In this document: positions 1-64,000 of the stretch, one piece after another
Numbering within the stretch: the stretch's first letter is position 1
How the letters are laid out: every line of letters begins with the position of its first letter
Assembly (NCBI GenBank): GCA_001899635.1
Contig: MKVQ01000003.1
Location: forward strand, 62,001 to 126,000
Source of the DNA: Myxococcales bacterium 68-20
GTDB taxonomy: Bacteria > Myxococcota_A > Polyangia > Polyangiales > Polyangiaceae
Reading direction: 5' to 3'
Length of the DNA stretch: 64,000 nt
Notes under the pieces: model-generated
Told to the model about the DNA's origin: nothing
The model's input: the letters and a program-made list of their open reading frames with translations, nothing else
The model's database searches: none
Position numbers and translations under genes: made by a program

Positions 1-1874
1 CCGAGCGCGATCGCCTCTACGCGGCCGAGGGCGCGCTCGCAGACGTGATCGCACGCAAGGACGCGCTCGCCTGGGAAGACGTCGATGCGACGCTGGCCGA
101 TCGGAGCGCCGTTCGCGCGTCGATCGAGACGCAGCACGAGGCCTCCCGACTGGCGAGCTCCGCGGCCGAAGAGGCCCTCCGTGCCGCGGAGACGGCATGG
201 GAACAGACGAACGTCGCATGGCAGACCGCCGTGGGCGATCTCGCGGCGCGCGAGGCATCATGCGGGCGTGTTCGCGCAGAGCTGGCCGCGGCCGGCGGTC
301 AGGAGACCGCGGGGGCATCGCTCGAAGCTCTCGACGGCGAGATCGCAACGCTGACGGCTGCGCAGGAGCAGAGCCGCGCGCGAGAGCGTGAGCTCTCGAC
401 GTCGATCGCGGTCGCACGCGAGCGGCGGGGCCACGCCGAACGCGCGCTCGTCGATGCGCGCGCGCGAGCCGCCAAGGTCGACGCGGTCCATGCGCCCGCG
501 CAGGCCGAGTGGCGTTCGTTCGCCGAGCTCGCCGAAGCGGCGGGTGTCCTCCCGAACGCGCCGGCAGCCAGCACGCGCTCACCCGCCGAGCACCTTGCGG
601 AAGCACGGGCGCAGCGCGCGCTCCTCTCGACGCGGCTCGAGCACGCGCGCGGAGGCGCCGACGGCAAGGCTCAGGTGACGGCCGCCTTCGAGCGCGGCGG
701 GGACGCGCCGGCCGCCTATCTCGAGGCCTGGCTCGCGGCGCGCGCATGGGTGATGCGACGCTTGCCGACGCAGTTCGCGGACGTCGCCGATCCGGCGGAT
801 GCGCTCGAGCGTCTCCGGTCCGACCTGGCAGCGCTGGCCGACCGCGTCGTCCGTCACGAGGCGGACCTTCGCGGCACGTCGGAGGACGTCGCGCGCGGCA
901 TCGACGTCCAGCTCCGCAAGACCGCGACGCGCGTTCGGCGTCTTAATCGCGATCTCGCGAACGTCGCGTTCGGGAGCATCGGAGCCGTTCGTGTCCAGGT
1001 GAAACGCGTGGAGAGGATGGGGCTCGTCCTCCGCGCCCTTCGCGGCGGAGAGGTGCAGGAGCTCCTGTTCCAATCGGACCTGCCCTTCGAGGACGCCCTC
1101 GCCGAGGTCTTCCGTCGGTATGGCGGCGGCGGCCGCTCCGGAGCGCAGAAGATCCTCGACTATCGCGAGTATCTCGACCTCGTCGTCGAGATCCAACGGA
1201 AGGCGAGCGCCGCGAACGAATGGGAGGCGGCTTCGCCGACACGACTCTCGACCGGCGAGGCCATCGGTGTCGGCGCTGCGCTGATGATGGTCATCCTGAC
1301 GGAGTGGGAGCGCGACGCGAACCTCCTCCGCTCCGATCGCCCCACCGGCACGCTCCGCTTCCTGTTCCTCGACGAGGCGAACCGCCTCTCACCGGACAAC
1401 CTCGCCGTCCTGTTCGATCTGTGTCGAGCCCTGGACCTCCAGCTCCTCGTCGCCGCTCCCGAGGTCGCACGCGCGCACGGCAACACGACGTACCGCCTCG
1501 TCCGGCACGTCGATGCGTCGGGTCGCGAGGAGGTGCTCGTGAGCGGGCGCCGCGCGGTCACGCCGAGCTCGACGCAAGAGCCCGCCCCCGAGGCCCCCCC
1601 TGCCGAGAGCGAGCTCGGTGAGCAGGCGACTCTCCAACTGGTGGAGAGGCAAGAGTCGCAAGAGCCCACTGGCGATGCCACCGCTCCCGAGAGCGAGCAG
1701 GCGACTCTCCAACTGGTGGAGAGCCAAGTGCCCGCCGACGCCGACGCCACTCCCGAGAGCGAGCAGGCGACTCTCCAACTGGCGGAGAGCCAAGAGCCCG
1801 CCGCCGCCGCTCCCGAGAGCGAGCTCGGCGAGCAGGCGAGTCTCCAATTGGTGGAGAGCCACGAGCCGGGATAG
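1..1874 (+). CDS. mukB: MukB-like condensin ATPase, C-terminal part (5' end outside window)
   Basis: The frame is open at the window edge, so only the last ~623 residues are seen. The C-terminal half resembles the ATPase head of MukB, the SMC-like subunit of the MukBEF condensin that compacts and segregates chromosomes. Visible features are the ABC signature RLSTGEAIGVG (about nt 1242-1274), Walker B LRFLFLDEANRLS (about 1353-1391) and a TTYRLVRHV strand near the end. These match what I recall of enterobacterial MukB, whose signature is STGEAIGTG. The preceding ~350 residues are Ala/Glu/Arg-rich and helical, as expected for a coiled-coil arm. After the head comes an acidic tail of about 100 residues with four EQATLQLVE copies, absent from enteric MukB. 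A DUF58 gene starts 15 nt downstream. MukF and MukE would be expected upstream, beyond the edge. The alternative is an MksB-type relative. Confidence 0.78.
   Translation, partial: ERDRLYAAEGALADVIARKDALAWEDVDATLADRSAVRASIETQHEASRLASSAAEEALRAAETAWEQTNVAWQTAVGDLAAREASCGRVRAELAAAGGQETAGASLEALDGEIATLTAAQEQSRARERELSTSIAVARERRGHAERALVDARARAAKVDAVHAPAQAEWRSFAELAEAAGVLPNAPAASTRSPAEHLAEARAQRALLSTRLEHARGGADGKAQVTAAFERGGDAPAAYLEAWLAARAWVMRRLPTQFADVADPADALERLRSDLAALADRVVRHEADLRGTSEDVARGIDVQLRKTATRVRRLNRDLANVAFGSIGAVRVQVKRVERMGLVLRALRGGEVQELLFQSDLPFEDALAEVFRRYGGGGRSGAQKILDYREYLDLVVEIQRKASAANEWEAASPTRLSTGEAIGVGAALMMVILTEWERDANLLRSDRPTGTLRFLFLDEANRLSPDNLAVLFDLCRALDLQLLVAAPEVARAHGNTTYRLVRHVDASGREEVLVSGRRAVTPSSTQEPAPEAPPAESELGEQATLQLVERQESQEPTGDATAPESEQATLQLVESQVPADADATPESEQATLQLAESQEPAAAAPESELGEQASLQLVESHEPG
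1620..1862 (+). repeat. Four in-frame repeats in the MukB-like C-terminal tail
   Basis: Four near-identical in-frame copies encoding EQA(T/S)LQL(V/A)E start at about 1620, 1695, 1761 and 1830. They are separated by Pro/Ala/Glu/Asp-rich linkers beginning APESE or AESELG. The nucleotide copies share gcgactctccaactgg, suggesting recent expansion. The amphipathic motif could be a short linear protein-binding element on a flexible tail; that role is inference. Confidence 0.85.
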
Positions 1875-1889
1875 CCTCGTAGGCGAGGA

Positions 1890-3608
1890 ATGCGGACGCT
1901 CTACAAGCTCCTGCGGGCCGGCTTCCACACCGGGCTTCTCTTCCTCCTCCCGTGGCTCACGGGCGCGCTCACCGGCATGGGCTTCGACGTGAGCGAGGTG
2001 ACGGAGACGTCCGGGCAGTTCGCAGGCATGTTCGCGATGATCGTCGTCCCGCTCCTGCTCCTCCAGATCCTCGCGATCTCGATCAAGGTGGGGCGCGAGC
2101 TCCGCGCCAAGCGCGCCGAAGGTCGCCGCGGCTTCGGCGTGTTCGTCGAGGCCGTCGATCGTCACGTCCGGATCCTCACCGGCCGCGGGATGGGGCTGGC
2201 GGCCGTCTCCCTCGCCATGGTCGCGATCGCGCTCAGCGCGAGGTGGGGCCAGTTCGGTGTCCTTGCCGTCGCCGGGCTCGGCATCATGTACCTCGCTTCG
2301 ACGGGAGCGACGCTCGTCTCCGCCTTCGCGGTCCGCGCGTTCGATGACCGCGTGCGCCGCGGACGAGGCGCGATCGATCGCGAGATGTCGCCCACCGTCG
2401 TCGACGCGGGCGACGCGGTCGAGGAGCGCTTCTTCCTCGCGCGAGTGCCCGTGCCGCCGGGCTTCCGCCTCCACATCGAGGAGCAGCTCCCGTACCGTCT
2501 CGGCGGCGACACCCGCTTCGCGCTCGACCGCAGCGTGTCGCGTGCCGAGGTCACGGTGTCGGCCCCGCTTCCGCGAACGCCGCGCGGCGTCTACCGGCTC
2601 GGCCCTGCGGATATCTGGTACGAGGACATCCTCGGGCTGACGCGCGTGTTCGTCGCGGCGCGCGCGTCGGCTTCGCTTCGCTCGCTCCCGCGCCTCCGTC
2701 CCGTCGTCTTCGACAGGAAGCCGCGATCGAGCTCGAAGGCGGAGGGGCCCCTGAGCGTGCTCTCGCGCATCGCGACGGAGGAGCACTTCCGAACGCGCCA
2801 GTACGTCCCGGGAGACGACCTTCGCCGCGTCCACTGGAAGCAGTCGATCAATACCGGCAACCTCATGGTCCGCGTCCCCGAGTCGATCCCGTACGCCCCG
2901 ACGCGCGTGCGCCTCGTGCTCGACACGTACCTTCCGCCGGGATGGCGCATGGCAGCGACCACGGGCGGTCGAAAGCTCAAGGCAGGCGAGCGGGCGGTGG
3001 CACGCGCACCCGACGCGATGGAGGACGTGCTCGATCTCCTCGTCGAGGGCTGGATCGGCCTCGCGCACATGTTGCTGAAGCGCGGCGAGAAGGTGACGCT
3101 GGTCGCGCCGGTGCGGGAGGGCAACGACGTCGTCGTCCGCGAGATCGAGTGCAAGCGCGGCGAGGAGCGCAAGTGGCGCGCGATCGGCGCCGACGCCGCC
3201 TGGCAGCACGTCGTCGATCCGGACTCGCTGATGGGCAAGATCGATATCGCTCCAACGAACGCGAAGGCGAGCAGCATCGTCGTGTCGGCCGGTCTCTTCA
3301 CCGGGAACACGCGCCCTCAGCCCGGCACCTCGTTCGTGATCGCGGACGGCGCGTCGGTCGTGCCGGACCTCCCGAGCGACGACCTCGGCTTCCTTCGCCG
3401 CATGGTCATCTCCGACTATCCCGTCGGCGCAGAGGACAACCGGCTCGACCTCGCGAAGCTTTTCTCTCCTCGCCCGCCGAAGCCGGAGATGGTTCGCGCC
3501 GAGCTCGCGCGCGCGATGTCCTTCGCGGTCGACCACGCACGCTCCGCGAACGCGCCGGTCACGATCGTCCGGAGGCGCGGCCTCTCGATCTCGCTGGAGG
3601 CGCCGTGA
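1890..3608 (+). CDS. DUF58 domain membrane protein
   Basis: A 572-residue protein. It has hydrophobic segments near residues 12-32 and 45-65 and a further pair around 95-145, then a soluble region with the DUF58 hallmark G-D-DLRRVHWKQS near residues 308-318. DUF58 proteins carry a vWA-like fold and usually sit with MoxR ATPases and transglutaminase-like membrane proteins; their biochemical role is not well defined. The start is ATG with GGCGAGGA just upstream, 15 nt after the MukB-like stop. The next gene starts 13 nt after this one, so all three are probably co-transcribed. No MoxR gene is visible here. Confidence 0.75.
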   Translation: MRTLYKLLRAGFHTGLLFLLPWLTGALTGMGFDVSEVTETSGQFAGMFAMIVVPLLLLQILAISIKVGRELRAKRAEGRRGFGVFVEAVDRHVRILTGRGMGLAAVSLAMVAIALSARWGQFGVLAVAGLGIMYLASTGATLVSAFAVRAFDDRVRRGRGAIDREMSPTVVDAGDAVEERFFLARVPVPPGFRLHIEEQLPYRLGGDTRFALDRSVSRAEVTVSAPLPRTPRGVYRLGPADIWYEDILGLTRVFVAARASASLRSLPRLRPVVFDRKPRSSSKAEGPLSVLSRIATEEHFRTRQYVPGDDLRRVHWKQSINTGNLMVRVPESIPYAPTRVRLVLDTYLPPGWRMAATTGGRKLKAGERAVARAPDAMEDVLDLLVEGWIGLAHMLLKRGEKVTLVAPVREGNDVVVREIECKRGEERKWRAIGADAAWQHVVDPDSLMGKIDIAPTNAKASSIVVSAGLFTGNTRPQPGTSFVIADGASVVPDLPSDDLGFLRRMVISDYPVGAEDNRLDLAKLFSPRPPKPEMVRAELARAMSFAVDHARSANAPVTIVRRRGLSISLEAP

Positions 3609-3621
3609 AAGCGGGCCGGCG

Positions 3622-4911
3622 ATGACGAGCCGCACGCGCGTCCCGCGCTGGACCCCGCCCCTCGGCGAGGCGCTCCGCCTCGCCTGGCGCCCGGCGCTCG
3701 CCTACCTCGCCTTCACGGCGCTCGGCTCGCTCGCGCTCATCCTCACCTCCGCCTTCTACTCGCGCGGCAGCGGCAAGGACGTCGTGATCTTCGCGCTCGG
3801 CACCGCGGCGGGACTGGTCGGCGTCCTCCTCGGCCAGCTCATCGCGGTCCTGCGGATGCGCGCGCTGCCGGTGTTCATCGCCGCGGGGATCTGCGTCGCC
3901 CTCGCCGTCTGGGTGATGTCGTTCACGAACCCGCCCGGCGGCGAGTACATCCAGGTTCCGTTCGTCTTCTTCTGCTTCGCGTTTCCGTGCGGGCTGCTCT
4001 CGCTGATGCATCGCTGGGAGCTGTTCGCCTCCTTCTGGCCGGCGGCCTCCTGGATCGGCGGCGTGTTCTTGATCCTGAACGAGGAGAACCGCGTCGGCGC
4101 GTGGGAGGAGAACAAGGTGTCGGCGTGGCTCCCGGTCCCGCTGCTCTACCTTGGCTGCTTCCTCGTCCTCCTGCTCCTCTATCTGGCGGCGAAGCAAGCC
4201 GCGCGCATCGAGATGTGGCAGGCGCTCTCGGGCGCTGCCGCGAGGCGCATCTCGAAGGCCGAGACGACGAAGCAGCGCGTCTCTGCGTTGCCGCGAAAGA
4301 ACCTCGTGCCGCTCCTCGTCGTCGCCGCCCTCCTGTTCGGAGGCACCGCGATCCTCGCGCCGTACCTCTGGCGGACGGGCAAGGGCAACCGCGAGAGCCA
4401 CTCCGAGCCGCGCGAGCACGACGACCGTCCACCCCGCGAGGGCCCGGACTTCGACGGCGAAGGGATCGTTCGTCAGATGCAGAAGCTGGCGAACGCGGCC
4501 AAGGAGACGTTGCCGAAGCTCTGGCCGCTCCTCTTCCTCGTCGTCCTCTATCGCCCGACGAAGCGCGCGCTCCTCCTCACGCATCTCAAGACGCCGATCG
4601 TGCCGGCGCCGCCGTCGGAGCGTATCGACAACCTCTGGGAGTACGTCCGCATCGCCGCCGAAGACGCCGGTGTCGTACCGACCTCCGCCGACTCGGTCGA
4701 GCAGCTCATGGTGCGGATCCGTGTGACGAAGCGCGCTTCACCCGCCCTCGAGAGCGCAGCGGAGATCTACATGCGCACCCGCTACGGCTTCACCGTCCAA
4801 CCCGGCGACGCGCTCGCCATGCGCGGCCACGCATCCGAAGCCGCAACGGCGCTCCGCAAAGACCTCGGCGTGTGGGTCACGGTGAAGAACCTCTGGCGCC
4901 CGCTCTCGTGA
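3622..4911 (+). CDS. Polytopic membrane protein with cytosolic C-terminal domain
   Basis: A 429-residue protein with about eight hydrophobic segments (roughly residues 28-48, 54-75, 80-100, 112-130, 135-152, 173-193, 232-250 and 299-312). A soluble charged stretch lies near 255-295 (HSEPREHDDRPPREGP) and a soluble tail of ~110 residues follows the last segment. The arrangement after a DUF58 gene recalls membrane partners of the TgpA/DUF4129 type, and the C-terminal tail resembles the DUF4129 position, but I see no transglutaminase Cys-His-Asp triad. It starts 13 nt after the DUF58 gene and is probably co-transcribed. Function unknown. Confidence 0.7.
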   Translation: MTSRTRVPRWTPPLGEALRLAWRPALAYLAFTALGSLALILTSAFYSRGSGKDVVIFALGTAAGLVGVLLGQLIAVLRMRALPVFIAAGICVALAVWVMSFTNPPGGEYIQVPFVFFCFAFPCGLLSLMHRWELFASFWPAASWIGGVFLILNEENRVGAWEENKVSAWLPVPLLYLGCFLVLLLLYLAAKQAARIEMWQALSGAAARRISKAETTKQRVSALPRKNLVPLLVVAALLFGGTAILAPYLWRTGKGNRESHSEPREHDDRPPREGPDFDGEGIVRQMQKLANAAKETLPKLWPLLFLVVLYRPTKRALLLTHLKTPIVPAPPSERIDNLWEYVRIAAEDAGVVPTSADSVEQLMVRIRVTKRASPALESAAEIYMRTRYGFTVQPGDALAMRGHASEAATALRKDLGVWVTVKNLWRPLS

Positions 4912-5085
4912 TCGGCGCGGTGAAGCCGCAGGTCGTTGCTGTCGGTGACGGCCGACGAGCACTCAGCGCGGCGTGAAGCCCGTGCCGACGGGCGGTGGGG
5001 CCGTCGGACCGTCGACCGTCTCTTCTGCGCACGGCGCGCGCATGGCGGTTCGCGGAGCGAGCGACCGGGGCTAACATTCACGGTC

Positions 5086-7644
5086 ATGAAACACCGCGGC
5101 CTCGTGCTCGCCACACTGGGCGTCTTCGTCTTTGCTTGCTCGGACGACGACGACAAGCCGAAGCGGTCCGAGCTCGCGACCTGCAACGGCCTCTCGGAGT
5201 TCCGCTTCGAGAGCGGGACGGACGGGCACGCCGATCCCTTCGGCGCCAAGGCGGCGGGCCAGGCCCGCGCGGGAAAGATCCGCGACGCCTCCCAGATCGT
5301 CCAGGGCCCGCTGGCGCGCCAGCAGGTCCGCGTGGGTGACTTCGCGCTCGCGAACGATCGGATCGCCGTCTACATCGAGGCGGAGGGCCGCGCCGACGGA
5401 TACGCGCCGTTCGGCGGAGACATCGTCGCGATCGAGCCCGTCGGCGCCGACGGCAAGCCGACCGGCGCATCGCAATACGGCGAGACGCTCGTCGCCCTCT
5501 CGCGACAGACCGTGAAGCCCGACAAGGTGAGCGTCATCGCCGACGGCTCCGACGGCAAGGCCGCGATCGTGCGCGTCTCCGGCGTCCTCACGGACATTCC
5601 CTTCCTCGACACGTTCAAGGCGCTGTCGCAGGCGGAGTACGGCTTCCCGGCCGCGATCGACTACGTCCTCGAGCCGGGCGCGGAGAAGATCACCTATCGC
5701 CTCTCGGTCGCGAACACGACGGCGGAATTGGTCGACTTCGCGAACCTCCAGCGCGTCGGCTTCTTCCACGCGGCGCGCAGCAAGATCTTCACCGAGGCCG
5801 GCGGCTTCGCGCCTCCGAAGGGCGAAGGTCCCTGGGTCGCGTTCGACAGCGGCGAGTCCGGCTTCCTCGTCCGCGCCGCTGAGGGCCGGCCGATCCGCTC
5901 CGAGCTCGAGGTGAGCGGCTTCCAGCTCTTCAGCGTGTCGGGCCTCTCGGTGGAGGCGTGCGAGAAGAAGACCGTCGACTACCTCGAGATCACCACGGGT
6001 AGCCCCGGCATCGACGGGGTGCTCGAGGCGAAGCGTCGCGCATACGGCGAGCCCGCCTGGCGCGAGCTCCGCGGTGTCTTGAAGGAAGAGGGCGGCGCCG
6101 GCCTCGCAGGCGCGTTCGTCCACGCGACGTCGCCGAGCGGCCAGTACCTCACGCGCGCGCTCACGAACGCGCAGGGCGAATACACCCTCCACGTCCCTCC
6201 CGGCCCGGTCTCTCTCACGCCGACGCTGAAGGGGTGGGCGATCCCCGCTGGTACCGCCGTAGCCGACGGCGCGACGACCGCGGACCTCACGCTGCCGAAG
6301 CGCGCGACGATCCAGGTGAAGGCGACCGACAGCGTGACGAACGAGCCGATACCGGTGCGGGTCCAGGTGATCCCGGCCACGCCGCCGGCACTTGCACCGG
6401 CGTCGTTCGGCCTCCGTGAAGAGGTGAACGGACGACTCTGGTCGGACTTCGCGATCACGGGGGACACCGTGCTGCCGGTGCCGCCGGGCCCGCACCGTGT
6501 GATCGTCTCGCGTGGCTACGAGTACGAGCTCCTCGACACGCCGGTGACCGCCGATCCGTCAACGCCTGTCGTCGTCGAGGCGAAGCTCCAGCGCACCGTC
6601 GACACCGCCGGCGTGATGTGCGCCGACTTCCACATCCACTCGTTCTACTCGGCCGACTCGTCCGATCCCGCGGACGAGAAGGTGAAGGGCGCGATCGTCG
6701 ACGGCCTCGACATCGCGGTCTCGAGCGAGCACGAGTGGATCATCGACTTTCAGCCGATCATCCAGCGCCTCGGCCTGACGAAGTGGGCATTCGGGATGCC
6801 GTCGCAGGAGCTCACGACGTTCACGTGGGGCCACTTCGGCGTCATTCCGCTCCATCCACGTCCGGGGGCGCCCAACAACGGCGCGGTCGACTGGGTCGGC
6901 AAGCAGCCGCCGGCGTTCTTCAAGCAGGTGAGCGAGCTGCCCGAGAATCCGGTCCTCATCATCAACCACCCGAGCGGCGCGAGCGGCTTCAGCTCGTACT
7001 TCACCGCCGCCGGCTTCGACCGCACCACCGCCTCGGGCGATCCCGAGCTGTGGAGCACCCAGTTCGGCGCCGTCGAGGTGTTCAACGACAGTGACTTCAA
7101 CGCGAACCGCACCTCGTCGGTCGCCGACTGGTTCGCCCTCCTCAACGCCGGACACACCTACTGGGCCACGGGCGCGTCGGACAGCCACGATCATCGCACG
7201 TCGCCCGTCGGCTATCCGCGCACCTGCATGCGCTTCGGGCACGACGATCCGACGAAGCTCACGCCCGAGCTCGTTCGGGACGTGCTTCGCTCGGGCGCGG
7301 CGACGGTGAGCGGCGGGCTCTACATCACCGCAGAGGGACCGGGCGGCATCGGCCCGGGCGGCAACGCGTCTGCCGGCTCGTACAAGGTCGTCGTGCAGTC
7401 GCCGAGCTGGTTCTCCGCGTCCTCGCTCGAGGTGATCGTCGACGGCACGACGACCGAGACGATCCCGCTCACCGCGCAGGCGTCGGCCGAGCCTGGCAAG
7501 CGCTACGAGGCGACCGTCAACGTGGCGCCCTCGCAGAGCAGCTCACGCCACTGGGTCGTCTTCCATGCGCGAGGCGAAGGCGATCTCTCCCCGCTGCACC
7601 CCGAGCGGAAGCCGTTCGCGGTCACGAACCCGATCTTCTTCTGA
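5086..7644 (+). CDS. CehA/McbA-family (PHP-type) metallohydrolase, lipoprotein
   Basis: 852 residues from the ATG at 5086. A start at 4936 is also open, but its 50 extra residues would precede an obvious lipoprotein signal with lipobox VFAC and a following Ser/Asp run, so 5086 is preferred. A carboxypeptidase-regulatory-like fold occupies about residues 330-400 (TNAQGEYTLHVPPG). The C-terminal half has PHP-like metal motifs: DFHIHSFYSADSS near 514-526, SSEHEW near 545 and GASDSHDH near 695. CehA/McbA relatives hydrolyse carbaryl-type esters or have unknown substrates; the substrate here cannot be assigned. It should be tethered outside the cytoplasmic membrane and is convergent with the next gene. 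Confidence 0.75.
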   Translation: MKHRGLVLATLGVFVFACSDDDDKPKRSELATCNGLSEFRFESGTDGHADPFGAKAAGQARAGKIRDASQIVQGPLARQQVRVGDFALANDRIAVYIEAEGRADGYAPFGGDIVAIEPVGADGKPTGASQYGETLVALSRQTVKPDKVSVIADGSDGKAAIVRVSGVLTDIPFLDTFKALSQAEYGFPAAIDYVLEPGAEKITYRLSVANTTAELVDFANLQRVGFFHAARSKIFTEAGGFAPPKGEGPWVAFDSGESGFLVRAAEGRPIRSELEVSGFQLFSVSGLSVEACEKKTVDYLEITTGSPGIDGVLEAKRRAYGEPAWRELRGVLKEEGGAGLAGAFVHATSPSGQYLTRALTNAQGEYTLHVPPGPVSLTPTLKGWAIPAGTAVADGATTADLTLPKRATIQVKATDSVTNEPIPVRVQVIPATPPALAPASFGLREEVNGRLWSDFAITGDTVLPVPPGPHRVIVSRGYEYELLDTPVTADPSTPVVVEAKLQRTVDTAGVMCADFHIHSFYSADSSDPADEKVKGAIVDGLDIAVSSEHEWIIDFQPIIQRLGLTKWAFGMPSQELTTFTWGHFGVIPLHPRPGAPNNGAVDWVGKQPPAFFKQVSELPENPVLIINHPSGASGFSSYFTAAGFDRTTASGDPELWSTQFGAVEVFNDSDFNANRTSSVADWFALLNAGHTYWATGASDSHDHRTSPVGYPRTCMRFGHDDPTKLTPELVRDVLRSGAATVSGGLYITAEGPGGIGPGGNASAGSYKVVVQSPSWFSASSLEVIVDGTTTETIPLTAQASAEPGKRYEATVNVAPSQSSSRHWVVFHARGEGDLSPLHPERKPFAVTNPIFF

Positions 7645-7689
7645 GCCGGCTCGGTACGGGGCCTACGCGCCGGCGAGAGCGAGCTCCGG

Positions 7690-8478
7690 TCACTGCGTGA
7701 GCTGGAGCTCGAAGCTCCTGAGGCGATGGCCCTCGAAGCCACCACCTTTGAACGACTGCTTCGCCGGCCCCGTTGCTTCGAAGGGCGATCCACCGGAGTT
7801 GAGGCGGACCTGCACCGCGACCTCGCAGCCCTTCGAGCCCGGCGTGAAAATGAGCTTCCCCGGATCGAGCTTCAGCGGGTAGCCCTGCGTGCACTTGCCC
7901 GGCTCGCCGTCCACCGCGCAGAGCTCGATCTGCTGCGAGCCCGTCTCGAGGCAGCTTCCGATGAGCTCCGCCTTCGCGATGAGCCCCGGCCCGAAGAAGC
8001 CGGGCCACTTCGAGAGATCCGGTCGCGGATCGATGTCGATCTCGGCGCTCTCCCCGATCTTCAACGTCGACGGCGCCTTCGTGAGCGTGAACGCCGAGTA
8101 GATCCGGATCTTGCCGACGACGCGCTCGAGCCCGCGCACGAACGTGATCGTGACCTCGGTCTCGCCCGGCGGCGCCGGAACATCGGCGATGTAGTGAACC
8201 TTGTCGCCGAGCAGCCGCTCGGTGCTCGGCGTGCGCTGCCCGCCGATGTCGATCTCGATCGTGTCGCCGCCGCGCAGTCGGACGAACCCCTTCCGGCCGA
8301 GGAGGGCCGCGTAGACCCTGAGGCGGCCTTCGTCGGCAAACGCACCGTACGACGCATTCAGCTCGCTCAGCTGGTGGCTCTCGGAGAACTTGTCGTCGTC
8401 ATCGGAGTCGCTCGAGCAGGCGGGCACCGAAAGGAGCAGGAGGAAGAGGCCCGCGAGACACCACCGTGCATGCTGCAT
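7690..8478 (-). CDS. Lipoprotein of unknown function
   Basis: 262 residues. A typical lipoprotein signal ends in VPAC followed by SSDSDDDD. The mature part is beta-rich, with two Cys pairs near its C-terminal third (GSCLETGSQQIELC and GKCTQG...GCEV) that could form disulfides. No family is recognised. It is convergent with the CehA-like gene, leaving a 45-nt gap and no clear terminator. The start ATG lies in a 232-nt divergent region shared with the GH31 gene, in which I see no convincing promoter. Confidence 0.6.
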   Translation of the reverse strand: MQHARWCLAGLFLLLLSVPACSSDSDDDDKFSESHQLSELNASYGAFADEGRLRVYAALLGRKGFVRLRGGDTIEIDIGGQRTPSTERLLGDKVHYIADVPAPPGETEVTITFVRGLERVVGKIRIYSAFTLTKAPSTLKIGESAEIDIDPRPDLSKWPGFFGPGLIAKAELIGSCLETGSQQIELCAVDGEPGKCTQGYPLKLDPGKLIFTPGSKGCEVAVQVRLNSGGSPFEATGPAKQSFKGGGFEGHRLRSFELQLTQ

Positions 8479-8710
8479 ACGTCGAGGCTAGCGATTTCCA
8501 TGCCTCATTGCGCGAATCGGGCAGATCCCCGCGGATACTGCACGCATCGCCCGAGCAGGCACCTCGAGCGCGCGATGTCGGATGCCGCCGGCGTGAACCA
8601 CGTGCCTCGGATCCGTGGCGATGAAGCTACAGCCGAAACGACGAGCGAACCTCGCGCGCCGTCCCGACTCCCCTCGGATTCTCACGGAGGCACCGGCGTA
8701 GAGCGCCGGC

Positions 8711-10564
8711 GTGCACTACTCTGACTCCGTGCGTCGCGCTTCCGTCTTCCCTTGGTTTCTCGCTGCGCTCGCGGCGTGTGGCTCCGACTCCGCTTCCGAG
8801 CCCGCGCCCACGCCTCCCCCGTCGCCCGAGCCGTGCCCCGAGATAGCGGCGGAGGCGCCGCTCCCCGCGCCCGCGCTCCACACGCCGCGCTGGGCGTTCG
8901 AGCCCTGGATCAGCAAGGACATCTCGAATCGCGACGACACCTACGCGTTCGTCGACGGCTTCCGCGAGCGGGGGATCCCGGTCGGCGCGGTCGTCCTCGA
9001 TAGCCCGTGGGAGACGCACTACAACACGTTCGTCCCGAACCCCTCGCGCTATGGCGACTTCCCCGGTCTCGTGCGCGACATGCACGAGCGCGGCGTCCGC
9101 GTCGTGCTGTGGATCACGTCGGCGGTCAACGAGCGAAGCTACGACTTCGAGCCCGGCGGCGATGGCTACGAGGGCCCGTCGCCGAACCTCGAAGAGGGCC
9201 TGAAGTGCGGCCTCTTCATCGACGAAGGCGAGCACTACGGCTGGTGGAAAGGACGCGGCGCGTTCGTCGACTTCTCCAACCCGCGCGCCCGCACGTGGTG
9301 GCACCGCCAGCAGGACGAGCTCCTCTCGCTGATCGACGGGTGGAAGCTCGACTTCGCCGAGAGCTACATCTCCGCGCCGACGGTCCGCCTCGCCGAGGGC
9401 GAGGTCCCGCTCCAGCGCTACTCCGAGCTCTACTACGAGGACTTCCTCGCCTACGGCCGATCGAAGCGCGGGCGCGACTTCGTGACGATGGTGCGCGCGT
9501 GGGACGAATCCTACGAGTTCGCCGGACGCTTCTTCGCGAAGCGCGAGCACGCTCCGGTGGCGTGGATGGGCGACAACCGGCGCGACTGGGTTGGCCTCGC
9601 CGACGCACTCGACCACTCCTTCGTCTCGGCGCGCGCCGGCTACCCGGTGGTCGGCTCGGACGTCGGCGGCTACCTCGACGCCGACGACAAGAACCTCCTC
9701 GGTCCGAAGATCCCGTTCGATACGCTCAACTTCGCGCGCTGGACCGCCGTCGGAGCGCTCTCACCGTTCTTCCAGCTCCACGGACGCGCGAACCTCACGC
9801 CCTGGACGGTCCCCGATCACGTCGAGGAGACCGTTGCGCTCTACAAGTACTGGTCACTCCTCCACCACGCCCTCGTGCCGTTCCTCTATTCGCGATCGGA
9901 AGAGGCGTGGGCCAAGCCGGGAACGAGCATCGTCGATCCGATCGGTGAGGCCGCTTCCTGGGCCGGCGACTACCGGTACATCCTCGGCGGCGCCTTCCTG
10001 GTCGCGCCGATCCTCGACGCGACGGGCGTGCGCTCAGTCCCGCTGCCCGCCGGCTCGCGCTGGTACGACTGGTGGACCGGCGCAGCGTCGGAGGGTGGCA
10101 CCACCGTGCAGGCCGACTTCTCCGCCGATCGCCTGAGGATCCCGCTCTTCGCGAAGGAGGGCACGATCGTCCCCCTGAACGTCGACGATCCCGACGACCT
10201 CCTCGGCCTCGGCGGCGCCGGTGCGAAGGGCGCGCATACCATCCTCGCGTGGCCGTCGGCCGACCAGAGCTCGTTCACGCTCCGCGAGGATGACGACAGC
10301 GCGACGACGATCGAGGTACAGGGTGGCCCGCAGGTCCAGCTCTCGGCCAGCGCCGCAGTGAAGCCGATCGTGTTCCGTGTGCGGCTCGACGAGGCGCCGA
10401 CCGCGGTCACGCTCGACGGCGCAGCGCTGACCATGCAGGCGAGCGAGGCCGCTCTCCTGACGAGCGGCGCCGCCGGCTACGTCTACGACGCGACCAAGAA
10501 GACGCTCGTCGTGCGCGTGCCCGCTCGGGCCGCTGCGGTAGCCGTGGTCGCGACGAAGACCTGA
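8711..10564 (+). CDS. GH31-family alpha-glycosidase, lipoprotein
   Basis: 617 residues from GTG 8711; GTG 8729 is an equally good start and gives a compact signal ending LAAC. The barrel contains WKLDFAES near residue 214, matching the nucleophile position of glycoside hydrolase family 31, and WMGDNRRDW with Asp near 288 at the acid/base position. The barrel is followed by beta domains (LPAGSRWYDWWTG, and AKEGTIVPL near residue 485), also typical of GH31. Family members cleave alpha-glucosides, alpha-xylosides or sulfoquinovosides; the exact sugar cannot be read from sequence. The lipid anchor places it outside the cytoplasm. Confidence 0.82.
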   Translation: MHYSDSVRRASVFPWFLAALAACGSDSASEPAPTPPPSPEPCPEIAAEAPLPAPALHTPRWAFEPWISKDISNRDDTYAFVDGFRERGIPVGAVVLDSPWETHYNTFVPNPSRYGDFPGLVRDMHERGVRVVLWITSAVNERSYDFEPGGDGYEGPSPNLEEGLKCGLFIDEGEHYGWWKGRGAFVDFSNPRARTWWHRQQDELLSLIDGWKLDFAESYISAPTVRLAEGEVPLQRYSELYYEDFLAYGRSKRGRDFVTMVRAWDESYEFAGRFFAKREHAPVAWMGDNRRDWVGLADALDHSFVSARAGYPVVGSDVGGYLDADDKNLLGPKIPFDTLNFARWTAVGALSPFFQLHGRANLTPWTVPDHVEETVALYKYWSLLHHALVPFLYSRSEEAWAKPGTSIVDPIGEAASWAGDYRYILGGAFLVAPILDATGVRSVPLPAGSRWYDWWTGAASEGGTTVQADFSADRLRIPLFAKEGTIVPLNVDDPDDLLGLGGAGAKGAHTILAWPSADQSSFTLREDDDSATTIEVQGGPQVQLSASAAVKPIVFRVRLDEAPTAVTLDGAALTMQASEAALLTSGAAGYVYDATKKTLVVRVPARAAAVAVVATKT

Positions 10565-10652
10565 TCGCCTTCCTTTCTCCGAAACGCGACGAAGCCCTGA
10601 TCGGCGCGCAGCGATGCGATCGTGTCAGGGCTTGGAAGGAAGCACGCGCCAC

Positions 10653-10697
10653 AAAAGCAGCGAGGCGAGGAGACGGTAGATCCGTCACCTCGCCTCG
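10653..10697 (-). terminator. Intrinsic terminator of the first ompA-like gene
   Basis: Arms at 10661-10676 and 10682-10697 form a 16-bp stem with one mismatch and a 5-nt loop (TAGAT). Read on the minus strand the stem is followed by GCTGCTTTTG, giving the T-run. It lies 28 nt after the stop of the minus-strand OmpA gene and may also block read-through from the convergent GH31 gene. Confidence 0.8.
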
Positions 10698-10724
10698 TGC
10701 ACCGCCGTCAGCGGACCGCCGGCG

Positions 10725-12689
<1,965 letters not shown>

Positions 12690-12942
12690 TCTCTTGCTCT
12701 CGGTGAAGCGGAGCCAAAAGACCTGTTGGCCTTCTACTCCCGCACGGCATCAAGCTAACACAACGCGAAAGTGCAAGTGAAAATAGGTACAATCGATCCC
12801 CGCCCCGCGACCACCCCCGCATGACCGTCTCGCGTCTTCGCTTTTAGCCTCACGCATGGCCCCTCGCACTGCTCTCAATTCAACGCGCGCCGAAGGCGCA
12901 CCACCGCGGGTGGTTGGGGCGCGAGCCCCAAGTTCCTCTTTG

Positions 12943-14568
12943 ATGGCGCTCTTCAAGCCGCTGCTGGCAACGGCCCTCGGGGCGATGGCGGTCCTCCTCA
13001 CCGTGCTCGCCCCCTCGCCGGCCCGGGCCCAGTCGAAGCTCGATGGCCGCTGGAAGCAGAGCCCGCTTCGCGAGGATTTCACGATCCAGCAGTGGCTCGC
13101 GGGGTGTGGGCCTCCGCCTCAATCGACGAGCACCGGCGGCGGCGAAATCGTCGAGGTGCGGATGGAGGGCGACGAGCTCGCCTTCATCGGTGGCGGGCGC
13201 GTCTTCCGGACGAACCAGTGTTACGACCCGATGCCGACGCTCTCGCGCCAGAGCCACTCGCGCGCCCCGGACGGCAAGAGCTGGCGAACCGGCTGCGCGA
13301 CGGCGCCCAACGACCCGCGCAAGACGAACCTCAACACGCTCGTCATCGCCACGACCGAGGCGCACATCGACATCGTCGAGACGGGTCGCTACGAGATCAC
13401 GCTCGAGACGGGCCGCTGCATGGCGGACGTGAAGCGCACGCGGAGCTTCACACGCGTACCGGCCGACAACGCGGTCCCGACCGCCACGGCGACGACCGCT
13501 CCTCCGAAGCCGACCGCGGAGCCGCCGAGGCCGGCGGCGTGCGGCACGCCCGGGGATCCGTCGAAGCTCGAAGTGCGCCCGTCGAAGAAGCTCCTTCGCA
13601 CGGGTGAAGAGTTCAAGTTCCGTGGTCTCGTCCTCGACGCGAAGGGCTGCGAGACCCGTACGGCGACGACCTGGAGGGTCGCTTCCGAGTCCGAGGGCAA
13701 GGGCGTCACGGTCGACGCGACCGGTCGGGTCACCGTCACCAGCGCCGCCGTCGAGGGGAACGTCGAGATCGTCGCGACCGCCGCCGGCAAGGACGTGCGC
13801 GTCGTCGTCGAGGTGGTATCCCCCGCGCGCTACGACGAGCTGCTCGCGCGGTCGGGCCTCAACGCCGCCGGCGAAAATGACGAGGCCTCGTCGGTCACGA
13901 TCGCCTCGCAGTCGATCGGCGCGGGCGAAGGCCGCGTCGAGGATCGATCGCGCGAGCGGCGGTTCATGTTCCTCGCGATCGTCGGAGGCGTCCTGCTGGC
14001 GCTCGGCGTCGTCGCCGTCTTGCTCCTCAGGCGCTCGCGCAAGGCGACGGCCCTCACACGCGAGGTCGAGGAGCGTCACGAGGCGCGCGTGCAACAGGTG
14101 CTCGATCGCCGCCGCCGGCGCGAGGCGGAGCATGCTGCCCAGGTGCGTGCGCACGAGGAAAGCGTCGCGGCAGCGCGCGCGGCCGCGAAGCGATCCGAGC
14201 CCGATGCGCGCGCGGCGTCAGCGCAGGCGAGCCGTGTGGAGATGGTCTGCTCGTCGTGCGGTCGCGAGCAGCCCGCGGGCACGAGCTTCTGCCCGCACGA
14301 CGGAACGCCGCTCGCGCCGGCGTCGAAGGCCCACGCGCGCGGGGTGGGCGGACTCTGCCCCGTGTGCAACAAGGGCTTCGGCCCCGACGTCACGGTCTGT
14401 CCGCAGCACAAAGAGGAGCTACTCCCCTCGCCCATGCACGCCGCGATGGTCCAGCGCTCCCAGCCCGTCGCGAGCCGCGGCAAGATCTGCCCGAAGTGCG
14501 GCGAGCGTTTCGAAGGCAACGCGGAATTCTGCGGCAAGGACGGCACGGTGCTGGTGCTCCTCAACTGA
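12943..14568 (+). CDS. Signal-peptide membrane protein with Ig-like domain and C-terminal zinc ribbons
   Basis: 541 residues from ATG 12943, which gives a clean signal peptide ending SPARAQS. An upstream start at 12856 would add 29 non-hydrophobic residues. The extracytoplasmic part has a Cys-containing N-terminal domain (CGPPPQ, NQCYDP, TGCATAP, GRCMADV) and a bacterial Ig-like stretch (GEEFKFRGLVLDAKG to VVVEVV). One transmembrane segment lies near 341-362. A charged coiled coil follows, then three Cys pairs near 436-530 (CSSCG...FCPHDG, CPVCN...VCPQH, CPKCG...FCGKDG), like tandem double-zinc-ribbons. It probably connects an outside domain to a cytoplasmic scaffold. Function unknown. Confidence 0.65.
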   Translation: MALFKPLLATALGAMAVLLTVLAPSPARAQSKLDGRWKQSPLREDFTIQQWLAGCGPPPQSTSTGGGEIVEVRMEGDELAFIGGGRVFRTNQCYDPMPTLSRQSHSRAPDGKSWRTGCATAPNDPRKTNLNTLVIATTEAHIDIVETGRYEITLETGRCMADVKRTRSFTRVPADNAVPTATATTAPPKPTAEPPRPAACGTPGDPSKLEVRPSKKLLRTGEEFKFRGLVLDAKGCETRTATTWRVASESEGKGVTVDATGRVTVTSAAVEGNVEIVATAAGKDVRVVVEVVSPARYDELLARSGLNAAGENDEASSVTIASQSIGAGEGRVEDRSRERRFMFLAIVGGVLLALGVVAVLLLRRSRKATALTREVEERHEARVQQVLDRRRRREAEHAAQVRAHEESVAAARAAAKRSEPDARAASAQASRVEMVCSSCGREQPAGTSFCPHDGTPLAPASKAHARGVGGLCPVCNKGFGPDVTVCPQHKEELLPSPMHAAMVQRSQPVASRGKICPKCGERFEGNAEFCGKDGTVLVLLN

Positions 14569-14804
14569 CCGTCGTTTATCGAAGCGCAAGCGCAGCCTGG
14601 CCGTCACGGCCGGGCCCGCGACGGGCGAGAACCGACGTGCTCAGGTGTAGGCCGGCCCTCGCTTCGCCCGAAAAATACGGGAGACCGTTTGCAGCGCCGG
14701 TACGTCAAGAGCTCTCGATCGGCCCCCGAACGAGGGGAGGACGTCTCGATTCGGCGGACCCAAACCTCGCCACCGTCAACGCATCGAACTCATCGGTCTG
14801 TAGC

Positions 14805-14834
14805 TTGATCGCTTTGATCGGCGCCCGCTATACT
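14805..14834 (+). promoter_or_regulatory. Sigma70-like promoter of the AgmX-like gene
   Basis: TTGATC (14805-14810) and TATACT (14829-14834) are separated by 18 nt in the 408-nt gap before the AgmX-like gene. Transcription would start near 14841, leaving a ~135-nt leader. This argues against an in-frame ATG at 14839 and for the start at 14977. The remainder of the gap (14569-14804) shows nothing gene-like. Confidence 0.6.
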
Positions 14835-14976
14835 CCGGATGCAACACGATTTGGCTGCCCCCCCGAGCGAGCGAAGCGAGCGCGGGAACACCACGCCGAG
14901 AGGTCCGAGCGAACAACACACGCGAGGACCGCGCTCCCCAACCAAGAACACGCGCTCCTCCAAGGACGGTTCCGCG

Positions 14977-16716
14977 ATGAAGATCCAGTGCCAGTCTTGC
15001 CAGGCCAAGTACACAATCGCGGACGAAAAAGTCCTGGGCAAGGTCGTCAAGATTCGCTGCAAGAAGTGCAGCTCGACGATTGTGATCAACGGTAACGAGC
15101 AGCAGCCTCACGCGGAGGATGCGGCCGACACGCACGTCTTCGACTACGCGAACCAGTCGAACGAGCAGTGGACGGTGAACGTCGCCGACGGCGACCAGCG
15201 CACGATGACGATCGCCGAGATCGCCAACGAGTACCGCGTCGGCGTGGTCACCGACGAGACGTACTGCTGGAAGGACGGCATGGCCGACTGGCTGCCGCTC
15301 CGCGAGATCGAGCAGATCTACGGCTCGCTCAAGCTCGGCGGAGGCGCGGCCCCGCGCGTCGCCGAAGAGGTCGCCGTGTCCGCGTCGATCCCCCCGCCCC
15401 AGGCCGCCGCTCCCCTCTTCGCCACCCCGGCGGGCGGTCTCGGCGACAGCCCGTTCGCGGCCGCAGCGCACACGAACGGCAACGGCAACGGCCACGGCAG
15501 CGCGGCGCTCTTCGGTGGTGCGGCGGGTGCAGCGGTGGAGCAGCACGCGCCTGCAGCCGCGCGACGCTCGGGCGGCCGCGCGCAAGGCGCCGACCTCTTC
15601 GGCAACGTCGAGAAGGCGGGCGGCGAAGACGACGTGATGACGAGCGCCGCGGCCGGCGGAATGGGCGGCGGAGGCGCCGCGACGTCGACGAGCGACGAGA
15701 AGCTCACCGGCCAGCGCAACGAGAACAGCGTCCTCTTCTCGCTCTCGGCGCTCACCGAAAAGAAGGACGCGGGCCCCAACCGGACGACGGCATCGGCGGA
15801 CGGTTCCGGCCTCATCGACATCCGCGCGCTCAGCGCGAACATGGATGACGGCGACAAGAAGAAGAAGGACGCCGGCGCGCGCGTCGACGACATCATGAAC
15901 CTCAGCGGCGGCGGTGCATTCGGCGCCGCCCTCGCGGCTCCGATCCTCGCGCCGCCTCCGCTCGAGCCCGTCGACATGGGCGTGATGACCGGAAGCGCGC
16001 CGCAGAAGCAGAGCAAGACGCTCGTCTTCGCGATCCTCGGCGGATGCGCCTTCATCGCGATCGCGATCGTCGCCGCCGTCGCGCTGACGCGCGGCCCGGC
16101 TCTGGACACCTCGAAGGCTGGCCCCGTCGAGACCGGCGCCACCGCGACGCCGGAGGCATCGGCCACCGTCGCCGCCAACGACCCGCCCCCGGCGGCGACC
16201 ACCGCAGCACCGGTGGCGGAGAACACCCCGCCGGCCCCCGGCACCGGCAATTCGCCCACGGCGAAGCCCGTCGTCACCCCTGCCCCGAAGGCAGCCGGCG
16301 GCGGCGGCGGCACGGCCGTCGCGGCGAAGGCAGCTGCCGAGCCCGCGCCCGCCCCGAAGGCGCCGGCGGCGCCCCAGGACCTCTCCGGTGCGCTCGCGGC
16401 GGCGGCCGGTAAGAAGGCCGATTCGCCCTCGGGCGGCGGCAGCACCTCCACCGCACCGTTCGATCGTGGCGCAGCCGCCGCGGCGCTCGGCGGGGTCAAC
16501 GTCCAGTCGTGCAAGAAGCCCGACGGTCCGACCGGCTCCGGCCACGTGATGGTCACCTTCGCGCCCGACGGCTCGGTGTCGTCGGCGGTCATCGACGGCG
16601 GCCCGTACCCCGGCACGGCCGTCGGCGGTTGCATCGCGGGCAAGTACCGCGGCGCTCGCGTCCCGGCGTTCGGCGGTGCGCCCGTCCGCGTCGGCAAGAG
16701 CTTCACCATCAACTGA
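14977..16716 (+). CDS. AgmX-like protein: zinc-ribbon, GYF_2 domain, one TM, C-terminal TonB-like domain
   Basis: 579 residues. It begins MKIQCQSCQAKY with Cys5/Cys8 and Cys28/Cys31, the short zinc-ribbon of the MJ0042/AgmX type. A GYF_2-like domain follows (WTVNVADGD to WKDGMADWLPL, about residues 66-110), then low-complexity Gly/Ala. One transmembrane segment lies near 348-370, followed by Pro/Ala-rich spacer. The C-terminal ~75 residues (SCKKPDGPTGSGHVMVTF...) resemble the periplasmic domain of AgmX/PglI-type myxobacterial proteins. AgmX is linked to adventurous gliding motility in Myxococcus; this role is inferred only from architecture. The start is supported by the upstream promoter and by the zinc motif opening the protein. 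Confidence 0.75.
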   Translation: MKIQCQSCQAKYTIADEKVLGKVVKIRCKKCSSTIVINGNEQQPHAEDAADTHVFDYANQSNEQWTVNVADGDQRTMTIAEIANEYRVGVVTDETYCWKDGMADWLPLREIEQIYGSLKLGGGAAPRVAEEVAVSASIPPPQAAAPLFATPAGGLGDSPFAAAAHTNGNGNGHGSAALFGGAAGAAVEQHAPAAARRSGGRAQGADLFGNVEKAGGEDDVMTSAAAGGMGGGGAATSTSDEKLTGQRNENSVLFSLSALTEKKDAGPNRTTASADGSGLIDIRALSANMDDGDKKKKDAGARVDDIMNLSGGGAFGAALAAPILAPPPLEPVDMGVMTGSAPQKQSKTLVFAILGGCAFIAIAIVAAVALTRGPALDTSKAGPVETGATATPEASATVAANDPPPAATTAAPVAENTPPAPGTGNSPTAKPVVTPAPKAAGGGGGTAVAAKAAAEPAPAPKAPAAPQDLSGALAAAAGKKADSPSGGGSTSTAPFDRGAAAAALGGVNVQSCKKPDGPTGSGHVMVTFAPDGSVSSAVIDGGPYPGTAVGGCIAGKYRGARVPAFGGAPVRVGKSFTIN

Positions 16717-16725
16717 GGAGCGCCG

Positions 16726-16845
16726 CTGTCTGGCCTCTTCATCGGCCTCGCGGTCACCGCAGGATTCATCCTCGGTGTCCGCGTAGGCTTCGCCCTCGCG
16801 CGACGCGAGGAGCAGAAGCGACGCGCGCAGAAGCGAAAAGCCTGA
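16726..16845 (+). CDS. 39-residue single-pass membrane protein with apparent CTG start
   Basis: Directly after the AgmX-like stop, GAGGAG (16715-16720) is followed 5 nt later by CTG. The frame encodes a hydrophobic helix (FIGLAVTAGFILGVRVGFAL) and a basic tail ending KRRAQKRKA, then TGA at 16843. No ATG, GTG or TTG lies in this frame between the upstream stop and the helix, so the start must be CTG or another rare codon. Ideal spacing, a helix plus basic tail and close linkage suggest a real accessory membrane peptide co-expressed with the AgmX-like protein. Function unknown. Confidence 0.5.
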   Translation: MSGLFIGLAVTAGFILGVRVGFALARREEQKRRAQKRKA

Positions 16846-16905
16846 GCCACGCTCCTCCGCGCGGCACTCTGCTTCTTCGCCCGCTGCGGAGGGCCACGCT
16901 ATAGC

Positions 16906-18141
16906 GTGGGAGTGCGGGTCCACCCGGTCCTCTTCTGCGCGCTCCTTGCTTGTGGCGGGACCGCTCCGCCAACGGAGCCGCACGCGCTCGCGCCGCCGGC
17001 GACTCCGCCGCCGGCGCCCGTCATCTCATCGAGCCGGCCGCCCGCCACGCGCTCTCCGTGGCCGGCGACCGCGGCGATGGACGAGCGCGACGCGGCGTTC
17101 ACCTCCGCGTGCGGAACCGCGGACGGCGCGCTGGCTCGCGTGGCCATGCGCGTCGCGAGCCAGCGAGCACGCGGGCTCGGCGCGCCCGATCCCGATCGCG
17201 TCGTGTCGATGATGCGCGCGCATGGACAGCCCGACGTGCGCCCGCGCATCGTGTCCGCGTCGAGTCGTGGACCGCGCGACGACGACGCGATCCGTGCGCG
17301 GCTCGAGTCGAGCAGACGTCCGGGTACACGCTGCGGCGTCGCCCTCGTGCGACCAGAGCCCGCGAGCGGCAAGGAAGGAAGCGAGCTCTTCGTCGCTGTC
17401 GCGGTCGACGCCCTCGCCGACCTCGATGCGCTGCCGACTCGCGCGCGCACCGGAGAGTGGCTCACGTTCTCGTCGCTCCTCCACGTGCCGGCAACGAGCG
17501 CGAAGCTCGTCGTCCTCGGACCGCGCGGGCTTCCGCGCACGGTGCCGACGTCGATCGAGCGGACATCGACAGGTCCGATGCGAGTCCGCGCACGCTTCGC
17601 GCTGGATCGGCCCGGCGCGTTCACGGTGCAGCTGATCGCCGATCTCGAGAACGGCCCATTGCCGCTCCTCGAGGCACACGTCTTCGCCGACATCGAGCCT
17701 CCACCGGACGACGAGACGGGGCGAGCACCGGTGCCGGGCGAGGACCTCGCTGGTGGCGACGACGGCGCTGCTGCGCTCGCGCGGATGACCGCCGCCCTTC
17801 GCGCTTCGGAGTCGCTCGCGCCGCTCCGACGCGACGACCGACTCGATGCGATCGCACACGCGCACGCAGAGCAGATGAAGACCGCTCGCACGATCGCGCA
17901 CGATCTCGGCGACGGGGATCTCGCGCTCCGCTTCGAGTCGGCCGGGCTCGCGGCGAAGGTGGTGGGCGAGAACGTCGCGCGAGCGCGCTCCGTCGCGCTC
18001 GCTCACCGCGCGCTCCATGCGAGCCCTTCGCATCGGATGAACCTGCTCCGCGCCGACTACACCCACGTGGGCTTCGCCGTCGTCACCGACGAGTCCGGCG
18101 ACGTCTACGCCTGCGAGGTGTTCGCGAGCGGGCTGCGCTGA
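16906..18141 (+). CDS. CAP-domain (SCP/PR1-like) lipoprotein
   Basis: 411 residues from GTG 16906 (GTG 16912 is an alternative). The signal has lipobox LLAC with Cys16. The middle ~240 residues are beta-rich and unassigned. The C-terminal ~125 residues form a CAP domain: AHAHAEQMKTA, then GENVARA, HASPSHRMNLL and YTHVGFAVV with the usual conserved His residues. Bacterial CAP proteins are secreted and of mostly unknown activity. It is convergent with the second OmpA-like gene. Confidence 0.8.
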   Translation: MGVRVHPVLFCALLACGGTAPPTEPHALAPPATPPPAPVISSSRPPATRSPWPATAAMDERDAAFTSACGTADGALARVAMRVASQRARGLGAPDPDRVVSMMRAHGQPDVRPRIVSASSRGPRDDDAIRARLESSRRPGTRCGVALVRPEPASGKEGSELFVAVAVDALADLDALPTRARTGEWLTFSSLLHVPATSAKLVVLGPRGLPRTVPTSIERTSTGPMRVRARFALDRPGAFTVQLIADLENGPLPLLEAHVFADIEPPPDDETGRAPVPGEDLAGGDDGAAALARMTAALRASESLAPLRRDDRLDAIAHAHAEQMKTARTIAHDLGDGDLALRFESAGLAAKVVGENVARARSVALAHRALHASPSHRMNLLRADYTHVGFAVVTDESGDVYACEVFASGLR

Positions 18142-18180
18142 GCGACGCGTTCGCGCGAGAGCGTACCCGCGCGGGGTGCA

Positions 18181-18226
18181 CAAAAGACGAGAGCGAGAGG
18201 CCCGCGCGGAGACTCTCGCTCTCGTC
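18181..18226 (-). terminator. Intrinsic terminator of the second ompA-like gene
   Basis: A perfect 14-bp stem (18186-18199 with 18213-18226) has a 13-nt loop. On the minus strand it is followed by TTTTGTG. It lies 15 nt after the stop of the minus-strand OmpA gene and just beyond the convergent CAP gene. Confidence 0.85.
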
Positions 18227-18241
18227 GAGCCGACGTTCAGC

Positions 18242-20056
18242 TCAGTTCTTCTGGATCTTGTTCGTGTCCTCTTGCTCGAGGATCTTGAACTCGACGCGGC
18301 GGTTCTTCGCACGGCCCGCGTCGGTGTCGTTCTCCTCGATCGGCCTCTCCATGCCGTAGCCGTGAGCCTCGAGCCGTCCCTGCTCGACGCCGTGCTGGAC
18401 GAGCCAGGTCATGACGGAGTTCGCGCGCTCCTGCGAGAGCCGCTTGTTCAGGTCGGCCTTGCCCTTGTTGTCCGTGTGGCCCTCGATGCTCATCTTCTTG
18501 ATGGCCTTGTTGGACTTCAGGTAGTCGGCGACCTCCTGGAGGACGGGGAAGCTCTCCGGGAGGATGCGCGCGGTACCGAACGCGAAGTGCACCTGCTGGA
18601 GCACGCGGACGACGGTGCCGTCCTCCTGGATGTACGTCGGACACCCGTTCTTCTTCGGGTCGGAGTTCGGCCTTCCCGGCATCTTCGGGCAGGCGTCGAC
18701 CGCATCGGGGACACCGTCGTTGTCGGCGTCGTCCTCGGGGCAGCCGTCACCGTCATCGATGCCGTCCTTGTCCTCCGGCTGATCGGGGCACTTGTCGTAC
18801 TGATCCGGAATGCCGTCGCCGTCGCGATCGGGCGGCATCGGACATCCGTCGTTGGGATCGTTGCCCTGGTGATCCTCGGGCTCGTCCGGGCATGCATCGA
18901 TGTTGTCCGGGATGCCGTCGCCATCGCGATCGGACAGGGCCTCACGACGCCGCCGCTCTCGGATCTCCGCCGTCCGCTCGGGCGACTTCGCCTCGGACTC
19001 GAGGATCGGAACGTACGTGCCGATGAGACCGATGACGCGAAGATCGGGAGCGCCGTACCCACGGAGGATCGAGGTGCCCGCGCCCGCGCCCACCCACCAG
19101 TGATCGGCGGGGCCGAAGCGCATCCGGCCTTCGACGTTGAACTCGATCGGCGTGTTCCGCTTCGTGAACGCGGTCGAGCCGATGATGTTGTCCTTCTCGA
19201 TCCCGGTCTGGCCGAAGATGGTGCCGCCGATGCGGTATTTGCCGTCCTTCAGCGGGATGAAACCGCCGACGGCCCAGCGCCACTCGTTGCCGACGCCGAG
19301 ACCGTTGCCGGTGCTCGGATCGTTGATGGCATGACGCGGGCGGAAATGGACGCCCGTGTTCGCGGTGAGGACGAGGAACTTCACCTGCGTCTCGGCGCTC
19401 ACCATCAGCATGGCGCCGAGCTTGTCGTCACCGCCGAAGTTCCCGGGAGTGCCGGACGGAAAGAAGACGCCGACCTGCGCACCCAACGCGCTCTTCCGAT
19501 CCCGGCTCCGCGCGAGCACGCCTCGGAGATCCATGCGGATGTCACCCGCCCCGGGCCCTCCGGTCTGGACGACGGTCGTGCGACCCGCGCCCGCCGCGGG
19601 GATGCCGCCCGCCGCGGCGTAGTCCGGATTGCCGCCGGTCTGGATCGGGTACCAGGGGAACGCGATCGAGAGCGTGGCCCGGTCGAGGACCTGGAAGCCT
19701 GCGTTGCCGTAGACCGCGAACTGATCCTGGATGACGGTCGACCTCGAGCGCCTGAGCGTGTCCACATCGGACGTAACCGAGCTCGTCCGCAGCGGACGAA
19801 GCTGATAGCCGATGCCGAGCTGCCCGAAGAAGATCGTGCGCTGGTTGGTGACCGGCCTGAAGAGCACCACGCCGTCGTCGGGCGCGCCGGGCATCTCGAG
19901 ACGATCGAGGTGGAAGGTCTTCTGTTGAGCCGAAGCTGTCTCGGTGCTCAGCGTCGCAGCGGCGCCGAGCAGGAGCGAGGTGCCCCAGGTCGCTCGCCTC
20001 GCCCGCCCGCTCGAGAGATTCGCCGCTCGACCACGTACGCCTGATTTTCTGCGCAT
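18242..20056 (-). CDS. OmpA-family outer-membrane protein with thrombospondin type-3 repeats (paralogue)
   Basis: 604 residues. A long signal sequence ends near ETASAQQ. A ~300-residue predicted barrel follows, then three to four type-3 calcium-binding units near 370-465 (DRDGDGIPDNIDACPDEPED, DRDGDGIPDQYDKCPD, DADNDGVPDAVDACP). The OmpA/MotB domain has VHFAFGTARILP, IEGHTDNKGKADLNKRLS and NRRVEFKIL. The N-terminal barrel differs clearly from that of the 10725-12689 paralogue, so the two probably have different outer-membrane roles while sharing the cell-wall anchor. Confidence 0.87.
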   Translation of the reverse strand: MRRKSGVRGRAANLSSGRARRATWGTSLLLGAAATLSTETASAQQKTFHLDRLEMPGAPDDGVVLFRPVTNQRTIFFGQLGIGYQLRPLRTSSVTSDVDTLRRSRSTVIQDQFAVYGNAGFQVLDRATLSIAFPWYPIQTGGNPDYAAAGGIPAAGAGRTTVVQTGGPGAGDIRMDLRGVLARSRDRKSALGAQVGVFFPSGTPGNFGGDDKLGAMLMVSAETQVKFLVLTANTGVHFRPRHAINDPSTGNGLGVGNEWRWAVGGFIPLKDGKYRIGGTIFGQTGIEKDNIIGSTAFTKRNTPIEFNVEGRMRFGPADHWWVGAGAGTSILRGYGAPDLRVIGLIGTYVPILESEAKSPERTAEIRERRRREALSDRDGDGIPDNIDACPDEPEDHQGNDPNDGCPMPPDRDGDGIPDQYDKCPDQPEDKDGIDDGDGCPEDDADNDGVPDAVDACPKMPGRPNSDPKKNGCPTYIQEDGTVVRVLQQVHFAFGTARILPESFPVLQEVADYLKSNKAIKKMSIEGHTDNKGKADLNKRLSQERANSVMTWLVQHGVEQGRLEAHGYGMERPIEENDTDAGRAKNRRVEFKILEQEDTNKIQKN

Positions 20057-20302
20057 GCCGCAAGGTCCCGAAATGAGGGTGTCGGAGTCTCGAACCCCTC
20101 AAGAGAATTGGAAAACTGCGGTGCCCAGCCTACTACCTCTGCCCTCGGGTCCAGGAGGAAAAAGCAGCGCTTGATGCTCGAGGCGTCCCGAAGCCGGCCG
20201 AGCACGCGGCGAGCCGCCGCGGAGGCGGGTTGCGGCCGGAGGGGAGACGCGACAAAAGACGGGAGCGCGGAGTCGATCGCGGAGCCACGAGGCGCGTCGA
20301 CC

Positions 20303-20331
20303 TTGACAGCAGACCGCTCCGATGGTTGTTT
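20303..20331 (+). promoter_or_regulatory. Probable promoter of the rpmH cluster
   Basis: TTGACA at 20303-20308, a 17-nt spacer, then a weak -10 TTGTTT at 20326-20331, 58 nt before rpmH. The rest of the 332-nt intergenic region (20057-20388) shows no gene, and I saw no cluster of DnaA boxes, so there is no support for an origin here. Confidence 0.5.
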
Positions 20332-20388
20332 TCGCGCCCCGCTTTTCCGCGGCGCCCTCTTTGCTGAGGGACTTTACCGGACCGAGTC

Positions 20389-20547
20389 ATGGCCAAGCCG
20401 AAACGCACGTATCAGCCCCACAACAAGCGCCGCCTCCGCACCCACGGCTTCCTCGCTCGCATGGCGACGCGTGGCGGGGCCAAGATCCTGGCGAACCGCC
20501 GCCGCAAGGGGCGCTCGCGCCTCACGGTCTCGATCTTCAAGAAGTAG
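20389..20547 (+). CDS. rpmH: Ribosomal protein bL34
   Basis: 52 residues beginning [20 protein letters not shown] and rich in Arg/Lys, matching the universally conserved bL34 of the large ribosomal subunit. [11 protein letters not shown] and the following RRRKGR are the family core. It heads the classical rpmH-rnpA-yidD-yidC order, with rnpA starting 38 nt later. The usual dnaA partner is not upstream; an OmpA gene is. Confidence 0.96.
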
Positions 20548-20585
20548 GCTCTGCCTACTTTCCCGCTGAGCTCGCGGGCCTGACT

Positions 20586-21047
20586 GTGGCTTCGTTCGGA
20601 TTCGGACGAGAGCGCCGCATTCGGCGCCGTGCTGACTTCCTGCGGGTGCAGTCGAACGGAGAGCGCGCAACCAGCCGTCATTTCGTGCTGCTCGTGTGCG
20701 CCCGCGAAGCGAGTCCGAGCGCGACTGTGCCCGCGAGTGCCCCGTCGCGCCTCGGGATCGTGGCAACGCGCAAGGTCGGTGACGCGACGATGCGGAACCG
20801 CATCAAGCGCGTCTGCCGCGAATGCTTTCGTTTGTGGCCGGGTTTCGTGCCGGACGGCATCGACCTCGTGGTGATCGCGCGCGAAGGCGCCGACGCGCTG
20901 ACGCTGGATGGCGTCCGTGACGAATGGTCACGAGCACGCCCGGCGCTCCTCAAGCGCTGCGCGAACGTGCTTCGCGCGAAGCCCGAAGGCGCGGCCGCTG
21001 CCTCGCAGGAGCGCGCGGGCCCTCGAAAAGCCGTGGGTCCGGCGTAG
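20586..21047 (+). CDS. rnpA: Ribonuclease P protein component
   Basis: 153 residues from GTG 20586. The frame is open further upstream through rpmH, but GTG 20586 gives the usual short N-terminus before RERRIRRRADFLRV. The signature RNRIKRVCRECFR (about residues 70-82) is the RNase P protein RNR motif that contacts the P RNA during 5' maturation of tRNA. The C-terminal ~25 residues are an Ala/Gly/Arg-rich extension. No ATG is available near this start. Confidence 0.92.
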   Translation: MASFGFGRERRIRRRADFLRVQSNGERATSRHFVLLVCAREASPSATVPASAPSRLGIVATRKVGDATMRNRIKRVCRECFRLWPGFVPDGIDLVVIAREGADALTLDGVRDEWSRARPALLKRCANVLRAKPEGAAAASQERAGPRKAVGPA

Positions 21048-21133
21048 GGCGTGACGCCCTTCGGACCGATCCCAGCTTTCTTCGCGCTCGAGCTGGCGCA
21101 AGGGAGCAAACGGCATCAGATTCGCCCGCACCG

Positions 21134-21400
21134 ATGTCCGTGATCGCGCGCCTCTTCATCACCCTCGTGCGCGCCTACCAGATCATGCTCTCGCCATGGC
21201 TGGGCAGGGTGTGCCGGTTCGAGCCTTCTTGCTCGAGGTACACGATCGCTTGCCTCGAGGAACATGGGGCGATGCGCGGCAGCTTGCTTTCGGTGAAACG
21301 CCTGTGTAAGTGCCACCCGTTTCACCCTGGGGGCTTCGATCCCCCGCCTCCTGCGCGTGCATCGAAGCACGCGTCGTCAGAGGTCCGAGAAGCCGCGTAG
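21134..21400 (+). CDS. yidD: Membrane protein insertion efficiency factor YidD
   Basis: 88 residues. It has the family pattern of an amphipathic N-terminal helix (LFITLVRAYQIMLSPWLG), then CRFEPSCSRYTIACLEEHGA, the LCKCHPFHPGGFDP block with conserved Cys residues, and a short variable tail. YidD aids YidC-dependent membrane insertion. The start ATG lies 86 nt after rnpA, and yidC begins 38 nt downstream. Confidence 0.95.
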   Translation: MSVIARLFITLVRAYQIMLSPWLGRVCRFEPSCSRYTIACLEEHGAMRGSLLSVKRLCKCHPFHPGGFDPPPPARASKHASSEVREAA

Positions 21401-21438
21401 GAAAACCGCTGCGGGACAAGGCGGAAGAAAGAAGCTGA

Positions 21439-23226
21439 ATGGATCGGAACAGTCTCCTGCGCGTGCTGGCCATCACGGCCGCGGTGCTCCTCTTCTGGAA
21501 GTTCGGGCTCCCGCTCATCACGGGGTCGAGCGACAAGGTGCAATCGGTTCCGGAGGAGGCGTACGTCAATGCGCCTGGCTTCGTCCCCGACACGCTCGAT
21601 GCTCCGGCCGAGCCGGGTAAGCCGAACCAGCCCGCCGAAGGCGAGATCTGCAAGATCAACGGCAAGCGCTTCGACGCATCGCTCTCGACGCGCGGCGCCG
21701 CGATCGTCCACTTCAACCTCGAGGGCGGCAAGTACGAGGGCATGGACCTCTCGACGACGCCCGATCACGAGCGCTGGCGATCGCTCCGCACGGTCTTCCG
21801 TGGTCCCGACGGCAAGGATCAGGTCAAGTACGACCGCGTCGTGTGGAAGCTCGAGCCCCCGACCGAAGGGGAAGCGGGCAAGAGCTGCACGTTCACCTAC
21901 GAGGACGACGACGTCCGCCTCGAGAAGAAGCTCACGGCGGGCGAACGTCCGTTCGAGCTCCTCGTCAAGTCGAGCGTCACGAACCTCGCGAAGGAAGCGC
22001 GCCGGCACCAGCTCTCGATCGGCACCTACTCGTTCCGCAAGAACATCGACCTGAAGGGCAGCCTCGGCCGCCAGTCACCGTGGGTCACGGAGCTCGAGTG
22101 CGCGAGCGGCAGTGACGTCGTCCGCAAGAACAGGGACGAGTTCAAGTCGGGCTGGTTCGCCGTCCCGAGCGTCGACCGCTACGCCGCGATCAACACCCAG
22201 TACTTCACCCAGGCGCTCATGCCCGATCCCGCGCCGGGCACGGTCACCGAGCTCCCGCGCTGCGAGCTCCTCGCCGAGGAGTGGGTCGCCCCGGGTCAGG
22301 CGCACGACGCCGACGACGCCGCCGTGATCTTCCACGCGAAGCTCGTCTACCCCGCGAAGGAGCTCCAGCCGCAGGGGACCGCGTCCTACGAGGAGATCGC
22401 GTTCTTCGGCCCGAAGGAGCGCGACGTGCTCGCGCACGCGGGCGGCAGCGATCGCCTGAAGGACGTCATCAACCTCGGCTTCTTCCGCCCGGTCGCCCGC
22501 GTCCTCGTCGGCTTCCTCGTCTTCCTCCACGAGAAGGTGACGTTCGGCAACTGGGGCGTCGCGATCATCCTGCTGACGGTCTGCCTCCGCACGGTCCTGT
22601 TCCCGCTCACGTGGAAGTCCATCAAGACGACCATCGCGATGCGGAAGCTGAAGCCCGAGGTCGACGCCCTGAACGAGAAGTTCAAGGACGACGCGCAGGC
22701 GAAGAACCTCGCGATGATGGAGCTCTGGAAGAAGCACGGGGTCAACCCGTTCGGCGGGTGCCTCCCGCAGCTCGTCCAGATGCCGGTCTGGTTCGCGATG
22801 TACACGACGCTGCAGACCGCAGCCGAGATGTACCACGTGAAATTCCTGTGGTTCAAAGACCTCTCGTCGCCGGACCCGTACTACGTCCTGCCGCTCCTCC
22901 TCGGCGCCTTCATGATCATCCAGCAGCGCATCGTGCCCCAGCAGGGCATGGATCCGGTGCAGCAGAAGATGATGATGTGGATGATGCCCATCATCTTCAC
23001 GGTCATGATGTTGTTCCTTCCGGCCGCGCTCGGTGTTTACATGCTGACGAACAGCGTCCTCGGCATCGTCCAACAGCTCGTCCTCGAGCAGGTGGCGCCA
23101 CGGCCGAAAGACGGCGACAAGGGCGGCATCGTCGTGAAGCAGAAGGGTGAGAAGCCTAAGGGGGACGCAGCCAAGAACGAGAAGTCGCTTGGCGATGGCT
23201 TCGGAAAGGGAAAAGCTCGTGTCTGA
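21439..23226 (+). CDS. yidC: Membrane protein insertase YidC
   Basis: 595 residues. An N-terminal transmembrane anchor (LLRVLAITAAVLLFWKFGLPL) is followed by a large periplasmic beta domain (~50-340) typical of Gram-negative YidC. The conserved OxaA core follows (VTFGNWGVAIILLTVCLRTVL, MPVWFAMYTTL, YVLPLLLGAFMI, PIIFTVMMLFLPAALGVY), with a Lys-rich tail. It inserts membrane proteins alone or with SecYEG. The start codon is preceded by AAGAAAGAAG. Its 3' end overlaps khpB. Confidence 0.96.
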   Translation: MDRNSLLRVLAITAAVLLFWKFGLPLITGSSDKVQSVPEEAYVNAPGFVPDTLDAPAEPGKPNQPAEGEICKINGKRFDASLSTRGAAIVHFNLEGGKYEGMDLSTTPDHERWRSLRTVFRGPDGKDQVKYDRVVWKLEPPTEGEAGKSCTFTYEDDDVRLEKKLTAGERPFELLVKSSVTNLAKEARRHQLSIGTYSFRKNIDLKGSLGRQSPWVTELECASGSDVVRKNRDEFKSGWFAVPSVDRYAAINTQYFTQALMPDPAPGTVTELPRCELLAEEWVAPGQAHDADDAAVIFHAKLVYPAKELQPQGTASYEEIAFFGPKERDVLAHAGGSDRLKDVINLGFFRPVARVLVGFLVFLHEKVTFGNWGVAIILLTVCLRTVLFPLTWKSIKTTIAMRKLKPEVDALNEKFKDDAQAKNLAMMELWKKHGVNPFGGCLPQLVQMPVWFAMYTTLQTAAEMYHVKFLWFKDLSSPDPYYVLPLLLGAFMIIQQRIVPQQGMDPVQQKMMMWMMPIIFTVMMLFLPAALGVYMLTNSVLGIVQQLVLEQVAPRPKDGDKGGIVVKQKGEKPKGDAAKNEKSLGDGFGKGKARV

Positions 23227-23752
23227 TGTAGTGGAACGCGAAGGCGGAGAGGGCGGTCCGGCCGGCCCCTCGGACGAGGTGACCGATCCCCAGGCGCTGC
23301 GCGCGCTTGGCTTCGTCCAGATGCTCATCGAGAAGATGGAGATGGATGCGGAGGTCACGCTTGCGCCGGACGACGGCGAGGGCTCGGCTGACGAGATCCG
23401 CCTCGAGATCGAAGGGCCCGATGCCGGCCGCATCATCGGCAAGCGCGGGAGCGTCCTCGAGGCGATCCAGTACTTGACCACGCGCGTCGCCCACAAGCCG
23501 GGCGAGCCGCGCAAGCACATCGCGGTCGACGCCGAGGGCTACCGCGCCCGCCACGAAGACCAGCTCGCGGAGATGGCGAAGAAGCTCGCCCGCCGCGTCG
23601 CCAAAGAGGGCAAGGTCATCACCTTCGACCCGATGACGGCGCGCGATCGCCGCGTGGTGCACATGGCGCTCAAGGACATCACCGGCGTGCGCACCGAGAG
23701 CCACGGCGAAGGTCCCGATCGCCGCGTACAGATCATCCCCGTCAAGAACTGA
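23195..23752 (+). CDS. khpB: KhpB/Jag RNA-binding protein (KH and R3H domains)
   Basis: 185 residues from ATG 23195, overlapping yidC by 32 nt; GTG 23219 is an alternative. A KH domain contains EGPDAGRIIGKRGSVLEAIQYL, and an R3H domain contains ARDRRVVHMALKDITGVRTES. The N-terminal Jag-N domain of Firmicutes is missing, replaced by an acidic linker. The Jag family binds RNA and influences cell division and envelope growth in Gram-positives. Its position after yidC is conserved; mnmE, often next, is absent. Confidence 0.9.
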   Translation: MASEREKLVSDVVEREGGEGGPAGPSDEVTDPQALRALGFVQMLIEKMEMDAEVTLAPDDGEGSADEIRLEIEGPDAGRIIGKRGSVLEAIQYLTTRVAHKPGEPRKHIAVDAEGYRARHEDQLAEMAKKLARRVAKEGKVITFDPMTARDRRVVHMALKDITGVRTESHGEGPDRRVQIIPVKN

Positions 23753-23797
23753 GGCGCACGGAGTCCAGCTCGCTGGGCGCCCGAGCCGAAGTGACCG

Positions 23798-23840
23798 CGA
23801 CGAGCCGGTGGAGCCATGCTTCACCGGCTCTCGTCGTTTT
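23798..23840 (+). terminator. Intrinsic terminator of the rpmH-rnpA-yidD-yidC-khpB cluster
   Basis: A 13-bp stem (23798-23810 with 23822-23836, one 2-nt bulge) has an 11-nt loop and is followed at once by TTTT. It lies 46 nt after the khpB stop and fits a transcription end for the cluster. Confidence 0.82.
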
Positions 23841-24025
23841 GGGGGCGGGGGCGAACGTCACGAGAGGAATGCGAGCTCCGCGCTCGAGTCGCCGCGCAGA
23901 CGAGTGCGCATGCAGCCCGCTTCACGCCCCTCTCCCCGCCTTCCGAGGCGCGGGAGCGCACCTCCGCTGGCCTGGCATCGCTCGATGCGCGCGTCACACC
24001 GTTGGCGAACGCAGGCTTCTTTCGA

Positions 24026-25087
24026 TCAGGCGGCCCCGCCACGGAGATCGACCGGGCCGTCGAGGCGAGGCCGCTGCATCCGGCCGAGCGCGGAGACGCG
24101 TGCCCACTTCGGCGCCAGGCGGCGTGCGCTCGCCTCGTCGTCGCTCCCGAACGCCACGATCGATCGCGCGAGCGGCTCGAGGAGAGCGAGCGCGTCGTCC
24201 TCGGTCGTGCAGGCCGCCACGTGGACGTGACGGTACGCGGGACACGGCACCATCGGAGCGCCCGGAGGCGCGATGCCGATCGCGTGCTGCGTGCCTACCA
24301 GCGCGCGGCACGCATAGGTCATCGTGGCCACGTAGCGGTCGCTGGCCGCTCGTTCCTCCGCCGGAAGCGGCCCGCGGGGAATCTCGATGCCGAACCGCTC
24401 GAGCTCCCCGTGCAGTGCCTCCGCGAAGGCGTCCGCACGCGAGGAGGTTCGAGTTGTCCCCTCCTCCACGAGCGCGATGCGCGGGCTCAGGCATCCGCGC
24501 TGATCGAAGGCGACCACGTCCTCCGCGAGGCCGCGCGCCGAGACGGCCAGGTCCGCGCCCCGCGTGATCCATGCGACGCCCATCCCGGAGCCGTGGCCCA
24601 CGAGACGCACGTTCGGACGGAGGCGGGCGCGGATGTCGGCGATCGTCGCGTCGTGGCCGTAGACGTGGATCTCGCCCTCCTCGACCCTCGCGACGTCGAG
24701 CCCCTCGTCGAGCCGGATCGCGGGATCGCTCGCGGCCTCGACGAGCGCCCGGGCGAAGGTAGGGTCCCGACGTGACGGCCGGACGACGACGTCGGCCGAA
24801 GCCGCGCGCGCAATCGCGACCGCGCGGAGCGCGCCGACGAAGACGTTCGCGGACAGGATCACCGCGACCCGCGACGCATCCCCGGCCTGCGCGACGAGCC
24901 GACGAAGCTCCGCGTCGCTCGCGTCGAGCTCGAGGTGTCGCGTCAGCGCGAGCTCCACGCCCGCTGCCGAGAGGCCGGTGGACTCGACAATCGCGGCAGT
25001 GAGCTCGTCTCGACGGTCGACGACTGCCCGCGCGGCAAGAGCAACCGCACGCACCTCGGCGATTCGAGTCTCGACGCTGCGCTCCAT
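24026..25087 (-). CDS. LuxC-like acyl-CoA/acyl-thioester reductase
   Basis: 353 residues. VVAFDQRGCLSPR places the catalytic Cys near residue 199, as in LuxC fatty-acid reductases, which take an acyl group on this Cys and reduce it with NADPH to an aldehyde. SANVFVGALRAV and LVGHGSGMGVAWI suit the aldehyde-dehydrogenase-like nucleotide fold. It is shorter than LuxC of luminous Vibrio (about 480 residues), and no luciferase genes are nearby, so bioluminescence is unlikely. The LuxE-like gene lies 102 nt upstream on the same strand and is its natural acyl donor. Confidence 0.78.
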   Translation of the reverse strand: MERSVETRIAEVRAVALAARAVVDRRDELTAAIVESTGLSAAGVELALTRHLELDASDAELRRLVAQAGDASRVAVILSANVFVGALRAVAIARAASADVVVRPSRRDPTFARALVEAASDPAIRLDEGLDVARVEEGEIHVYGHDATIADIRARLRPNVRLVGHGSGMGVAWITRGADLAVSARGLAEDVVAFDQRGCLSPRIALVEEGTTRTSSRADAFAEALHGELERFGIEIPRGPLPAEERAASDRYVATMTYACRALVGTQHAIGIAPPGAPMVPCPAYRHVHVAACTTEDDALALLEPLARSIVAFGSDDEASARRLAPKWARVSALGRMQRPRLDGPVDLRGGAA

Positions 25088-25189
25088 CCTACGATTCTAC
25101 CCTGACGGACCTGACCCGCGACGGATGCGCTCCACGTGGATGCGCAGCCAAACGTATGTGCCGAACGGCAGCGCTCCGACTCCTCCCGC

Positions 25190-26296
25190 TCACGCGCGTC
25201 CGAGGAGCTCGTCGATCGCGATCGAGCATCCTCGCGGCGGCGCGCCGGGCGCACGACCGAGCAACTCGAACCCTTCCGTTCCCGGCAAGCGCCGGACGCG
25301 ATCCTGAGTGAGGATCGCGACGGCGCTGTCGACGTTCATGAGGTCGACGATCTTCGCGATCCCCACCTCCCCTTCGGGCACGGGCGCGAGCGACTCGGGA
25401 TCGACCGGCACGACACGGGCCCACGGCGGCTCGGCATACGTGCCGTGGCGTGCTGCGGGGTCGAACAGCGTCCGCTCGTAGAACTGGCTCGAGAGCTCCG
25501 TCATCCCGTATTCGGCGACGATCGAGCGCTCGTCGATCGCGAAGATCCGCGCGAGCTCGGTGCGGAGCTCATCGGCCGCGACTTCGCGACTCTTGCCCTT
25601 GAAGCCGCCGGTCTGCATCACGCGCGAGCCCGCCGGGAGCTCGAACGTCGCGTCTCCCACCGCATCGAGCAGGTGCACGAGCGCGAACGACGTCGCGAGG
25701 ACGAGCATGGGCTGTCCCTTCGCCAGCGCCGTCGCGACGCGAGCATCGAACGTACCGAGGTCGAGGACGTCTCCGGCGACGAGCCAGGTCTCCTCCGACG
25801 GCGCGGCCTCCCCGAACGCGCGCACGAAGCTCGCGCACATGTGGCCGAGCGACGAGTCCGGCGCCGCGGCCGGCGACGGACCGAGGACGACGACGGGCAC
25901 CGGACGATCGAAGTCGCGTGCGAGCCAGTGCCGGCCGAACGCGAGCGCGGCTGCCTCGTAGGTCGACGCGTCCCGCATCGCATGCGCACCGCGCGCGCCG
26001 ACGGTGGTCCCGCTCGTGCGGAACGTCACCTGCGTCACCGCCTCGTCGAACGTGGCGACACGCGTGAGCTTGAACGCGTCGGTCGGAACCGCGGGGACGT
26101 CCTCGGCGCGAGAGAGCGCCGACGGCTCCACCCCGCGAGCTCGACACAAACGCGCGAAGCCCGGCGCATGGTCGGCCTGATAACGCGCGAGCTCGCACGC
26201 GAGCTCATCGAAATCGGGCGCGGCCTCACCACGTTCGAACGCATCGACGAAAGCACGCGCGCGCGCGTGAAGGGACGAGCTCCGATCGAGATCCAC
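25190..26296 (-). CDS. LuxE-like acyl-protein synthetase
   Basis: 368 residues. FRTSGTTVGARG near residue 93 is the adenylate-forming loop, EYGMTELSSQFYE near 265 resembles LuxE, and GFELLGRAPGAPPRGCSIA closes the protein as in LuxE. LuxE activates a fatty acid as acyl-AMP, loads it on its own Cys and hands it to LuxC. Here it sits just upstream of the LuxC-like gene, so together they form an acid-to-aldehyde reductase. The acid substrate is not known. No lux luciferase or regulator is present. Confidence 0.78.
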   Translation of the reverse strand: MDLDRSSSLHARARAFVDAFERGEAAPDFDELACELARYQADHAPGFARLCRARGVEPSALSRAEDVPAVPTDAFKLTRVATFDEAVTQVTFRTSGTTVGARGAHAMRDASTYEAAALAFGRHWLARDFDRPVPVVVLGPSPAAAPDSSLGHMCASFVRAFGEAAPSEETWLVAGDVLDLGTFDARVATALAKGQPMLVLATSFALVHLLDAVGDATFELPAGSRVMQTGGFKGKSREVAADELRTELARIFAIDERSIVAEYGMTELSSQFYERTLFDPAARHGTYAEPPWARVVPVDPESLAPVPEGEVGIAKIVDLMNVDSAVAILTQDRVRRLPGTEGFELLGRAPGAPPRGCSIAIDELLGRA

Positions 26297-26410
26297 GATG
26301 GCCGCACCCTACCGCGGCGCTCTTCGGAGCGCGAGCACGGGCTCGAGGACGCCGCGCGGCACGATGAAGCGCGATCTTCGGTCACGAGGACGGCATCACC
26401 GTGTGGAGTG

Positions 26411-26449
26411 GCCCGGGAGGCTCCGCGTCGACGACGGAACCTCCCGGGC
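26411..26449 (-). terminator. Terminator-like hairpin without T-run
   Basis: GCCCGGGAGG (26411-26420) pairs perfectly with CCTCCCGGGC (26440-26449) over a 19-nt loop. It lies downstream of an EF-Tu-like fragment on the minus strand. No T-run follows, so a role in termination is only likely. The flanking 26297-26410 shows nothing else. Confidence 0.45.
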
Positions 26450-26478
26450 GCTCCGGGTGGAGGGCTCAGTCTCTTCGT

Positions 26479-26603
26479 TCAGCAGACACCAACTACGATG
26501 CCCGCCCCGACCATCTTGTTGCCCTCACGAACGGCGAAACGCACGCCCGCACCGAGCGCGACGTCGTGATCGAGGACGAAGCGAACGCGCACCTCGTCGC
26601 GCG
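26479..26603 (-). pseudogene. EF-Tu C-terminal fragment
   Basis: Read on the minus strand, the 40 codons before TGA (26481-26479) encode EVRVRFVLDHDVALGAGV then RFAVREGNKMVGAGIVVGV. EF-Tu ends in almost the same way (RFAIREGGRTVGAGVV). The fragment starts right at the aminotransferase stop, in another frame, with no start codon, GTPase domain or domain 2, so it cannot be a working elongation factor. It is best explained as the leftover 3' end of a tuf copy displaced by, or recombined with, the aminotransferase region. Chance similarity over ~20 residues remains possible. Confidence 0.55.
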
Positions 26604-27935
26604 TCAGCCGGGACGACGCTTCCGGATCGTCTCGGCGAGCGCGTCCGTGAACGCACGGAGGAGCGAGGGCTCGATCGTGAGCGGCGGCGAAAGCGTGAGC
26701 GCGTCGCCTCGCGCACCGCCCGTCAGGACGATGAAGCCGCGTGCGAGCAGCTCGCGCGCCACGGCGAGCGGGTCGATCGAGCTCGGCAATGCGACGCCGA
26801 CCATGAGACCGGCGCCGCGCACGACCGCTGCCTCGCCGCATGCCGCTTGGAGCTCGGACCGCCAGACGTCGCCAACCTCCCGCGCTCGCGCGGGCAGGTC
26901 GCGCGCGCGGAGCGCCTCGATCGTCGCGAGCGCAGCCGCGCAGGCGGGAGGCGATCCGAAATGCGTCCCCGTGTGGATCCTGGTGCCGCCGTGCCCGCCC
27001 CACGCCTCCATCACGGCCCGCCTTCCGACGCACGCGGAGATCGGAAGGCCACCGCCGAGCCCCTTACCGAGACAGAGGACGTCCGGGACGACGGGGGAGC
27101 TCGCGAGCATCGAGCCGGTGCGCCCCATCCCGGTCCAGATCTCGTCGACGACGAGGAGCGCGCCGGCCGCGTCCGCGATCGAGCGAAGCTCCGGAAGGAA
27201 GCCTGCCGGGGGAACGACGCAGCCGCCCCGCCCGAGGATCGGCTCGACGAGGATCGCACCGACGGAGCCGCTCGCGAGCGCAGCGCGGACGGCTTCGATA
27301 CTCGCATCGAGCCCGGCCGCGCTCTCCGGATACGGCGCGAACGTCACCGGCACCCCGAGATGGGGCACGAACGGCTCGCGAAACGCGGGCGCGAATCCGA
27401 GCGCGGCGAGCGGGCCGTACGACAGACCATGGTAGCTGCCTTCGAACGCGATGACCCCGGGCTTGCCCGTCGCAAGAAGCGCGGTCTTGAGCGCGCACGT
27501 CACCGCGTCGGCCCCCGACAGACCGAGCATCACGCGCGCACCGGGCTCGGGGAAGAGGTCGCGGATGGCCTCGCAGGCGCGCAGCTTGATCTCGGTCGAG
27601 TAGACGTCGCCGAGCGCGATCACGAGATCGCCTGCCGCCACACGCGCAGCCTCGCTCGCCTCGTTCGGTGCATGCCCGAGGAGGAGCGCGCCGAAGCCGG
27701 CCGTGAGATCGACATAGCGATTGCCGTCCGCGTCGAAGACGTTCGCGCCGCGCCCGCGTGCGTACACGATCGGCGCTTGGTCCTCGCCGGATCGCGCCGC
27801 GCGCGCTTGCCTCCGGGCATCGAACGCAGGCGACTCCACCTCGGCCATGCGAGCGGCGAGCTCGCGTGAGCGCGGCCCCGGCGGCGCGACGACGATCGAC
27901 GGAAGGTCCTGTCCCGACTCCACGACCCGTTCCAT
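26604..27935 (-). CDS. Class III (PLP-dependent) aminotransferase
   Basis: 443 residues from ATG 27935; a further 18 basic residues upstream (start 27989) look non-coding. The fold type I class III pattern is clear: TAGFGALLLGH, GSYHGLSYG, VDEIWTGMGRTG with the PLP-binding Asp, and LCLGKGLGGGLP with the Schiff-base Lys near 291. Relatives transfer amino groups to omega positions, to aldehydes such as glutamate semialdehyde, or to keto acids. It lies on the same strand as the LuxE/LuxC-like pair. Converting their aldehyde to an amine is an attractive but unproven role. Confidence 0.82.
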   Translation of the reverse strand: MERVVESGQDLPSIVVAPPGPRSRELAARMAEVESPAFDARRQARAARSGEDQAPIVYARGRGANVFDADGNRYVDLTAGFGALLLGHAPNEASEAARVAAGDLVIALGDVYSTEIKLRACEAIRDLFPEPGARVMLGLSGADAVTCALKTALLATGKPGVIAFEGSYHGLSYGPLAALGFAPAFREPFVPHLGVPVTFAPYPESAAGLDASIEAVRAALASGSVGAILVEPILGRGGCVVPPAGFLPELRSIADAAGALLVVDEIWTGMGRTGSMLASSPVVPDVLCLGKGLGGGLPISACVGRRAVMEAWGGHGGTRIHTGTHFGSPPACAAALATIEALRARDLPARAREVGDVWRSELQAACGEAAVVRGAGLMVGVALPSSIDPLAVARELLARGFIVLTGGARGDALTLSPPLTIEPSLLRAFTDALAETIRKRRPG

Positions 27936-27996
27936 ACACCATCGACGCCTCGCGCGCCGCGCCGCGCCGCTCGAGAGCGGACGTCGCATCGGCTCA

Positions 27997-28053
27997 TCAC
28001 GAGGGCCGCCTCCCCCTCGCCGCGTAGAGCTTCACATCGGCGTCGCGGTCACG
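27997..28053 (-). pseudogene. Remnant of a GGDEF-domain 3' end
   Basis: Minus-strand codons RDADVKLYAARGRRPS followed by TGA closely mirror the last residues of the intact neighbour (RNADAKLYEAKRGGRNRVVS). No upstream domain remains in this frame. It appears to be the tail of a duplicated, otherwise deleted diguanylate cyclase gene, 74 nt beyond the stop of the intact copy. Confidence 0.5.
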
Positions 28054-28126
28054 GTCCCCCGACCGCGGCGCGCTGCGGCGACGCCGGTCGGCGAGCGACG
28101 CCCCTCACCGCTGCCGCGCTTGGCGA

Positions 28127-29035
28127 TCAGCTGACGACGCGGTTACGACCACCGCGCTTGGCCTCGTAGAGCTTCGCGTCGGCGTTGCGAATGAGGTCGA
28201 GCGCGGTCTTGTCGTTGTCCGCGAGGGTCGCGACGCCGATCGACACGGTGACCGGGATGGTGTCGCCCTGGAAGACGAAGCGGCTCGCCTCGATCTTCTC
28301 GCGGAGCCCCTCGGCGAGCGCGCGCGCGCCTTCGAGGTTCGTCTCCGGAAGTACGATCGCGAACTCCTCACCACCGTAGCGCGCGAAGACCTCGTCACGA
28401 CGGATGCGGCCCTGGACGATGCGCGCGAGCTCTTTGAGGACGAAGTCGCCCGCGAGGTGACCGTGGTGGTCGTTGATCTTCTTGAAGTGATCGATGTCGA
28501 ACATCATGAAGGCGAGCTCGCGCGCGTGACGACGCGCGCGGATGATCTCCTTCTCGAGGGCCTCCAGCAGGTAGCGCTTCACGTGCGCCTGCGTGAGACC
28601 GTCGATGATCGTCATCCGGTAGATCTCTTCGTGGTACTGCGACTCGACGTCGGCACCGGAGAGGTACTTGAAGATCGTGGGACCGACCTTGATGCGGTCG
28701 CCGTTCGCCAGCCCGAACTCGCGGCTGATCTGCTCGTCGTTGACGTAGGTGCCGTTGGTGGAGCCGTCGTCGACCGCCCACCAGACACTGCCACGCTGCT
28801 CGAGATGAGCATGCCGGCGCGACACGCTATCTCCCTCGAGCACGATGTGATTCTCGGCACCGCGCCCGACGCGCACCGGCGTGAAGTCGAGCACGAAGCG
28901 CTTGCCGAGCAGCGTCGGCTCCTTCGTGTAGATCACGACGATGCAGTCGTTGCTACGTGGAGCACCGTCCGCCGCCTCTCCGGCAGGCTTCTGGACGATG
29001 GTCGTGACTCGCGTCTTCTCGTCCAGCTCGCTCAC
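28127..29035 (-). CDS. FHA-GGDEF protein (probable diguanylate cyclase)
   Basis: 302 residues. The N-terminal FHA domain (~40-125) has VRVGRGAENHI, SVSRRHAHLE and DDGSTNGTYVN, the phosphothreonine-binding set. The C-terminal GGDEF domain (~140-300) has FDIDHFKKINDHHGH and RYGGEEF near 219-225, compatible with making cyclic di-GMP. The usual inhibitory RxxD site before GGEEF is RRDE here, so product inhibition may be weak. It suggests that Ser/Thr kinase signals control c-di-GMP. A remnant of a related gene follows it. Confidence 0.88.
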   Translation of the reverse strand: MSELDEKTRVTTIVQKPAGEAADGAPRSNDCIVVIYTKEPTLLGKRFVLDFTPVRVGRGAENHIVLEGDSVSRRHAHLEQRGSVWWAVDDGSTNGTYVNDEQISREFGLANGDRIKVGPTIFKYLSGADVESQYHEEIYRMTIIDGLTQAHVKRYLLEALEKEIIRARRHARELAFMMFDIDHFKKINDHHGHLAGDFVLKELARIVQGRIRRDEVFARYGGEEFAIVLPETNLEGARALAEGLREKIEASRFVFQGDTIPVTVSIGVATLADNDKTALDLIRNADAKLYEAKRGGRNRVVS

Positions 29036-29144
29036 CTGTCGCCCGCGCCGAAAAAGGAAGGCATTCGAGGATGTATGCCCGTCACCCTTCCACCGGAGAC
29101 TATTGCTGAAGCATTGAACCGGTCAAGGCAGCCCATGTAGGCGC

Positions 29145-30152
29145 CTAGCTGACTTGTGCGGCTGAGCTCGACCGAACACGTGCAAGGGCGTGCAGCAACT
29201 CCGGCGCCAAGGGCACGTCGGCATCGAGAATTCCGAGGGGAACGCCGAGGGATGCACCTCCCAGATGGAGGGCGCACTTCGGGGTCGCGATCCAGGCGTC
29301 GACCCGGGCTCCGCGGATCCGGGTGAGCTCCGAGGCCTCCGGGCTGCGATGGTCGGCGACCGAGACGATCTCGCGAGGCCGAACCCCGACGGCCGCCAGA
29401 GCGCGGACGAGGCGGTCGGGACGGGCGATGGCGGTGAAGAGGCCGACGTGCGCGGCCCGCAGCGCCGCGACCGGAAGAGGCGTGACGCCCCCCCACGCTC
29501 CGGCGGGACCAGCGCCGTCCTTCCAGGCGACCAAGGTGGGCGTCGCATCGACCGAGACGACGTGATCCGCATGCGCGAGGAGCACCTCGCGCGTGGCGCG
29601 GAGGTCGCCCGCGGGCGGGAGGCGGCCGCTCCCCCAGGGCCGATTGGCGTCGACCGCGAGGAGCGAGAGCGAGCCCTCGTGGCGACCGCGGACCGCGAGC
29701 GGTCCGTCGAGCACGAGCACGTCGGGACGCGGCTCGAGGCTCGCCGCATGATCGATCGCGGACTGACGCGTGGGGCCGACGACGACCGGAACGTCCGAGG
29801 GCGCGAGCGCCCGCGTGGAGACGAGCGCCTCGTCACCGACGTCTTCGATCCGATCGTCGGTCGACACGACACGCGCGCTCGGCGGCGCAGCGTGGTACGC
29901 GTGCCCGACGAACGCCACACGCGCGCCTCGCGACGCGAGCTCGCGCGCGCACGCGATCGCCACGCGTGTCTTCCCCGATCCGCCGAGCGTCGCCCCCCCG
30001 ACGCACACGAGCGCGATGTCCGCCGGCACGACCGCGGGGCGGACGAGCCCTCGAGCGGCGAGCGGTGCGAGGGCCGAGGCGAACACACGCGAGATCGGGC
30101 CGTCCCAGCGGCCGGACTCGAGCGCGCGCGCAGCATCGCGAGAGAAGGACAC
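29145..30152 (-). CDS. lpxK: Tetraacyldisaccharide 4'-kinase
   Basis: 335 residues. The P-loop is GGATLGGSGKTR near residues 53-64, where LpxK usually has GNLTVGGTGKTP. RPWGSGRLPPAGDLR and FTAIARPDRLVRAL match the later LpxK blocks. LpxK phosphorylates the 4' position of the lipid A precursor at the inner membrane. The N-terminal amphipathic helix is short compared with enteric enzymes. It lies downstream of the radical SAM gene (127-nt gap) on the same strand, away from other lipid A genes. Confidence 0.82.
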   Translation of the reverse strand: MSFSRDAARALESGRWDGPISRVFASALAPLAARGLVRPAVVPADIALVCVGGATLGGSGKTRVAIACARELASRGARVAFVGHAYHAAPPSARVVSTDDRIEDVGDEALVSTRALAPSDVPVVVGPTRQSAIDHAASLEPRPDVLVLDGPLAVRGRHEGSLSLLAVDANRPWGSGRLPPAGDLRATREVLLAHADHVVSVDATPTLVAWKDGAGPAGAWGGVTPLPVAALRAAHVGLFTAIARPDRLVRALAAVGVRPREIVSVADHRSPEASELTRIRGARVDAWIATPKCALHLGGASLGVPLGILDADVPLAPELLHALARVRSSSAAQVS

Positions 30153-30279
30153 GCGCGCACGCTACCAAGCCGGTCCCGGCGGCGCACGGCGAACGTGCCG
30201 GCGCGGATGCTCGCGCTACGCATGCGGACGAGCCCGGTGCGAGCTCGCCCGCATGACGGCAGCGATCGACTCGTCCAGC

Positions 30280-31902
30280 TCAGGAGCCGGCGGCGACCTC
30301 GAAGCCGGAGCGGCCCCGTCCGGGCGTGAGCCCCCGCCGCCTGGCGTGTAGCCTGCCGCGAGCGTGCAGGTGATCCCAGAGCGCCTCGGTGCGGGCACGC
30401 AGCGGCATGTCTTGCGCTCCGATCGCGAGCCCCTGCTCGACCGCGAAGCGCTGCATCGCGCGAGCATCCCGGAGCGGAGCCGAAGCGACGAGGTCGCGCA
30501 TCTCGCGAAGGCGCGCGACCGTGTCGCGACGAACCTCGATGCCGAGCTCGGTGACGGCACGATCGAGCTCCGACGTCGTCTCCGACGGCAGGAAGTGCGA
30601 ATGGAGCTGGCGTGCGAACGACAGGCTGATGAGCCGGTTGAGCACGCTGTCGATCGCGAGCGCGCGCTCGTTCAAGCTGACGCGGAGGATGCGGAACATC
30701 ACCTCCGCGCGCTCGTCGTGCATCCGGTAGCCCCAGCTCCGCCAGTCTCCCTCCAATCGGCCCTCGGCCGCGAGTCGCTCGCGGAGCGCGGTCCCCGAGT
30801 AGATCTCCGTGCGACAGACGTTCCAGGGGAGATCGAGGTTCCGCTCCGCCATGTCGAGCGTCGTGGAGACGTCGTCGAGCGTGCAGTCCGGATCGAACAG
30901 CATGAAGTTGAACGACGGCACGATCCCCGCCGCACGGCAGTTGTCGATCGCCGAGTCGTTGTGGATCGGAAGGTGCGTCCGCCCGAGGTACTTCAAGCGC
31001 TTCGAGGAGGCGTTCTCGACGCCGAGGAACATGTGGATCGCGCCCATCTCGCGCGCGGCCTGCGCGACCGGGAGGGTGATGTTCTCGGGACGTCCCTTGA
31101 TCCAGAAGACGACGTCGCCGACGCCTCGCTCGCGGATCGACTCCTTGATCTTCTGCATGCGCGCGATCGCGGCCCGTTCGCCGGGCAGGACGAAGAGATC
31201 GTCTTGCACGAAGAACACGCGGGCGTCTCGCTCGTGATAGGCGAACGCGATCTCCTCGGCGACGGCCTCGGGCGCGCGAAGGCGATACGAGCGACGCTGC
31301 TCGGAGGTGTACGCGGCGATGCTGCAGTAGCTGCATTCGCCCACGCAGCCGCGAGCGCTGATCAGGAAGTCGACCGTCATCCCCCCGACGACGTACGGCT
31401 CGGGGCTGCGGCGCGGCCACGGAAGCGCGTCGAGGTTCCCGGCCGCCGTGCGCACGGGGCCCTTGACCACTTGCTCGGCCTCTCGCCAGACGAGGCCCGC
31501 GATCGAACGCGGGCTCTCACCTCGCCCGAGGGCCTCGAGCATCTCGACGAGCGTCTCCTCGCCGTCGTGACGGACGACGCTGTCGAGCTCCGGAAGCTCG
31601 GCGAGCAGCTCCTCCCAGCAGAAGGTGCCGACGTGGCCGCCACACGTGATGTGACCTCGGTATCCGCGCGCGCGCAGCGCACGGATGAGAAGGACGTAGT
31701 CGTCGATGTTGTTCTGGAACGCGATGCCGAGCCCCACGAGATCGGGACTGTCGGCGAGGACGCGCTCCACCGTCTGCTCGAGGTCCTTGCGATAGGCGTA
31801 GGCGATGACGCTCACCTCGTGGCCCTTCGAGCGCGCGTACGACGCGAGATAGCCGAGCGCGAGGTTCTCTTGCTGGATCGGGCCGACGAGCGCCGCCCTC
31901 AT
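30280..31902 (-). CDS. B12-binding radical SAM protein
   Basis: 540 residues from ATG 31902, which overlaps the upstream lipoprotein stop as ATGA, so translation is probably coupled; ATG 31917 is an alternative. The N-terminal ~140 residues have the cobalamin-binding Rossmann pattern (VGLGIAFQNN, ITCGGHVGTF). The radical SAM core begins with ISARGCVGECSYC, placing Cys186, Cys190 and Cys193 for the [4Fe-4S] cluster. The C-terminal ~200 residues are helical. The family methylates or rearranges unactivated carbons in lipids and natural products; the substrate here is unknown. Confidence 0.8.
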   Translation of the reverse strand: MRAALVGPIQQENLALGYLASYARSKGHEVSVIAYAYRKDLEQTVERVLADSPDLVGLGIAFQNNIDDYVLLIRALRARGYRGHITCGGHVGTFCWEELLAELPELDSVVRHDGEETLVEMLEALGRGESPRSIAGLVWREAEQVVKGPVRTAAGNLDALPWPRRSPEPYVVGGMTVDFLISARGCVGECSYCSIAAYTSEQRRSYRLRAPEAVAEEIAFAYHERDARVFFVQDDLFVLPGERAAIARMQKIKESIRERGVGDVVFWIKGRPENITLPVAQAAREMGAIHMFLGVENASSKRLKYLGRTHLPIHNDSAIDNCRAAGIVPSFNFMLFDPDCTLDDVSTTLDMAERNLDLPWNVCRTEIYSGTALRERLAAEGRLEGDWRSWGYRMHDERAEVMFRILRVSLNERALAIDSVLNRLISLSFARQLHSHFLPSETTSELDRAVTELGIEVRRDTVARLREMRDLVASAPLRDARAMQRFAVEQGLAIGAQDMPLRARTEALWDHLHARGRLHARRRGLTPGRGRSGFEVAAGS

Positions 31903-32903
31903 GCCGCCACCTGCCATGTGACGGAGGAGATGAAGTTCTCCACTGCGGCGCCCGCCTCGTTCCACACCGCCACCTGTCCGAACGGTGTCCCCGAGCTCTT
32001 TTCCGGCAGCGTCCAGAGCACGACGTCGTCCGCGATGTGCTCGATGGAGCCTTCCGAGACACGCCACTCGTAATCGGCGGCGGCGCCCGCGTCGTTGTCG
32101 GCGAAGAGAAGGACGTGCCGCCCCGCGCGAGCGACCTCGACGACGCGGAGGCGGAGCACCATCCCGAGAGGCAGGTCGTCGCCGGTCTTGTCGCTCACGA
32201 TCGGGCTCGGCGCCATCTCGGCGATGACCTCACAGATGGTGCAGGCTTCGCCGGAGCTGACCCACTCGTACTCGTCGTAGTCGGGCTTGCACAAGTCGAG
32301 CTTCGTCAGCGCCTCGACCGTCGTCGTTCCTCCGTCGCCGCACGAGACGGCGAACGAGGTCTGGACGGTCATCTGCATGCGCCACCACCCCAGCGGCTCC
32401 GCCCAGCGCGCGTCGAATTGGTAGCCGCCGGTCACCTTCGTCACGTTCGTCACGCTCATCGCCATCGCCTCGGCGCTGTCCGCGGATTGAACGGTGATGG
32501 TCGGCAGCCCCACGATCGTCGGCTCGATGTCCGGTGGCACGGAGACGAAGCCGGTGGCGGTCCCCTTGTCCCGCACGTAGTTCGAGAGGGTGACCCGCGC
32601 GGCGACGTTGCTCGACACGGGCGACGGTACCGCGCAGAGCTGCCCCGGCTCGGCGGGCGTGCCCGCGGGTGGAATCTCGACGATGTACGACGGACACTTC
32701 CAGGGCTCGGGCTCGGCCGGCGGCCCCGCCTCTTCGAGCGGAAAGGGGGTCGCGACGGCGTCGCTCTCTGCCTCGCCGTCGCGGCTATCTGCGGTGAGCT
32801 CCCCGCCGCCGCTGCACGCCTCCGTCGCAGGCACCACCATCGCAACGAGCAAGGCCGGCATCACGCCGCCCGCGGTCATGAAGGCCACACGTAGCTTTCG
32901 CAT
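31899..32903 (-). CDS. Probable lipoprotein with Cys pairs and C-terminal PKD/Ig-like region
   Basis: 334 residues from ATG 32903, preceded by GGAGGGTTGGG. A signal sequence ends PATEAC, a weak lipobox. The mature part contains CKPDYDEYEW and GEACTICEVI, two Cys-bearing segments, and a C-terminal region (about 255-334) with a Trp/Gly pattern reminiscent of a beta-sandwich. No family is recognised. Its stop overlaps the start of the radical SAM gene, so the two are made together, although one is exported and the other cytoplasmic. Confidence 0.6.
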   Translation of the reverse strand: MRKLRVAFMTAGGVMPALLVAMVVPATEACSGGGELTADSRDGEAESDAVATPFPLEEAGPPAEPEPWKCPSYIVEIPPAGTPAEPGQLCAVPSPVSSNVAARVTLSNYVRDKGTATGFVSVPPDIEPTIVGLPTITVQSADSAEAMAMSVTNVTKVTGGYQFDARWAEPLGWWRMQMTVQTSFAVSCGDGGTTTVEALTKLDLCKPDYDEYEWVSSGEACTICEVIAEMAPSPIVSDKTGDDLPLGMVLRLRVVEVARAGRHVLLFADNDAGAAADYEWRVSEGSIEHIADDVVLWTLPEKSSGTPFGQVAVWNEAGAAVENFISSVTWQVAA

Positions 32904-33096
32904 CCCAACCCTCCGAATGCTGCCTCCGCCACCCACCGCCCTGCCCTCGTCGGTCGTGTCACAGCGGCGCACGACACGCAAGAGAGAGGTTCGCGAACGC
33001 TGGCGCAACGCCGGCCAAACACCTCCCCGCGTCACGAGATGACACGAGCGCCGATGCCGAGACACCGCCGCGCGAGGCGGCGTAGTATCGCCGGCC

Positions 33097-34068
33097 ATGG
33101 ACTACGTGCATCTCGGGCGAACGGGTCTCAAGGTCAGTCGACTTTGTCTCGGCACGATGAACTTCGGACCGCAGACGAGCGAAGCCGACTCGTTCGCGAT
33201 CATGGACCGCGCGCTCGAGACGGGGATCAACTTCTTCGACACCGCCAACGTCTACGGGTGGAAGAAGGGCGAAGGCTGGACCGAGCAGATCCTCGGCCGG
33301 TGGTTCGCGCAAGGCGGCGGCCGGCGCGAGAAGGTCGTCCTCGCCACGAAGGTGTACGGGACGATGGGCGACTGGCCGAACCAGTCGCGCCTCTCGGCGC
33401 TGCACATCATCCGCGCGTGCGAGGAGTCGCTCCGCCGGATGCAGACGGACACGATCGATCTCTTCCAGATGCACCACATCGACCGGGCCTCGCCCTGGGA
33501 CGAGATCTGGCAGGCGATGGAGACGCTCGTGCGTCAGGGCAAGGTCCTCTACGTCGGCTCGTCGAACTTCGCCGGCTGGCACATCGCACAGGCCTGTGAG
33601 AAGGCGCGCGCGCGCAACTTCCTCGGCCTCGTCTCCGAGCAGAGCCTCTACAACCTCATCGATCGCACGATCGAGCTCGAGGTGATCCCCGCCTGCAAGG
33701 AGTACGGACTGGGGCTGATCCCGTGGAGCCCGCTCAAGGGGGGCATCCTCGGCGGACTGCTGAAGAAGGCCGCCGAGGGGCGGCGCGCGAGCGAGAACGC
33801 GCAGAAGGCGATCGCCAAACATGGGCCCGCGCTCGAGAAGTACGAGGCGCTCTGCGACAAGATCGGGATCCCGCCCGCGGACGTCGCGCTCGCGTGGCTC
33901 CTCGCCAACCCTGTCGTCACCGCTCCGATCGTCGGACCGCGCACCATGGCTCAGCTCGATGGCGCGCTCCAGGCCCTCGAACGCAAGCTCGACGAGGCGA
34001 CGTTGAAGGAGCTCGACGCGCTCTTCCCCGGCCCGGGCGGTCCGGCGCCCGAAGCCTACGCCTGGTGA
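33097..34068 (+). CDS. Aldo/keto reductase
   Basis: 323 residues. The catalytic set is visible: FFDTANVYG (Asp and Tyr), ATKVYG (Lys) and FQMHHID (His), on an (alpha/beta)8 barrel. The C-terminal NADPH-binding stretch is PIVGPRTMAQLDGAL. It is closest to the YajO/YhdN-like branch that reduces aldehydes and ketones. The start ATG is in a 193-nt divergent region with the lipoprotein/radical SAM pair. Confidence 0.87.
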   Translation: MDYVHLGRTGLKVSRLCLGTMNFGPQTSEADSFAIMDRALETGINFFDTANVYGWKKGEGWTEQILGRWFAQGGGRREKVVLATKVYGTMGDWPNQSRLSALHIIRACEESLRRMQTDTIDLFQMHHIDRASPWDEIWQAMETLVRQGKVLYVGSSNFAGWHIAQACEKARARNFLGLVSEQSLYNLIDRTIELEVIPACKEYGLGLIPWSPLKGGILGGLLKKAAEGRRASENAQKAIAKHGPALEKYEALCDKIGIPPADVALAWLLANPVVTAPIVGPRTMAQLDGALQALERKLDEATLKELDALFPGPGGPAPEAYAW

Positions 34069-34145
34069 GGAGTACGGGGCCGCGCGGCAGGACGACGACG
34101 CCCCTTCCCTGCGGTCCCGCGCGTCCGCCGCCGGAGATAGGGCGA

Positions 34146-34181
34146 GCGCGAGATGTTCGCCGCACCGGCGACATCTCGCGC
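34146..34181 (+). terminator. Strong hairpin after the aldo/keto reductase gene
   Basis: A 16-bp stem (34146-34162 with 34166-34181, one bulged T) closes on a 3-nt loop, 77 nt after the reductase stop. No T-run follows on either strand, so it may act as a terminator with Rho or as an RNA stabiliser. Confidence 0.5.
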
Positions 34182-34238
34182 GGAGCGGCGGCACGACCGC
34201 CCATGTGAACGCGCTCGGGATGCGCTAGACTCCGCGCC

Positions 34239-35597
34239 GTGAGACGCGCTTCTTATCTCATCTCGGGCGCGGTGCTCGCCGCGACCGTCGCGGGGGCGCC
34301 GCTCGCTCGCGCCAACAGCCGCTTCCCGGAGTCGAATCAGCTCGTGTTCTCGAAGGAGGACCCCGATCTCGTCCTCCTCCGCGTGACGTTCGGCCTGCTC
34401 GTCTCGCACGACCGCGGCAAGACCTTCGGGTGGGTCTGCGAGCAGTCGATCGGCTTCAGCGGCATCGAAGACCCGATGTACACGGTGACGCCGTCGAAGG
34501 CGATCGTCGGCTCCACGTTCCAGGGCGTGACGATCTCACGCGACAACGCTTGCGGATGGAGCTTCGCAGGCGGCGACCTCGAGAATCAGGTCTTCATCGA
34601 TCTCACGACGAACCCGCACGACGCGAAGAACATCGTCGTCTTCGCGTCCAGCTACGACAAGCAGGACGACGCGGGGAACATCCTCTTCTCGTCGAGGATC
34701 TGGGAGACGAAGGACGAGGCGCGGACCTTCCAGCAGCTCGGACAGGCGTTCGATCCCGCACTCCTCGGCTACACCCTCGATCTCACGTCGTCCGATCCGG
34801 ACCGGATCTACGTCACGGCCGTCCGCAGCCCCGGCACCGCTCCACAAGGAGTCCTCCTCGTCTCGAAGGACCACGGTCAGACGTGGACCGAGGAGTCGGT
34901 CCCGCTCATCGACGGGGAGCGCGCCGTCTTCATCGCGGCGGTGGATCCGACGAACTCGGAGCGTGTCTATCTGCGCACCTCGAACTCGGTCGACAAGCCG
35001 ACGCGCCTCATCCTCCGCGAGGCCGAACCCGACGGCGGTGTACCGACACAGCGAACGCTCCACAGGGCCAGCGGCGCGCTCATGGGGTTCGCCCTCACTC
35101 CCGACGGGAGCAAGGTCTTCATCGGCGGCCCCAAGGACGGCGTGAAGGTCGCGAGCACGCAGGATTATGCCTTCACGCAGAAGGCGAACATCGAGACCCA
35201 ATGTCTCGCCTACAACGACGGCGTGCTCTGGGCCTGCTCGAACGAGCGAAGCGGCTTCATCGCAGGTCGCTCGACCGACGACGGCGCCACCTTCGAGCCG
35301 ACCCTCCGCTTCTGCGACATCGGCGGTCCGCTCACGAGCTGCGGCCCCGGCACACCGACGAACGATCGTTGCGTGCCGAACTGGCCCGCGCAGAAGGCGC
35401 TCATCGGCTGCGGGAGACTCGACACCGGTGCGGGCGACGGGGGCCTCGGCGATGCCGGCGGCACCTCCCATCCTCCGCCGTCGGGCTCGAAGGGCTGCGA
35501 TTGCCAGGCGTCGCCGGCCGGAACGTCGATGGGGGCCTTCGTCACCATCGTCGGCGCAGCGCTCGGCATCGTCCGTCGCGCTCGACGCCGGAGCTGA
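34239..35597 (+). CDS. Secreted sialidase/VPS10-like propeller protein with MYXO-CTERM-like tail
   Basis: 452 residues from GTG 34239. The signal peptide ends near PLARANS. The body carries repeated Asp-box-like turns (VSHDRGKTFGW, VSKDHGQTWTEE, STDDGATFEP), the hallmark of BNR/sortilin-type beta-propellers. The C-terminus has a Cys pair (GCDCQASPAG), a hydrophobic helix (GAFVTIVGAALGIV) and RRARRRS. This three-part design is that of the MYXO-CTERM sorting signal used for surface display in myxobacteria. Ligand or substrate unknown. Confidence 0.72.
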   Translation: MRRASYLISGAVLAATVAGAPLARANSRFPESNQLVFSKEDPDLVLLRVTFGLLVSHDRGKTFGWVCEQSIGFSGIEDPMYTVTPSKAIVGSTFQGVTISRDNACGWSFAGGDLENQVFIDLTTNPHDAKNIVVFASSYDKQDDAGNILFSSRIWETKDEARTFQQLGQAFDPALLGYTLDLTSSDPDRIYVTAVRSPGTAPQGVLLVSKDHGQTWTEESVPLIDGERAVFIAAVDPTNSERVYLRTSNSVDKPTRLILREAEPDGGVPTQRTLHRASGALMGFALTPDGSKVFIGGPKDGVKVASTQDYAFTQKANIETQCLAYNDGVLWACSNERSGFIAGRSTDDGATFEPTLRFCDIGGPLTSCGPGTPTNDRCVPNWPAQKALIGCGRLDTGAGDGGLGDAGGTSHPPPSGSKGCDCQASPAGTSMGAFVTIVGAALGIVRRARRRS

Positions 35598-35681
35598 GCC
35601 GCACTCGAGAGCGCGAGCGCGCACCGAGGACCGACGCTCGCCGCCTCGCGGGCGCTGCGTCGGTCACGTCGAGCGCGCTGC

Positions 35682-35972
35682 TCAGCGACCCGCGTCGGCG
35701 CCGCCGTCGCCTTCGACGGCAGATGAGCCCGAGGAGCCCGACGAGCTCGACGACGCCCCCGAGTTGCCGCCCCCGGAAGGGTTCTCGGACTCGCCCGGCG
35801 GCGACTTGGAAACGTCGCCGCCACGCCGCTCCTCGTCCGGCGACTGCGGCGGAAGCGGCTGCGGGTTCAGAGACGGACCACCATCGTCGAGACAACCAGC
35901 AATCGCGCCCGTCGCGGCGACAGCCAGGACAAAGAAACTCAGCAGGTGAAGGCGCACTTTCGTCGGCCGCAT
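35682..35972 (-). CDS. Small lipoprotein with LNPQPLPP motif
   Basis: 96 residues from ATG 35972. The signal has lipobox IAGC, then LDDGGPSLNPQPLPPQSP and a tail of Ser, Gly, Asn and Glu with no predicted fold. An LNPQPLPP stretch directly after a lipobox recurs, as I recall, in otherwise unrelated small bacterial lipoproteins. It is convergent with the propeller gene. Function unknown. Confidence 0.6.
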   Translation of the reverse strand: MRPTKVRLHLLSFFVLAVAATGAIAGCLDDGGPSLNPQPLPPQSPDEERRGGDVSKSPPGESENPSGGGNSGASSSSSGSSGSSAVEGDGGADAGR

Positions 35973-36147
35973 CGCGCACTCCGTCTCCCGAGAGAAAGTC
36001 TGCAAGGTCGGTTCCAAGCGGAAGAGCTTGAAAGCCTAGCACGTCTCAAGGCCGAGCTTCGAATGCTGTGCCGAACCGGGTCGCCATCGAGGCACAAGCG
36101 TGCGCGTTCGAGGATGCGGCGGGCTTCGCGCGGCTCGCCGGGCGGAC

Positions 36148-36190
36148 AAAAGAGCACCGCGATCGCCCCTCGTCGGAGAAGCGATCGCGG
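36148..36190 (-). terminator. Intrinsic terminator of the E2 gene
   Basis: CCGCGATCGC (36157-36166) pairs perfectly with GCGATCGCGG (36181-36190); a GCACC/GGTGC extension lies across a small bulge. On the minus strand it is followed by GTGCTCTTTTG. It lies 28 nt after the stop of the minus-strand E2 gene. Confidence 0.82.
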
Positions 36191-36218
36191 CTGGTGCCTC
36201 GATGGTCGAGAGCCGAGG

Positions 36219-37535
36219 TCAGACCTCGAAGTCGGCCTGCTCGAGGATCTCGCGTACGCGCCAGAGGAAGCTGTTCGCCGCGACGCCGTCGACGACGCGG
36301 TGATCGTAGCTGAGCGCCATGTACATGACCGGATGGATGGCCATCAGGTCTTCCTTGTTCGGCCCCTCGACCACGACGACGCGCTTCTTGATCTCGCCCA
36401 TGCGGAGGATGCCGACGTTGGGCTGGTTGATGATCGCGCCGCCGAAGAGGTTGCCCTTGATGCCCGGGTTCGTGACGCTGAAGGTCGCGCCGGACAGATC
36501 ATCGATCGTGATCTTGCCGCTGCGCGCTCGCGACGCGAGGTCGTCGACCGAGCGGACGATGCCGCGGAGACCGAGCTCGTCGGCGCGACGCACGACGGGG
36601 ACGACGAGGCCGTCGGGAGAGTCGACCGCAACGCCGATGTTGACGTCCTTGTGGATGACGAAGGAGTCCGAGAGGACGCGCGCGTTCATCGTCGGGTTCT
36701 CACGGAGCGCACGCGCGACCGCGAGGGTGACGAAGGCGAGCATCGTGAGGCTCATGCCTTCCTTCTTGTAGCGATCCTTGTTCGCCTCGCGGAGCTTCGA
36801 CGCCGCGTTGAGATCGCACTCGGCCACCGTCACGACGTGCGGCGAGACGAGCTTCGAATAGACCATGTGGTCGGCCGTGATGCGCCGGCGACGCGTGAAC
36901 GGGACGACCTTGTCGCCCGCCTTCTCGCGGTACGCGGGGAGCTTGAACGAGCCGAAGCCGACGCCCGGGATCGGGGGAACGAAGCCGCCCCCCTGGTTGA
37001 GGAGCTGCTGGACCTGCGCCGCGTCTCCACCGCGAGAGATTGCGCGCGGGGCCACGGGCGCAGCGGGAACCTCGTTCGCCGCGCGGATCACGTCATCGCG
37101 CGTGATGCGTCCGTGCTCGCCCGAGCCGCGGACGTCACGGAGATCGACGCCCTGCTCGAGCGCCGCGCGGCGCGTCGAGGGAGCCGCGATCGGCTTCGCC
37201 GGCAGTGTCTCGACCGACGGCGGGACGGGCTCGACCGTCTTCGTCGCAACGTTCGGCTCAGCCGCGTGCGGCGCGGCCTCGTTCGCGGTCACGGTCTCGT
37301 CGATCTGGCAGATGACCGTGTGAACCGGAACGATGTCACCCTCCTTTGCGAGGAGCCGCACGATCCGCCCGGCCGAAGGCGCAGGGAGCTCGCTGTCCGC
37401 TTTGTCCGTCGCGATCTCCGCGATCGACTGATCCTTGGCGACGAAGTCGCCTTCCTTGACCAGCCACCTCGAGATCGTCCCTTCAGTCACGCTCTCGCCG
37501 AGCTGAGGCACCTGTACGTCGATCATCGCCGCCAA
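36219..37535 (-). CDS. 2-oxoacid dehydrogenase E2 (dihydrolipoamide acyltransferase)
   Basis: 438 residues. A single lipoyl domain spans ~5-80, with the lipoyl Lys at 45 in EIATDKADSEL. A peripheral subunit-binding domain lies near 135-170 (TRRAALEQGVDL...RITRDDVI). The acyltransferase core ends in YDHRVVDGVAANSFL with the catalytic HxxxDG. Whether it serves pyruvate, 2-oxoglutarate or branched-chain oxoacids is unclear; TDKADSE leans to pyruvate or branched-chain. It is alone here. A fused alpha-beta E1 is 18 kb away at 55014-57278 and is a plausible partner. An internal ATG at 37526 is another possible start. Confidence 0.87.
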   Translation of the reverse strand: MAAMIDVQVPQLGESVTEGTISRWLVKEGDFVAKDQSIAEIATDKADSELPAPSAGRIVRLLAKEGDIVPVHTVICQIDETVTANEAAPHAAEPNVATKTVEPVPPSVETLPAKPIAAPSTRRAALEQGVDLRDVRGSGEHGRITRDDVIRAANEVPAAPVAPRAISRGGDAAQVQQLLNQGGGFVPPIPGVGFGSFKLPAYREKAGDKVVPFTRRRRITADHMVYSKLVSPHVVTVAECDLNAASKLREANKDRYKKEGMSLTMLAFVTLAVARALRENPTMNARVLSDSFVIHKDVNIGVAVDSPDGLVVPVVRRADELGLRGIVRSVDDLASRARSGKITIDDLSGATFSVTNPGIKGNLFGGAIINQPNVGILRMGEIKKRVVVVEGPNKEDLMAIHPVMYMALSYDHRVVDGVAANSFLWRVREILEQADFEV

Positions 37536-37654
37536 CCTACCTTAGGGATGGGCCGATCCGCAACGCGGTCAAGCCCTGAAACGAGCATCTCCCGTTGGGG
37601 AATCTCTCGTGTTTCGCTATGCATCGTCGCGTCATCCGTCACTCATCTGTCACG

Positions 37655-39001
37655 TCATCTGGCATCGGCGCCGGACGACGTCCGGCGAAACGATGCCACG
37701 AAGTAACCGTCCGTTCCGTGCTCATGCGGGTGGAGCCGGAGCATCGTCGCGCCGTCGCCGGCGACGGCGACCGCCGCCGGCGCATCGAACGGCGCTGGCT
37801 CGAGCCCGGAAGCGGCGACCACGTCCGCGAGGACGTCCTCGGCCTCCTCGCGGAGGACGCTGCAGACCGCATAAACCACGCGTCCGCCCGGCTTCACGAG
37901 CGTGGCCGCGCGCGCGAGGATCGCGCGCTGGAGCCGGGCGAGCTCCTCGACGTCCGCGGCGGAGCGCCGGAGCGCCAGCTCGGGACGACGCCGGAGGGTA
38001 CCGGTGCCCGAACACGGAGCATCGATGAGGATGCGATCGTAGCCGGGCGGCGCACCACCCGTACCGAGCGACCAGTCCACGGCGTACGTCGCGCGCGGCC
38101 GACACTCGATACGCTCGAGCTCTCGGACAAGACGGTCGAGCTTCTTCGGATGGACGTCCGCCGCGTCCACCGATCCACCGGCGCCCACGGCGCGCGCGAG
38201 CAGACCGGTCTTGTTTCCCCGTCCCGCGCACGCGTCGAGCACCACCTCTCCGGCCCGCGCGCCAAGCGCGAGCGCGACGAGCTGCGAGCCCTCTTCTTGA
38301 GGTGTCCAGGCGCCCTCGTCATAGCCGGGAAGCTCGATCACTCTCCCCGCGCCGCGCGCGAGCACGGCGTGAGGCGAGACACGCCCGACCTCGAACGATG
38401 CCTGCGGCCTCGCCTCGCGAAGTCGCGCCAGCCAAGCGTCGCGCGCGCTCGCGTCCTCGATCCGAAGCCCGATCGGCGGCGCGCCGTCGTGCGAGCCGAG
38501 CAGGGCTCGAGCCGCGTCCTCCCCGATCGCGCGGATGACCGCTGCGCGCAGCGAGGGCTCGGTCGACTCGAACGCGGCGCGCTCGAGCTCGTCCGCCGAG
38601 GGCCTCGGCTCCGCCGCGAGCTTCCGGAGGACGGCGTTCGCGAACCCGGCGACCTGTGCACCACGCGACGTACGCACCGCGCTCACCGCCTCGCTCACGG
38701 CAGCGAACGCGGGCACGCGCGTGAGGACGAAGATCTGGTAGGCGGCGACCGCGAGGTGCGCGCGGACGATGGGGTCGAGCTTGTCGATGCCGCGCTTCGC
38801 ATGCCGGCCGATCCGCGCTTCGAGCCAGCCGAGGAGCCGGAGCGTCCCATAGACGAGCTCGGTCGCGAGCGCGCGGTCACGAGCGTCGAGCTGGACGGCA
38901 CGGTCCAGCTCAGCGTCCAGCGCGGCGGCGGCGAAGGCCTTGTCGGCCACCACACGCGCAATCACGGTGGCGGCGACGCCGCGTGCGCTCGGTACGAGCA
39001 T
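37655..39001 (-). CDS. rsmB: 16S rRNA m5C967 methyltransferase RsmB
   Basis: 448 residues. An N-terminal NusB-like helical domain (~1-140) contains LATELVYGTLR. The NOP2/Sun methyltransferase domain has SAM motif VLDACAGRGNKTG and two catalytic Cys motifs, DAPCSGTGTLRRRPEL and YAVCSVLREE. RsmB methylates C967 of 16S rRNA in the cytoplasm. Length and domain order are usual. No def or fmt gene accompanies it. Confidence 0.9.
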   Translation of the reverse strand: MLVPSARGVAATVIARVVADKAFAAAALDAELDRAVQLDARDRALATELVYGTLRLLGWLEARIGRHAKRGIDKLDPIVRAHLAVAAYQIFVLTRVPAFAAVSEAVSAVRTSRGAQVAGFANAVLRKLAAEPRPSADELERAAFESTEPSLRAAVIRAIGEDAARALLGSHDGAPPIGLRIEDASARDAWLARLREARPQASFEVGRVSPHAVLARGAGRVIELPGYDEGAWTPQEEGSQLVALALGARAGEVVLDACAGRGNKTGLLARAVGAGGSVDAADVHPKKLDRLVRELERIECRPRATYAVDWSLGTGGAPPGYDRILIDAPCSGTGTLRRRPELALRRSAADVEELARLQRAILARAATLVKPGGRVVYAVCSVLREEAEDVLADVVAASGLEPAPFDAPAAVAVAGDGATMLRLHPHEHGTDGYFVASFRRTSSGADAR

Positions 39002-39117
39002 GGGGGCACACGCCTAGCACGCGACGGGGCGCCGCTGGAAGTCGACTCCGCGGGGCGGGCGCGCGATCGCCATCCCCCTCGCCCACGTGACCAGACGCGG
39101 TCGCGAGCGTGCCGACG

Positions 39118-41169
39118 TCACTCCGGGCGCAAGCGAATGCGCGGCGGCGCCGGGAAGCTCGCGTTCTTGTAGTCGTACGGCTGGATGTGGACCACGGCCT
39201 TCTCGCAGACGCCGAGCTGAAGGCCGCCGCCGTTCGCCTTCGTGAGGCCGGGGCAGAAGCCGCTGCCGTTGGACTCGGGGCTCGCGTAGCCGCCTGCGCT
39301 GTTGGTCCCTTCCGCGACGACGAACGCGCAGCCGAGGCGATCGTCGTCGTTCGCGGGAATCGTGGGCCGACGGTAGAAGGTCAGGAACGCGTCGCCGTTG
39401 GCGATCGTGCTGCAGTCGGCCCATGCCGAGAGCGTCACCGGCACGCCGGCAGTGTTCTGGACGACGGCGTAGCGGCCGGGCTGGAGGACGTCGGTGTAGA
39501 GCGGCGCCGTCGTGCAGGATCCGGCCTCCGCCCAGCGAGACATGAGCCCGTCCGCGTCGAAGCGCGTGCCCAGCGTCGTCGTCGTCCCGATGGCGCCGAG
39601 CGCGAAGTTCACGCCCGTGGTGTCGCAACCGATGGTGAGGGACGCGCCCTGGCTCGTGCCGCCGCCGGGCGCGGGAGTCGTGACCGTGATCACGGCGCTG
39701 CCCGGGTTGAGCAGGTGGTTCGACGGGACGGTCGCCTTGAGCTGGCTGCCGCTGACGTAGGTCGACACGACCGCCTGGCCATTGCTCTTCACCGAGCTCG
39801 TGGAGACGAAGCCGGAGCCGTAGATGGTGACGACCGTATCCGCCGAGCCGGCGACCACCGCCGAGGGGTTGAGCGAGGTGATGCTCGGGACGCCGTTGGC
39901 GACTGTGAACGGGAGCGCCGCCGACGTGCCTCCGCCCGGAGCCGGATTGACGACGCGCACGGAGAGCGACGCCGCGCTTGCGAGCTGTGCGGCGCTCAGC
40001 ATGGCCTTGACGTGCGTGCTGTCGACGAACGTCGTCGCGACCGGCGCATTGTCGACCGTGATCTGCGAGGTGACGAAGAAGCCGACGCCGGTGACGACGA
40101 TCTCCCTCGGGCTCGATCCGGCCGCCACGGTGTTCGGCGCGACCGACGTTGCGGACGGAGCGGGGTACTGGACCTTGAAGACGACCGGCGTGCTCAGACC
40201 CCCGCCGGGGGGCGGGTTCTGCACCGCGATCGGGAAGTCGCCAGCCGCCGTGAGCGACGATGCAGGGACCTGTGCCTTCAGCTTGCTCGGTCCCAGATAA
40301 GTCGTCGGAAGCGACGCGCCGTTGAAGACGACCGAGCTCCCGCTCACGAAGCCGCCGCCGTTCACCGTCATCTCGAACGCCGCCGATCCGACGAACGCCG
40401 CCGACGGGTTGATGTTCTGGATCGAGGCGCTCGGGTTCGAGATCGTGAACGAGATCGACGGCGAGGTGCCGCCGCCGGGCGAGGGGCTCACGACCGTGAC
40501 GGGGACGCTCCCCGACGTCGCAAGGAGGCCGGACGGAATCGTCCCGGTGAGCTTCGAGCTGCTCACGAACGTCGTCGCGAGGTCCGTCATCCCGAAGACG
40601 ATCTTCGCCCCCTGCACGAAGTCCACGCCCGAGACCTCGAGCTGCGTGCTGTCGGTACCTGCGAGCACGGAGAGTGGCGAGAGCGCGATGAGCTGCGGCT
40701 CGGGATTGACGACGGCGAACGTCACTTCCTTGCTCGCACCACCGCCGGGCGGAGCCGTGCCGACCGACACGCGGAGCGTGGACACGGTCACGAGCTTGCC
40801 GGTCGGGATGGTCGCGCGGAGCTCGGTGCCGCTCACGAACGACGTCGCGAGAGGCGCACCGTCGAGCTGCACGATCGAGCGCGGAACGAAGTTGTTCCCG
40901 GAGACGATGATCGACGGCCCCACCGATCCGACCGTCGCCTCGTTCGGCGAGATCGAGTCGACCTCGGGGGCGGACGCCTCGTCGGGGTCCTTCGGCTTCT
41001 GCGTGTCGCCGATGTCCGGGATCGGATCCGTGGGCTCCTCGGTCGTCGTCGTCCCCGCGTCCGCGGCGAGAAGCGCCCGCGGCTCCCCCTCCGCGCACCC
41101 GCCGAAGGCGAGCGCGGCGAGAACGAACGTAGAGATGGGGAGGATGAACGAAGAGCGCGGTCGGAGCAT
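39118..41169 (-). CDS. Lipoprotein with six tandem IPT/TIG domains
   Basis: 683 residues from ATG 41169 (upstream start 41253 less likely). Lipobox LAFGGC is followed by an Asp/Thr/Glu-rich linker. Six IPT/TIG immunoglobulin-like units of ~80 residues follow, each with a start like SISPNEATVGS, then VSGNNFVPRS, and a linker ending PPGGGAS or PAPGGGTS. The last ~150 residues form a Cys-rich C-terminal domain (CDTTGVNF, AGSCTTAPLY, LGCAFV, GFCPG, GVCEKA). TIG units act as rods on surface proteins, so this is probably a surface adhesin or spacer. The ligand is unknown. Confidence 0.78.
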   Translation of the reverse strand: MLRPRSSFILPISTFVLAALAFGGCAEGEPRALLAADAGTTTTEEPTDPIPDIGDTQKPKDPDEASAPEVDSISPNEATVGSVGPSIIVSGNNFVPRSIVQLDGAPLATSFVSGTELRATIPTGKLVTVSTLRVSVGTAPPGGGASKEVTFAVVNPEPQLIALSPLSVLAGTDSTQLEVSGVDFVQGAKIVFGMTDLATTFVSSSKLTGTIPSGLLATSGSVPVTVVSPSPGGGTSPSISFTISNPSASIQNINPSAAFVGSAAFEMTVNGGGFVSGSSVVFNGASLPTTYLGPSKLKAQVPASSLTAAGDFPIAVQNPPPGGGLSTPVVFKVQYPAPSATSVAPNTVAAGSSPREIVVTGVGFFVTSQITVDNAPVATTFVDSTHVKAMLSAAQLASAASLSVRVVNPAPGGGTSAALPFTVANGVPSITSLNPSAVVAGSADTVVTIYGSGFVSTSSVKSNGQAVVSTYVSGSQLKATVPSNHLLNPGSAVITVTTPAPGGGTSQGASLTIGCDTTGVNFALGAIGTTTTLGTRFDADGLMSRWAEAGSCTTAPLYTDVLQPGRYAVVQNTAGVPVTLSAWADCSTIANGDAFLTFYRRPTIPANDDDRLGCAFVVAEGTNSAGGYASPESNGSGFCPGLTKANGGGLQLGVCEKAVVHIQPYDYKNASFPAPPRIRLRPE

Positions 41170-41307
41170 GATGGCGAGGCCGGCATTCGGCTGCCAGGCG
41201 GCAGGCCGAGCGAAGCCGCTCGCCGTATGACACACCGCATGAGGGCGTGCCATTCGGACCGCAAGTTTTCAGCTCATGAGACGCAAGCGATGCGGACTCG
41301 GCTCCGC

Positions 41308-43074
41308 TCAGTTCACGATTTCACGGACTTGGAGGACGATCGCGTCCCAGTGCCACTTCCGGGAGACGTCGTTCTTGAAGGCGATGAGCATCAGCACGGC
41401 GAGGATGCTGATCCCGAACAGGCTCGAGAGGGCCCGGGCACGAACGCTCACCGGGCGGCGGCGAACCCACTCGATGAAGAAGAGGAGGAGGTGGCCACCG
41501 TCGAGGACGGGGATCGGTAGGAGGTTGATGAGCCCGAGGTTCACGCTCGTCACCGCCATCGCCCAAACGAAGTAGGTGGTGCCCTTCGCGCCGGCGTCGC
41601 CCGCGACGTCGTAGAGCGTGATGGGGCCGCTCACCGACGCGAGGCTCACCCGGCCCTGAGCGATCCGGACGAAGCCGACGACGATGAACTTGATCGCGTT
41701 CATCGTCTCCTCGACCCCGCGGCGCACCGCATAGACGGCCGGCTGCGGGTTCGGAACCAGCTTGCTCGCGACGCGCGGCTGCCAGTGCGTCGTTCGGAAG
41801 ACGTAGCGCTCGTAGTGTTGTCCGAGCTCGTCGTCCCAGCGCTCCTTCCGGAGCTGGAACGTCCCGCTCATCCGCTCACCGTCGCGCGTCCACACGAGCT
41901 CGTGAACGCGATTCGGCTCTCGAAGGAGCATGCCGAGCATCGAGGTGTCGTCGACGGAATACCCGCCGCGACGCTCGACCTTCCACATCCGCTGCGGGAC
42001 GCCGTCGAGATGAGTGATGCGGTCGCCCGCACGAAGCCCCATCTTGTGCTCGCTCGATCCCTCCGGGACGAACGCGACGTACATCTCGACGCCCTCGATG
42101 CCGGTTCGATCGAAGACGTCCTTCGCGCGCCCCTCCGGATCACCTTCGCGAACGACGGCGCCCTCTTCGCGCGGGCGCGGCGCGAGCGAGGCGATCCCGG
42201 TCTCGAGGACGGCAAAGTCGCAAAGGCCTCCGAGCCCCTGCGGGACCGTCACCGGACGCACGTAGGTGAGCACCACGTTGTCGCCGCGGTTCTGCGAGAG
42301 GAGCTTCTGCAGGTCGACGAACGTGTCCACCTTGCGGCCGTTCACTGCCGTGATGCGGTCGAAGGTGCGAAGCCCCGCACGCCAGGCGGGCGAGTCCGTC
42401 CGCGGGATCCCGATGACGGGCGCTGCGAACGTGGGCGCGATCCCGATCCGGCCGACGTGCTCGAAGAGCTCGAGCTCGCTCGGCTCGACGACCTCGATCT
42501 CGTCGTTCGGCGTGACGCTGACGTCGACGCTCTTGCCTTCGCGATCGATCGTGACGCGCGTCGCCACGCCCGCCTTCTTGGCGAACGCCTTCTGCACCTC
42601 GGGGAAGCTCTGGACCGGCTCGCCGTCGATCGCCGTGATGACGTCACCCGCAAAGAGCTTGCCGTCGGCGGGCTTGCCGGGGAACACGACCCCCACCGTG
42701 GGCGGGAGGAACTCTTTGTCCTCCAGGTAGACCGACGTGTAGAGGGCGACCGGGAAGACGAGGTTCATCGCCGGGCCGGCGAGGACGATGACGACGCGCT
42801 TCCAGAGCGGCTGCGCCTCGAACGTGCGGTACTTCTCCTCCGGGAGGATCGGCTGCTCCGCCTTCCCTTCCTCGAGCATCTTCACGAAGCCGCCGAACGG
42901 GAGCAGCCCGATGCAGTACTCCGTCTCCTTGCCGCGGACCTTCAGCACCTTCGGCCCGAAGCCGATGGAGAACGTCAGCACCTTCACCCCGAAGAGCTTC
43001 GCGAACGCGAAATGCCCGAACTCGTGGATGAAGATCAGGATGCTGATGAAGAGGATGAAATAGAGGAGATCCAC
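41308..43074 (-). CDS. rseP: Site-2 zinc metalloprotease RseP with extra PDZ region
   Basis: 588 residues. An N-terminal transmembrane helix carries HEFGH (His17, Glu18, His21), and NLLPIPVLDGGHLL near 515-530 supplies the second metal motif; both are S2P hallmarks. FSIGFGPKVLK and LLPFGGFVKM are family-typical. The central part has three PDZ-like regions (VFPGKPADGKLFAGD; IPRTDSPAWRAGLRTFD; VPEGSSEHKMGLRAGDR), against two in E. coli. RseP cleaves anti-sigma factors and signal peptides in the membrane. No dxr or bam gene adjoins it. Confidence 0.9.
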   Translation of the reverse strand: MDLLYFILFISILIFIHEFGHFAFAKLFGVKVLTFSIGFGPKVLKVRGKETEYCIGLLPFGGFVKMLEEGKAEQPILPEEKYRTFEAQPLWKRVVIVLAGPAMNLVFPVALYTSVYLEDKEFLPPTVGVVFPGKPADGKLFAGDVITAIDGEPVQSFPEVQKAFAKKAGVATRVTIDREGKSVDVSVTPNDEIEVVEPSELELFEHVGRIGIAPTFAAPVIGIPRTDSPAWRAGLRTFDRITAVNGRKVDTFVDLQKLLSQNRGDNVVLTYVRPVTVPQGLGGLCDFAVLETGIASLAPRPREEGAVVREGDPEGRAKDVFDRTGIEGVEMYVAFVPEGSSEHKMGLRAGDRITHLDGVPQRMWKVERRGGYSVDDTSMLGMLLREPNRVHELVWTRDGERMSGTFQLRKERWDDELGQHYERYVFRTTHWQPRVASKLVPNPQPAVYAVRRGVEETMNAIKFIVVGFVRIAQGRVSLASVSGPITLYDVAGDAGAKGTTYFVWAMAVTSVNLGLINLLPIPVLDGGHLLLFFIEWVRRRPVSVRARALSSLFGISILAVLMLIAFKNDVSRKWHWDAIVLQVREIVN

Positions 43075-43303
43075 GGCGTGAAGCGGGGCGGAGGGGGCGC
43101 GCGGCCGATCTTATTGCCGCTCGCCGCGCGCGGGCGTCAAGGCCTGACGCGTCGCGCGCCCCTCACCACCGGCTTCGTCGGGCGTTCGTCGTGCATTCTC
43201 CCCGATTCTGCCGATTTCTTCGGGCGTGTCCGTGCGTTCGCACGACACACGGCGCGCTTCGGACCGAAGGTGCGGCCCGAAGCCTGCTACTAGAGGAAAG
43301 CTC

Positions 43304-44986
43304 ATGTCGCTCGAGCCGCCGCGGATGGAGTCCAGGCCGCTGGACGCAGTCCGCGCCCGTGAAAGGGGTCGCGTTCGGCACCTTGCACGGCGGCTCGTCG
43401 CGCTCGGCGCCGTCGTCGCGATCGGCGGAGCGACCTCGCGAGCGAGCGCACAATCGAACTACCGCAGCGCGCCGGTGGGCGGTCGCTCGCAGCTGCTCGG
43501 CGGCACTGGCATGACCTACGGAAGGGACGCGGCCGCCGCGTTCCTCAACCCCGCGACCGCGGTCCTCGTCGACGACCAGAGGCTCTCGTTCTCGGTCAAC
43601 TTCTACACGGTCTCGTTCGTCCACGCACCGCGGTGGTACGTGCCCGGCCCGATCGACCGCGCCAGGTTCGGCGCGCTCGACATCTCGGACGCGACGATGA
43701 ACGACCTCGAGTTCAATGCGCTCCCGTCGAGCCTGTGCATCTTCTTCCGCGTGGGCGACGCGAACCCGCTCGCCGCGGCGCAGATGGATCCGCGCACGCG
43801 CGATGCGCGCCTCGGGCTCTGCTTCGCGACGATCGCGAGCCAGTCGTTCGACTTCGCTGCCGAAGGATTCAGCGCGAGCCGGTCACCGAGCGTCTCACGC
43901 CAGGCGCAGACGCTCTCGCAGAGCTACACCCGCTTCGCCGCCGGACCGACGTACGCCATGCGGGTGACGAATGCGCTCACGCTCGGCGCGTCGGTCCACG
44001 CGAGCCTCGCGAGCCACCGCAGCTTGCTCGCGGCCACGGCGACGACGTACGGCTCCTCGCCCTCCGCGATCAACTCGATGTTCTACAGTGGCTCGCGCGG
44101 CGACTCGTTCCAACTCGACGCGACCGTCGGCGCGACGCTGCGCTTCGGGAAGCAGACCGTGGGGATGTCGCTGAGGAGCCCGTCTGCACACGTGTTCGGC
44201 GTCGGCGGCGCCAACCAGCAGTCGTACTTCGACGGCGCCGGCAGCCAGGCCTCCCTCGTCTCGGCGCAGGGCTCCTTCGTTTCGCGCTCCCCGCCCCGGC
44301 TCGGTCTCGGCACCGGCATCGAGGGCGCGTGGGGGCTGGTCGAGCTCGACACGACCTACCACTTCCCGATCGACGCCTACAGCGCGGAGCTCGAAGGGCA
44401 TCAGGTGACGACGACCAGCGGCGCGGTCGACGATCGACCGGCGAAGCTCGCGCTGACCGAGCGCGCTCGCGGCGTCGTCAACATCGCCGCCGGGGCCGAG
44501 GTCTTCATGTCCCCGAGCGTGAGCGTCCTCACCGGCCTGTCGACCGACTTCAGCGCCGTCCCGCAGGGCGCGCTCAAGGGCGGGAGCCTCTTCAACTACT
44601 ACCCGCACCAGACGCACCGCGTGGCCGGCTCGTTCGGCGTCAGCTCCAAGGGCACCGGTGGTGAGCTGCTCGTCGGGGCGGAGCTCTCCGTCGGCTGGGG
44701 CCAGCGACTCGCGGTGAACTCGTACCAGCTCCCGCCCGTGGTCGGCACCACGGGTCACGGCACCTACCAGCTCATGTTCGTCGTCGCAGGCTCCACGAGC
44801 CTCCGCGCGATCAAACGCGCGGTCGAGGACGTCCGCGACGTGCTCACGAACCCGAAGCCGCTCCCGCCCATCATCCCGACGCGGCCACTGCCCGAGTACA
44901 ACCCGCGTGTCCGCGAGGAGGAGAAGCGGCGCGAAAAACGCGACGAGCCGGAGGAACGAAGGGGCCCGGCAGAGCAGCGCCCCTGA
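43304..44986 (+). CDS. FadL/OmpP1-like outer-membrane protein
   Basis: 560 residues from ATG 43304, preceded by AGAGGAAAG. The long signal sequence ends SRASAQ near 50. LLGGTGMTYGRDAAAAFLNPA is the N-terminal signature of the OMPP1/FadL/TodX family, which forms 14-stranded barrels moving hydrophobic compounds. The remainder has regular alternating beta strands. The C-terminal ~35 residues are a charged tail (REEEKRREKRDE) past the barrel, unusual for the family. The start lies in a 229-nt divergent region with rseP. Confidence 0.72.
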   Translation: MSLEPPRMESRPLDAVRARERGRVRHLARRLVALGAVVAIGGATSRASAQSNYRSAPVGGRSQLLGGTGMTYGRDAAAAFLNPATAVLVDDQRLSFSVNFYTVSFVHAPRWYVPGPIDRARFGALDISDATMNDLEFNALPSSLCIFFRVGDANPLAAAQMDPRTRDARLGLCFATIASQSFDFAAEGFSASRSPSVSRQAQTLSQSYTRFAAGPTYAMRVTNALTLGASVHASLASHRSLLAATATTYGSSPSAINSMFYSGSRGDSFQLDATVGATLRFGKQTVGMSLRSPSAHVFGVGGANQQSYFDGAGSQASLVSAQGSFVSRSPPRLGLGTGIEGAWGLVELDTTYHFPIDAYSAELEGHQVTTTSGAVDDRPAKLALTERARGVVNIAAGAEVFMSPSVSVLTGLSTDFSAVPQGALKGGSLFNYYPHQTHRVAGSFGVSSKGTGGELLVGAELSVGWGQRLAVNSYQLPPVVGTTGHGTYQLMFVVAGSTSLRAIKRAVEDVRDVLTNPKPLPPIIPTRPLPEYNPRVREEEKRREKRDEPEERRGPAEQRP

Positions 44987-45043
44987 CTCCGGCGTCCGGC
45001 AATCGCGAGCGCACCACACGGTGCGCGCGCTCTTGGCCTTGGC

Positions 45044-45760
45044 TCAGGAGAGCGTCGCGCCGGCGCCGGCAGAGCCGGCCGTTCGCGAGCGAACGACCGC
45101 GTCGAACAGCTCGCGCCCGCTCGTCCCTCCGAGACACGCCTCGCTCATGCGCTCCGGGTGGGGCATGAGGCCGAGCACGTTCTTCTTCGGGCCGCCGTAG
45201 ATCCCGGCGATGTTCCGCACCGAGCCGTTCGGGTTTGCGCCTTCACTGACCTCGCCGCTCTCGTCGCAATAGAGGAGAGCCACCTGTCCCTCGCCGTCGA
45301 GGCGCGCGAGCACCTCGCTGGACGCCTGGTAGCGGCCCTCACCGTGCGCGATCGGGAGGCGAAGGACCTTGCCGTTCGAAGGCGAGAACGGCCCGTCGGC
45401 CGCGACCTTCACGAAGACGTCGCGGCACTCGAACCGGAGGTGGAGGTTCCGCGTGAGCGCCCCGGGGAGGAGCCCGCACTCGGTGAGGATCTGGAACCCG
45501 TTGCAGACTCCGAGGACGTAGCCGCCGCGCGCCGCGTGCTCCGAGATCGCCTTCATGATCGGTCCGACCTTCGCGATCGCCCCGCAGCGGAGGTAGTCGC
45601 CGTAGCTGAACCCACCCGGAATGGCGACGAGGTCGGTCCCCGCGGGCAGCTCGGTGTCCGTATGCCAGACCTTCGTGACCTTCGCGCCAGCGAGCTCGAG
45701 CGTACGGACCATCTCGGCATCGGCGTTGAGTCCAGGGAAGATGACGACGGAGGCCAACAT
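45044..45760 (-). CDS. purQ: Phosphoribosylformylglycinamidine synthase subunit PurQ
   Basis: 238 residues. The class I glutamine amidotransferase triad is visible: GYVLGVCNGFQ with Cys86, and LMPHPERMSEA with His and Glu. PurQ hydrolyses glutamine and passes ammonia to PurL in de novo purine synthesis. It is on the minus strand, with purL 1.3 kb away in the opposite direction and hypBA between them. No PurS is visible nearby, although one should exist with this PurL type. Confidence 0.94.
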   Translation of the reverse strand: MLASVVIFPGLNADAEMVRTLELAGAKVTKVWHTDTELPAGTDLVAIPGGFSYGDYLRCGAIAKVGPIMKAISEHAARGGYVLGVCNGFQILTECGLLPGALTRNLHLRFECRDVFVKVAADGPFSPSNGKVLRLPIAHGEGRYQASSEVLARLDGEGQVALLYCDESGEVSEGANPNGSVRNIAGIYGGPKKNVLGLMPHPERMSEACLGGTSGRELFDAVVRSRTAGSAGAGATLS

Positions 45761-45840
45761 GCGGCTCGGTTACCACGGGCGACGGGCGCGCGGAAGGCGT
45801 GGCGCGCGCCGTCTTCGCTCGGAGAACGCCGGCGCTACCT

Positions 45841-46599
45841 CTACCGGACGAGCCAATCACACCATTCGTCGAGCCCGTCTTCGTGGACGACCGAGACCGG
45901 CAGCACCCGAAGGCGCGGGTTCACCCTGCGAACGTTCGCGATGCAGCGGGCGTCGTCGAAGGCGACATGAGGCGCGAGATCGGTCTTCGAGAGAACGAGC
46001 AGCTCGGCTGCCCGGAAGACGTGAGCGTACTTGAGGGGCTCATCCTCCCCCTCCGTGACCGACATCACGACGACCTTCGCGCGCTCGCCGAGATCGTAGA
46101 GGGCCGGACAGACGAGGTTGCCCACGTTCTCGACGACCACGACGCTCCGGGGCCTCGGCGCCATGGCGCTCAGGCCGTCGGCGACCATCGAGGCGTCGAG
46201 ATGACACCCCGGGCCGGTGTTGATCTGGAGTACCCGGCCTCCCGCGCGCTCGATCCGCTTCGCGTCGACGTCGCTCGTCTGGTCGCCTTCGATCACGACG
46301 AGCTGGACGTCGTCCCCCCGGAGACGCCGCAGCGTCGCCTCGACGAGCGAGGTCTTCCCGGCCTCGGGTGCACCGATGAGGTTGATCATCGTCACGTCGA
46401 TGTCGGAGAGGAGGCGCCGCGTCCGCGTGGCGATCTGGTTGTTCTTGGCGAGGAGCTCGCGCTCGATGTGCACGGTGCGCACCTCTCGACCCCAGCCGTA
46501 CCCGACACCGGGACGCGGGCCGCGATCGTCGTCATCGTCGTCGTGCTCGTGCACGAGCACGTGTCCGCTCTCGCCCCCGCAGCCGCACGACGTGCACAT
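45841..46599 (-). CDS. hypB: Hydrogenase/urease nickel-incorporation GTPase HypB
   Basis: 252 residues from ATG 46599, overlapping the hypA stop as TGATG. The N-terminus MCTSCGCGG holds the high-affinity nickel motif, followed by a His/Asp-rich stretch (HVLVHEHDDDDDD). The G domain has the P-loop GAPEAGKTS, then GDQTSDVDAKRI and KTDLAPH. ENVGNLVCPALYDLGE is the G-domain metal site. HypB delivers nickel to [NiFe]-hydrogenase with HypA. No hydrogenase structural gene is in the window. Confidence 0.92.
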   Translation of the reverse strand: MCTSCGCGGESGHVLVHEHDDDDDDRGPRPGVGYGWGREVRTVHIERELLAKNNQIATRTRRLLSDIDVTMINLIGAPEAGKTSLVEATLRRLRGDDVQLVVIEGDQTSDVDAKRIERAGGRVLQINTGPGCHLDASMVADGLSAMAPRPRSVVVVENVGNLVCPALYDLGERAKVVVMSVTEGEDEPLKYAHVFRAAELLVLSKTDLAPHVAFDDARCIANVRRVNPRLRVLPVSVVHEDGLDEWCDWLVR

Positions 46600-46832
46600 C
46601 AGCTGACCTCCACTTCCTCGAGCAAGAGCTCGTCTCCATCCGTCTCGACGATGTCGTGCGACGCGCCCTCGAGCGCCGTACCGACGGTGCAAGCGTCGAA
46701 GCAGAACCGCAGCGCCCGAGGCGACGCGCCCGCGCGCCGGCCGACGACGAGCCGCACCACGTGCACGCGTGCGCCGCCGGCCTCGCATGTCACGGCGGCA
46801 ACGACCTCATCCATCAGCGACAGCTCATGCAC
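46599..46832 (-). CDS. hypA: HypA lacking its zinc-ribbon
   Basis: 77 residues from GTG 46832, giving (M/V)HELSLMDEVV, the family N-terminus with nickel-binding His2. RALRFCFDACTVGTALEGA corresponds to the middle of HypA, and DGDELLLEEVEV to the last strand. The segment between them, which in HypA carries two Cys-pair zinc knuckles, is missing: the frame passes from EGASHDIVE straight to TDGDEL. Usual length is about 113-118 residues. The remaining fold matches HypA and it is translationally coupled to hypB, so it is probably expressed. Confidence 0.8.
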   Translation of the reverse strand: MHELSLMDEVVAAVTCEAGGARVHVVRLVVGRRAGASPRALRFCFDACTVGTALEGASHDIVETDGDELLLEEVEVS

Positions 46833-46930
46833 GGCGCCCCTCCCGCCAGACCACGAACAAGAAGCAGGCCTCGCGACGGCCGCTACGGTCGAGCCTGATC
46901 TCGCGTTCTTCCCCCACCCGCTCGAGCTCG

Positions 46931-46960
46931 CGCGAGAACGCGCGAGAACGCGCGAGAACG
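46931..46960. repeat. Three perfect copies of a 10-bp tandem repeat
   Basis: The decamer cgcgagaacg is repeated three times exactly, in the 274-nt gap between hypA and purL (divergent genes). It may be a slippage microsatellite or a repeated protein-binding site. Nothing else distinctive was seen in 46833-47106. Confidence 0.8.
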
Positions 46961-47106
46961 CCTCGCGTGTCATCAGCGCCCGCTGCGCCGGAGCCGCGGC
47001 GGCGAGCGCTCGCCGGCCGCGCGGATCGCGATGCGCTTCCGCCCAGGTCGCAGCAGTCGTAGCGCGCCCCCTCGACCCGCCGGATCGGACCGGCTAAGAG
47101 GGCGCC

Positions 47107-49494
47107 ATGACGACGGCGCATTCGGGCGCGAGGCCCGAGTTTCCTGGCGACCTTCCGATCACGCCGGAGGTCATCAAGCAGCACAAGCTCACACCGGAGG
47201 AGTACGGCGTCATCGAGCGCGCGCTCGGCCGCGCCCCGACGTACACGGAGCTCGGTGTCTTCTCCGTCATGTGGAGCGAGCACTGCAGCTACAAGTCGTC
47301 ACGCGTCCACCTCAAGCGCCTTCCGACGAAGGGCCCGCGAGTCATCCAGGGCCCCGGCGAGAACGCCGGCGTCGTCGACATCGGCGACGGCTTCGCCGCC
47401 GTCTTCAAGATGGAGTCGCACAACCACCCGAGCTTCATCGAGCCCTACCAGGGCGCGGCGACGGGCGTGGGCGGCATCCTCCGCGACGTCTTCACGATGG
47501 GCGCAAGGCCCATCGCCGGGCTGAACTCGCTGCGCTTCGGACGCCCCGATCACCCGCGCACGCCGGAGCTCCTCCGCGGCGTCGTCGCCGGCATCGGCGG
47601 ATACGGCAACTCGATCGGCGTTCCCACTGTCGGCGGCGAGGTTCAGTTCGATCCGAGCTACGACGGCAACATCCTCGTCAACGCGTTCACGTGCGGCGTT
47701 GCTCGCACCGACCGCATCTTCTACGGCCGCGCCGCGGGCATCGGTAACCCGATCCTCTACATCGGCGCGAAGACCGGACGCGACGGCATCCACGGCGCGA
47801 CGATGGCCTCCGACGAGTTCGGAGAGGGCAAGGAAGGCAAAGGCGAGCTCGCGACCGCCAGCTCGATCAAGAAGGGCGTGCGCTCGACGATGCAGGTCGG
47901 CGATCCCTTCATGGGGAAGCTGTTGATCGAGGCGTGCCTCGAGCTCTTCGCCGCAGACGTGCTCGAAGGCATCCAGGACATGGGCGCTGCCGGCCTCACG
48001 TCGTCGAGCGTCGAGATGGCGGGACGCGCTGAGAACGGCCTCGAGCTCGATCTCGACAAGATCCCGCGCCGCGCGCGGAAGATGACGCCGTACGAGATCC
48101 TGCTCAGCGAATCGCAGGAGCGCATGCTCCTCGTCGCGAAGCGGGGCCGCGAGGCGGAGGTCTTCGCGATCTGCAAGAAGTGGGACCTCGATTGCGCGGT
48201 CGTCGGACGTGTGACCGACACGAAGCGGTGGGTCGTCACGGCAACGCCGGGTTACGACCCGCTCGACGGGACGCCGCCGCAGGGCGAGAAGAAGGTCTGC
48301 GCCGACATCCCGGTCCCCTCGCTCACCGATGCCGCGCCGGTCTACGACCGCCCGCGCAAGCCCGCCCCCGCGCGCGCCGACGTCGCCGTCCCGGAGACGA
48401 CCGATCCGCGCGCCGACCTCCTCGCGCTCCTCGCGTCTCCCAATGTGGGCTCTCGCGCGTGGATCTGGCGCCAGTACGATCACATCGTCCGCGGTGGCAC
48501 CGTCGTCCGCCCCGGCTCCGACGCCGCCGTGGTGCGCGTCCCCTGCGAGCGGGACGGCAACGTGGTGATGAAGCACCTCGCGTTCGCGGTCGACTGCAAC
48601 GGCCGTTACGTCGAGCTCTCCGCCGAGGAAGGCGCCAAGATGGCGATCGCCGAGGTGTGCCGCAACCTGGTCTGCTCCGGCGCGGAGCCGATCGGCATCA
48701 CCGACTGCCTCAACTTCGCGAGCCCCGAGGATCCGGGGACGATGGACCAGTTCGCACGCGCCATCGACGGGCTCGGAGCGGCGTGTCGCGCGCTCGACGT
48801 CCCGATCGTGAGCGGCAACGTGAGCCTCTACAACGAGACCACCGACGCGTCCGGACGGAAGCCCATCCTCCCCACGCCCACCGTCGCGGCCGTCGGCCTC
48901 GTCCGCCAGCCCGAGGACATCGTCACGCAGTGGTTCGCGCGCGAAGGCGACGTCGTGATCCTCCTCGGCGAGGCCGCTCCGTCGCCCCGCGACGGGCTCG
49001 GCGGGAGCGAATACCAGGCGATGAAGACCGGCAAGCTCGGAGGACCGGCGCCGCGGATCGATCTCGATGCCGAGGTCCGCCTCCAGAAGCTGGTCCTCGA
49101 GCTCGCCCGCGCCCACGTCCTCTCGAGCGCACACGATTCCGCCGACGGCGGGCTCGCCGTTGCCCTCGCCGAGTGCTGCAGCACCGGTCCGAACCTCGTC
49201 GGCGCCGACATCGAGCTCCCCACCACGCAAACGGAGGGAGCCGCCGCCGCCACGAGCGCGCTCTTCGGCGAAGCGCCGTCGCGCGTCGTCGTCTCCACGA
49301 GCCCGTCGGCCGAAGCCGACGTGCTCCAGCGCGCGAGCGCGGCGGGCGTCCCGGCGCGGGTCATCGGTCGGACCACCGCCGCCGGCCCCGCGGCGAAGCT
49401 CGCCATCCGCGCCGGAGCCCACGCGCTCGACGTGGAGGCGTCGGAGCTCCGCGCAGCGCGCGAGCGCTGCCTCTCCGGCATCGTCGGGACCTGA
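47107..49494 (+). CDS. purL: Phosphoribosylformylglycinamidine synthase subunit PurL
   Basis: 795 residues, the small PurL type that works with separate PurQ (and PurS). [14 protein letters not shown] holds the conserved His, [15 protein letters not shown] the ATP/metal site, GVGGILRD follows, and the C-terminal half repeats the AIRS-like fold ([17 protein letters not shown]). It uses ATP and ammonia from PurQ to convert FGAR to FGAM. A linker near 400-440 is Pro/Arg-rich. The start ATG is followed by a short N-terminal extension ([11 protein letters not shown]). Confidence 0.95.
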
Positions 49495-49786
49495 GCCAGG
49501 CGAAGATCGTCGGCGTCCGGTGCGCTTGCACCGCGACGCCGTACGAGCCGTTTCCGTCGTTGCGCGCGGAGTAGCCTCCGACGTCGCCGCACCGCGCCAA
49601 CGACGCGCCACCACGTCCAGGAGAACGCCCTACACGCGCGGCTCCGTCACGTCCAATCGTGCGCGAGATGTCCCGAGCTGCGGCGTGGTCCGAGCTCGGC
49701 CTGCCCCCATTCGGGGATCCGCTTTCGACGCGTTCTCGATTGCAGAAAACTTGACCTCTGGAGCGCTGCGCTGCGACCACTGCGGC

Positions 49787-50314
49787 GTGCGCCTCGATGC
49801 GATTCCCCGAGAGGTGCTCGTCGCGATCGCGGCGCTTGCCCTGCTCTTCGTCGTAGTCTCGGCGGCGCGGAGCTGGGCGAAGCGCGTGCGGCTGCGCTTC
49901 CGGCTCGAACGCGCTCTCGAAGGAGAGCGGGAGGCCGTTGGGATCCTCGAAGATCACGGCTACGCGATCGAAGGCGCGCAGGTCACGACGACCTACGCGA
50001 TCGAAGTCGACGGAGCGCCGGTCGCGATCACCCTGCGAGCCGACTACGTCGTGACGCGAGGGCGAGAGCGCTTCATCGCCGAAGTGAAGACGGGCCAGGT
50101 CGCGCCTCGGGTGCAGGCACCGGCCACGCGGAGGCAGCTCCTCGAGTACCACGTCGCGTTCGGCGCTTCCGGTGTGCTCCTCGTCGATGCGGAGACGCGC
50201 TCCGTCCACCGGATTGCCTTTCCCGCACCACCCGGTGCGTCCCGGTCGCGGCCGTTCATCTGGGCCCTCGCGCTGACGGCGGTCGCGCTCGCAGGGTTCG
50301 CCGCTGCTCGCTGA
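49787..50314 (+). CDS. Membrane-anchored PD-(D/E)XK nuclease-like protein
   Basis: 175 residues from GTG 49787 (the best start; no ATG precedes the anchor). A transmembrane helix (EVLVAIAALALLFVVVSA) is followed by a basic linker. A compact domain has GEREAVGILEDHGY, LRADYVVTRGRERFIAEVKTG and LLEYHVAFG. The D...EVK spacing fits the PD-(D/E)XK nuclease superfamily, also used by non-cleaving proteins. A second hydrophobic segment lies at the C-terminus (FIWALALTAVALAGFAA). The active side is predicted to face the cytoplasm. Partners unknown. Confidence 0.62.
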   Translation: MRLDAIPREVLVAIAALALLFVVVSAARSWAKRVRLRFRLERALEGEREAVGILEDHGYAIEGAQVTTTYAIEVDGAPVAITLRADYVVTRGRERFIAEVKTGQVAPRVQAPATRRQLLEYHVAFGASGVLLVDAETRSVHRIAFPAPPGASRSRPFIWALALTAVALAGFAAAR

Positions 50315-50539
50315 CGCGAGAGCACGGCGGGCGACTCTGCGCCCCCGGTCCTGGGTGGGGCGAGCTCCAGACACCGAACATCAAGGACACGCAGCCGGTG
50401 TTCGCCTCGGAGCTGAAACGGACGTCGTGTCGCCGGCGACGGGAAGCCGTTCTGCAGGTGGCGGCGCGTGTGGGCGTTCGTGGCATGTGGCGGGGGTGGG
50501 ACTCTCGATTTAGACGAAAAACCGAAAATTTCGATATTG

Positions 50540-50558
50540 CCCTGGCAGACCGACAGGG
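50540..50558. promoter_or_regulatory. Inverted repeat upstream of the small winged-helix gene
   Basis: CCCTG (50540-50544) and CAGGG (50554-50558) are inverted around 9 nt, next to an AT-rich stretch (50505-50580, unusually low GC for this DNA) and a TACATT -10-like hexamer near 50576. It lies ~65 nt before the start of the winged-helix gene, so it could be its operator. The rest of the 308-nt gap 50315-50622 shows nothing else. Confidence 0.4.
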
Positions 50559-50622
50559 TGCACATTACATTGTTGCAGTCATCACGCATCCCACCTCCTG
50601 CGCTTCGACAAGGAGACCTTTC

Positions 50623-50919
50623 ATGAGCAGCACACATGTGCACATCGACCCGAAGGCCGTCGCCGCTCACGTCCTTCGGCACCTCGCCCGCGAGCAGGCG
50701 CGAGGACGCCTCGTGCGTCTCGACGACCTCGCCTGCGCGATTGGCGTCCGCCGTGGTGACGTCCGCCGGGTGGTGGCGGGCCTGCACGCCGAGGGTCATG
50801 TCGACGCCGCGCGCATGAAGCTCACGATGACGGGGCTCGCGCTCGCCGCTGCGATGCGTGACTCCAAGCTGCGCGAACCGCGCGTTACCAAGCGCGCTCG
50901 GCAGAGCCGAGCTGCCTGA
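50623..50919 (+). CDS. Small winged-helix DNA-binding protein
   Basis: 98 residues from ATG 50623, preceded by AAGGAGACC. The pattern AAHVLRHLAREQARGRL-(V)RLDDLACAIGVRRGDVRRVVAGLHAEGHVD is a helix-turn-helix followed by a wing, as in small transcription regulators. The C-terminal tail is basic (KLREPRVTKRARQSR). No effector domain is present. The next gene is 371 nt downstream, so any target is unclear; self-control through the inverted repeat upstream is possible. Confidence 0.68.
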   Translation: MSSTHVHIDPKAVAAHVLRHLAREQARGRLVRLDDLACAIGVRRGDVRRVVAGLHAEGHVDAARMKLTMTGLALAAAMRDSKLREPRVTKRARQSRAA

Positions 50920-51289
50920 GTAGCCCAGAGCCCCGCAGAAGCGGCGCCCCCCAACACGGTCGCCCGCGTCATCATCGCCTTCGCTCGGCCGGAAGATCGG
51001 GCGGACCGGCGGCGGATCTCGTGGACTCCGTGATGCCGAGGGTCCCGATGCGCCCGCGTCCAGCGCAGGAGCCTCACGGAAGTCCAAGACGCGAGAGCCG
51101 AGCCGAGGGCGGAGCCAGAAGTCGCCGCTCGCGCTCCGCACGCAAAACCTGCACATGCAGGCGGCCCCAGAAGCCTGGCCCTGCAAAAATCCGGGCCCGA
51201 GCACGCTGACGAGAGCGTCTGCCTTCGCGCCGCACCTGAGACGCGCGGGACGGCCGAGCCGTGTTACGGTTGCTCAGAGTCCGTTCGCG
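50920..51289. other. Non-coding stretch with an inverted repeat
   Basis: This 370-nt gap has no convincing gene. CCTGCA-CA-TGCAGG at 51148-51161 is an inverted repeat of possible regulatory use, 129 nt before the next start codon. Confidence 0.4.
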
Positions 51290-52612
51290 ATGGCCAAGTT
51301 TCAGTCACCGCTTCTCGGTTACAACAACAACGTCCGCCATCGGGGGCGCGTCTTCCACATCCAGACCGAAGACTCGGGTGTCAATCACCCGCATGTCATC
51401 ACGCACCTCTTCATGGATGGCGGACGCATCCTGAAGAGCGTGAAGAAGTCGTATGCCGAGCACGTCGGCAGCGACAACATGAGCGAGACCGTGCGTGTGC
51501 TCATGAAGGAGCAGCACAAGGCGATGTTCATCGCCCTGCGCGACGGTCAGTTCGACGAGCTCGTCGACGGAAAGAAGAAGGCCGCCGAAGCCGCCGCTCC
51601 ACCTGCAGCCCCCGCCACGGCAGGAGCCCCCGCCTCGACGGCAGCGACCGCGCCCACCGGTCCGACAGCGACCGCGCCCGCGCAACCCGCCGGGGAGGCT
51701 GCGCCACCGGCGGCAGCAGCACCAGCGAACGCGGGGACAGCGCCGGCGGACCCCACCGGGGAGGCGCCGCCGACGGCAGCAGCACCAGCGAGCGCGGGGG
51801 CGGCGCAGGCGCGGCCCGCGAGCGCGCCCCCGCCGACGAAAGGACCGGCGGGCACGGGTCCGGAGGTCGTACGGAACGACAAGCCCGTCGTCCCGCTCGT
51901 GAAGGTCTCGGTCGAGGCGATCCCCGTCCCCTCCAACGTGCGGCTCGCGGACTCGCGCCCGAGCCCGAGCACGAGCACGAAGCCGGAGGAGAACGCGCCG
52001 GTCACCATCGACGAAGGCCGACGGGCGGTCGCCTCGCATGCGCCGCTCAGCGCGGATCCCCCGCTGCCGCCCGAGGTCGAGGCGCTCCTGCGCGACGAGC
52101 TCCCTCCTCCGCAATCGACCGCGGAGGAGGCCGCGCCGAAGACGACGCGCGAGCCCGAGCGCCGACGATCGGCACAAGAGCTCACGCTCGACTTCGATGC
52201 GCTGGAGCGGGACACCAGCGTGAGCCCGCTCTTCCAGCAAGGCGATCTCCCCCCGCCGCCGAAGAACCTCTTCGCGAAGGAGCCGCGAACGGGCACGTAC
52301 AGCGCCGTCGAAGCCGACGACGATCCCGATGCCTCGCGGGTCCCGCCGAGCCGCCCGGGCGGTTCAGCGGGTCGTCCCTCGCTGCAGCCCGCGGCGGCCC
52401 GCAAGGAAGGACCGAGCACGCCGCGAGCCCCGGCCCAGAAGCCTTCGAGCGAGGGCCGCTACGCGCCGGCGCGCCCCGCGGCGATCTTCGGCGCTGCAGC
52501 GAAGCAGACGTCGCCGTCGATCTTCAGCGACGACCTCGTGAGCGACAAGTCGCTCGATGAGGTCATCCTCAGCTACCTGGCCGAAGACCTCGATCCTCCG
52601 CGGCGCAAGTAG
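51290..52612 (+). CDS. Myxobacterial conserved N-terminal domain with long Pro/Ala-rich tail
   Basis: 440 residues from ATG 51290; the frame is open upstream, but the conserved block begins at MAKFQSPLLGYNNNVRHRG. The first ~95 residues form a compact domain (VFHIQTEDSG, HVITHLFMDGGRIL, NMSETVRVLMKEQHKAMF), which I recall only from other myxobacterial proteins of unknown function. The rest is Pro/Ala-rich with an acidic middle and a C-terminal VSDKSLDEVILSYLAED helix. There is no signal peptide or membrane helix, so it is cytoplasmic. Confidence 0.6.
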   Translation: MAKFQSPLLGYNNNVRHRGRVFHIQTEDSGVNHPHVITHLFMDGGRILKSVKKSYAEHVGSDNMSETVRVLMKEQHKAMFIALRDGQFDELVDGKKKAAEAAAPPAAPATAGAPASTAATAPTGPTATAPAQPAGEAAPPAAAAPANAGTAPADPTGEAPPTAAAPASAGAAQARPASAPPPTKGPAGTGPEVVRNDKPVVPLVKVSVEAIPVPSNVRLADSRPSPSTSTKPEENAPVTIDEGRRAVASHAPLSADPPLPPEVEALLRDELPPPQSTAEEAAPKTTREPERRRSAQELTLDFDALERDTSVSPLFQQGDLPPPPKNLFAKEPRTGTYSAVEADDDPDASRVPPSRPGGSAGRPSLQPAAARKEGPSTPRAPAQKPSSEGRYAPARPAAIFGAAAKQTSPSIFSDDLVSDKSLDEVILSYLAEDLDPPRRK

Positions 52613-52648
52613 ACGCGAGCGCGCGCAGGCGACGGATGCGCTCGCGTC
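52612..52648 (+). terminator. Hairpin at the end of the Pro/Ala-rich protein gene
   Basis: GACGCGAGCG (52612-52621, starting in the stop codon) pairs perfectly with CGCTCGCGTC (52639-52648). No T-run follows. It may end or stabilise the transcript. Confidence 0.5.
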
Positions 52649-52872
52649 GAGCTCGAGCTCGCGCCCGATCTGGTTCGGCGATTGAGCAGAGCCTTGGCGT
52701 CGAGGCTGAGCTCGCGTCGTTGTCTTGCTGTTCGCCTCCGCGTTCAATTCGCACGGGGGCTTGATCGCGGACATGTCGTCCCCATGTTGATGAAAGTGAT
52801 GGCGCATGGATGGCGCCGTCCGCAAGCTCGGGTCCTGCGCGAGCCCCCTCCCCCCGAACGCGCAGACCCTCC
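52649..52872 (+). ncRNA. Candidate small RNA or transcript leader, unassigned
   Basis: This non-coding stretch is followed at once by a strong plus-strand terminator (52873-52916) that sits 260 nt past the preceding gene, too far to be that gene's usual terminator. Around 52800-52870 the sequence is rich in short GC pairings (for example gcgcatgg/ggcgcc and tgcgcgag/cgcgca). No known RNA family is recognised and the 5' end cannot be placed. It may simply be a long 3' UTR. Confidence 0.3.
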
Positions 52873-52916
52873 GTGCCCAGGTGGTCAGGCCGCCTGGGCA
52901 CTCTCTTTTTGTTTTG
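52873..52916 (+). terminator. Intrinsic terminator
   Basis: GTGCCCAGG (52873-52881) pairs perfectly with CCTGGGCAC (52893-52901) over an 11-nt loop, followed by TCTCTTTTTGTTTTG. This is one of the clearest T-rich terminators in the window. It points in the plus direction toward the convergent kinase gene. Confidence 0.85.
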
Positions 52917-53034
52917 TCTTGTCTTTGTCTGTCGTGGTTGTCGTGTCGTCGGTCGCGAGAGACGGCCGCGCTCGAAGCCCGCGAGCACCACGCGGACCTC
53001 GAGCTTGGCGATGGCTCCGGCGCCGCGGGCTCGC

Positions 53035-54888
53035 TCATTCGCACGTGAACGTGACCGGAACGTCGAACTCGGGATCGCCGGTCTGCTTGCCGCTCTTGAA
53101 GGAGACGGACGCCGTCTTCCCGGTGGAGGCCGTGATGCACTGAGCGAGCTGGGGCGTGCAGCCGGTGCAGGTCGCTCCGCGGAAGGCCTTGTCGTTGAAG
53201 CGGATCCGCACCGTCCCCGCGATCGGCGCCGCGGGCTTCGCCTTGAGCGCGCTCTTCGCGCAGGACGTCCACGCGGCGTCGGTGCCGCGAAGCGTGAGGT
53301 CCTTCACGTTGTAGGCGCTCACCGACTTCGGCGCGCCCAGCGCGGCACGACAGCTCGCGGCTCGGAACGCAGACGCTGCCGGAGCGGCCGAAGGAGCCGG
53401 CTCCGGGACGGCGGCGGTGGGCTGAGGCTCCGGCGCAGGCACGGGCTCGTGCTCGTGCTCGTGCGCCGTCGTCTGCGTCGCGCTCGGCGTCGCTCTCGGC
53501 GTCGTCGCCGCGTCGGTGGCTTCGCCGGAGGACGCCGGCGCCGTCTCTTCGACCGCGGACGCCGGCTCCGGCGACGCGCTCGCCGGCACGGCAGGAGCGT
53601 CGACCGCGGACGCCGGCTCCGGCGACACGCTCGCGGGCGCGGCAGGAGCGGGCGGCTTCACGTCGAGCGAGAGCGACGTCGCGGAGCCGGTCGCCGGCGC
53701 AGCGCTCGCGTCGAGCAGCACATCCTCGCCCTTCCACGCCAGCACGGCAGCGATGCCGCCAACCACGAGCGCGACGAGCACGAGGGCAACGATCACGGGT
53801 ACGCGCGACCGTGGCGCGTCCTCCGCCGTCAGCGCGGTCAGGAGCGGAGTGGCCTGGCTCGTTCCGTTCGACGGCAGCGCCTGCGACGCGCCGGTGTGCA
53901 CGGCCGGGTTCGGCAAGGTCTTCGACTCTGCTTCGCGTGGGCTCGAACCAGGCAGCACGGCATCGGTATCCGACACCGCATTCGAGCCGCCTTCGATCGC
54001 CGCCTTGAGCGCCGCGCGCATGTCGCGCGCCGTCTGGAAGCGCTCCTCCTTGGCCTTCGCGAGCGCGCGCATGCAGACCGCCTCGAGGCCCACGTGAACG
54101 CCGGGGTAGATCGTGCGCGGAGGCTCCGGCGTCGCGGAGATCTGCTTGAGCACGACGGCAAGCGGGGTCTCCGCGAGGAACGGCGTCCTACCCGTGAGGA
54201 GCTGGTAGAGGATGATCCCCATCGAATAGAGATCCGACCGCGAGTCGAGCTTCTCGCCGCGCGCCTGCTCGGGAGACATGTACTCGGGGGTACCGACGAG
54301 GACGCCGCCCGTGGTGAGCTTTGCGCCGGCCGTCTTCGGCGCCGCGTCCGGCGCGCTCTCGTCCTTCTCGGTGATCTTCGCGATCCCGAAGTCGCAGACC
54401 TTGACGATGTCGTGCCCCTCGTCGTCTTTGCGATCGAGGATCATGATGTTCTCGGGCTTGAGATCGCGATGGATCACGCCCATGTCGTGCGCAGCCGCGA
54501 TCGCCGCGAGAGCCTTCATGATGACGTCGGCGATCCGCTCTTCGGAGAGCGGCCAGTCCTCGAGGATCACCTTGTAGAGCTCGCGCCCCTCGAGATACTC
54601 CATCGCCATGTAGAGGAGGCCGTCCGGCTCCTCTCCGAACTCGATCACGCGCACCGAGCTCGGATGATCGAGGCGACTCGCAGCCCTTGCCTCGCGGTGG
54701 AACCGGCTGACGAAGCTCGGGTCGACCGCCATCGCAGGGTGCATCACCTTGAGCGCGACCTTCCGGTCGAGACTGTCGTCGCGGGCACGGTAGACCGCCC
54801 CCATCGAGCCGCCACCGAGGAATTGCTCGATGACGAACTTCCCGGCGACGCGCCGGCCGATGAGAGAGGGGTCAGCCTCTTCCGACAT
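53035..54888 (-). CDS. Membrane Ser/Thr protein kinase
   Basis: 617 residues from ATG 54888 (ATG 54900 is an alternative). The N-terminal Hanks-type kinase domain (~10-275) has GGGSMGAVY, ALKVM with the ATP Lys, HRDLKPEN, CDFGIA and GTPEYMSPEQ, so it should be active. A juxtamembrane region precedes one transmembrane helix (VIVALVLVALVVGGIAAVLAW). The outside part is Pro/Ala/Glu-rich, with a His/Glu repeat (HEHEHE), and a ~120-residue C-terminal domain with Cys pairs (SCRAAL, SCAKSAL, TCTGC). This is a PknB-style sensor layout common in myxobacteria. Confidence 0.9.
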   Translation of the reverse strand: MSEEADPSLIGRRVAGKFVIEQFLGGGSMGAVYRARDDSLDRKVALKVMHPAMAVDPSFVSRFHREARAASRLDHPSSVRVIEFGEEPDGLLYMAMEYLEGRELYKVILEDWPLSEERIADVIMKALAAIAAAHDMGVIHRDLKPENIMILDRKDDEGHDIVKVCDFGIAKITEKDESAPDAAPKTAGAKLTTGGVLVGTPEYMSPEQARGEKLDSRSDLYSMGIILYQLLTGRTPFLAETPLAVVLKQISATPEPPRTIYPGVHVGLEAVCMRALAKAKEERFQTARDMRAALKAAIEGGSNAVSDTDAVLPGSSPREAESKTLPNPAVHTGASQALPSNGTSQATPLLTALTAEDAPRSRVPVIVALVLVALVVGGIAAVLAWKGEDVLLDASAAPATGSATSLSLDVKPPAPAAPASVSPEPASAVDAPAVPASASPEPASAVEETAPASSGEATDAATTPRATPSATQTTAHEHEHEPVPAPEPQPTAAVPEPAPSAAPAASAFRAASCRAALGAPKSVSAYNVKDLTLRGTDAAWTSCAKSALKAKPAAPIAGTVRIRFNDKAFRGATCTGCTPQLAQCITASTGKTASVSFKSGKQTGDPEFDVPVTFTCE

Positions 54889-55013
54889 TCCTCGAATCAT
54901 ACTCGGACTTTGCCGCTGGCCGAAGGCCCACCTCCACAGGGCACGTGTCCGAGCTCGCGGATACGCTCCGCGGCCTCGCTGTCCGTCACAGACGGCCGTG
55001 ATAGACAAGCCGC

Positions 55014-57278
55014 ATGCCTCTCATCCGCGCGCGTCGATCGATCGAACGGCTGCGTTCCGTCGCGGTCGGGACCTTGCGAGTGCATGCGCCGCGCCTGACG
55101 CTCGACGCGTCGCTCGCGCGCGAGCTCTTCGCGTCGCAGCTGCTCTGCCGCCTGACCGACGTCGAGGCGCACGAGCTTCGCGCTCGGAACGAGGGCTACT
55201 ACACGATCTGCAGCGCGGGTCACGAAGGCAACGTCGCGCTCGGCGCGCTCACGCGCCCCACCGATCCTGCGCTCCTCCACTATCGGAGCGGCGCGTTCTT
55301 CCTCGCGCGTGCGCGGGGCGCTTCGCCCTCTCGCGATCGCGCCGGGGTCTCCGAGCTCCTTCTATCGCTCGCGGCCTCGGCCGACGATCCGATCGCCGGC
55401 GGGCGCCACAAGGTCTTCGGAAGCGTCCCGTGGGGTGTGCCTCCCCAGACGAGCACGATCGCCTCCCACCTCCCCAAGGCGGTGGGGATGGCGCTCGCGA
55501 TCGATCGCGCGCGCAAGCTCGGGGTGACGACCGGCGACCTCGCACGAGAGGGCGTCGTCGCGACGTCGCGCGACTCGATCGTCGTCTGCACCTTCGGCGA
55601 TGCCTCGCTCAACCACTCCACCGCGCAGGGCGCGATCAACGCGGCCTCGTGGGCGGCTTACCAGCGCGTCCCGGTCCCCGTGCTCTTCGTCTGCGAGGAC
55701 AACCGCATCGGCGTCTCCGTCCGCACGCCTGCCGGATGGGTCGAGGCACGCATGCGCGCCATGCCCGGCATCGAGTACATCGCCGCAGACGGGCGCGACC
55801 TCTCGTCCGCCTACGAGCAATCGAAGCTCGCCGTCGACGTCTGCCGCTCGCAACGCAAGCCGGTCTTCCTCCACCTCGCATGCGAGCGCGTCTGGGGACA
55901 CGCCGGGAGCGATGCCGACAGCGAATACCGCGACCGCGAGGAGATCACGCGGGCGGAGGACAACGATCCGGTGCTGCTCAGCGCGCAGTCGCTCCTGGAC
56001 CACGGCGTGCTGACGGGAGCGGAGCTCCTCCGCGAGATCGACGCCGCGCTCGAGGCCGTGACGACACTCTCGCGAGAGGCGGCTCGTCGCCCGAAGCTCC
56101 GGACACGCGCCGAGGTGATGGCGCCGATCGCGCCCGAGCGCCCTAGCCTCGTGGCCGCCGAGGCGCGGCGCTCCGGCTATGCGCCGATGCCTCCGGAGGC
56201 CGACAAGCCGAAGCCGCTCGGGCACGTCATCCGCATGGGGCTCGCCGATCTGATGCGAAAGCACCACGAGATGATCGTCTTCGGCGAGGACGTCGCCGAG
56301 AAGGGCGGCGTCTACGGCGTCACCGTCGGCCTCTGGAAGACGTTCGGCCCCGGCCGCGTCTTCAACACGCTGCTCGACGAGCAGACGATCCTCGGCGTCG
56401 CGATCGGCGCGGGGCAGGTCGGCCTCCTCCCCGTCCCGGAGATCCAGTTTCTCGCCTACCTGCACAACGCCGAGGACCAGCTCCGCGGCGAGGCGTCCAC
56501 GCTCTCGTTCTTCTCCCGCGGGCAGCTCAAGAACCCGATGGTCGTCCGCATCGCGGGGCTCGGCTACCAGAAGGGCTTCGGGGGACACTTCCACAACGAC
56601 GACAGCCTCGCCGTGCTGCGCGACCTCCCTGGCGTGATCGTGGCGGTCCCCTCGCGCGGCGACGACGCGGTGAAGATGCTCCGTACGCTCGTCGCCGCCG
56701 CACACGTCGACGGCCGCGTCTCCGCCTTCGTCGAGCCGATCGCGCTCTACCACACACGCGATCTCTTCCCCGGCGACGGCGCATGGAGCTTCCCGCTGCC
56801 TCCTCAGGGCGAAGCGATCGACATCGGTGAGGTCGGCGTCTACGAGCCGCCGTCACCACGAGCGAGCAGCGCGCCGGACGTGGTCGTCTTCACCTACGGC
56901 AACGGTGTGCCGATGTCGCTGCGCGCGGCTCGCGCGCTCGGAAGCGAGAAGGTGGACGCTCGCGTGATCGACCTTCGCTGGATCGCACCGCTCCCGGTCG
57001 AGGCGATCGAGGCTCACGCCCGCGAAGCACGCTCGATCCTCGTCGTCGACGAGTGCCGCCATTCGGGCAACGTGTCCGAAGCGATCGCCGCAGTCGTCGC
57101 CGAGAGCTCGGCACTCCGCGGCAAGCCGTTCGCCCGCGTCACGTCGGCCGATTCGTTCATCCCGCTTGCCGAGGCGGCCAACCTCGTGCTCCTCCAGGAG
57201 GACGAGATCGTCCGCGCCGCGCTCGCGCTCGCCGGACCTCGAACGAGCGCCGCCGCCGCCGAGGCGCGGCCCTCCTGA
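55014..57278 (+). CDS. Fused alpha-beta E1 of a 2-oxoacid dehydrogenase
   Basis: 754 residues. The N-terminal half is the E1-alpha fold with the thiamine-diphosphate motif GDASLNHSTAQGAINAASWA near 184-203, with upstream alpha-subunit features (GHEGN, HYRSGAFFLARARG). After a linker near 380-395 the E1-beta half follows (IVFGEDVAEKGGVYGVT, GLGYQKGFGGHFHND, RVIDLRWIAPLP). Such fusions serve pyruvate or branched-chain oxoacid oxidation. The matching E2 is probably at 36219-37535. It is divergent from the kinase with a 113-nt gap. Confidence 0.88.
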   Translation: MPLIRARRSIERLRSVAVGTLRVHAPRLTLDASLARELFASQLLCRLTDVEAHELRARNEGYYTICSAGHEGNVALGALTRPTDPALLHYRSGAFFLARARGASPSRDRAGVSELLLSLAASADDPIAGGRHKVFGSVPWGVPPQTSTIASHLPKAVGMALAIDRARKLGVTTGDLAREGVVATSRDSIVVCTFGDASLNHSTAQGAINAASWAAYQRVPVPVLFVCEDNRIGVSVRTPAGWVEARMRAMPGIEYIAADGRDLSSAYEQSKLAVDVCRSQRKPVFLHLACERVWGHAGSDADSEYRDREEITRAEDNDPVLLSAQSLLDHGVLTGAELLREIDAALEAVTTLSREAARRPKLRTRAEVMAPIAPERPSLVAAEARRSGYAPMPPEADKPKPLGHVIRMGLADLMRKHHEMIVFGEDVAEKGGVYGVTVGLWKTFGPGRVFNTLLDEQTILGVAIGAGQVGLLPVPEIQFLAYLHNAEDQLRGEASTLSFFSRGQLKNPMVVRIAGLGYQKGFGGHFHNDDSLAVLRDLPGVIVAVPSRGDDAVKMLRTLVAAAHVDGRVSAFVEPIALYHTRDLFPGDGAWSFPLPPQGEAIDIGEVGVYEPPSPRASSAPDVVVFTYGNGVPMSLRAARALGSEKVDARVIDLRWIAPLPVEAIEAHAREARSILVVDECRHSGNVSEAIAAVVAESSALRGKPFARVTSADSFIPLAEAANLVLLQEDEIVRAALALAGPRTSAAAAEARPS

Positions 57279-57327
57279 GTCGAGGGCCGCGGGACAAGGC
57301 ACCGGGCGCATCGACGCTCCGCCCGGG

Positions 57328-59475
57328 CTACGGATGCGCGACCACGAGCAGCGTCCTCGCTCGCCGGAGGACGCACGAGAAGGCTGCGCGTGTCGTGTGC
57401 GGGTCCAGCGCGGCGAAGGCCTCGTCGAGAACGAGGACATCCGCGTTCTGGAGCAATGCGCGTGCGAGGAACAGGCGGCTCCTCTCGCCCTGGGAGAGCT
57501 GCCACCCCGTCTCGCCGACCATCTGCTCGATGCCCGAGGGCATGCGCGCGAGCAAGGGGCCGAGGCCGAGCTCGTGACAGATCTCCTGCGCCTCCGCGAT
57601 GTCCTCCATTCGCGGAGGCCAGCGGCGCCCCATCAGCAGGTTGAACGCAAACGTGCCGGTCAGCACGTGGTTCTCGTGGAACTGCGGTGCGAGCGCAACC
57701 CGCCGGCGCCATGCGGCATGGCCGAGCGAGCGCAGGTCGAGCCCGCCGAGGAGGAGCACCCCCGCGGTGGGCTCACGCAGACCCGCTAGCAGCGCCGAGA
57801 GCGTCGACTTCCCGCCGCCGGAGGCTCCTTCGAGGAGCACCCGATCTCCGGAGCGAAGCGCGAGATCGCACTCACGCAGGACAGGATCGGCACGTCGTGG
57901 GTACGAGAAGGAGACCTCTCGGGCATCGAGAATCGGGGCGCTCCCGACCTCGTGCGCGGTGTCGAGCACGAGCCTCGGATCCACCTCGACGTGCGCGCTG
58001 GTTCCGGTACAGGATTGGATCGCCTGAAGGAGCGGCCGGACGCGTCGCCAGGCGATGTGCGCTCCGGAGAGGCTCGTCAGGCCGAGCACGAGCTTGCGCA
58101 GGGCACGGTACGCGAGGAGGACGCCGCCGACGGAGATCGCGACGCCTACGCTCGACGCCCCGGAGGCAGCGAACGCGGGCACGAGCGCGGCGATTCCGAC
58201 GACCAGCCATCCCTGCGGAACGAGCGCGCTCGCCATCACCGCCTGTCGGTCCATGCGCTCCGAGGCAGCGAGCGACCGCGCGACCGCCTCGTCTTCGCTC
58301 GAGTGGCGCGACGAGCTCCGCTCCTGCGCAAGCCGCGTACGATGACCGACCATCTTCTCGACGAGGGCATGCGTCATCTCGAGCCGCTCGTCGGTCCAAT
58401 CGCGCCGGGCGCGCCAGTAGCGGAGGAGCAGCACGCCCGCGAACAGAAGCCAGAGGACGAGCAGGGTGACCTCCCATCGCGCGGAGCTCCCGCACGCGAG
58501 GACCACGGCGGCGGCGACCAGCTCCACGACCGAGACCGCGCTGGTGAAGCCGCCCGACAGCGCGAGCGCCTCGATCGCCTCGGACTCGAACACGGCCCCG
58601 AGGAGCTGACCGGCGCCTCGCTTTCGGACGTGCTCGGGCGAGAGAGCGAGCGCGCCCGCGAGCAGGCGTTGCTTCAGTAGCGCGCCGCCGTCGACCGCGA
58701 GGAGCGCCTCGGCGCGGTTCACCAACACCTGCAGCACGAGCTGCGTGACGAGCAGGAGCGCCCACGCCAAGAGCCAGCCGCGATCGAGCCGCCCGCCGAG
58801 AGCACCACGGCCGATGAGCCACCACGCGCCCAGACCGAGAGCGCAGACGAGAGCATGCGCCGCGATGATCGCGATCAAACGTCGAACGAGGCGAGCGTGC
58901 TTCACTTGTTCGCCGAGCGTCGCGGACGGAGACGGACGCAACATCCACCATCCTTCGACCCACTCGCCCGAGAGGCGCGTCCGACGAAGGCTCTCTCGGG
59001 CGCGAGCCCGCCGACGCCCAGGGACTCGTGCGCGCGTCAGGATGTTCTCGACCTCGGCGTCGTTCGCGTCGGGGATCCCGGCCACGAGGTGGTCCCAGAG
59101 ATCGACCAACGGAACGCGATGGATCACCCCGTCGGGCGCGATCACACGAGCCGTCGTCCGATCGACCGCGCAGACAGCGAGGATTCGACCGGCCCCGAGC
59201 GCCACCAGCGCCGGCGGAGCACCGCGAACGAGCGCCGCCAGGTCCGGATAGAACGCCCCCACCGGCTCGGCATCGAGCCCGAGATGAACGCTCGCGCGCT
59301 CGATCCAGAGCGCGAGCCGATCGGCCGAGCTTTCGACATCCGCCGGCGGCGTCGGGAGCAGGACGCGCCTCACCGGTAGCCCCGCAGCGACGGCGAGAGC
59401 GGAGACGGCCTCGCCGGCGCGCACCGCGGGCCAAGCGATCGAGTCGAGCTTCTCGGAGGGGAGGCCGGCGATCAC
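57328..59475 (-). CDS. ABC exporter subunit 2: degenerate C39-like N-domain and truncated ATPase
   Basis: 715 residues from GTG 59475, overlapping the upstream gene as GTGA. The first ~190 residues end in a stretch (PALVALGAGRILAVC, APDGVIHRVPLVDLWDHL) resembling the second half of a C39-like fold, but I see no catalytic Cys-His pair. The exporter domain has 5-6 hydrophobic helices (~205-470). The ATPase has LEGASGGGKST near 548, LSQGERSR near 660 and VLVLDEAFAALD. The protein stops at LLVVAHP, directly after the H-loop His, although a typical domain runs another ~50 residues. I see no continuing frame downstream. It may be a helper subunit rather than a full ATPase, or a damaged gene. Confidence 0.75.
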   Translation of the reverse strand: MIAGLPSEKLDSIAWPAVRAGEAVSALAVAAGLPVRRVLLPTPPADVESSADRLALWIERASVHLGLDAEPVGAFYPDLAALVRGAPPALVALGAGRILAVCAVDRTTARVIAPDGVIHRVPLVDLWDHLVAGIPDANDAEVENILTRARVPGRRRARARESLRRTRLSGEWVEGWWMLRPSPSATLGEQVKHARLVRRLIAIIAAHALVCALGLGAWWLIGRGALGGRLDRGWLLAWALLLVTQLVLQVLVNRAEALLAVDGGALLKQRLLAGALALSPEHVRKRGAGQLLGAVFESEAIEALALSGGFTSAVSVVELVAAAVVLACGSSARWEVTLLVLWLLFAGVLLLRYWRARRDWTDERLEMTHALVEKMVGHRTRLAQERSSSRHSSEDEAVARSLAASERMDRQAVMASALVPQGWLVVGIAALVPAFAASGASSVGVAISVGGVLLAYRALRKLVLGLTSLSGAHIAWRRVRPLLQAIQSCTGTSAHVEVDPRLVLDTAHEVGSAPILDAREVSFSYPRRADPVLRECDLALRSGDRVLLEGASGGGKSTLSALLAGLREPTAGVLLLGGLDLRSLGHAAWRRRVALAPQFHENHVLTGTFAFNLLMGRRWPPRMEDIAEAQEICHELGLGPLLARMPSGIEQMVGETGWQLSQGERSRLFLARALLQNADVLVLDEAFAALDPHTTRAAFSCVLRRARTLLVVAHP

Positions 59476-62162
59476 TGGGCCACCTCGCGCAGGTCCACGT
59501 CTCGTGCGAGCTCCGGCGTCCGCTCACACGAGCGGAGGCGCCCGTGCTCGAGGCGAAGAGGTCGGAAGACATCGCCTGACCAGAGCTCCTCGTGCACCGA
59601 ACGTTCGGCATCGAGGAGGGCCTTGTAGAGCGAGCCGTCTCGCGCGACGAGCTCGCCTGGTGTGCCATTCTCGACGAGCCGACCGCCATCGAGCACCAAC
59701 ACGCGCTCGAAGTCCTGCGTGTCGCTCACGTCGTGGGTGATGAAGATCATGGTCGCATCCTCGAACCAGCCTCGTGCCCTCGAGAGGAGACGGCGCCGAG
59801 CTCCCCTGTCGAGCCCCCGGAACGGCTCGTCCATGATCACGAGACGCGCATCCTTTCGTCCGAGTCCTCGTCCGAAGCGCACGCGCTGGCCCTCACCGCC
59901 GCTCACGAGAGCGCCGCCCTCGCCGAGTGACGTCTGGAGACCTTCGGGGAGGTTTGCGAGGACGCCATGGAGGTCGGCCGCATCGAGCACGGCACCTTGC
60001 GAGGCGCTGTCGCCGGCGCCGTAGCGGAGATTCGAAAGGAGCGACGCATTGAACAGGAACACGCCCGGCTCGATCCACGCCGTCTCGTTCCGGAGCTGTT
60101 CGAGCTGCTCCTCGATGGGCATGCCGTCGACGACGATGCGTCCCGACGAAGCGCGGTGCCAGCCGAGGAGCGCGCCCGCGAGGCTGGACTTTCCTGCCCC
60201 CGAGGCGCCCACGACCGCGACGTGCTCGCCGGGACGCACGTCGACGGAGATGCCTTCCAGGATCATGTGACCGGACGCGACGAGCCCCACGTCCTGGAAC
60301 GAGACACGCGCCCCTCCAGTGCGGGACGCGTTCGTTCGAGGAGCCGTCGGGCGCTCCGACGAAGACGGCGTCTCCCGTGCCCCGAGCGGCTCGAGAAGGC
60401 GGAGAGTCACGTTGCGACGAGCGGGATACTGCCGAACGAGACGCGCGAGCTCCTCCCCGAGCACGGGCAGGCTCAGCGCCCAGTAGAGGAGGAGCAGGAC
60501 GCTCGCCGACTCGAACGTGCGCGACAGGTACGAGAACACGAGCGCGATCGTCAGGCCGAACATCACGGCGGCTTGCGCGCCCTCTGCACCGATCGTGGCC
60601 GCGACGACGCCGCGCGCGGCCTGCGTCCACTCGGCCACCAGCGCCTCGTGCTCGCGGCGAACCGAGCGCTCGGCGCCATGAGCGCGGATCGGGACCGCCG
60701 CCAGCATCGCGTCGAGGTAGAAGCGCGCGATCGCGCCGAGGTGGGTACGCGCGCGCATCTCGCGCTCCACGAGGACGGGCTGCGCAGCGAGCGGAAAGGT
60801 CACGGCGGCAGCCGCGATCGCGATCGCGAATCCGGCGCTCCGTGGATCGAGCACCGCGATGGCGCACGTCGTGACCACGAGCTCGAGGCCGCAGCGAACG
60901 ACCTGCGCCGCCAGCACGGGAAGGTCGCGGAGTGCATGGACCACATGGCTGCGCTCGGCCATGTCCGAGGTCGGGCGGCTCGCGAAGTATCGGTCCTCGA
61001 GGCGAGGCAACTTCGCGAGGAAGGCGAGTCGGAAGCGCGCCTCGAGCCGTCGACCGAAACCGAGGACGCCCGACGCGATGGGAAGCTCCAGAGCGATCGC
61101 GAGCAGCATGAGGAAGAGGAGCGCCGCGACGGCCGCAAGGCGCTGCTCGAGCGGTGCGAGGTCGCGCCCGATCTCGAGCAGCGCGCGCAAGAGCAGCGCC
61201 TGCACGATCGCGACGATGGCCGCCCCGACGAGGCCCAGCCCGAGGACCGCCGGCCCGAGCGCGCCGTCATCGCGAAGCATGCGGAGGAGCTCTCGTCCAG
61301 GCCGTGGCTTCGGCTCTGCGAGCGCGAGGGCGAGCTCGGGAGAGAGCGTGCATTCGACGTCGCGCTCGCGCACGCGACGGACGACGAGCATCACCGCGCC
61401 GCGGAGCTCGACGGACTCCGCGCCTTCTCGTAGCCCCTTGGGAAGCACGGTCCAGAAGCGCTCGGGAATGACCTCCGGGCGCGTGCGCGCCTCCTCGTGG
61501 ATCGACAGCGCTGCGGCAGTCGCCTCCGCTCCGGGACGAAGGCCGCCACCGCCGACGATCGACTGGACCATGCGCACGGAGGCGTCCAGCACGGCGATTT
61601 CGCGCCAGGCTCCGCCGCACGCGAGCTGCTGGAGCAGCGGGCCCATCGCCGCGAGCGCGCCGAGCTGCCGGATCCGCTCGCGCAGCGCATCAGTGAACTC
61701 GGCGGAAGCGAGCCACTCCGCCACGACGTCGATCTCGAGCGCCGCCGTGTGGAGATGAACTTGCTCGATGAGGCGCGTCGCGGTCATCCACCGCCGCCCG
61801 CTCGCAGGATCCATGACCTGCACGAGCTGCCCGTGCCGGCGCCACGCGACGACGAAGTGCGTGAGACCGTTAGGCATCCGCACGACGACGAGCGCCGGAA
61901 GGGCGCCGACTCCGCGGAGGAGGAGATGGTCGACCGGCAGCATCGTCTGCTCGACCTCGAGCCCGAGCCGATCCGCGACGTCCTCGAGCGTGTCGATCGA
62001 GGTCCCGTCGACGTCCGTCTGGCAGGCCTCGCGCAGGCGGCCGTAGCTGACGGAGATGCCGTGCCCCTCGAGCAAGGACTTGAGCGACGCGGGCCCGCAG
62101 TCCATCGCCGAAGTCTGCACGACCTCGGGCACGAGCCAGCGTCGCGCTCCCCCCATTCCCAT
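59472..62162 (-). CDS. ABC exporter subunit 1 with active-looking C39 peptidase
   Basis: 896 residues from ATG 62162, overlapping the hlyD-like stop by 1 nt (TGATG); GTG 62165 is also possible. The N-terminal C39 peptidase has all residues: Gln16, Cys22 (QTSAMDCGP), His102 (LTHFVVAW) and Asp118 (VMDPASG). A second helical region follows, then a transmembrane exporter part (~300-590) and an ATPase with GASGAGKSS near 650, VSGGEGQRV near 750, LVIMDEPFRGLD and IFITHDVSD. C39 exporters cut leaders after Gly-Gly while exporting peptides. With the HlyD-like gene and the second ABC gene it matches the three-gene layout of NHLM-type bacteriocin exporters. Confidence 0.87.
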   Translation of the reverse strand: MGMGGARRWLVPEVVQTSAMDCGPASLKSLLEGHGISVSYGRLREACQTDVDGTSIDTLEDVADRLGLEVEQTMLPVDHLLLRGVGALPALVVVRMPNGLTHFVVAWRRHGQLVQVMDPASGRRWMTATRLIEQVHLHTAALEIDVVAEWLASAEFTDALRERIRQLGALAAMGPLLQQLACGGAWREIAVLDASVRMVQSIVGGGGLRPGAEATAAALSIHEEARTRPEVIPERFWTVLPKGLREGAESVELRGAVMLVVRRVRERDVECTLSPELALALAEPKPRPGRELLRMLRDDGALGPAVLGLGLVGAAIVAIVQALLLRALLEIGRDLAPLEQRLAAVAALLFLMLLAIALELPIASGVLGFGRRLEARFRLAFLAKLPRLEDRYFASRPTSDMAERSHVVHALRDLPVLAAQVVRCGLELVVTTCAIAVLDPRSAGFAIAIAAAAVTFPLAAQPVLVEREMRARTHLGAIARFYLDAMLAAVPIRAHGAERSVRREHEALVAEWTQAARGVVAATIGAEGAQAAVMFGLTIALVFSYLSRTFESASVLLLLYWALSLPVLGEELARLVRQYPARRNVTLRLLEPLGARETPSSSERPTAPRTNASRTGGARVSFQDVGLVASGHMILEGISVDVRPGEHVAVVGASGAGKSSLAGALLGWHRASSGRIVVDGMPIEEQLEQLRNETAWIEPGVFLFNASLLSNLRYGAGDSASQGAVLDAADLHGVLANLPEGLQTSLGEGGALVSGGEGQRVRFGRGLGRKDARLVIMDEPFRGLDRGARRRLLSRARGWFEDATMIFITHDVSDTQDFERVLVLDGGRLVENGTPGELVARDGSLYKALLDAERSVHEELWSGDVFRPLRLEHGRLRSCERTPELARDVDLREVAQ

Positions 62163-63400
62163 CACGAGGCTCCGCCGGTGGGCAGCGAGGCCTTCGCCTC
62201 CGGCGTCCGCGGACGCTCGAGGAGCTGCCCCGTCGCGCGAAGAACGAGCGTCGCGGGCGATGCCGCGTCGACCTCGATCTCGGTCGTCCCGGTCATTCCA
62301 TGCTGAAGCGGGATCCGCCCCGACGGCTCGGCTGTGACGTCGAGCTCGATCCGCACGCGACCTTGCCGGGGCTCACTCGCGACCGACACGACCCGCGCGC
62401 CGATCGCGCCGTATTGCGTCCACGGGTATCCGTCGAGCCGGACACGCGCCGTTTGGCCCGCACGGACACGCCCCACCGAGGTGTGCGGAGGAAACTCCGC
62501 GACGACACGCAGAGCACCGCTCGGAACGATCACGCCGAGCTTCTCGCCTTCCTTGACCCACGCCCCGGCGGTCCGGATGGCGACGTCTTCGACACGCCCC
62601 GCAACGGGCGCTCGGATCGTCCGCCGCTCGATCTCGTGCTCGAGCTCGGCGATGATCGCGAGTGACGTCGATCGGCTGCCTTCGAGCGTCGCGAGCTCAC
62701 GCCGGAGATCTTCGATCCGCGCGATGCCTTGGCTCTCGCGCGTCCGCAAGGCTCGCGACTCGAGATCGGCCTCGAGCGCTCTCGCCTCCGCAGCGGCGCG
62801 CGTCTCGTCGGCGCGAGCAGCGGCACGCTTCGCTTCGGCCTCCGAGATCGCGCCGCTCTCCTGGAGCTTCTGCGCGCGAAGCGCCTCCTCTCGCGCGAGC
62901 CGCGCGCTGGTCTCCGCCTCGTCGTGCTTCGCCTTCCCTCCTCGCACGGCGACCGCGGTGGCGGCTCGGTCGTCGGCAAGCGAGCGCTCGTAGGCCGAGA
63001 GGACGCGCTCGAGAGCGCCGATCTGAGGCGAGAGGGTAGCCAGTCGCGTGCGCTCTTCGTAGAGACGCCGCTCCTCTGCCTCGGAGTCGAGCACGACGAG
63101 GACATCGCCCTTCTCTACCTCCTGGTTCAACGTGAGGTCGAAGACCTCGATCCGCCCCGACGCGAGCGCATCGATCGAGTGCGCGGCTCGCTCGGTCTCG
63201 AGCCGGGAGACATCGCTCACCTCGTAGACGCTCACCTTCGCGCCGAAGAGCCATGCGAGCCACGCTCCGAGAAGGACGACCGCAGACGCGATCGCGCAGT
63301 GAGGGAAGCGCGCTCGATCGACCGAGAGCGCGCGCATGGATCGAGCAAACGGAGCGGACACGAGCGCGCCCTCCAGCAACGAGCAGGCCATGCGCGTCAT
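62162..63400 (-). CDS. HlyD-family periplasmic adaptor of a type I-like secretion system
   Basis: 412 residues from ATG 63400 (the open frame reaches 63598; ATG 63391 is an alternative). A short cytoplasmic start and one transmembrane helix (CAIASAVVLLGAWLAWLFGA, about 30-50) precede a long Ala/Glu/Arg-rich coiled coil (~110-245) flanked by lipoyl-like halves (LNQEVEKGDVLVVLD; IRAPVAGRVEDVAI). A beta-barrel region follows. The adaptor links ABC exporters to an outer-membrane channel. It heads the operon and is divergent from the repeat-peptide gene; no TolC-like gene is visible. Confidence 0.88.
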   Translation of the reverse strand: MTRMACSLLEGALVSAPFARSMRALSVDRARFPHCAIASAVVLLGAWLAWLFGAKVSVYEVSDVSRLETERAAHSIDALASGRIEVFDLTLNQEVEKGDVLVVLDSEAEERRLYEERTRLATLSPQIGALERVLSAYERSLADDRAATAVAVRGGKAKHDEAETSARLAREEALRAQKLQESGAISEAEAKRAAARADETRAAAEARALEADLESRALRTRESQGIARIEDLRRELATLEGSRSTSLAIIAELEHEIERRTIRAPVAGRVEDVAIRTAGAWVKEGEKLGVIVPSGALRVVAEFPPHTSVGRVRAGQTARVRLDGYPWTQYGAIGARVVSVASEPRQGRVRIELDVTAEPSGRIPLQHGMTGTTEIEVDAASPATLVLRATGQLLERPRTPEAKASLPTGGAS

Positions 63401-63520
63401 CGCATCGCGCGGGAGACCTCCGTGGACGCGCGCGTCACGCTGGTCGAACAAGCTCGAAGAATCTCGGCCTCGCGCCGCTGACCACTCGCAGAGGGGACCG
63501 CCGGCCGACGTAGAAATTTG

Positions 63521-63534
63521 CGAGAGGCCTCTCG
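63521..63534. promoter_or_regulatory. Perfect 14-bp palindrome in the divergent control region
   Basis: CGAGAGGCCTCTCG is self-complementary without a loop, so it is an operator-type site rather than a terminator. It lies between the exporter operon (start 63400) and the repeat-peptide gene (start 63708), next to a T-rich stretch. Further along, CCCACC/GGTGGG (63649-63665) and GGGCC/GGCCC (63663-63675) form overlapping, mutually exclusive hairpins in the peptide gene's leader, which could also be regulatory. No clear -35/-10 pair is recognised. Confidence 0.5.
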
Positions 63535-63707
63535 AGTTTTTGTTTCTTGCGAGCACCCGGGTCCCGTCCGGGATGCGGAGCGCACGAAAAGACCGCAAAT
63601 ATCGCGTGGCACATCACCTGCTGAGGTCGCGTCCCGTCGGGGCCGGCCCCCACCGCAGTGGTGGGCCTTCGGCCCGCGGCGAACCGCAGCACTCATCGAG
63701 GGAAGCC

Positions 63708-64000
63708 ATGAAAGAAGACACGAAGAAGGACGACAAGCAGGCTCGAAACGTCGAGACGGAGAAGGTGAAGAGCGCCGGCGTCGTCGTGCGTAGCGGTACG
63801 AAAGCCGGCGGCCCGGTCCTCAATCACAATCAGGCCAAGGGCGTTCGCGTCCGCAGCGGTGTCAAAGCCGGCGGCCCGGTCCTCAATCACAATCAGGCCA
63901 AGGGCGTTCGCGTCCGCAGCGGCGTGAAGGCCGGCGGCTTCCGCCTCAATCACAATCAAGCCAAGGGCGTTCGCGTCCGGAGCGGCGTGAAGGCCGGCGG
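63708..64000 (+). CDS. Repeat-containing small peptide precursor (cut off by window end)
   Basis: ATG 63708 with a strong ribosome site GAGGGAAG (63698-63705). The frame is open to the edge (97 complete codons). Residues 1-25 are highly charged (MKEDTKKDDKQARNVETEKV) with no signal peptide. A partial repeat ends KAGG at residues 32-35, then 21-residue repeats follow. Each has the core (P/F)(V/R)LNHNQAK, then GVRVRSGVKAGG. This is the layout of a multi-core RiPP or bacteriocin precursor with Gly-Gly at unit borders, opposite a C39 exporter. At -4 to the Gly-Gly is Lys, not the usual hydrophobic residue, so C39 cutting is uncertain. No known precursor family is recognised. Confidence 0.7.
   Translation, partial: MKEDTKKDDKQARNVETEKVKSAGVVVRSGTKAGGPVLNHNQAKGVRVRSGVKAGGPVLNHNQAKGVRVRSGVKAGGFRLNHNQAKGVRVRSGVKAG
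63786..64000 (+). repeat. 63-bp in-frame tandem repeats of the peptide gene
   Basis: After a diverged half-copy (63786-63812) there are two full units, 63813-63875 and 63876-63938, and a third from 63939 that is cut by the window edge. Units 1 and 2 differ at only three bases, all synonymous. The third changes PV to FR before LNHNQ. This indicates recent duplication under protein-level selection. Confidence 0.9.

Follow-up and report, generated by a model that had tools for sequence, protein, structure and literature searches.

A zinc site formed by two cysteine pairs is attributed to all HypA proteins in a review (PMC7055735), and its purpose may be structure, sensing or docking. The stretch of DNA analysed here, 64,000 nucleotides from contig MKVQ01000003.1 of Myxococcales bacterium 68-20 (hereafter the window), encodes a HypA from which the zinc ribbon is missing, and thus raises the question of whether such a gene can give rise to a working nickel chaperone, or whether it is an artefact or a remnant. 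Our reading, to which we assign a probability of a little under 0.6, is that the gene encodes a real and selectively kept HypA derivative, which together with HypB would form a working, zinc-free nickel chaperone.

A short hypA gene and its deletion

The gene lies on the reverse strand, from a GTG start at 46832, immediately preceded on its 5' side by the Shine-Dalgarno-like GGGAGGGG, to a TGA at 46601-46599, and encodes 77 residues. Its product scores above the curated threshold of the Pfam HypA model (PF01155; 48.2 bits, cut-off 28.9), through a match limited to residues 1-65, equivalent to profile positions 1-68 of 112, and below that of the TIGR00100 equivalog (36.8 bits, cut-off 88.1). 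No CxxC occurs in the protein, which is therefore devoid of a zinc site of two cysteine pairs. The nearest full-length HypA proteins found, those of a Kofleriaceae bacterium (L136) and a Myxococcales bacterium (L137), are 109 residues long and 53-56% identical to the short form; relative to them, 32 codons are absent in frame, and all ribbon cysteines fall within these. A codon listing against both relatives places the junction between codons 65 and 66 (46637..46642, reverse strand), where the in-frame sequence is EGASHDIVETDGDELLLEEVEVS. L137 thus reads DIV-MIP, followed by 32 residues that include CRSC and CVC, and then GDELRLKEVEV, while the window reads DIV-ETD-GDELLLEEVEV. The earlier note had described a HypA with its ribbon removed at 46599-46832, split between EGASHDIVE and TDGDELLLEEVEV, and the reading of the junction confirms these coordinates exactly and the split as drawn. 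Its description of a clean in-frame loss within a coupled hypA-hypB pair is likewise borne out by the 32 missing codons and by the TGATG overlap between the two genes, as is that of a retained N-terminal histidine and final strand by the MHE start and the presence of the last strand. A second, full HypA, for which the earlier note had suggested looking, was not found in the window's genome (G000; 11.9 Mb, 98.4% complete, a draft of 52 contigs), where the search gave a single HypA match; the profile being the longer of the two, this match runs on beyond the TGA of the gene.

By its genus label, the window's organism is a Labilithrix. HypA matches were obtained in eight of the 12 genomes of the genus, ribbon-bearing in five (G001, G005, G006, G008 and G010) and short in G000, in G003 (L134, Labilithrix sp. 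isolate ACE_MYX5) and in G004 (L135, Labilithrix sp. isolate RYN_370). The three short Labilithrix proteins all have 77 residues, share the MHE N-terminal motif (GTG being read as Met) and show the identical 32-codon gap with respect to L136 and L137, their pairwise identities being 79, 66 and 62%. An assembly or sequencing deletion in an otherwise normal HypA would have nothing in its favour apart from the genomes being drafts; since L134 and L135, which come from other isolates, display the same gap within sequence that has diverged on both sides, a deletion confined to a single assembly is excluded, and the probability of an artefact is negligible. A contig scan for further short HypA of the Labilithrix type, narrow in that a locus had to contain either of two peptide patterns, covered 44 loci. 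CxxC is missing from L134 and L135 and occurs once or twice in each of the remaining 42, one of which, L148, ends after 86 residues. The second zinc knuckle is CxC instead of CxxC in L136, L137, L009 (G005), L008 (G014), L012 (G016) and L017 (G031). It is possible that such a knuckle, in the full-length HypA proteins whose sequences are nearest to the short form, represents a step towards loss.

The short gene has evolved under purifying selection. The dN/dS of hypA is 0.25 between G000 and G003, 0.28 between G000 and G004 and 0.54 between G003 and G004, with a synonymous excess in the first of these comparisons (Fisher p 9e-5, from rounded counts), and the frames of both hypA and hypB are open in all three short-form genomes. 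Between G000 and G003, the corresponding values are 0.32 for hypB, 0.17 for purQ and 0.11 for purL; hypA and hypB, by this measure, evolve faster than the two neighbouring purine genes.

The AlphaFold model of the window's HypA has a mean pLDDT of 93.2, and the alignment behind it consists of 27 rows, three short and 24 full-length HypA. In VIA-align 2 comparisons, 77 of the 77 model residues superpose on Thermococcus kodakarensis HypA (3a43, chain residues 1..134) at 1.1 Å, with a Z of 13.7; the deviation from the HypA of the HypAB-Ni complex 5aun is 1.4 Å, and Helicobacter pylori HypA (6g81) is matched with a Z of 13.5. Rows from rank 9 down, with Z below 7, were taken as common arrangements. 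In the predicted structure, the ribbon alone is missing, and nickel domain and returning strand both appear whole, which is a matter of consistency and not independent proof, since HypA relatives were used in building the model and the HypA-like fold is thus not an independent result.

According to the above review, the nickel site of the T. kodakarensis HypAB complex includes His98 of HypA, which completes it (PMC7055735). Alignments place residue 98 in a stretch without counterpart in the short HypA, which would consequently need other nickel ligands. This missing stretch speaks for the idea that the short HypA is no longer a nickel carrier, and merely modulates the GTPase activity of HypB or buffers metal; the retention of Met1, His2 and Glu3 in all three short forms, and likewise in the types 2 and 3 described below, argues against it, and we find it very improbable. 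In the zinc-free chaperone that we favour, these three residues would be the ones that bind nickel.

Genomic setting and candidate nickel clients

The hypB gene (45841..46599, reverse strand; 252 residues) overlaps hypA by one base, the TGA of hypA and the ATG of hypB together forming TGATG, and its product matches TIGR00073 with 237.5 bits (cut-off 121.2). Nucleotide and metal motifs are retained in this HypB, with the exception of a P-loop in which Glu takes the place of Gly (GAPEAGKT); G003 and the other HypB rows compared have Gly or Ser at this site. The N-terminal CxxCGC nickel motif, which reads MCTSCGC in the window and MCTTCGC in G004, is missing from the HypB of G003 (L134; MCTTRGPEGE). 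Downstream of hypB lies purQ (45044..45760, reverse strand), named from its sequence and from its position beside purL, and divergent from hypA lies purL itself (47107..49494, forward strand). Three head-to-tail copies of GCGCGAGAAC occupy 46930-46959, between hypA and purL.

Copies of purQ and purL that are 86 and 91% identical adjoin hypB and hypA in G003, and hypAB is therefore found between purL and purQ in both genomes. G003 is the sole relative found with hypAB at this place, and it carries the same short form; the full HypA that the earlier note had considered might occupy the locus in relatives was not encountered. A search for purQ gave matches in nine of ten other genus members, G006 being the one without. 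In G002, G004, G008 and G010, purL and purQ lie close together and hypAB is absent between them, and in G007, where about 610 bases separate the two genes, this gap gave no match to hypAB. The 1,500 bases read in G005 and G009 do not include purL, and the purQ matches of G001 and G011 are distant (37-38% identity). Since four genus members have purL and purQ close together without hypAB, the position of hypAB most likely goes back to an insertion upstream of purQ, in an ancestor of G000 and G003.

In G004, the short hypA gene is part of a single stretch that encodes HypF, HypC, HypD, HypE, a maturation protease, HypB, the short HypA, and the small and large subunits of a hydrogenase. The large subunit is above the Pfam cut-off (PF00374) and carries the RICGIC and DPCLPC motifs, and the two subunits are below the cut-offs of the hydrogenase models that they match. 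No HypA match besides the short form was found in G004, a genome that is 72% complete and in which a full HypA may thus have escaped detection. The full-length HypA genes of L136 and L137 also sit in hydrogenase clusters, and their hypA-hypB order is the same as in the window; compared with the large subunit of G004, those encoded in the two clusters show 78 and 80% identity. By contrast, searches of 58 genomes (26 positive in each) detected neither the hydrogenase large subunit (PF00374) nor HypD in G000 and G003, and the HypF matches obtained there were weak, partial and below a cut-off exceeded in three of five genomes; large subunit, HypD and HypF, all present in G004, are thus jointly not found in G000 and G003. 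Given that the short HypA of G004 is located in a hydrogenase cluster that resembles those of L136 and L137, loss of the ribbon most likely arose beside a hydrogenase and preceded loss of the latter, and in the window a zinc-free chaperone is most likely decoupled from hydrogenase.

These absences also form the basis of the main rival explanation, in which hypAB is a leftover that persists after loss of the hydrogenase, ribbon loss having been an early step in its decay. Decay would be in line with the changed P-loop of the window's HypB, with the lost N-terminal motif of the G003 HypB and with the higher dN/dS of hypA and hypB as compared to purQ and purL. The two HypB changes, along with the dN/dS of 0.54 between the hypA genes of G003 and G004, are at the same time among the points that count against the chaperone reading, as is the lowered hydrogenase activity of H. 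pylori ribbon-cysteine mutants (see below). Decay is less easily reconciled with the presence of the same deletion beside complete-looking hydrogenase genes in G004, with frames of both genes that are open in all three genomes, with G000-G003 dN/dS values of 0.25 (hypA) and 0.32 (hypB), and with the maintenance of the pair at a shared, non-hydrogenase locus in two genomes whose HypA and HypB proteins are 71-79% identical; we regard it as unlikely. The zinc-free nickel chaperone at which the earlier note had hinted is thus upheld in part: the MHE start, a HypB that looks intact and a hydrogenase-linked homologue in G004 agree with such a role, which decay continues to rival. The undetected hydrogenase, HypD and HypF, the placement between purL and purQ, and the recurrence of ribbon loss in the phylum (see below) go beyond what that note contained.

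If hypAB does act as a chaperone in G000 and G003, the question of its client arises. With the hydrogenase large subunit, HypD and HypF not found, and with hypAB located between purL and purQ, the pair would serve another client or buffer nickel. Three kinds of nickel enzyme were sought in the window's genome, and urease is the sole one found; its alpha subunit is present in G000 and G003 (eight of ten genomes positive), and it would be the best candidate. Nickel superoxide dismutase was matched in one of ten genomes (G005) and in neither G000 nor G003, in a search of unproven sensitivity (none of 14 control genomes positive), and it was set aside as a client.

A more restrictive proposal holds that hypAB simply took over nickel delivery to a urease that is devoid of UreE in this genus. 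The urease alpha subunit of G000 and G003 is in keeping with it, as are UreE_C searches, which were negative in all nine genus members (one of 14 control genomes positive), and the finding that HypA of H. pylori serves urease (PMC5557546). However, G007, G009 and G011 possess urease with neither a UreE nor a HypA match, which indicates that urease here does not require HypA, and weakens the replacement of UreE as a sufficient reason for hypAB. In addition, H. pylori HypA works with UreE, as stated in the review (PMC7055735), and hypAB, on contig C3 of G000, is unlinked to urease, on C22. Urease loci of the genus include L185 (G000, C22) and L187 (G011). As the whole explanation, urease seems to us even less likely than decay.

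Loss of the ribbon elsewhere in the phylum

HypA matches were found in 74 of 183 genomes of the order, and ten of them stop where the nickel domain does, or close by. Each of the ten was read and proved to be without CxxC; they correspond to G000, G003 and G004 plus seven proteins of a distinct sequence type, type 3 (G044, G045, G070, G075, G141, G171 and G177). The other matches read in the order comprise 22 full-length HypA and G132, which is no HypA. Type 3 proteins (MHEHGLM; loci L091, L178, L179, L181, L182, L183 and L239) have 82-95 residues and no CxxC, and their genes adjoin hypF or hypC-hypD-hypE in seven of seven cases, with a hydrogenase large subunit in four of the stretches (G044, G075, G171 and G177). 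HypB was matched in none of the seven stretches read, and a genome-wide search for it in G044 and G045 was also negative. Across the phylum, the short-form profile matched 58 of 377 genomes, and 13 matches besides the window reach as far as position 76 or 77. CxxC is absent from all eight that were read, which make up type 2 (MHEAKLC or alike), in which Cys7 is conserved. Type 2 genes lie between the large subunit and hypB-hypC-hypD in L234, L235, L236 and L237; in the stretches read, G283, G196, G187 and G291 each have HypB, HypC and HypD together with the large subunit, accompanied by HypE and HypF in all but G291. Overall, types 2 and 3 span 80-95 residues and keep the MHE start; G476, read in the phylum survey, was left out of this sequence comparison. 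For three of their large subunits, the best-scoring models are those of NAD(P)-linked sulfhydrogenases, whose cut-offs are not reached.

Trees of HypB and HypD bear on the number of losses. HypB joins G000 to G003 (100/99) and groups both with G004, L136 and L137, at 98/95 in a first tree without G033, G034 and G055, and at 82/94 in a second tree with those rows. From its identical place, we infer that the Labilithrix deletion was most likely a single event, ancestral to some members of the genus; the HypB tree does not settle a clade of the short forms. In the HypD tree, made of 22 of the 31 listed rows after a motif filter had dropped nine, G004 groups with L136 and L137 (87/81), and G005 joins them in a wider fork (98/97). 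A clade that unites Labilithrix with type 2 is rejected on HypD (p-AU 0.0003) and not formally rejected on HypB (p-AU 0.052), while a clade of all short forms is rejected on HypD (p-AU 0.00007). This rejection, which discards a single origin of all ribbon-less HypA, supports the loss of the ribbon and its zinc site at least twice in the phylum. Types 2 and 3 as one clade are also rejected on HypD (p-AU 0.0002), the obstacles being mainly G019, G037 and G044; once G044 is left aside, a single fork (98/93) unites both types and G037, a genome without a HypA match, and the two types may go back to one shared loss. G037 (L075, L050) has a hydrogenase large subunit and a HypD, the latter placed among type 3 in the tree, and gave no HypA match; its HypA may be too diverged for detection.

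A candidate zinc-free chaperone among known HypA proteins

The chaperone reading entails the following course of events. A clean, in-frame deletion of 32 codons would have removed the zinc ribbon in an ancestor common to some of the Labilithrix genomes, with HypB as the GTPase partner of the shortened protein, and the resulting two-protein chaperone would hand nickel over without the ribbon, whose contribution, be it sensing, docking or an extra ligand, would be dispensed with. In G004, the short HypA would load the [NiFe] hydrogenase encoded alongside. Only tentatively do we extend this to a broader proposal, namely that zinc is inessential to HypA, as at least two losses with continued hydrogenase loading would imply, and that the Labilithrix hypAB pair left its hydrogenase and moved beside a purine gene, to provide zinc-independent nickel delivery for urease or another client.

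No description of a conserved, natural HypA that lacks the zinc ribbon was found in the literature searched, most subscription papers lying outside that search. Several of these proteins are encoded beside hydrogenase genes; they make the role of the zinc site testable against close full-length relatives such as that of L137, while hypAB in genomes without a detected hydrogenase offers a handle on the service that HypA and HypB may render to other nickel enzymes.

With the HypA family at large (PF01155, TIGR00100), the hydrogenase nickel metallochaperones, the window's protein shares the N-terminal MHE, the nickel domain, the last strand and the neighbouring HypB; it differs in the absence of the CxxC..CxxC ribbon, in a score below the TIGR00100 cut-off and in a genome where no hydrogenase was found. 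All 77 residues of its model align with T. kodakarensis HypA (3a43, 5aun, 5yxy), which, unlike it, has a zinc loop separating the parts that align and contributes His98 to the HypAB nickel site. H. pylori HypA matches the fold of the model and serves both urease and hydrogenase (PMC5557546); in contrast to the window's protein, it needs its zinc-site cysteines for full activity (PMC5557546) and has UreE as a partner (PMC7055735). According to the former source, hydrogenase activity in H. pylori falls to 9-60% when ribbon cysteines are mutated, and to 12% when hypA is disrupted (PMC5557546). Types 2 (MHEAKLC) and 3 (MHEHGLM) resemble the window's HypA in their MHE start and in the absence of CxxC, and differ from it in sequence type and in the hydrogenases alongside, type 3 also in the absence of HypB from the stretches read. 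The HypA proteins of L136 and L137 have the same hypA-hypB gene order as the window, and are set apart from its short form by 32 additional residues, by a CxxC..CxC ribbon and by their place within hydrogenase clusters.
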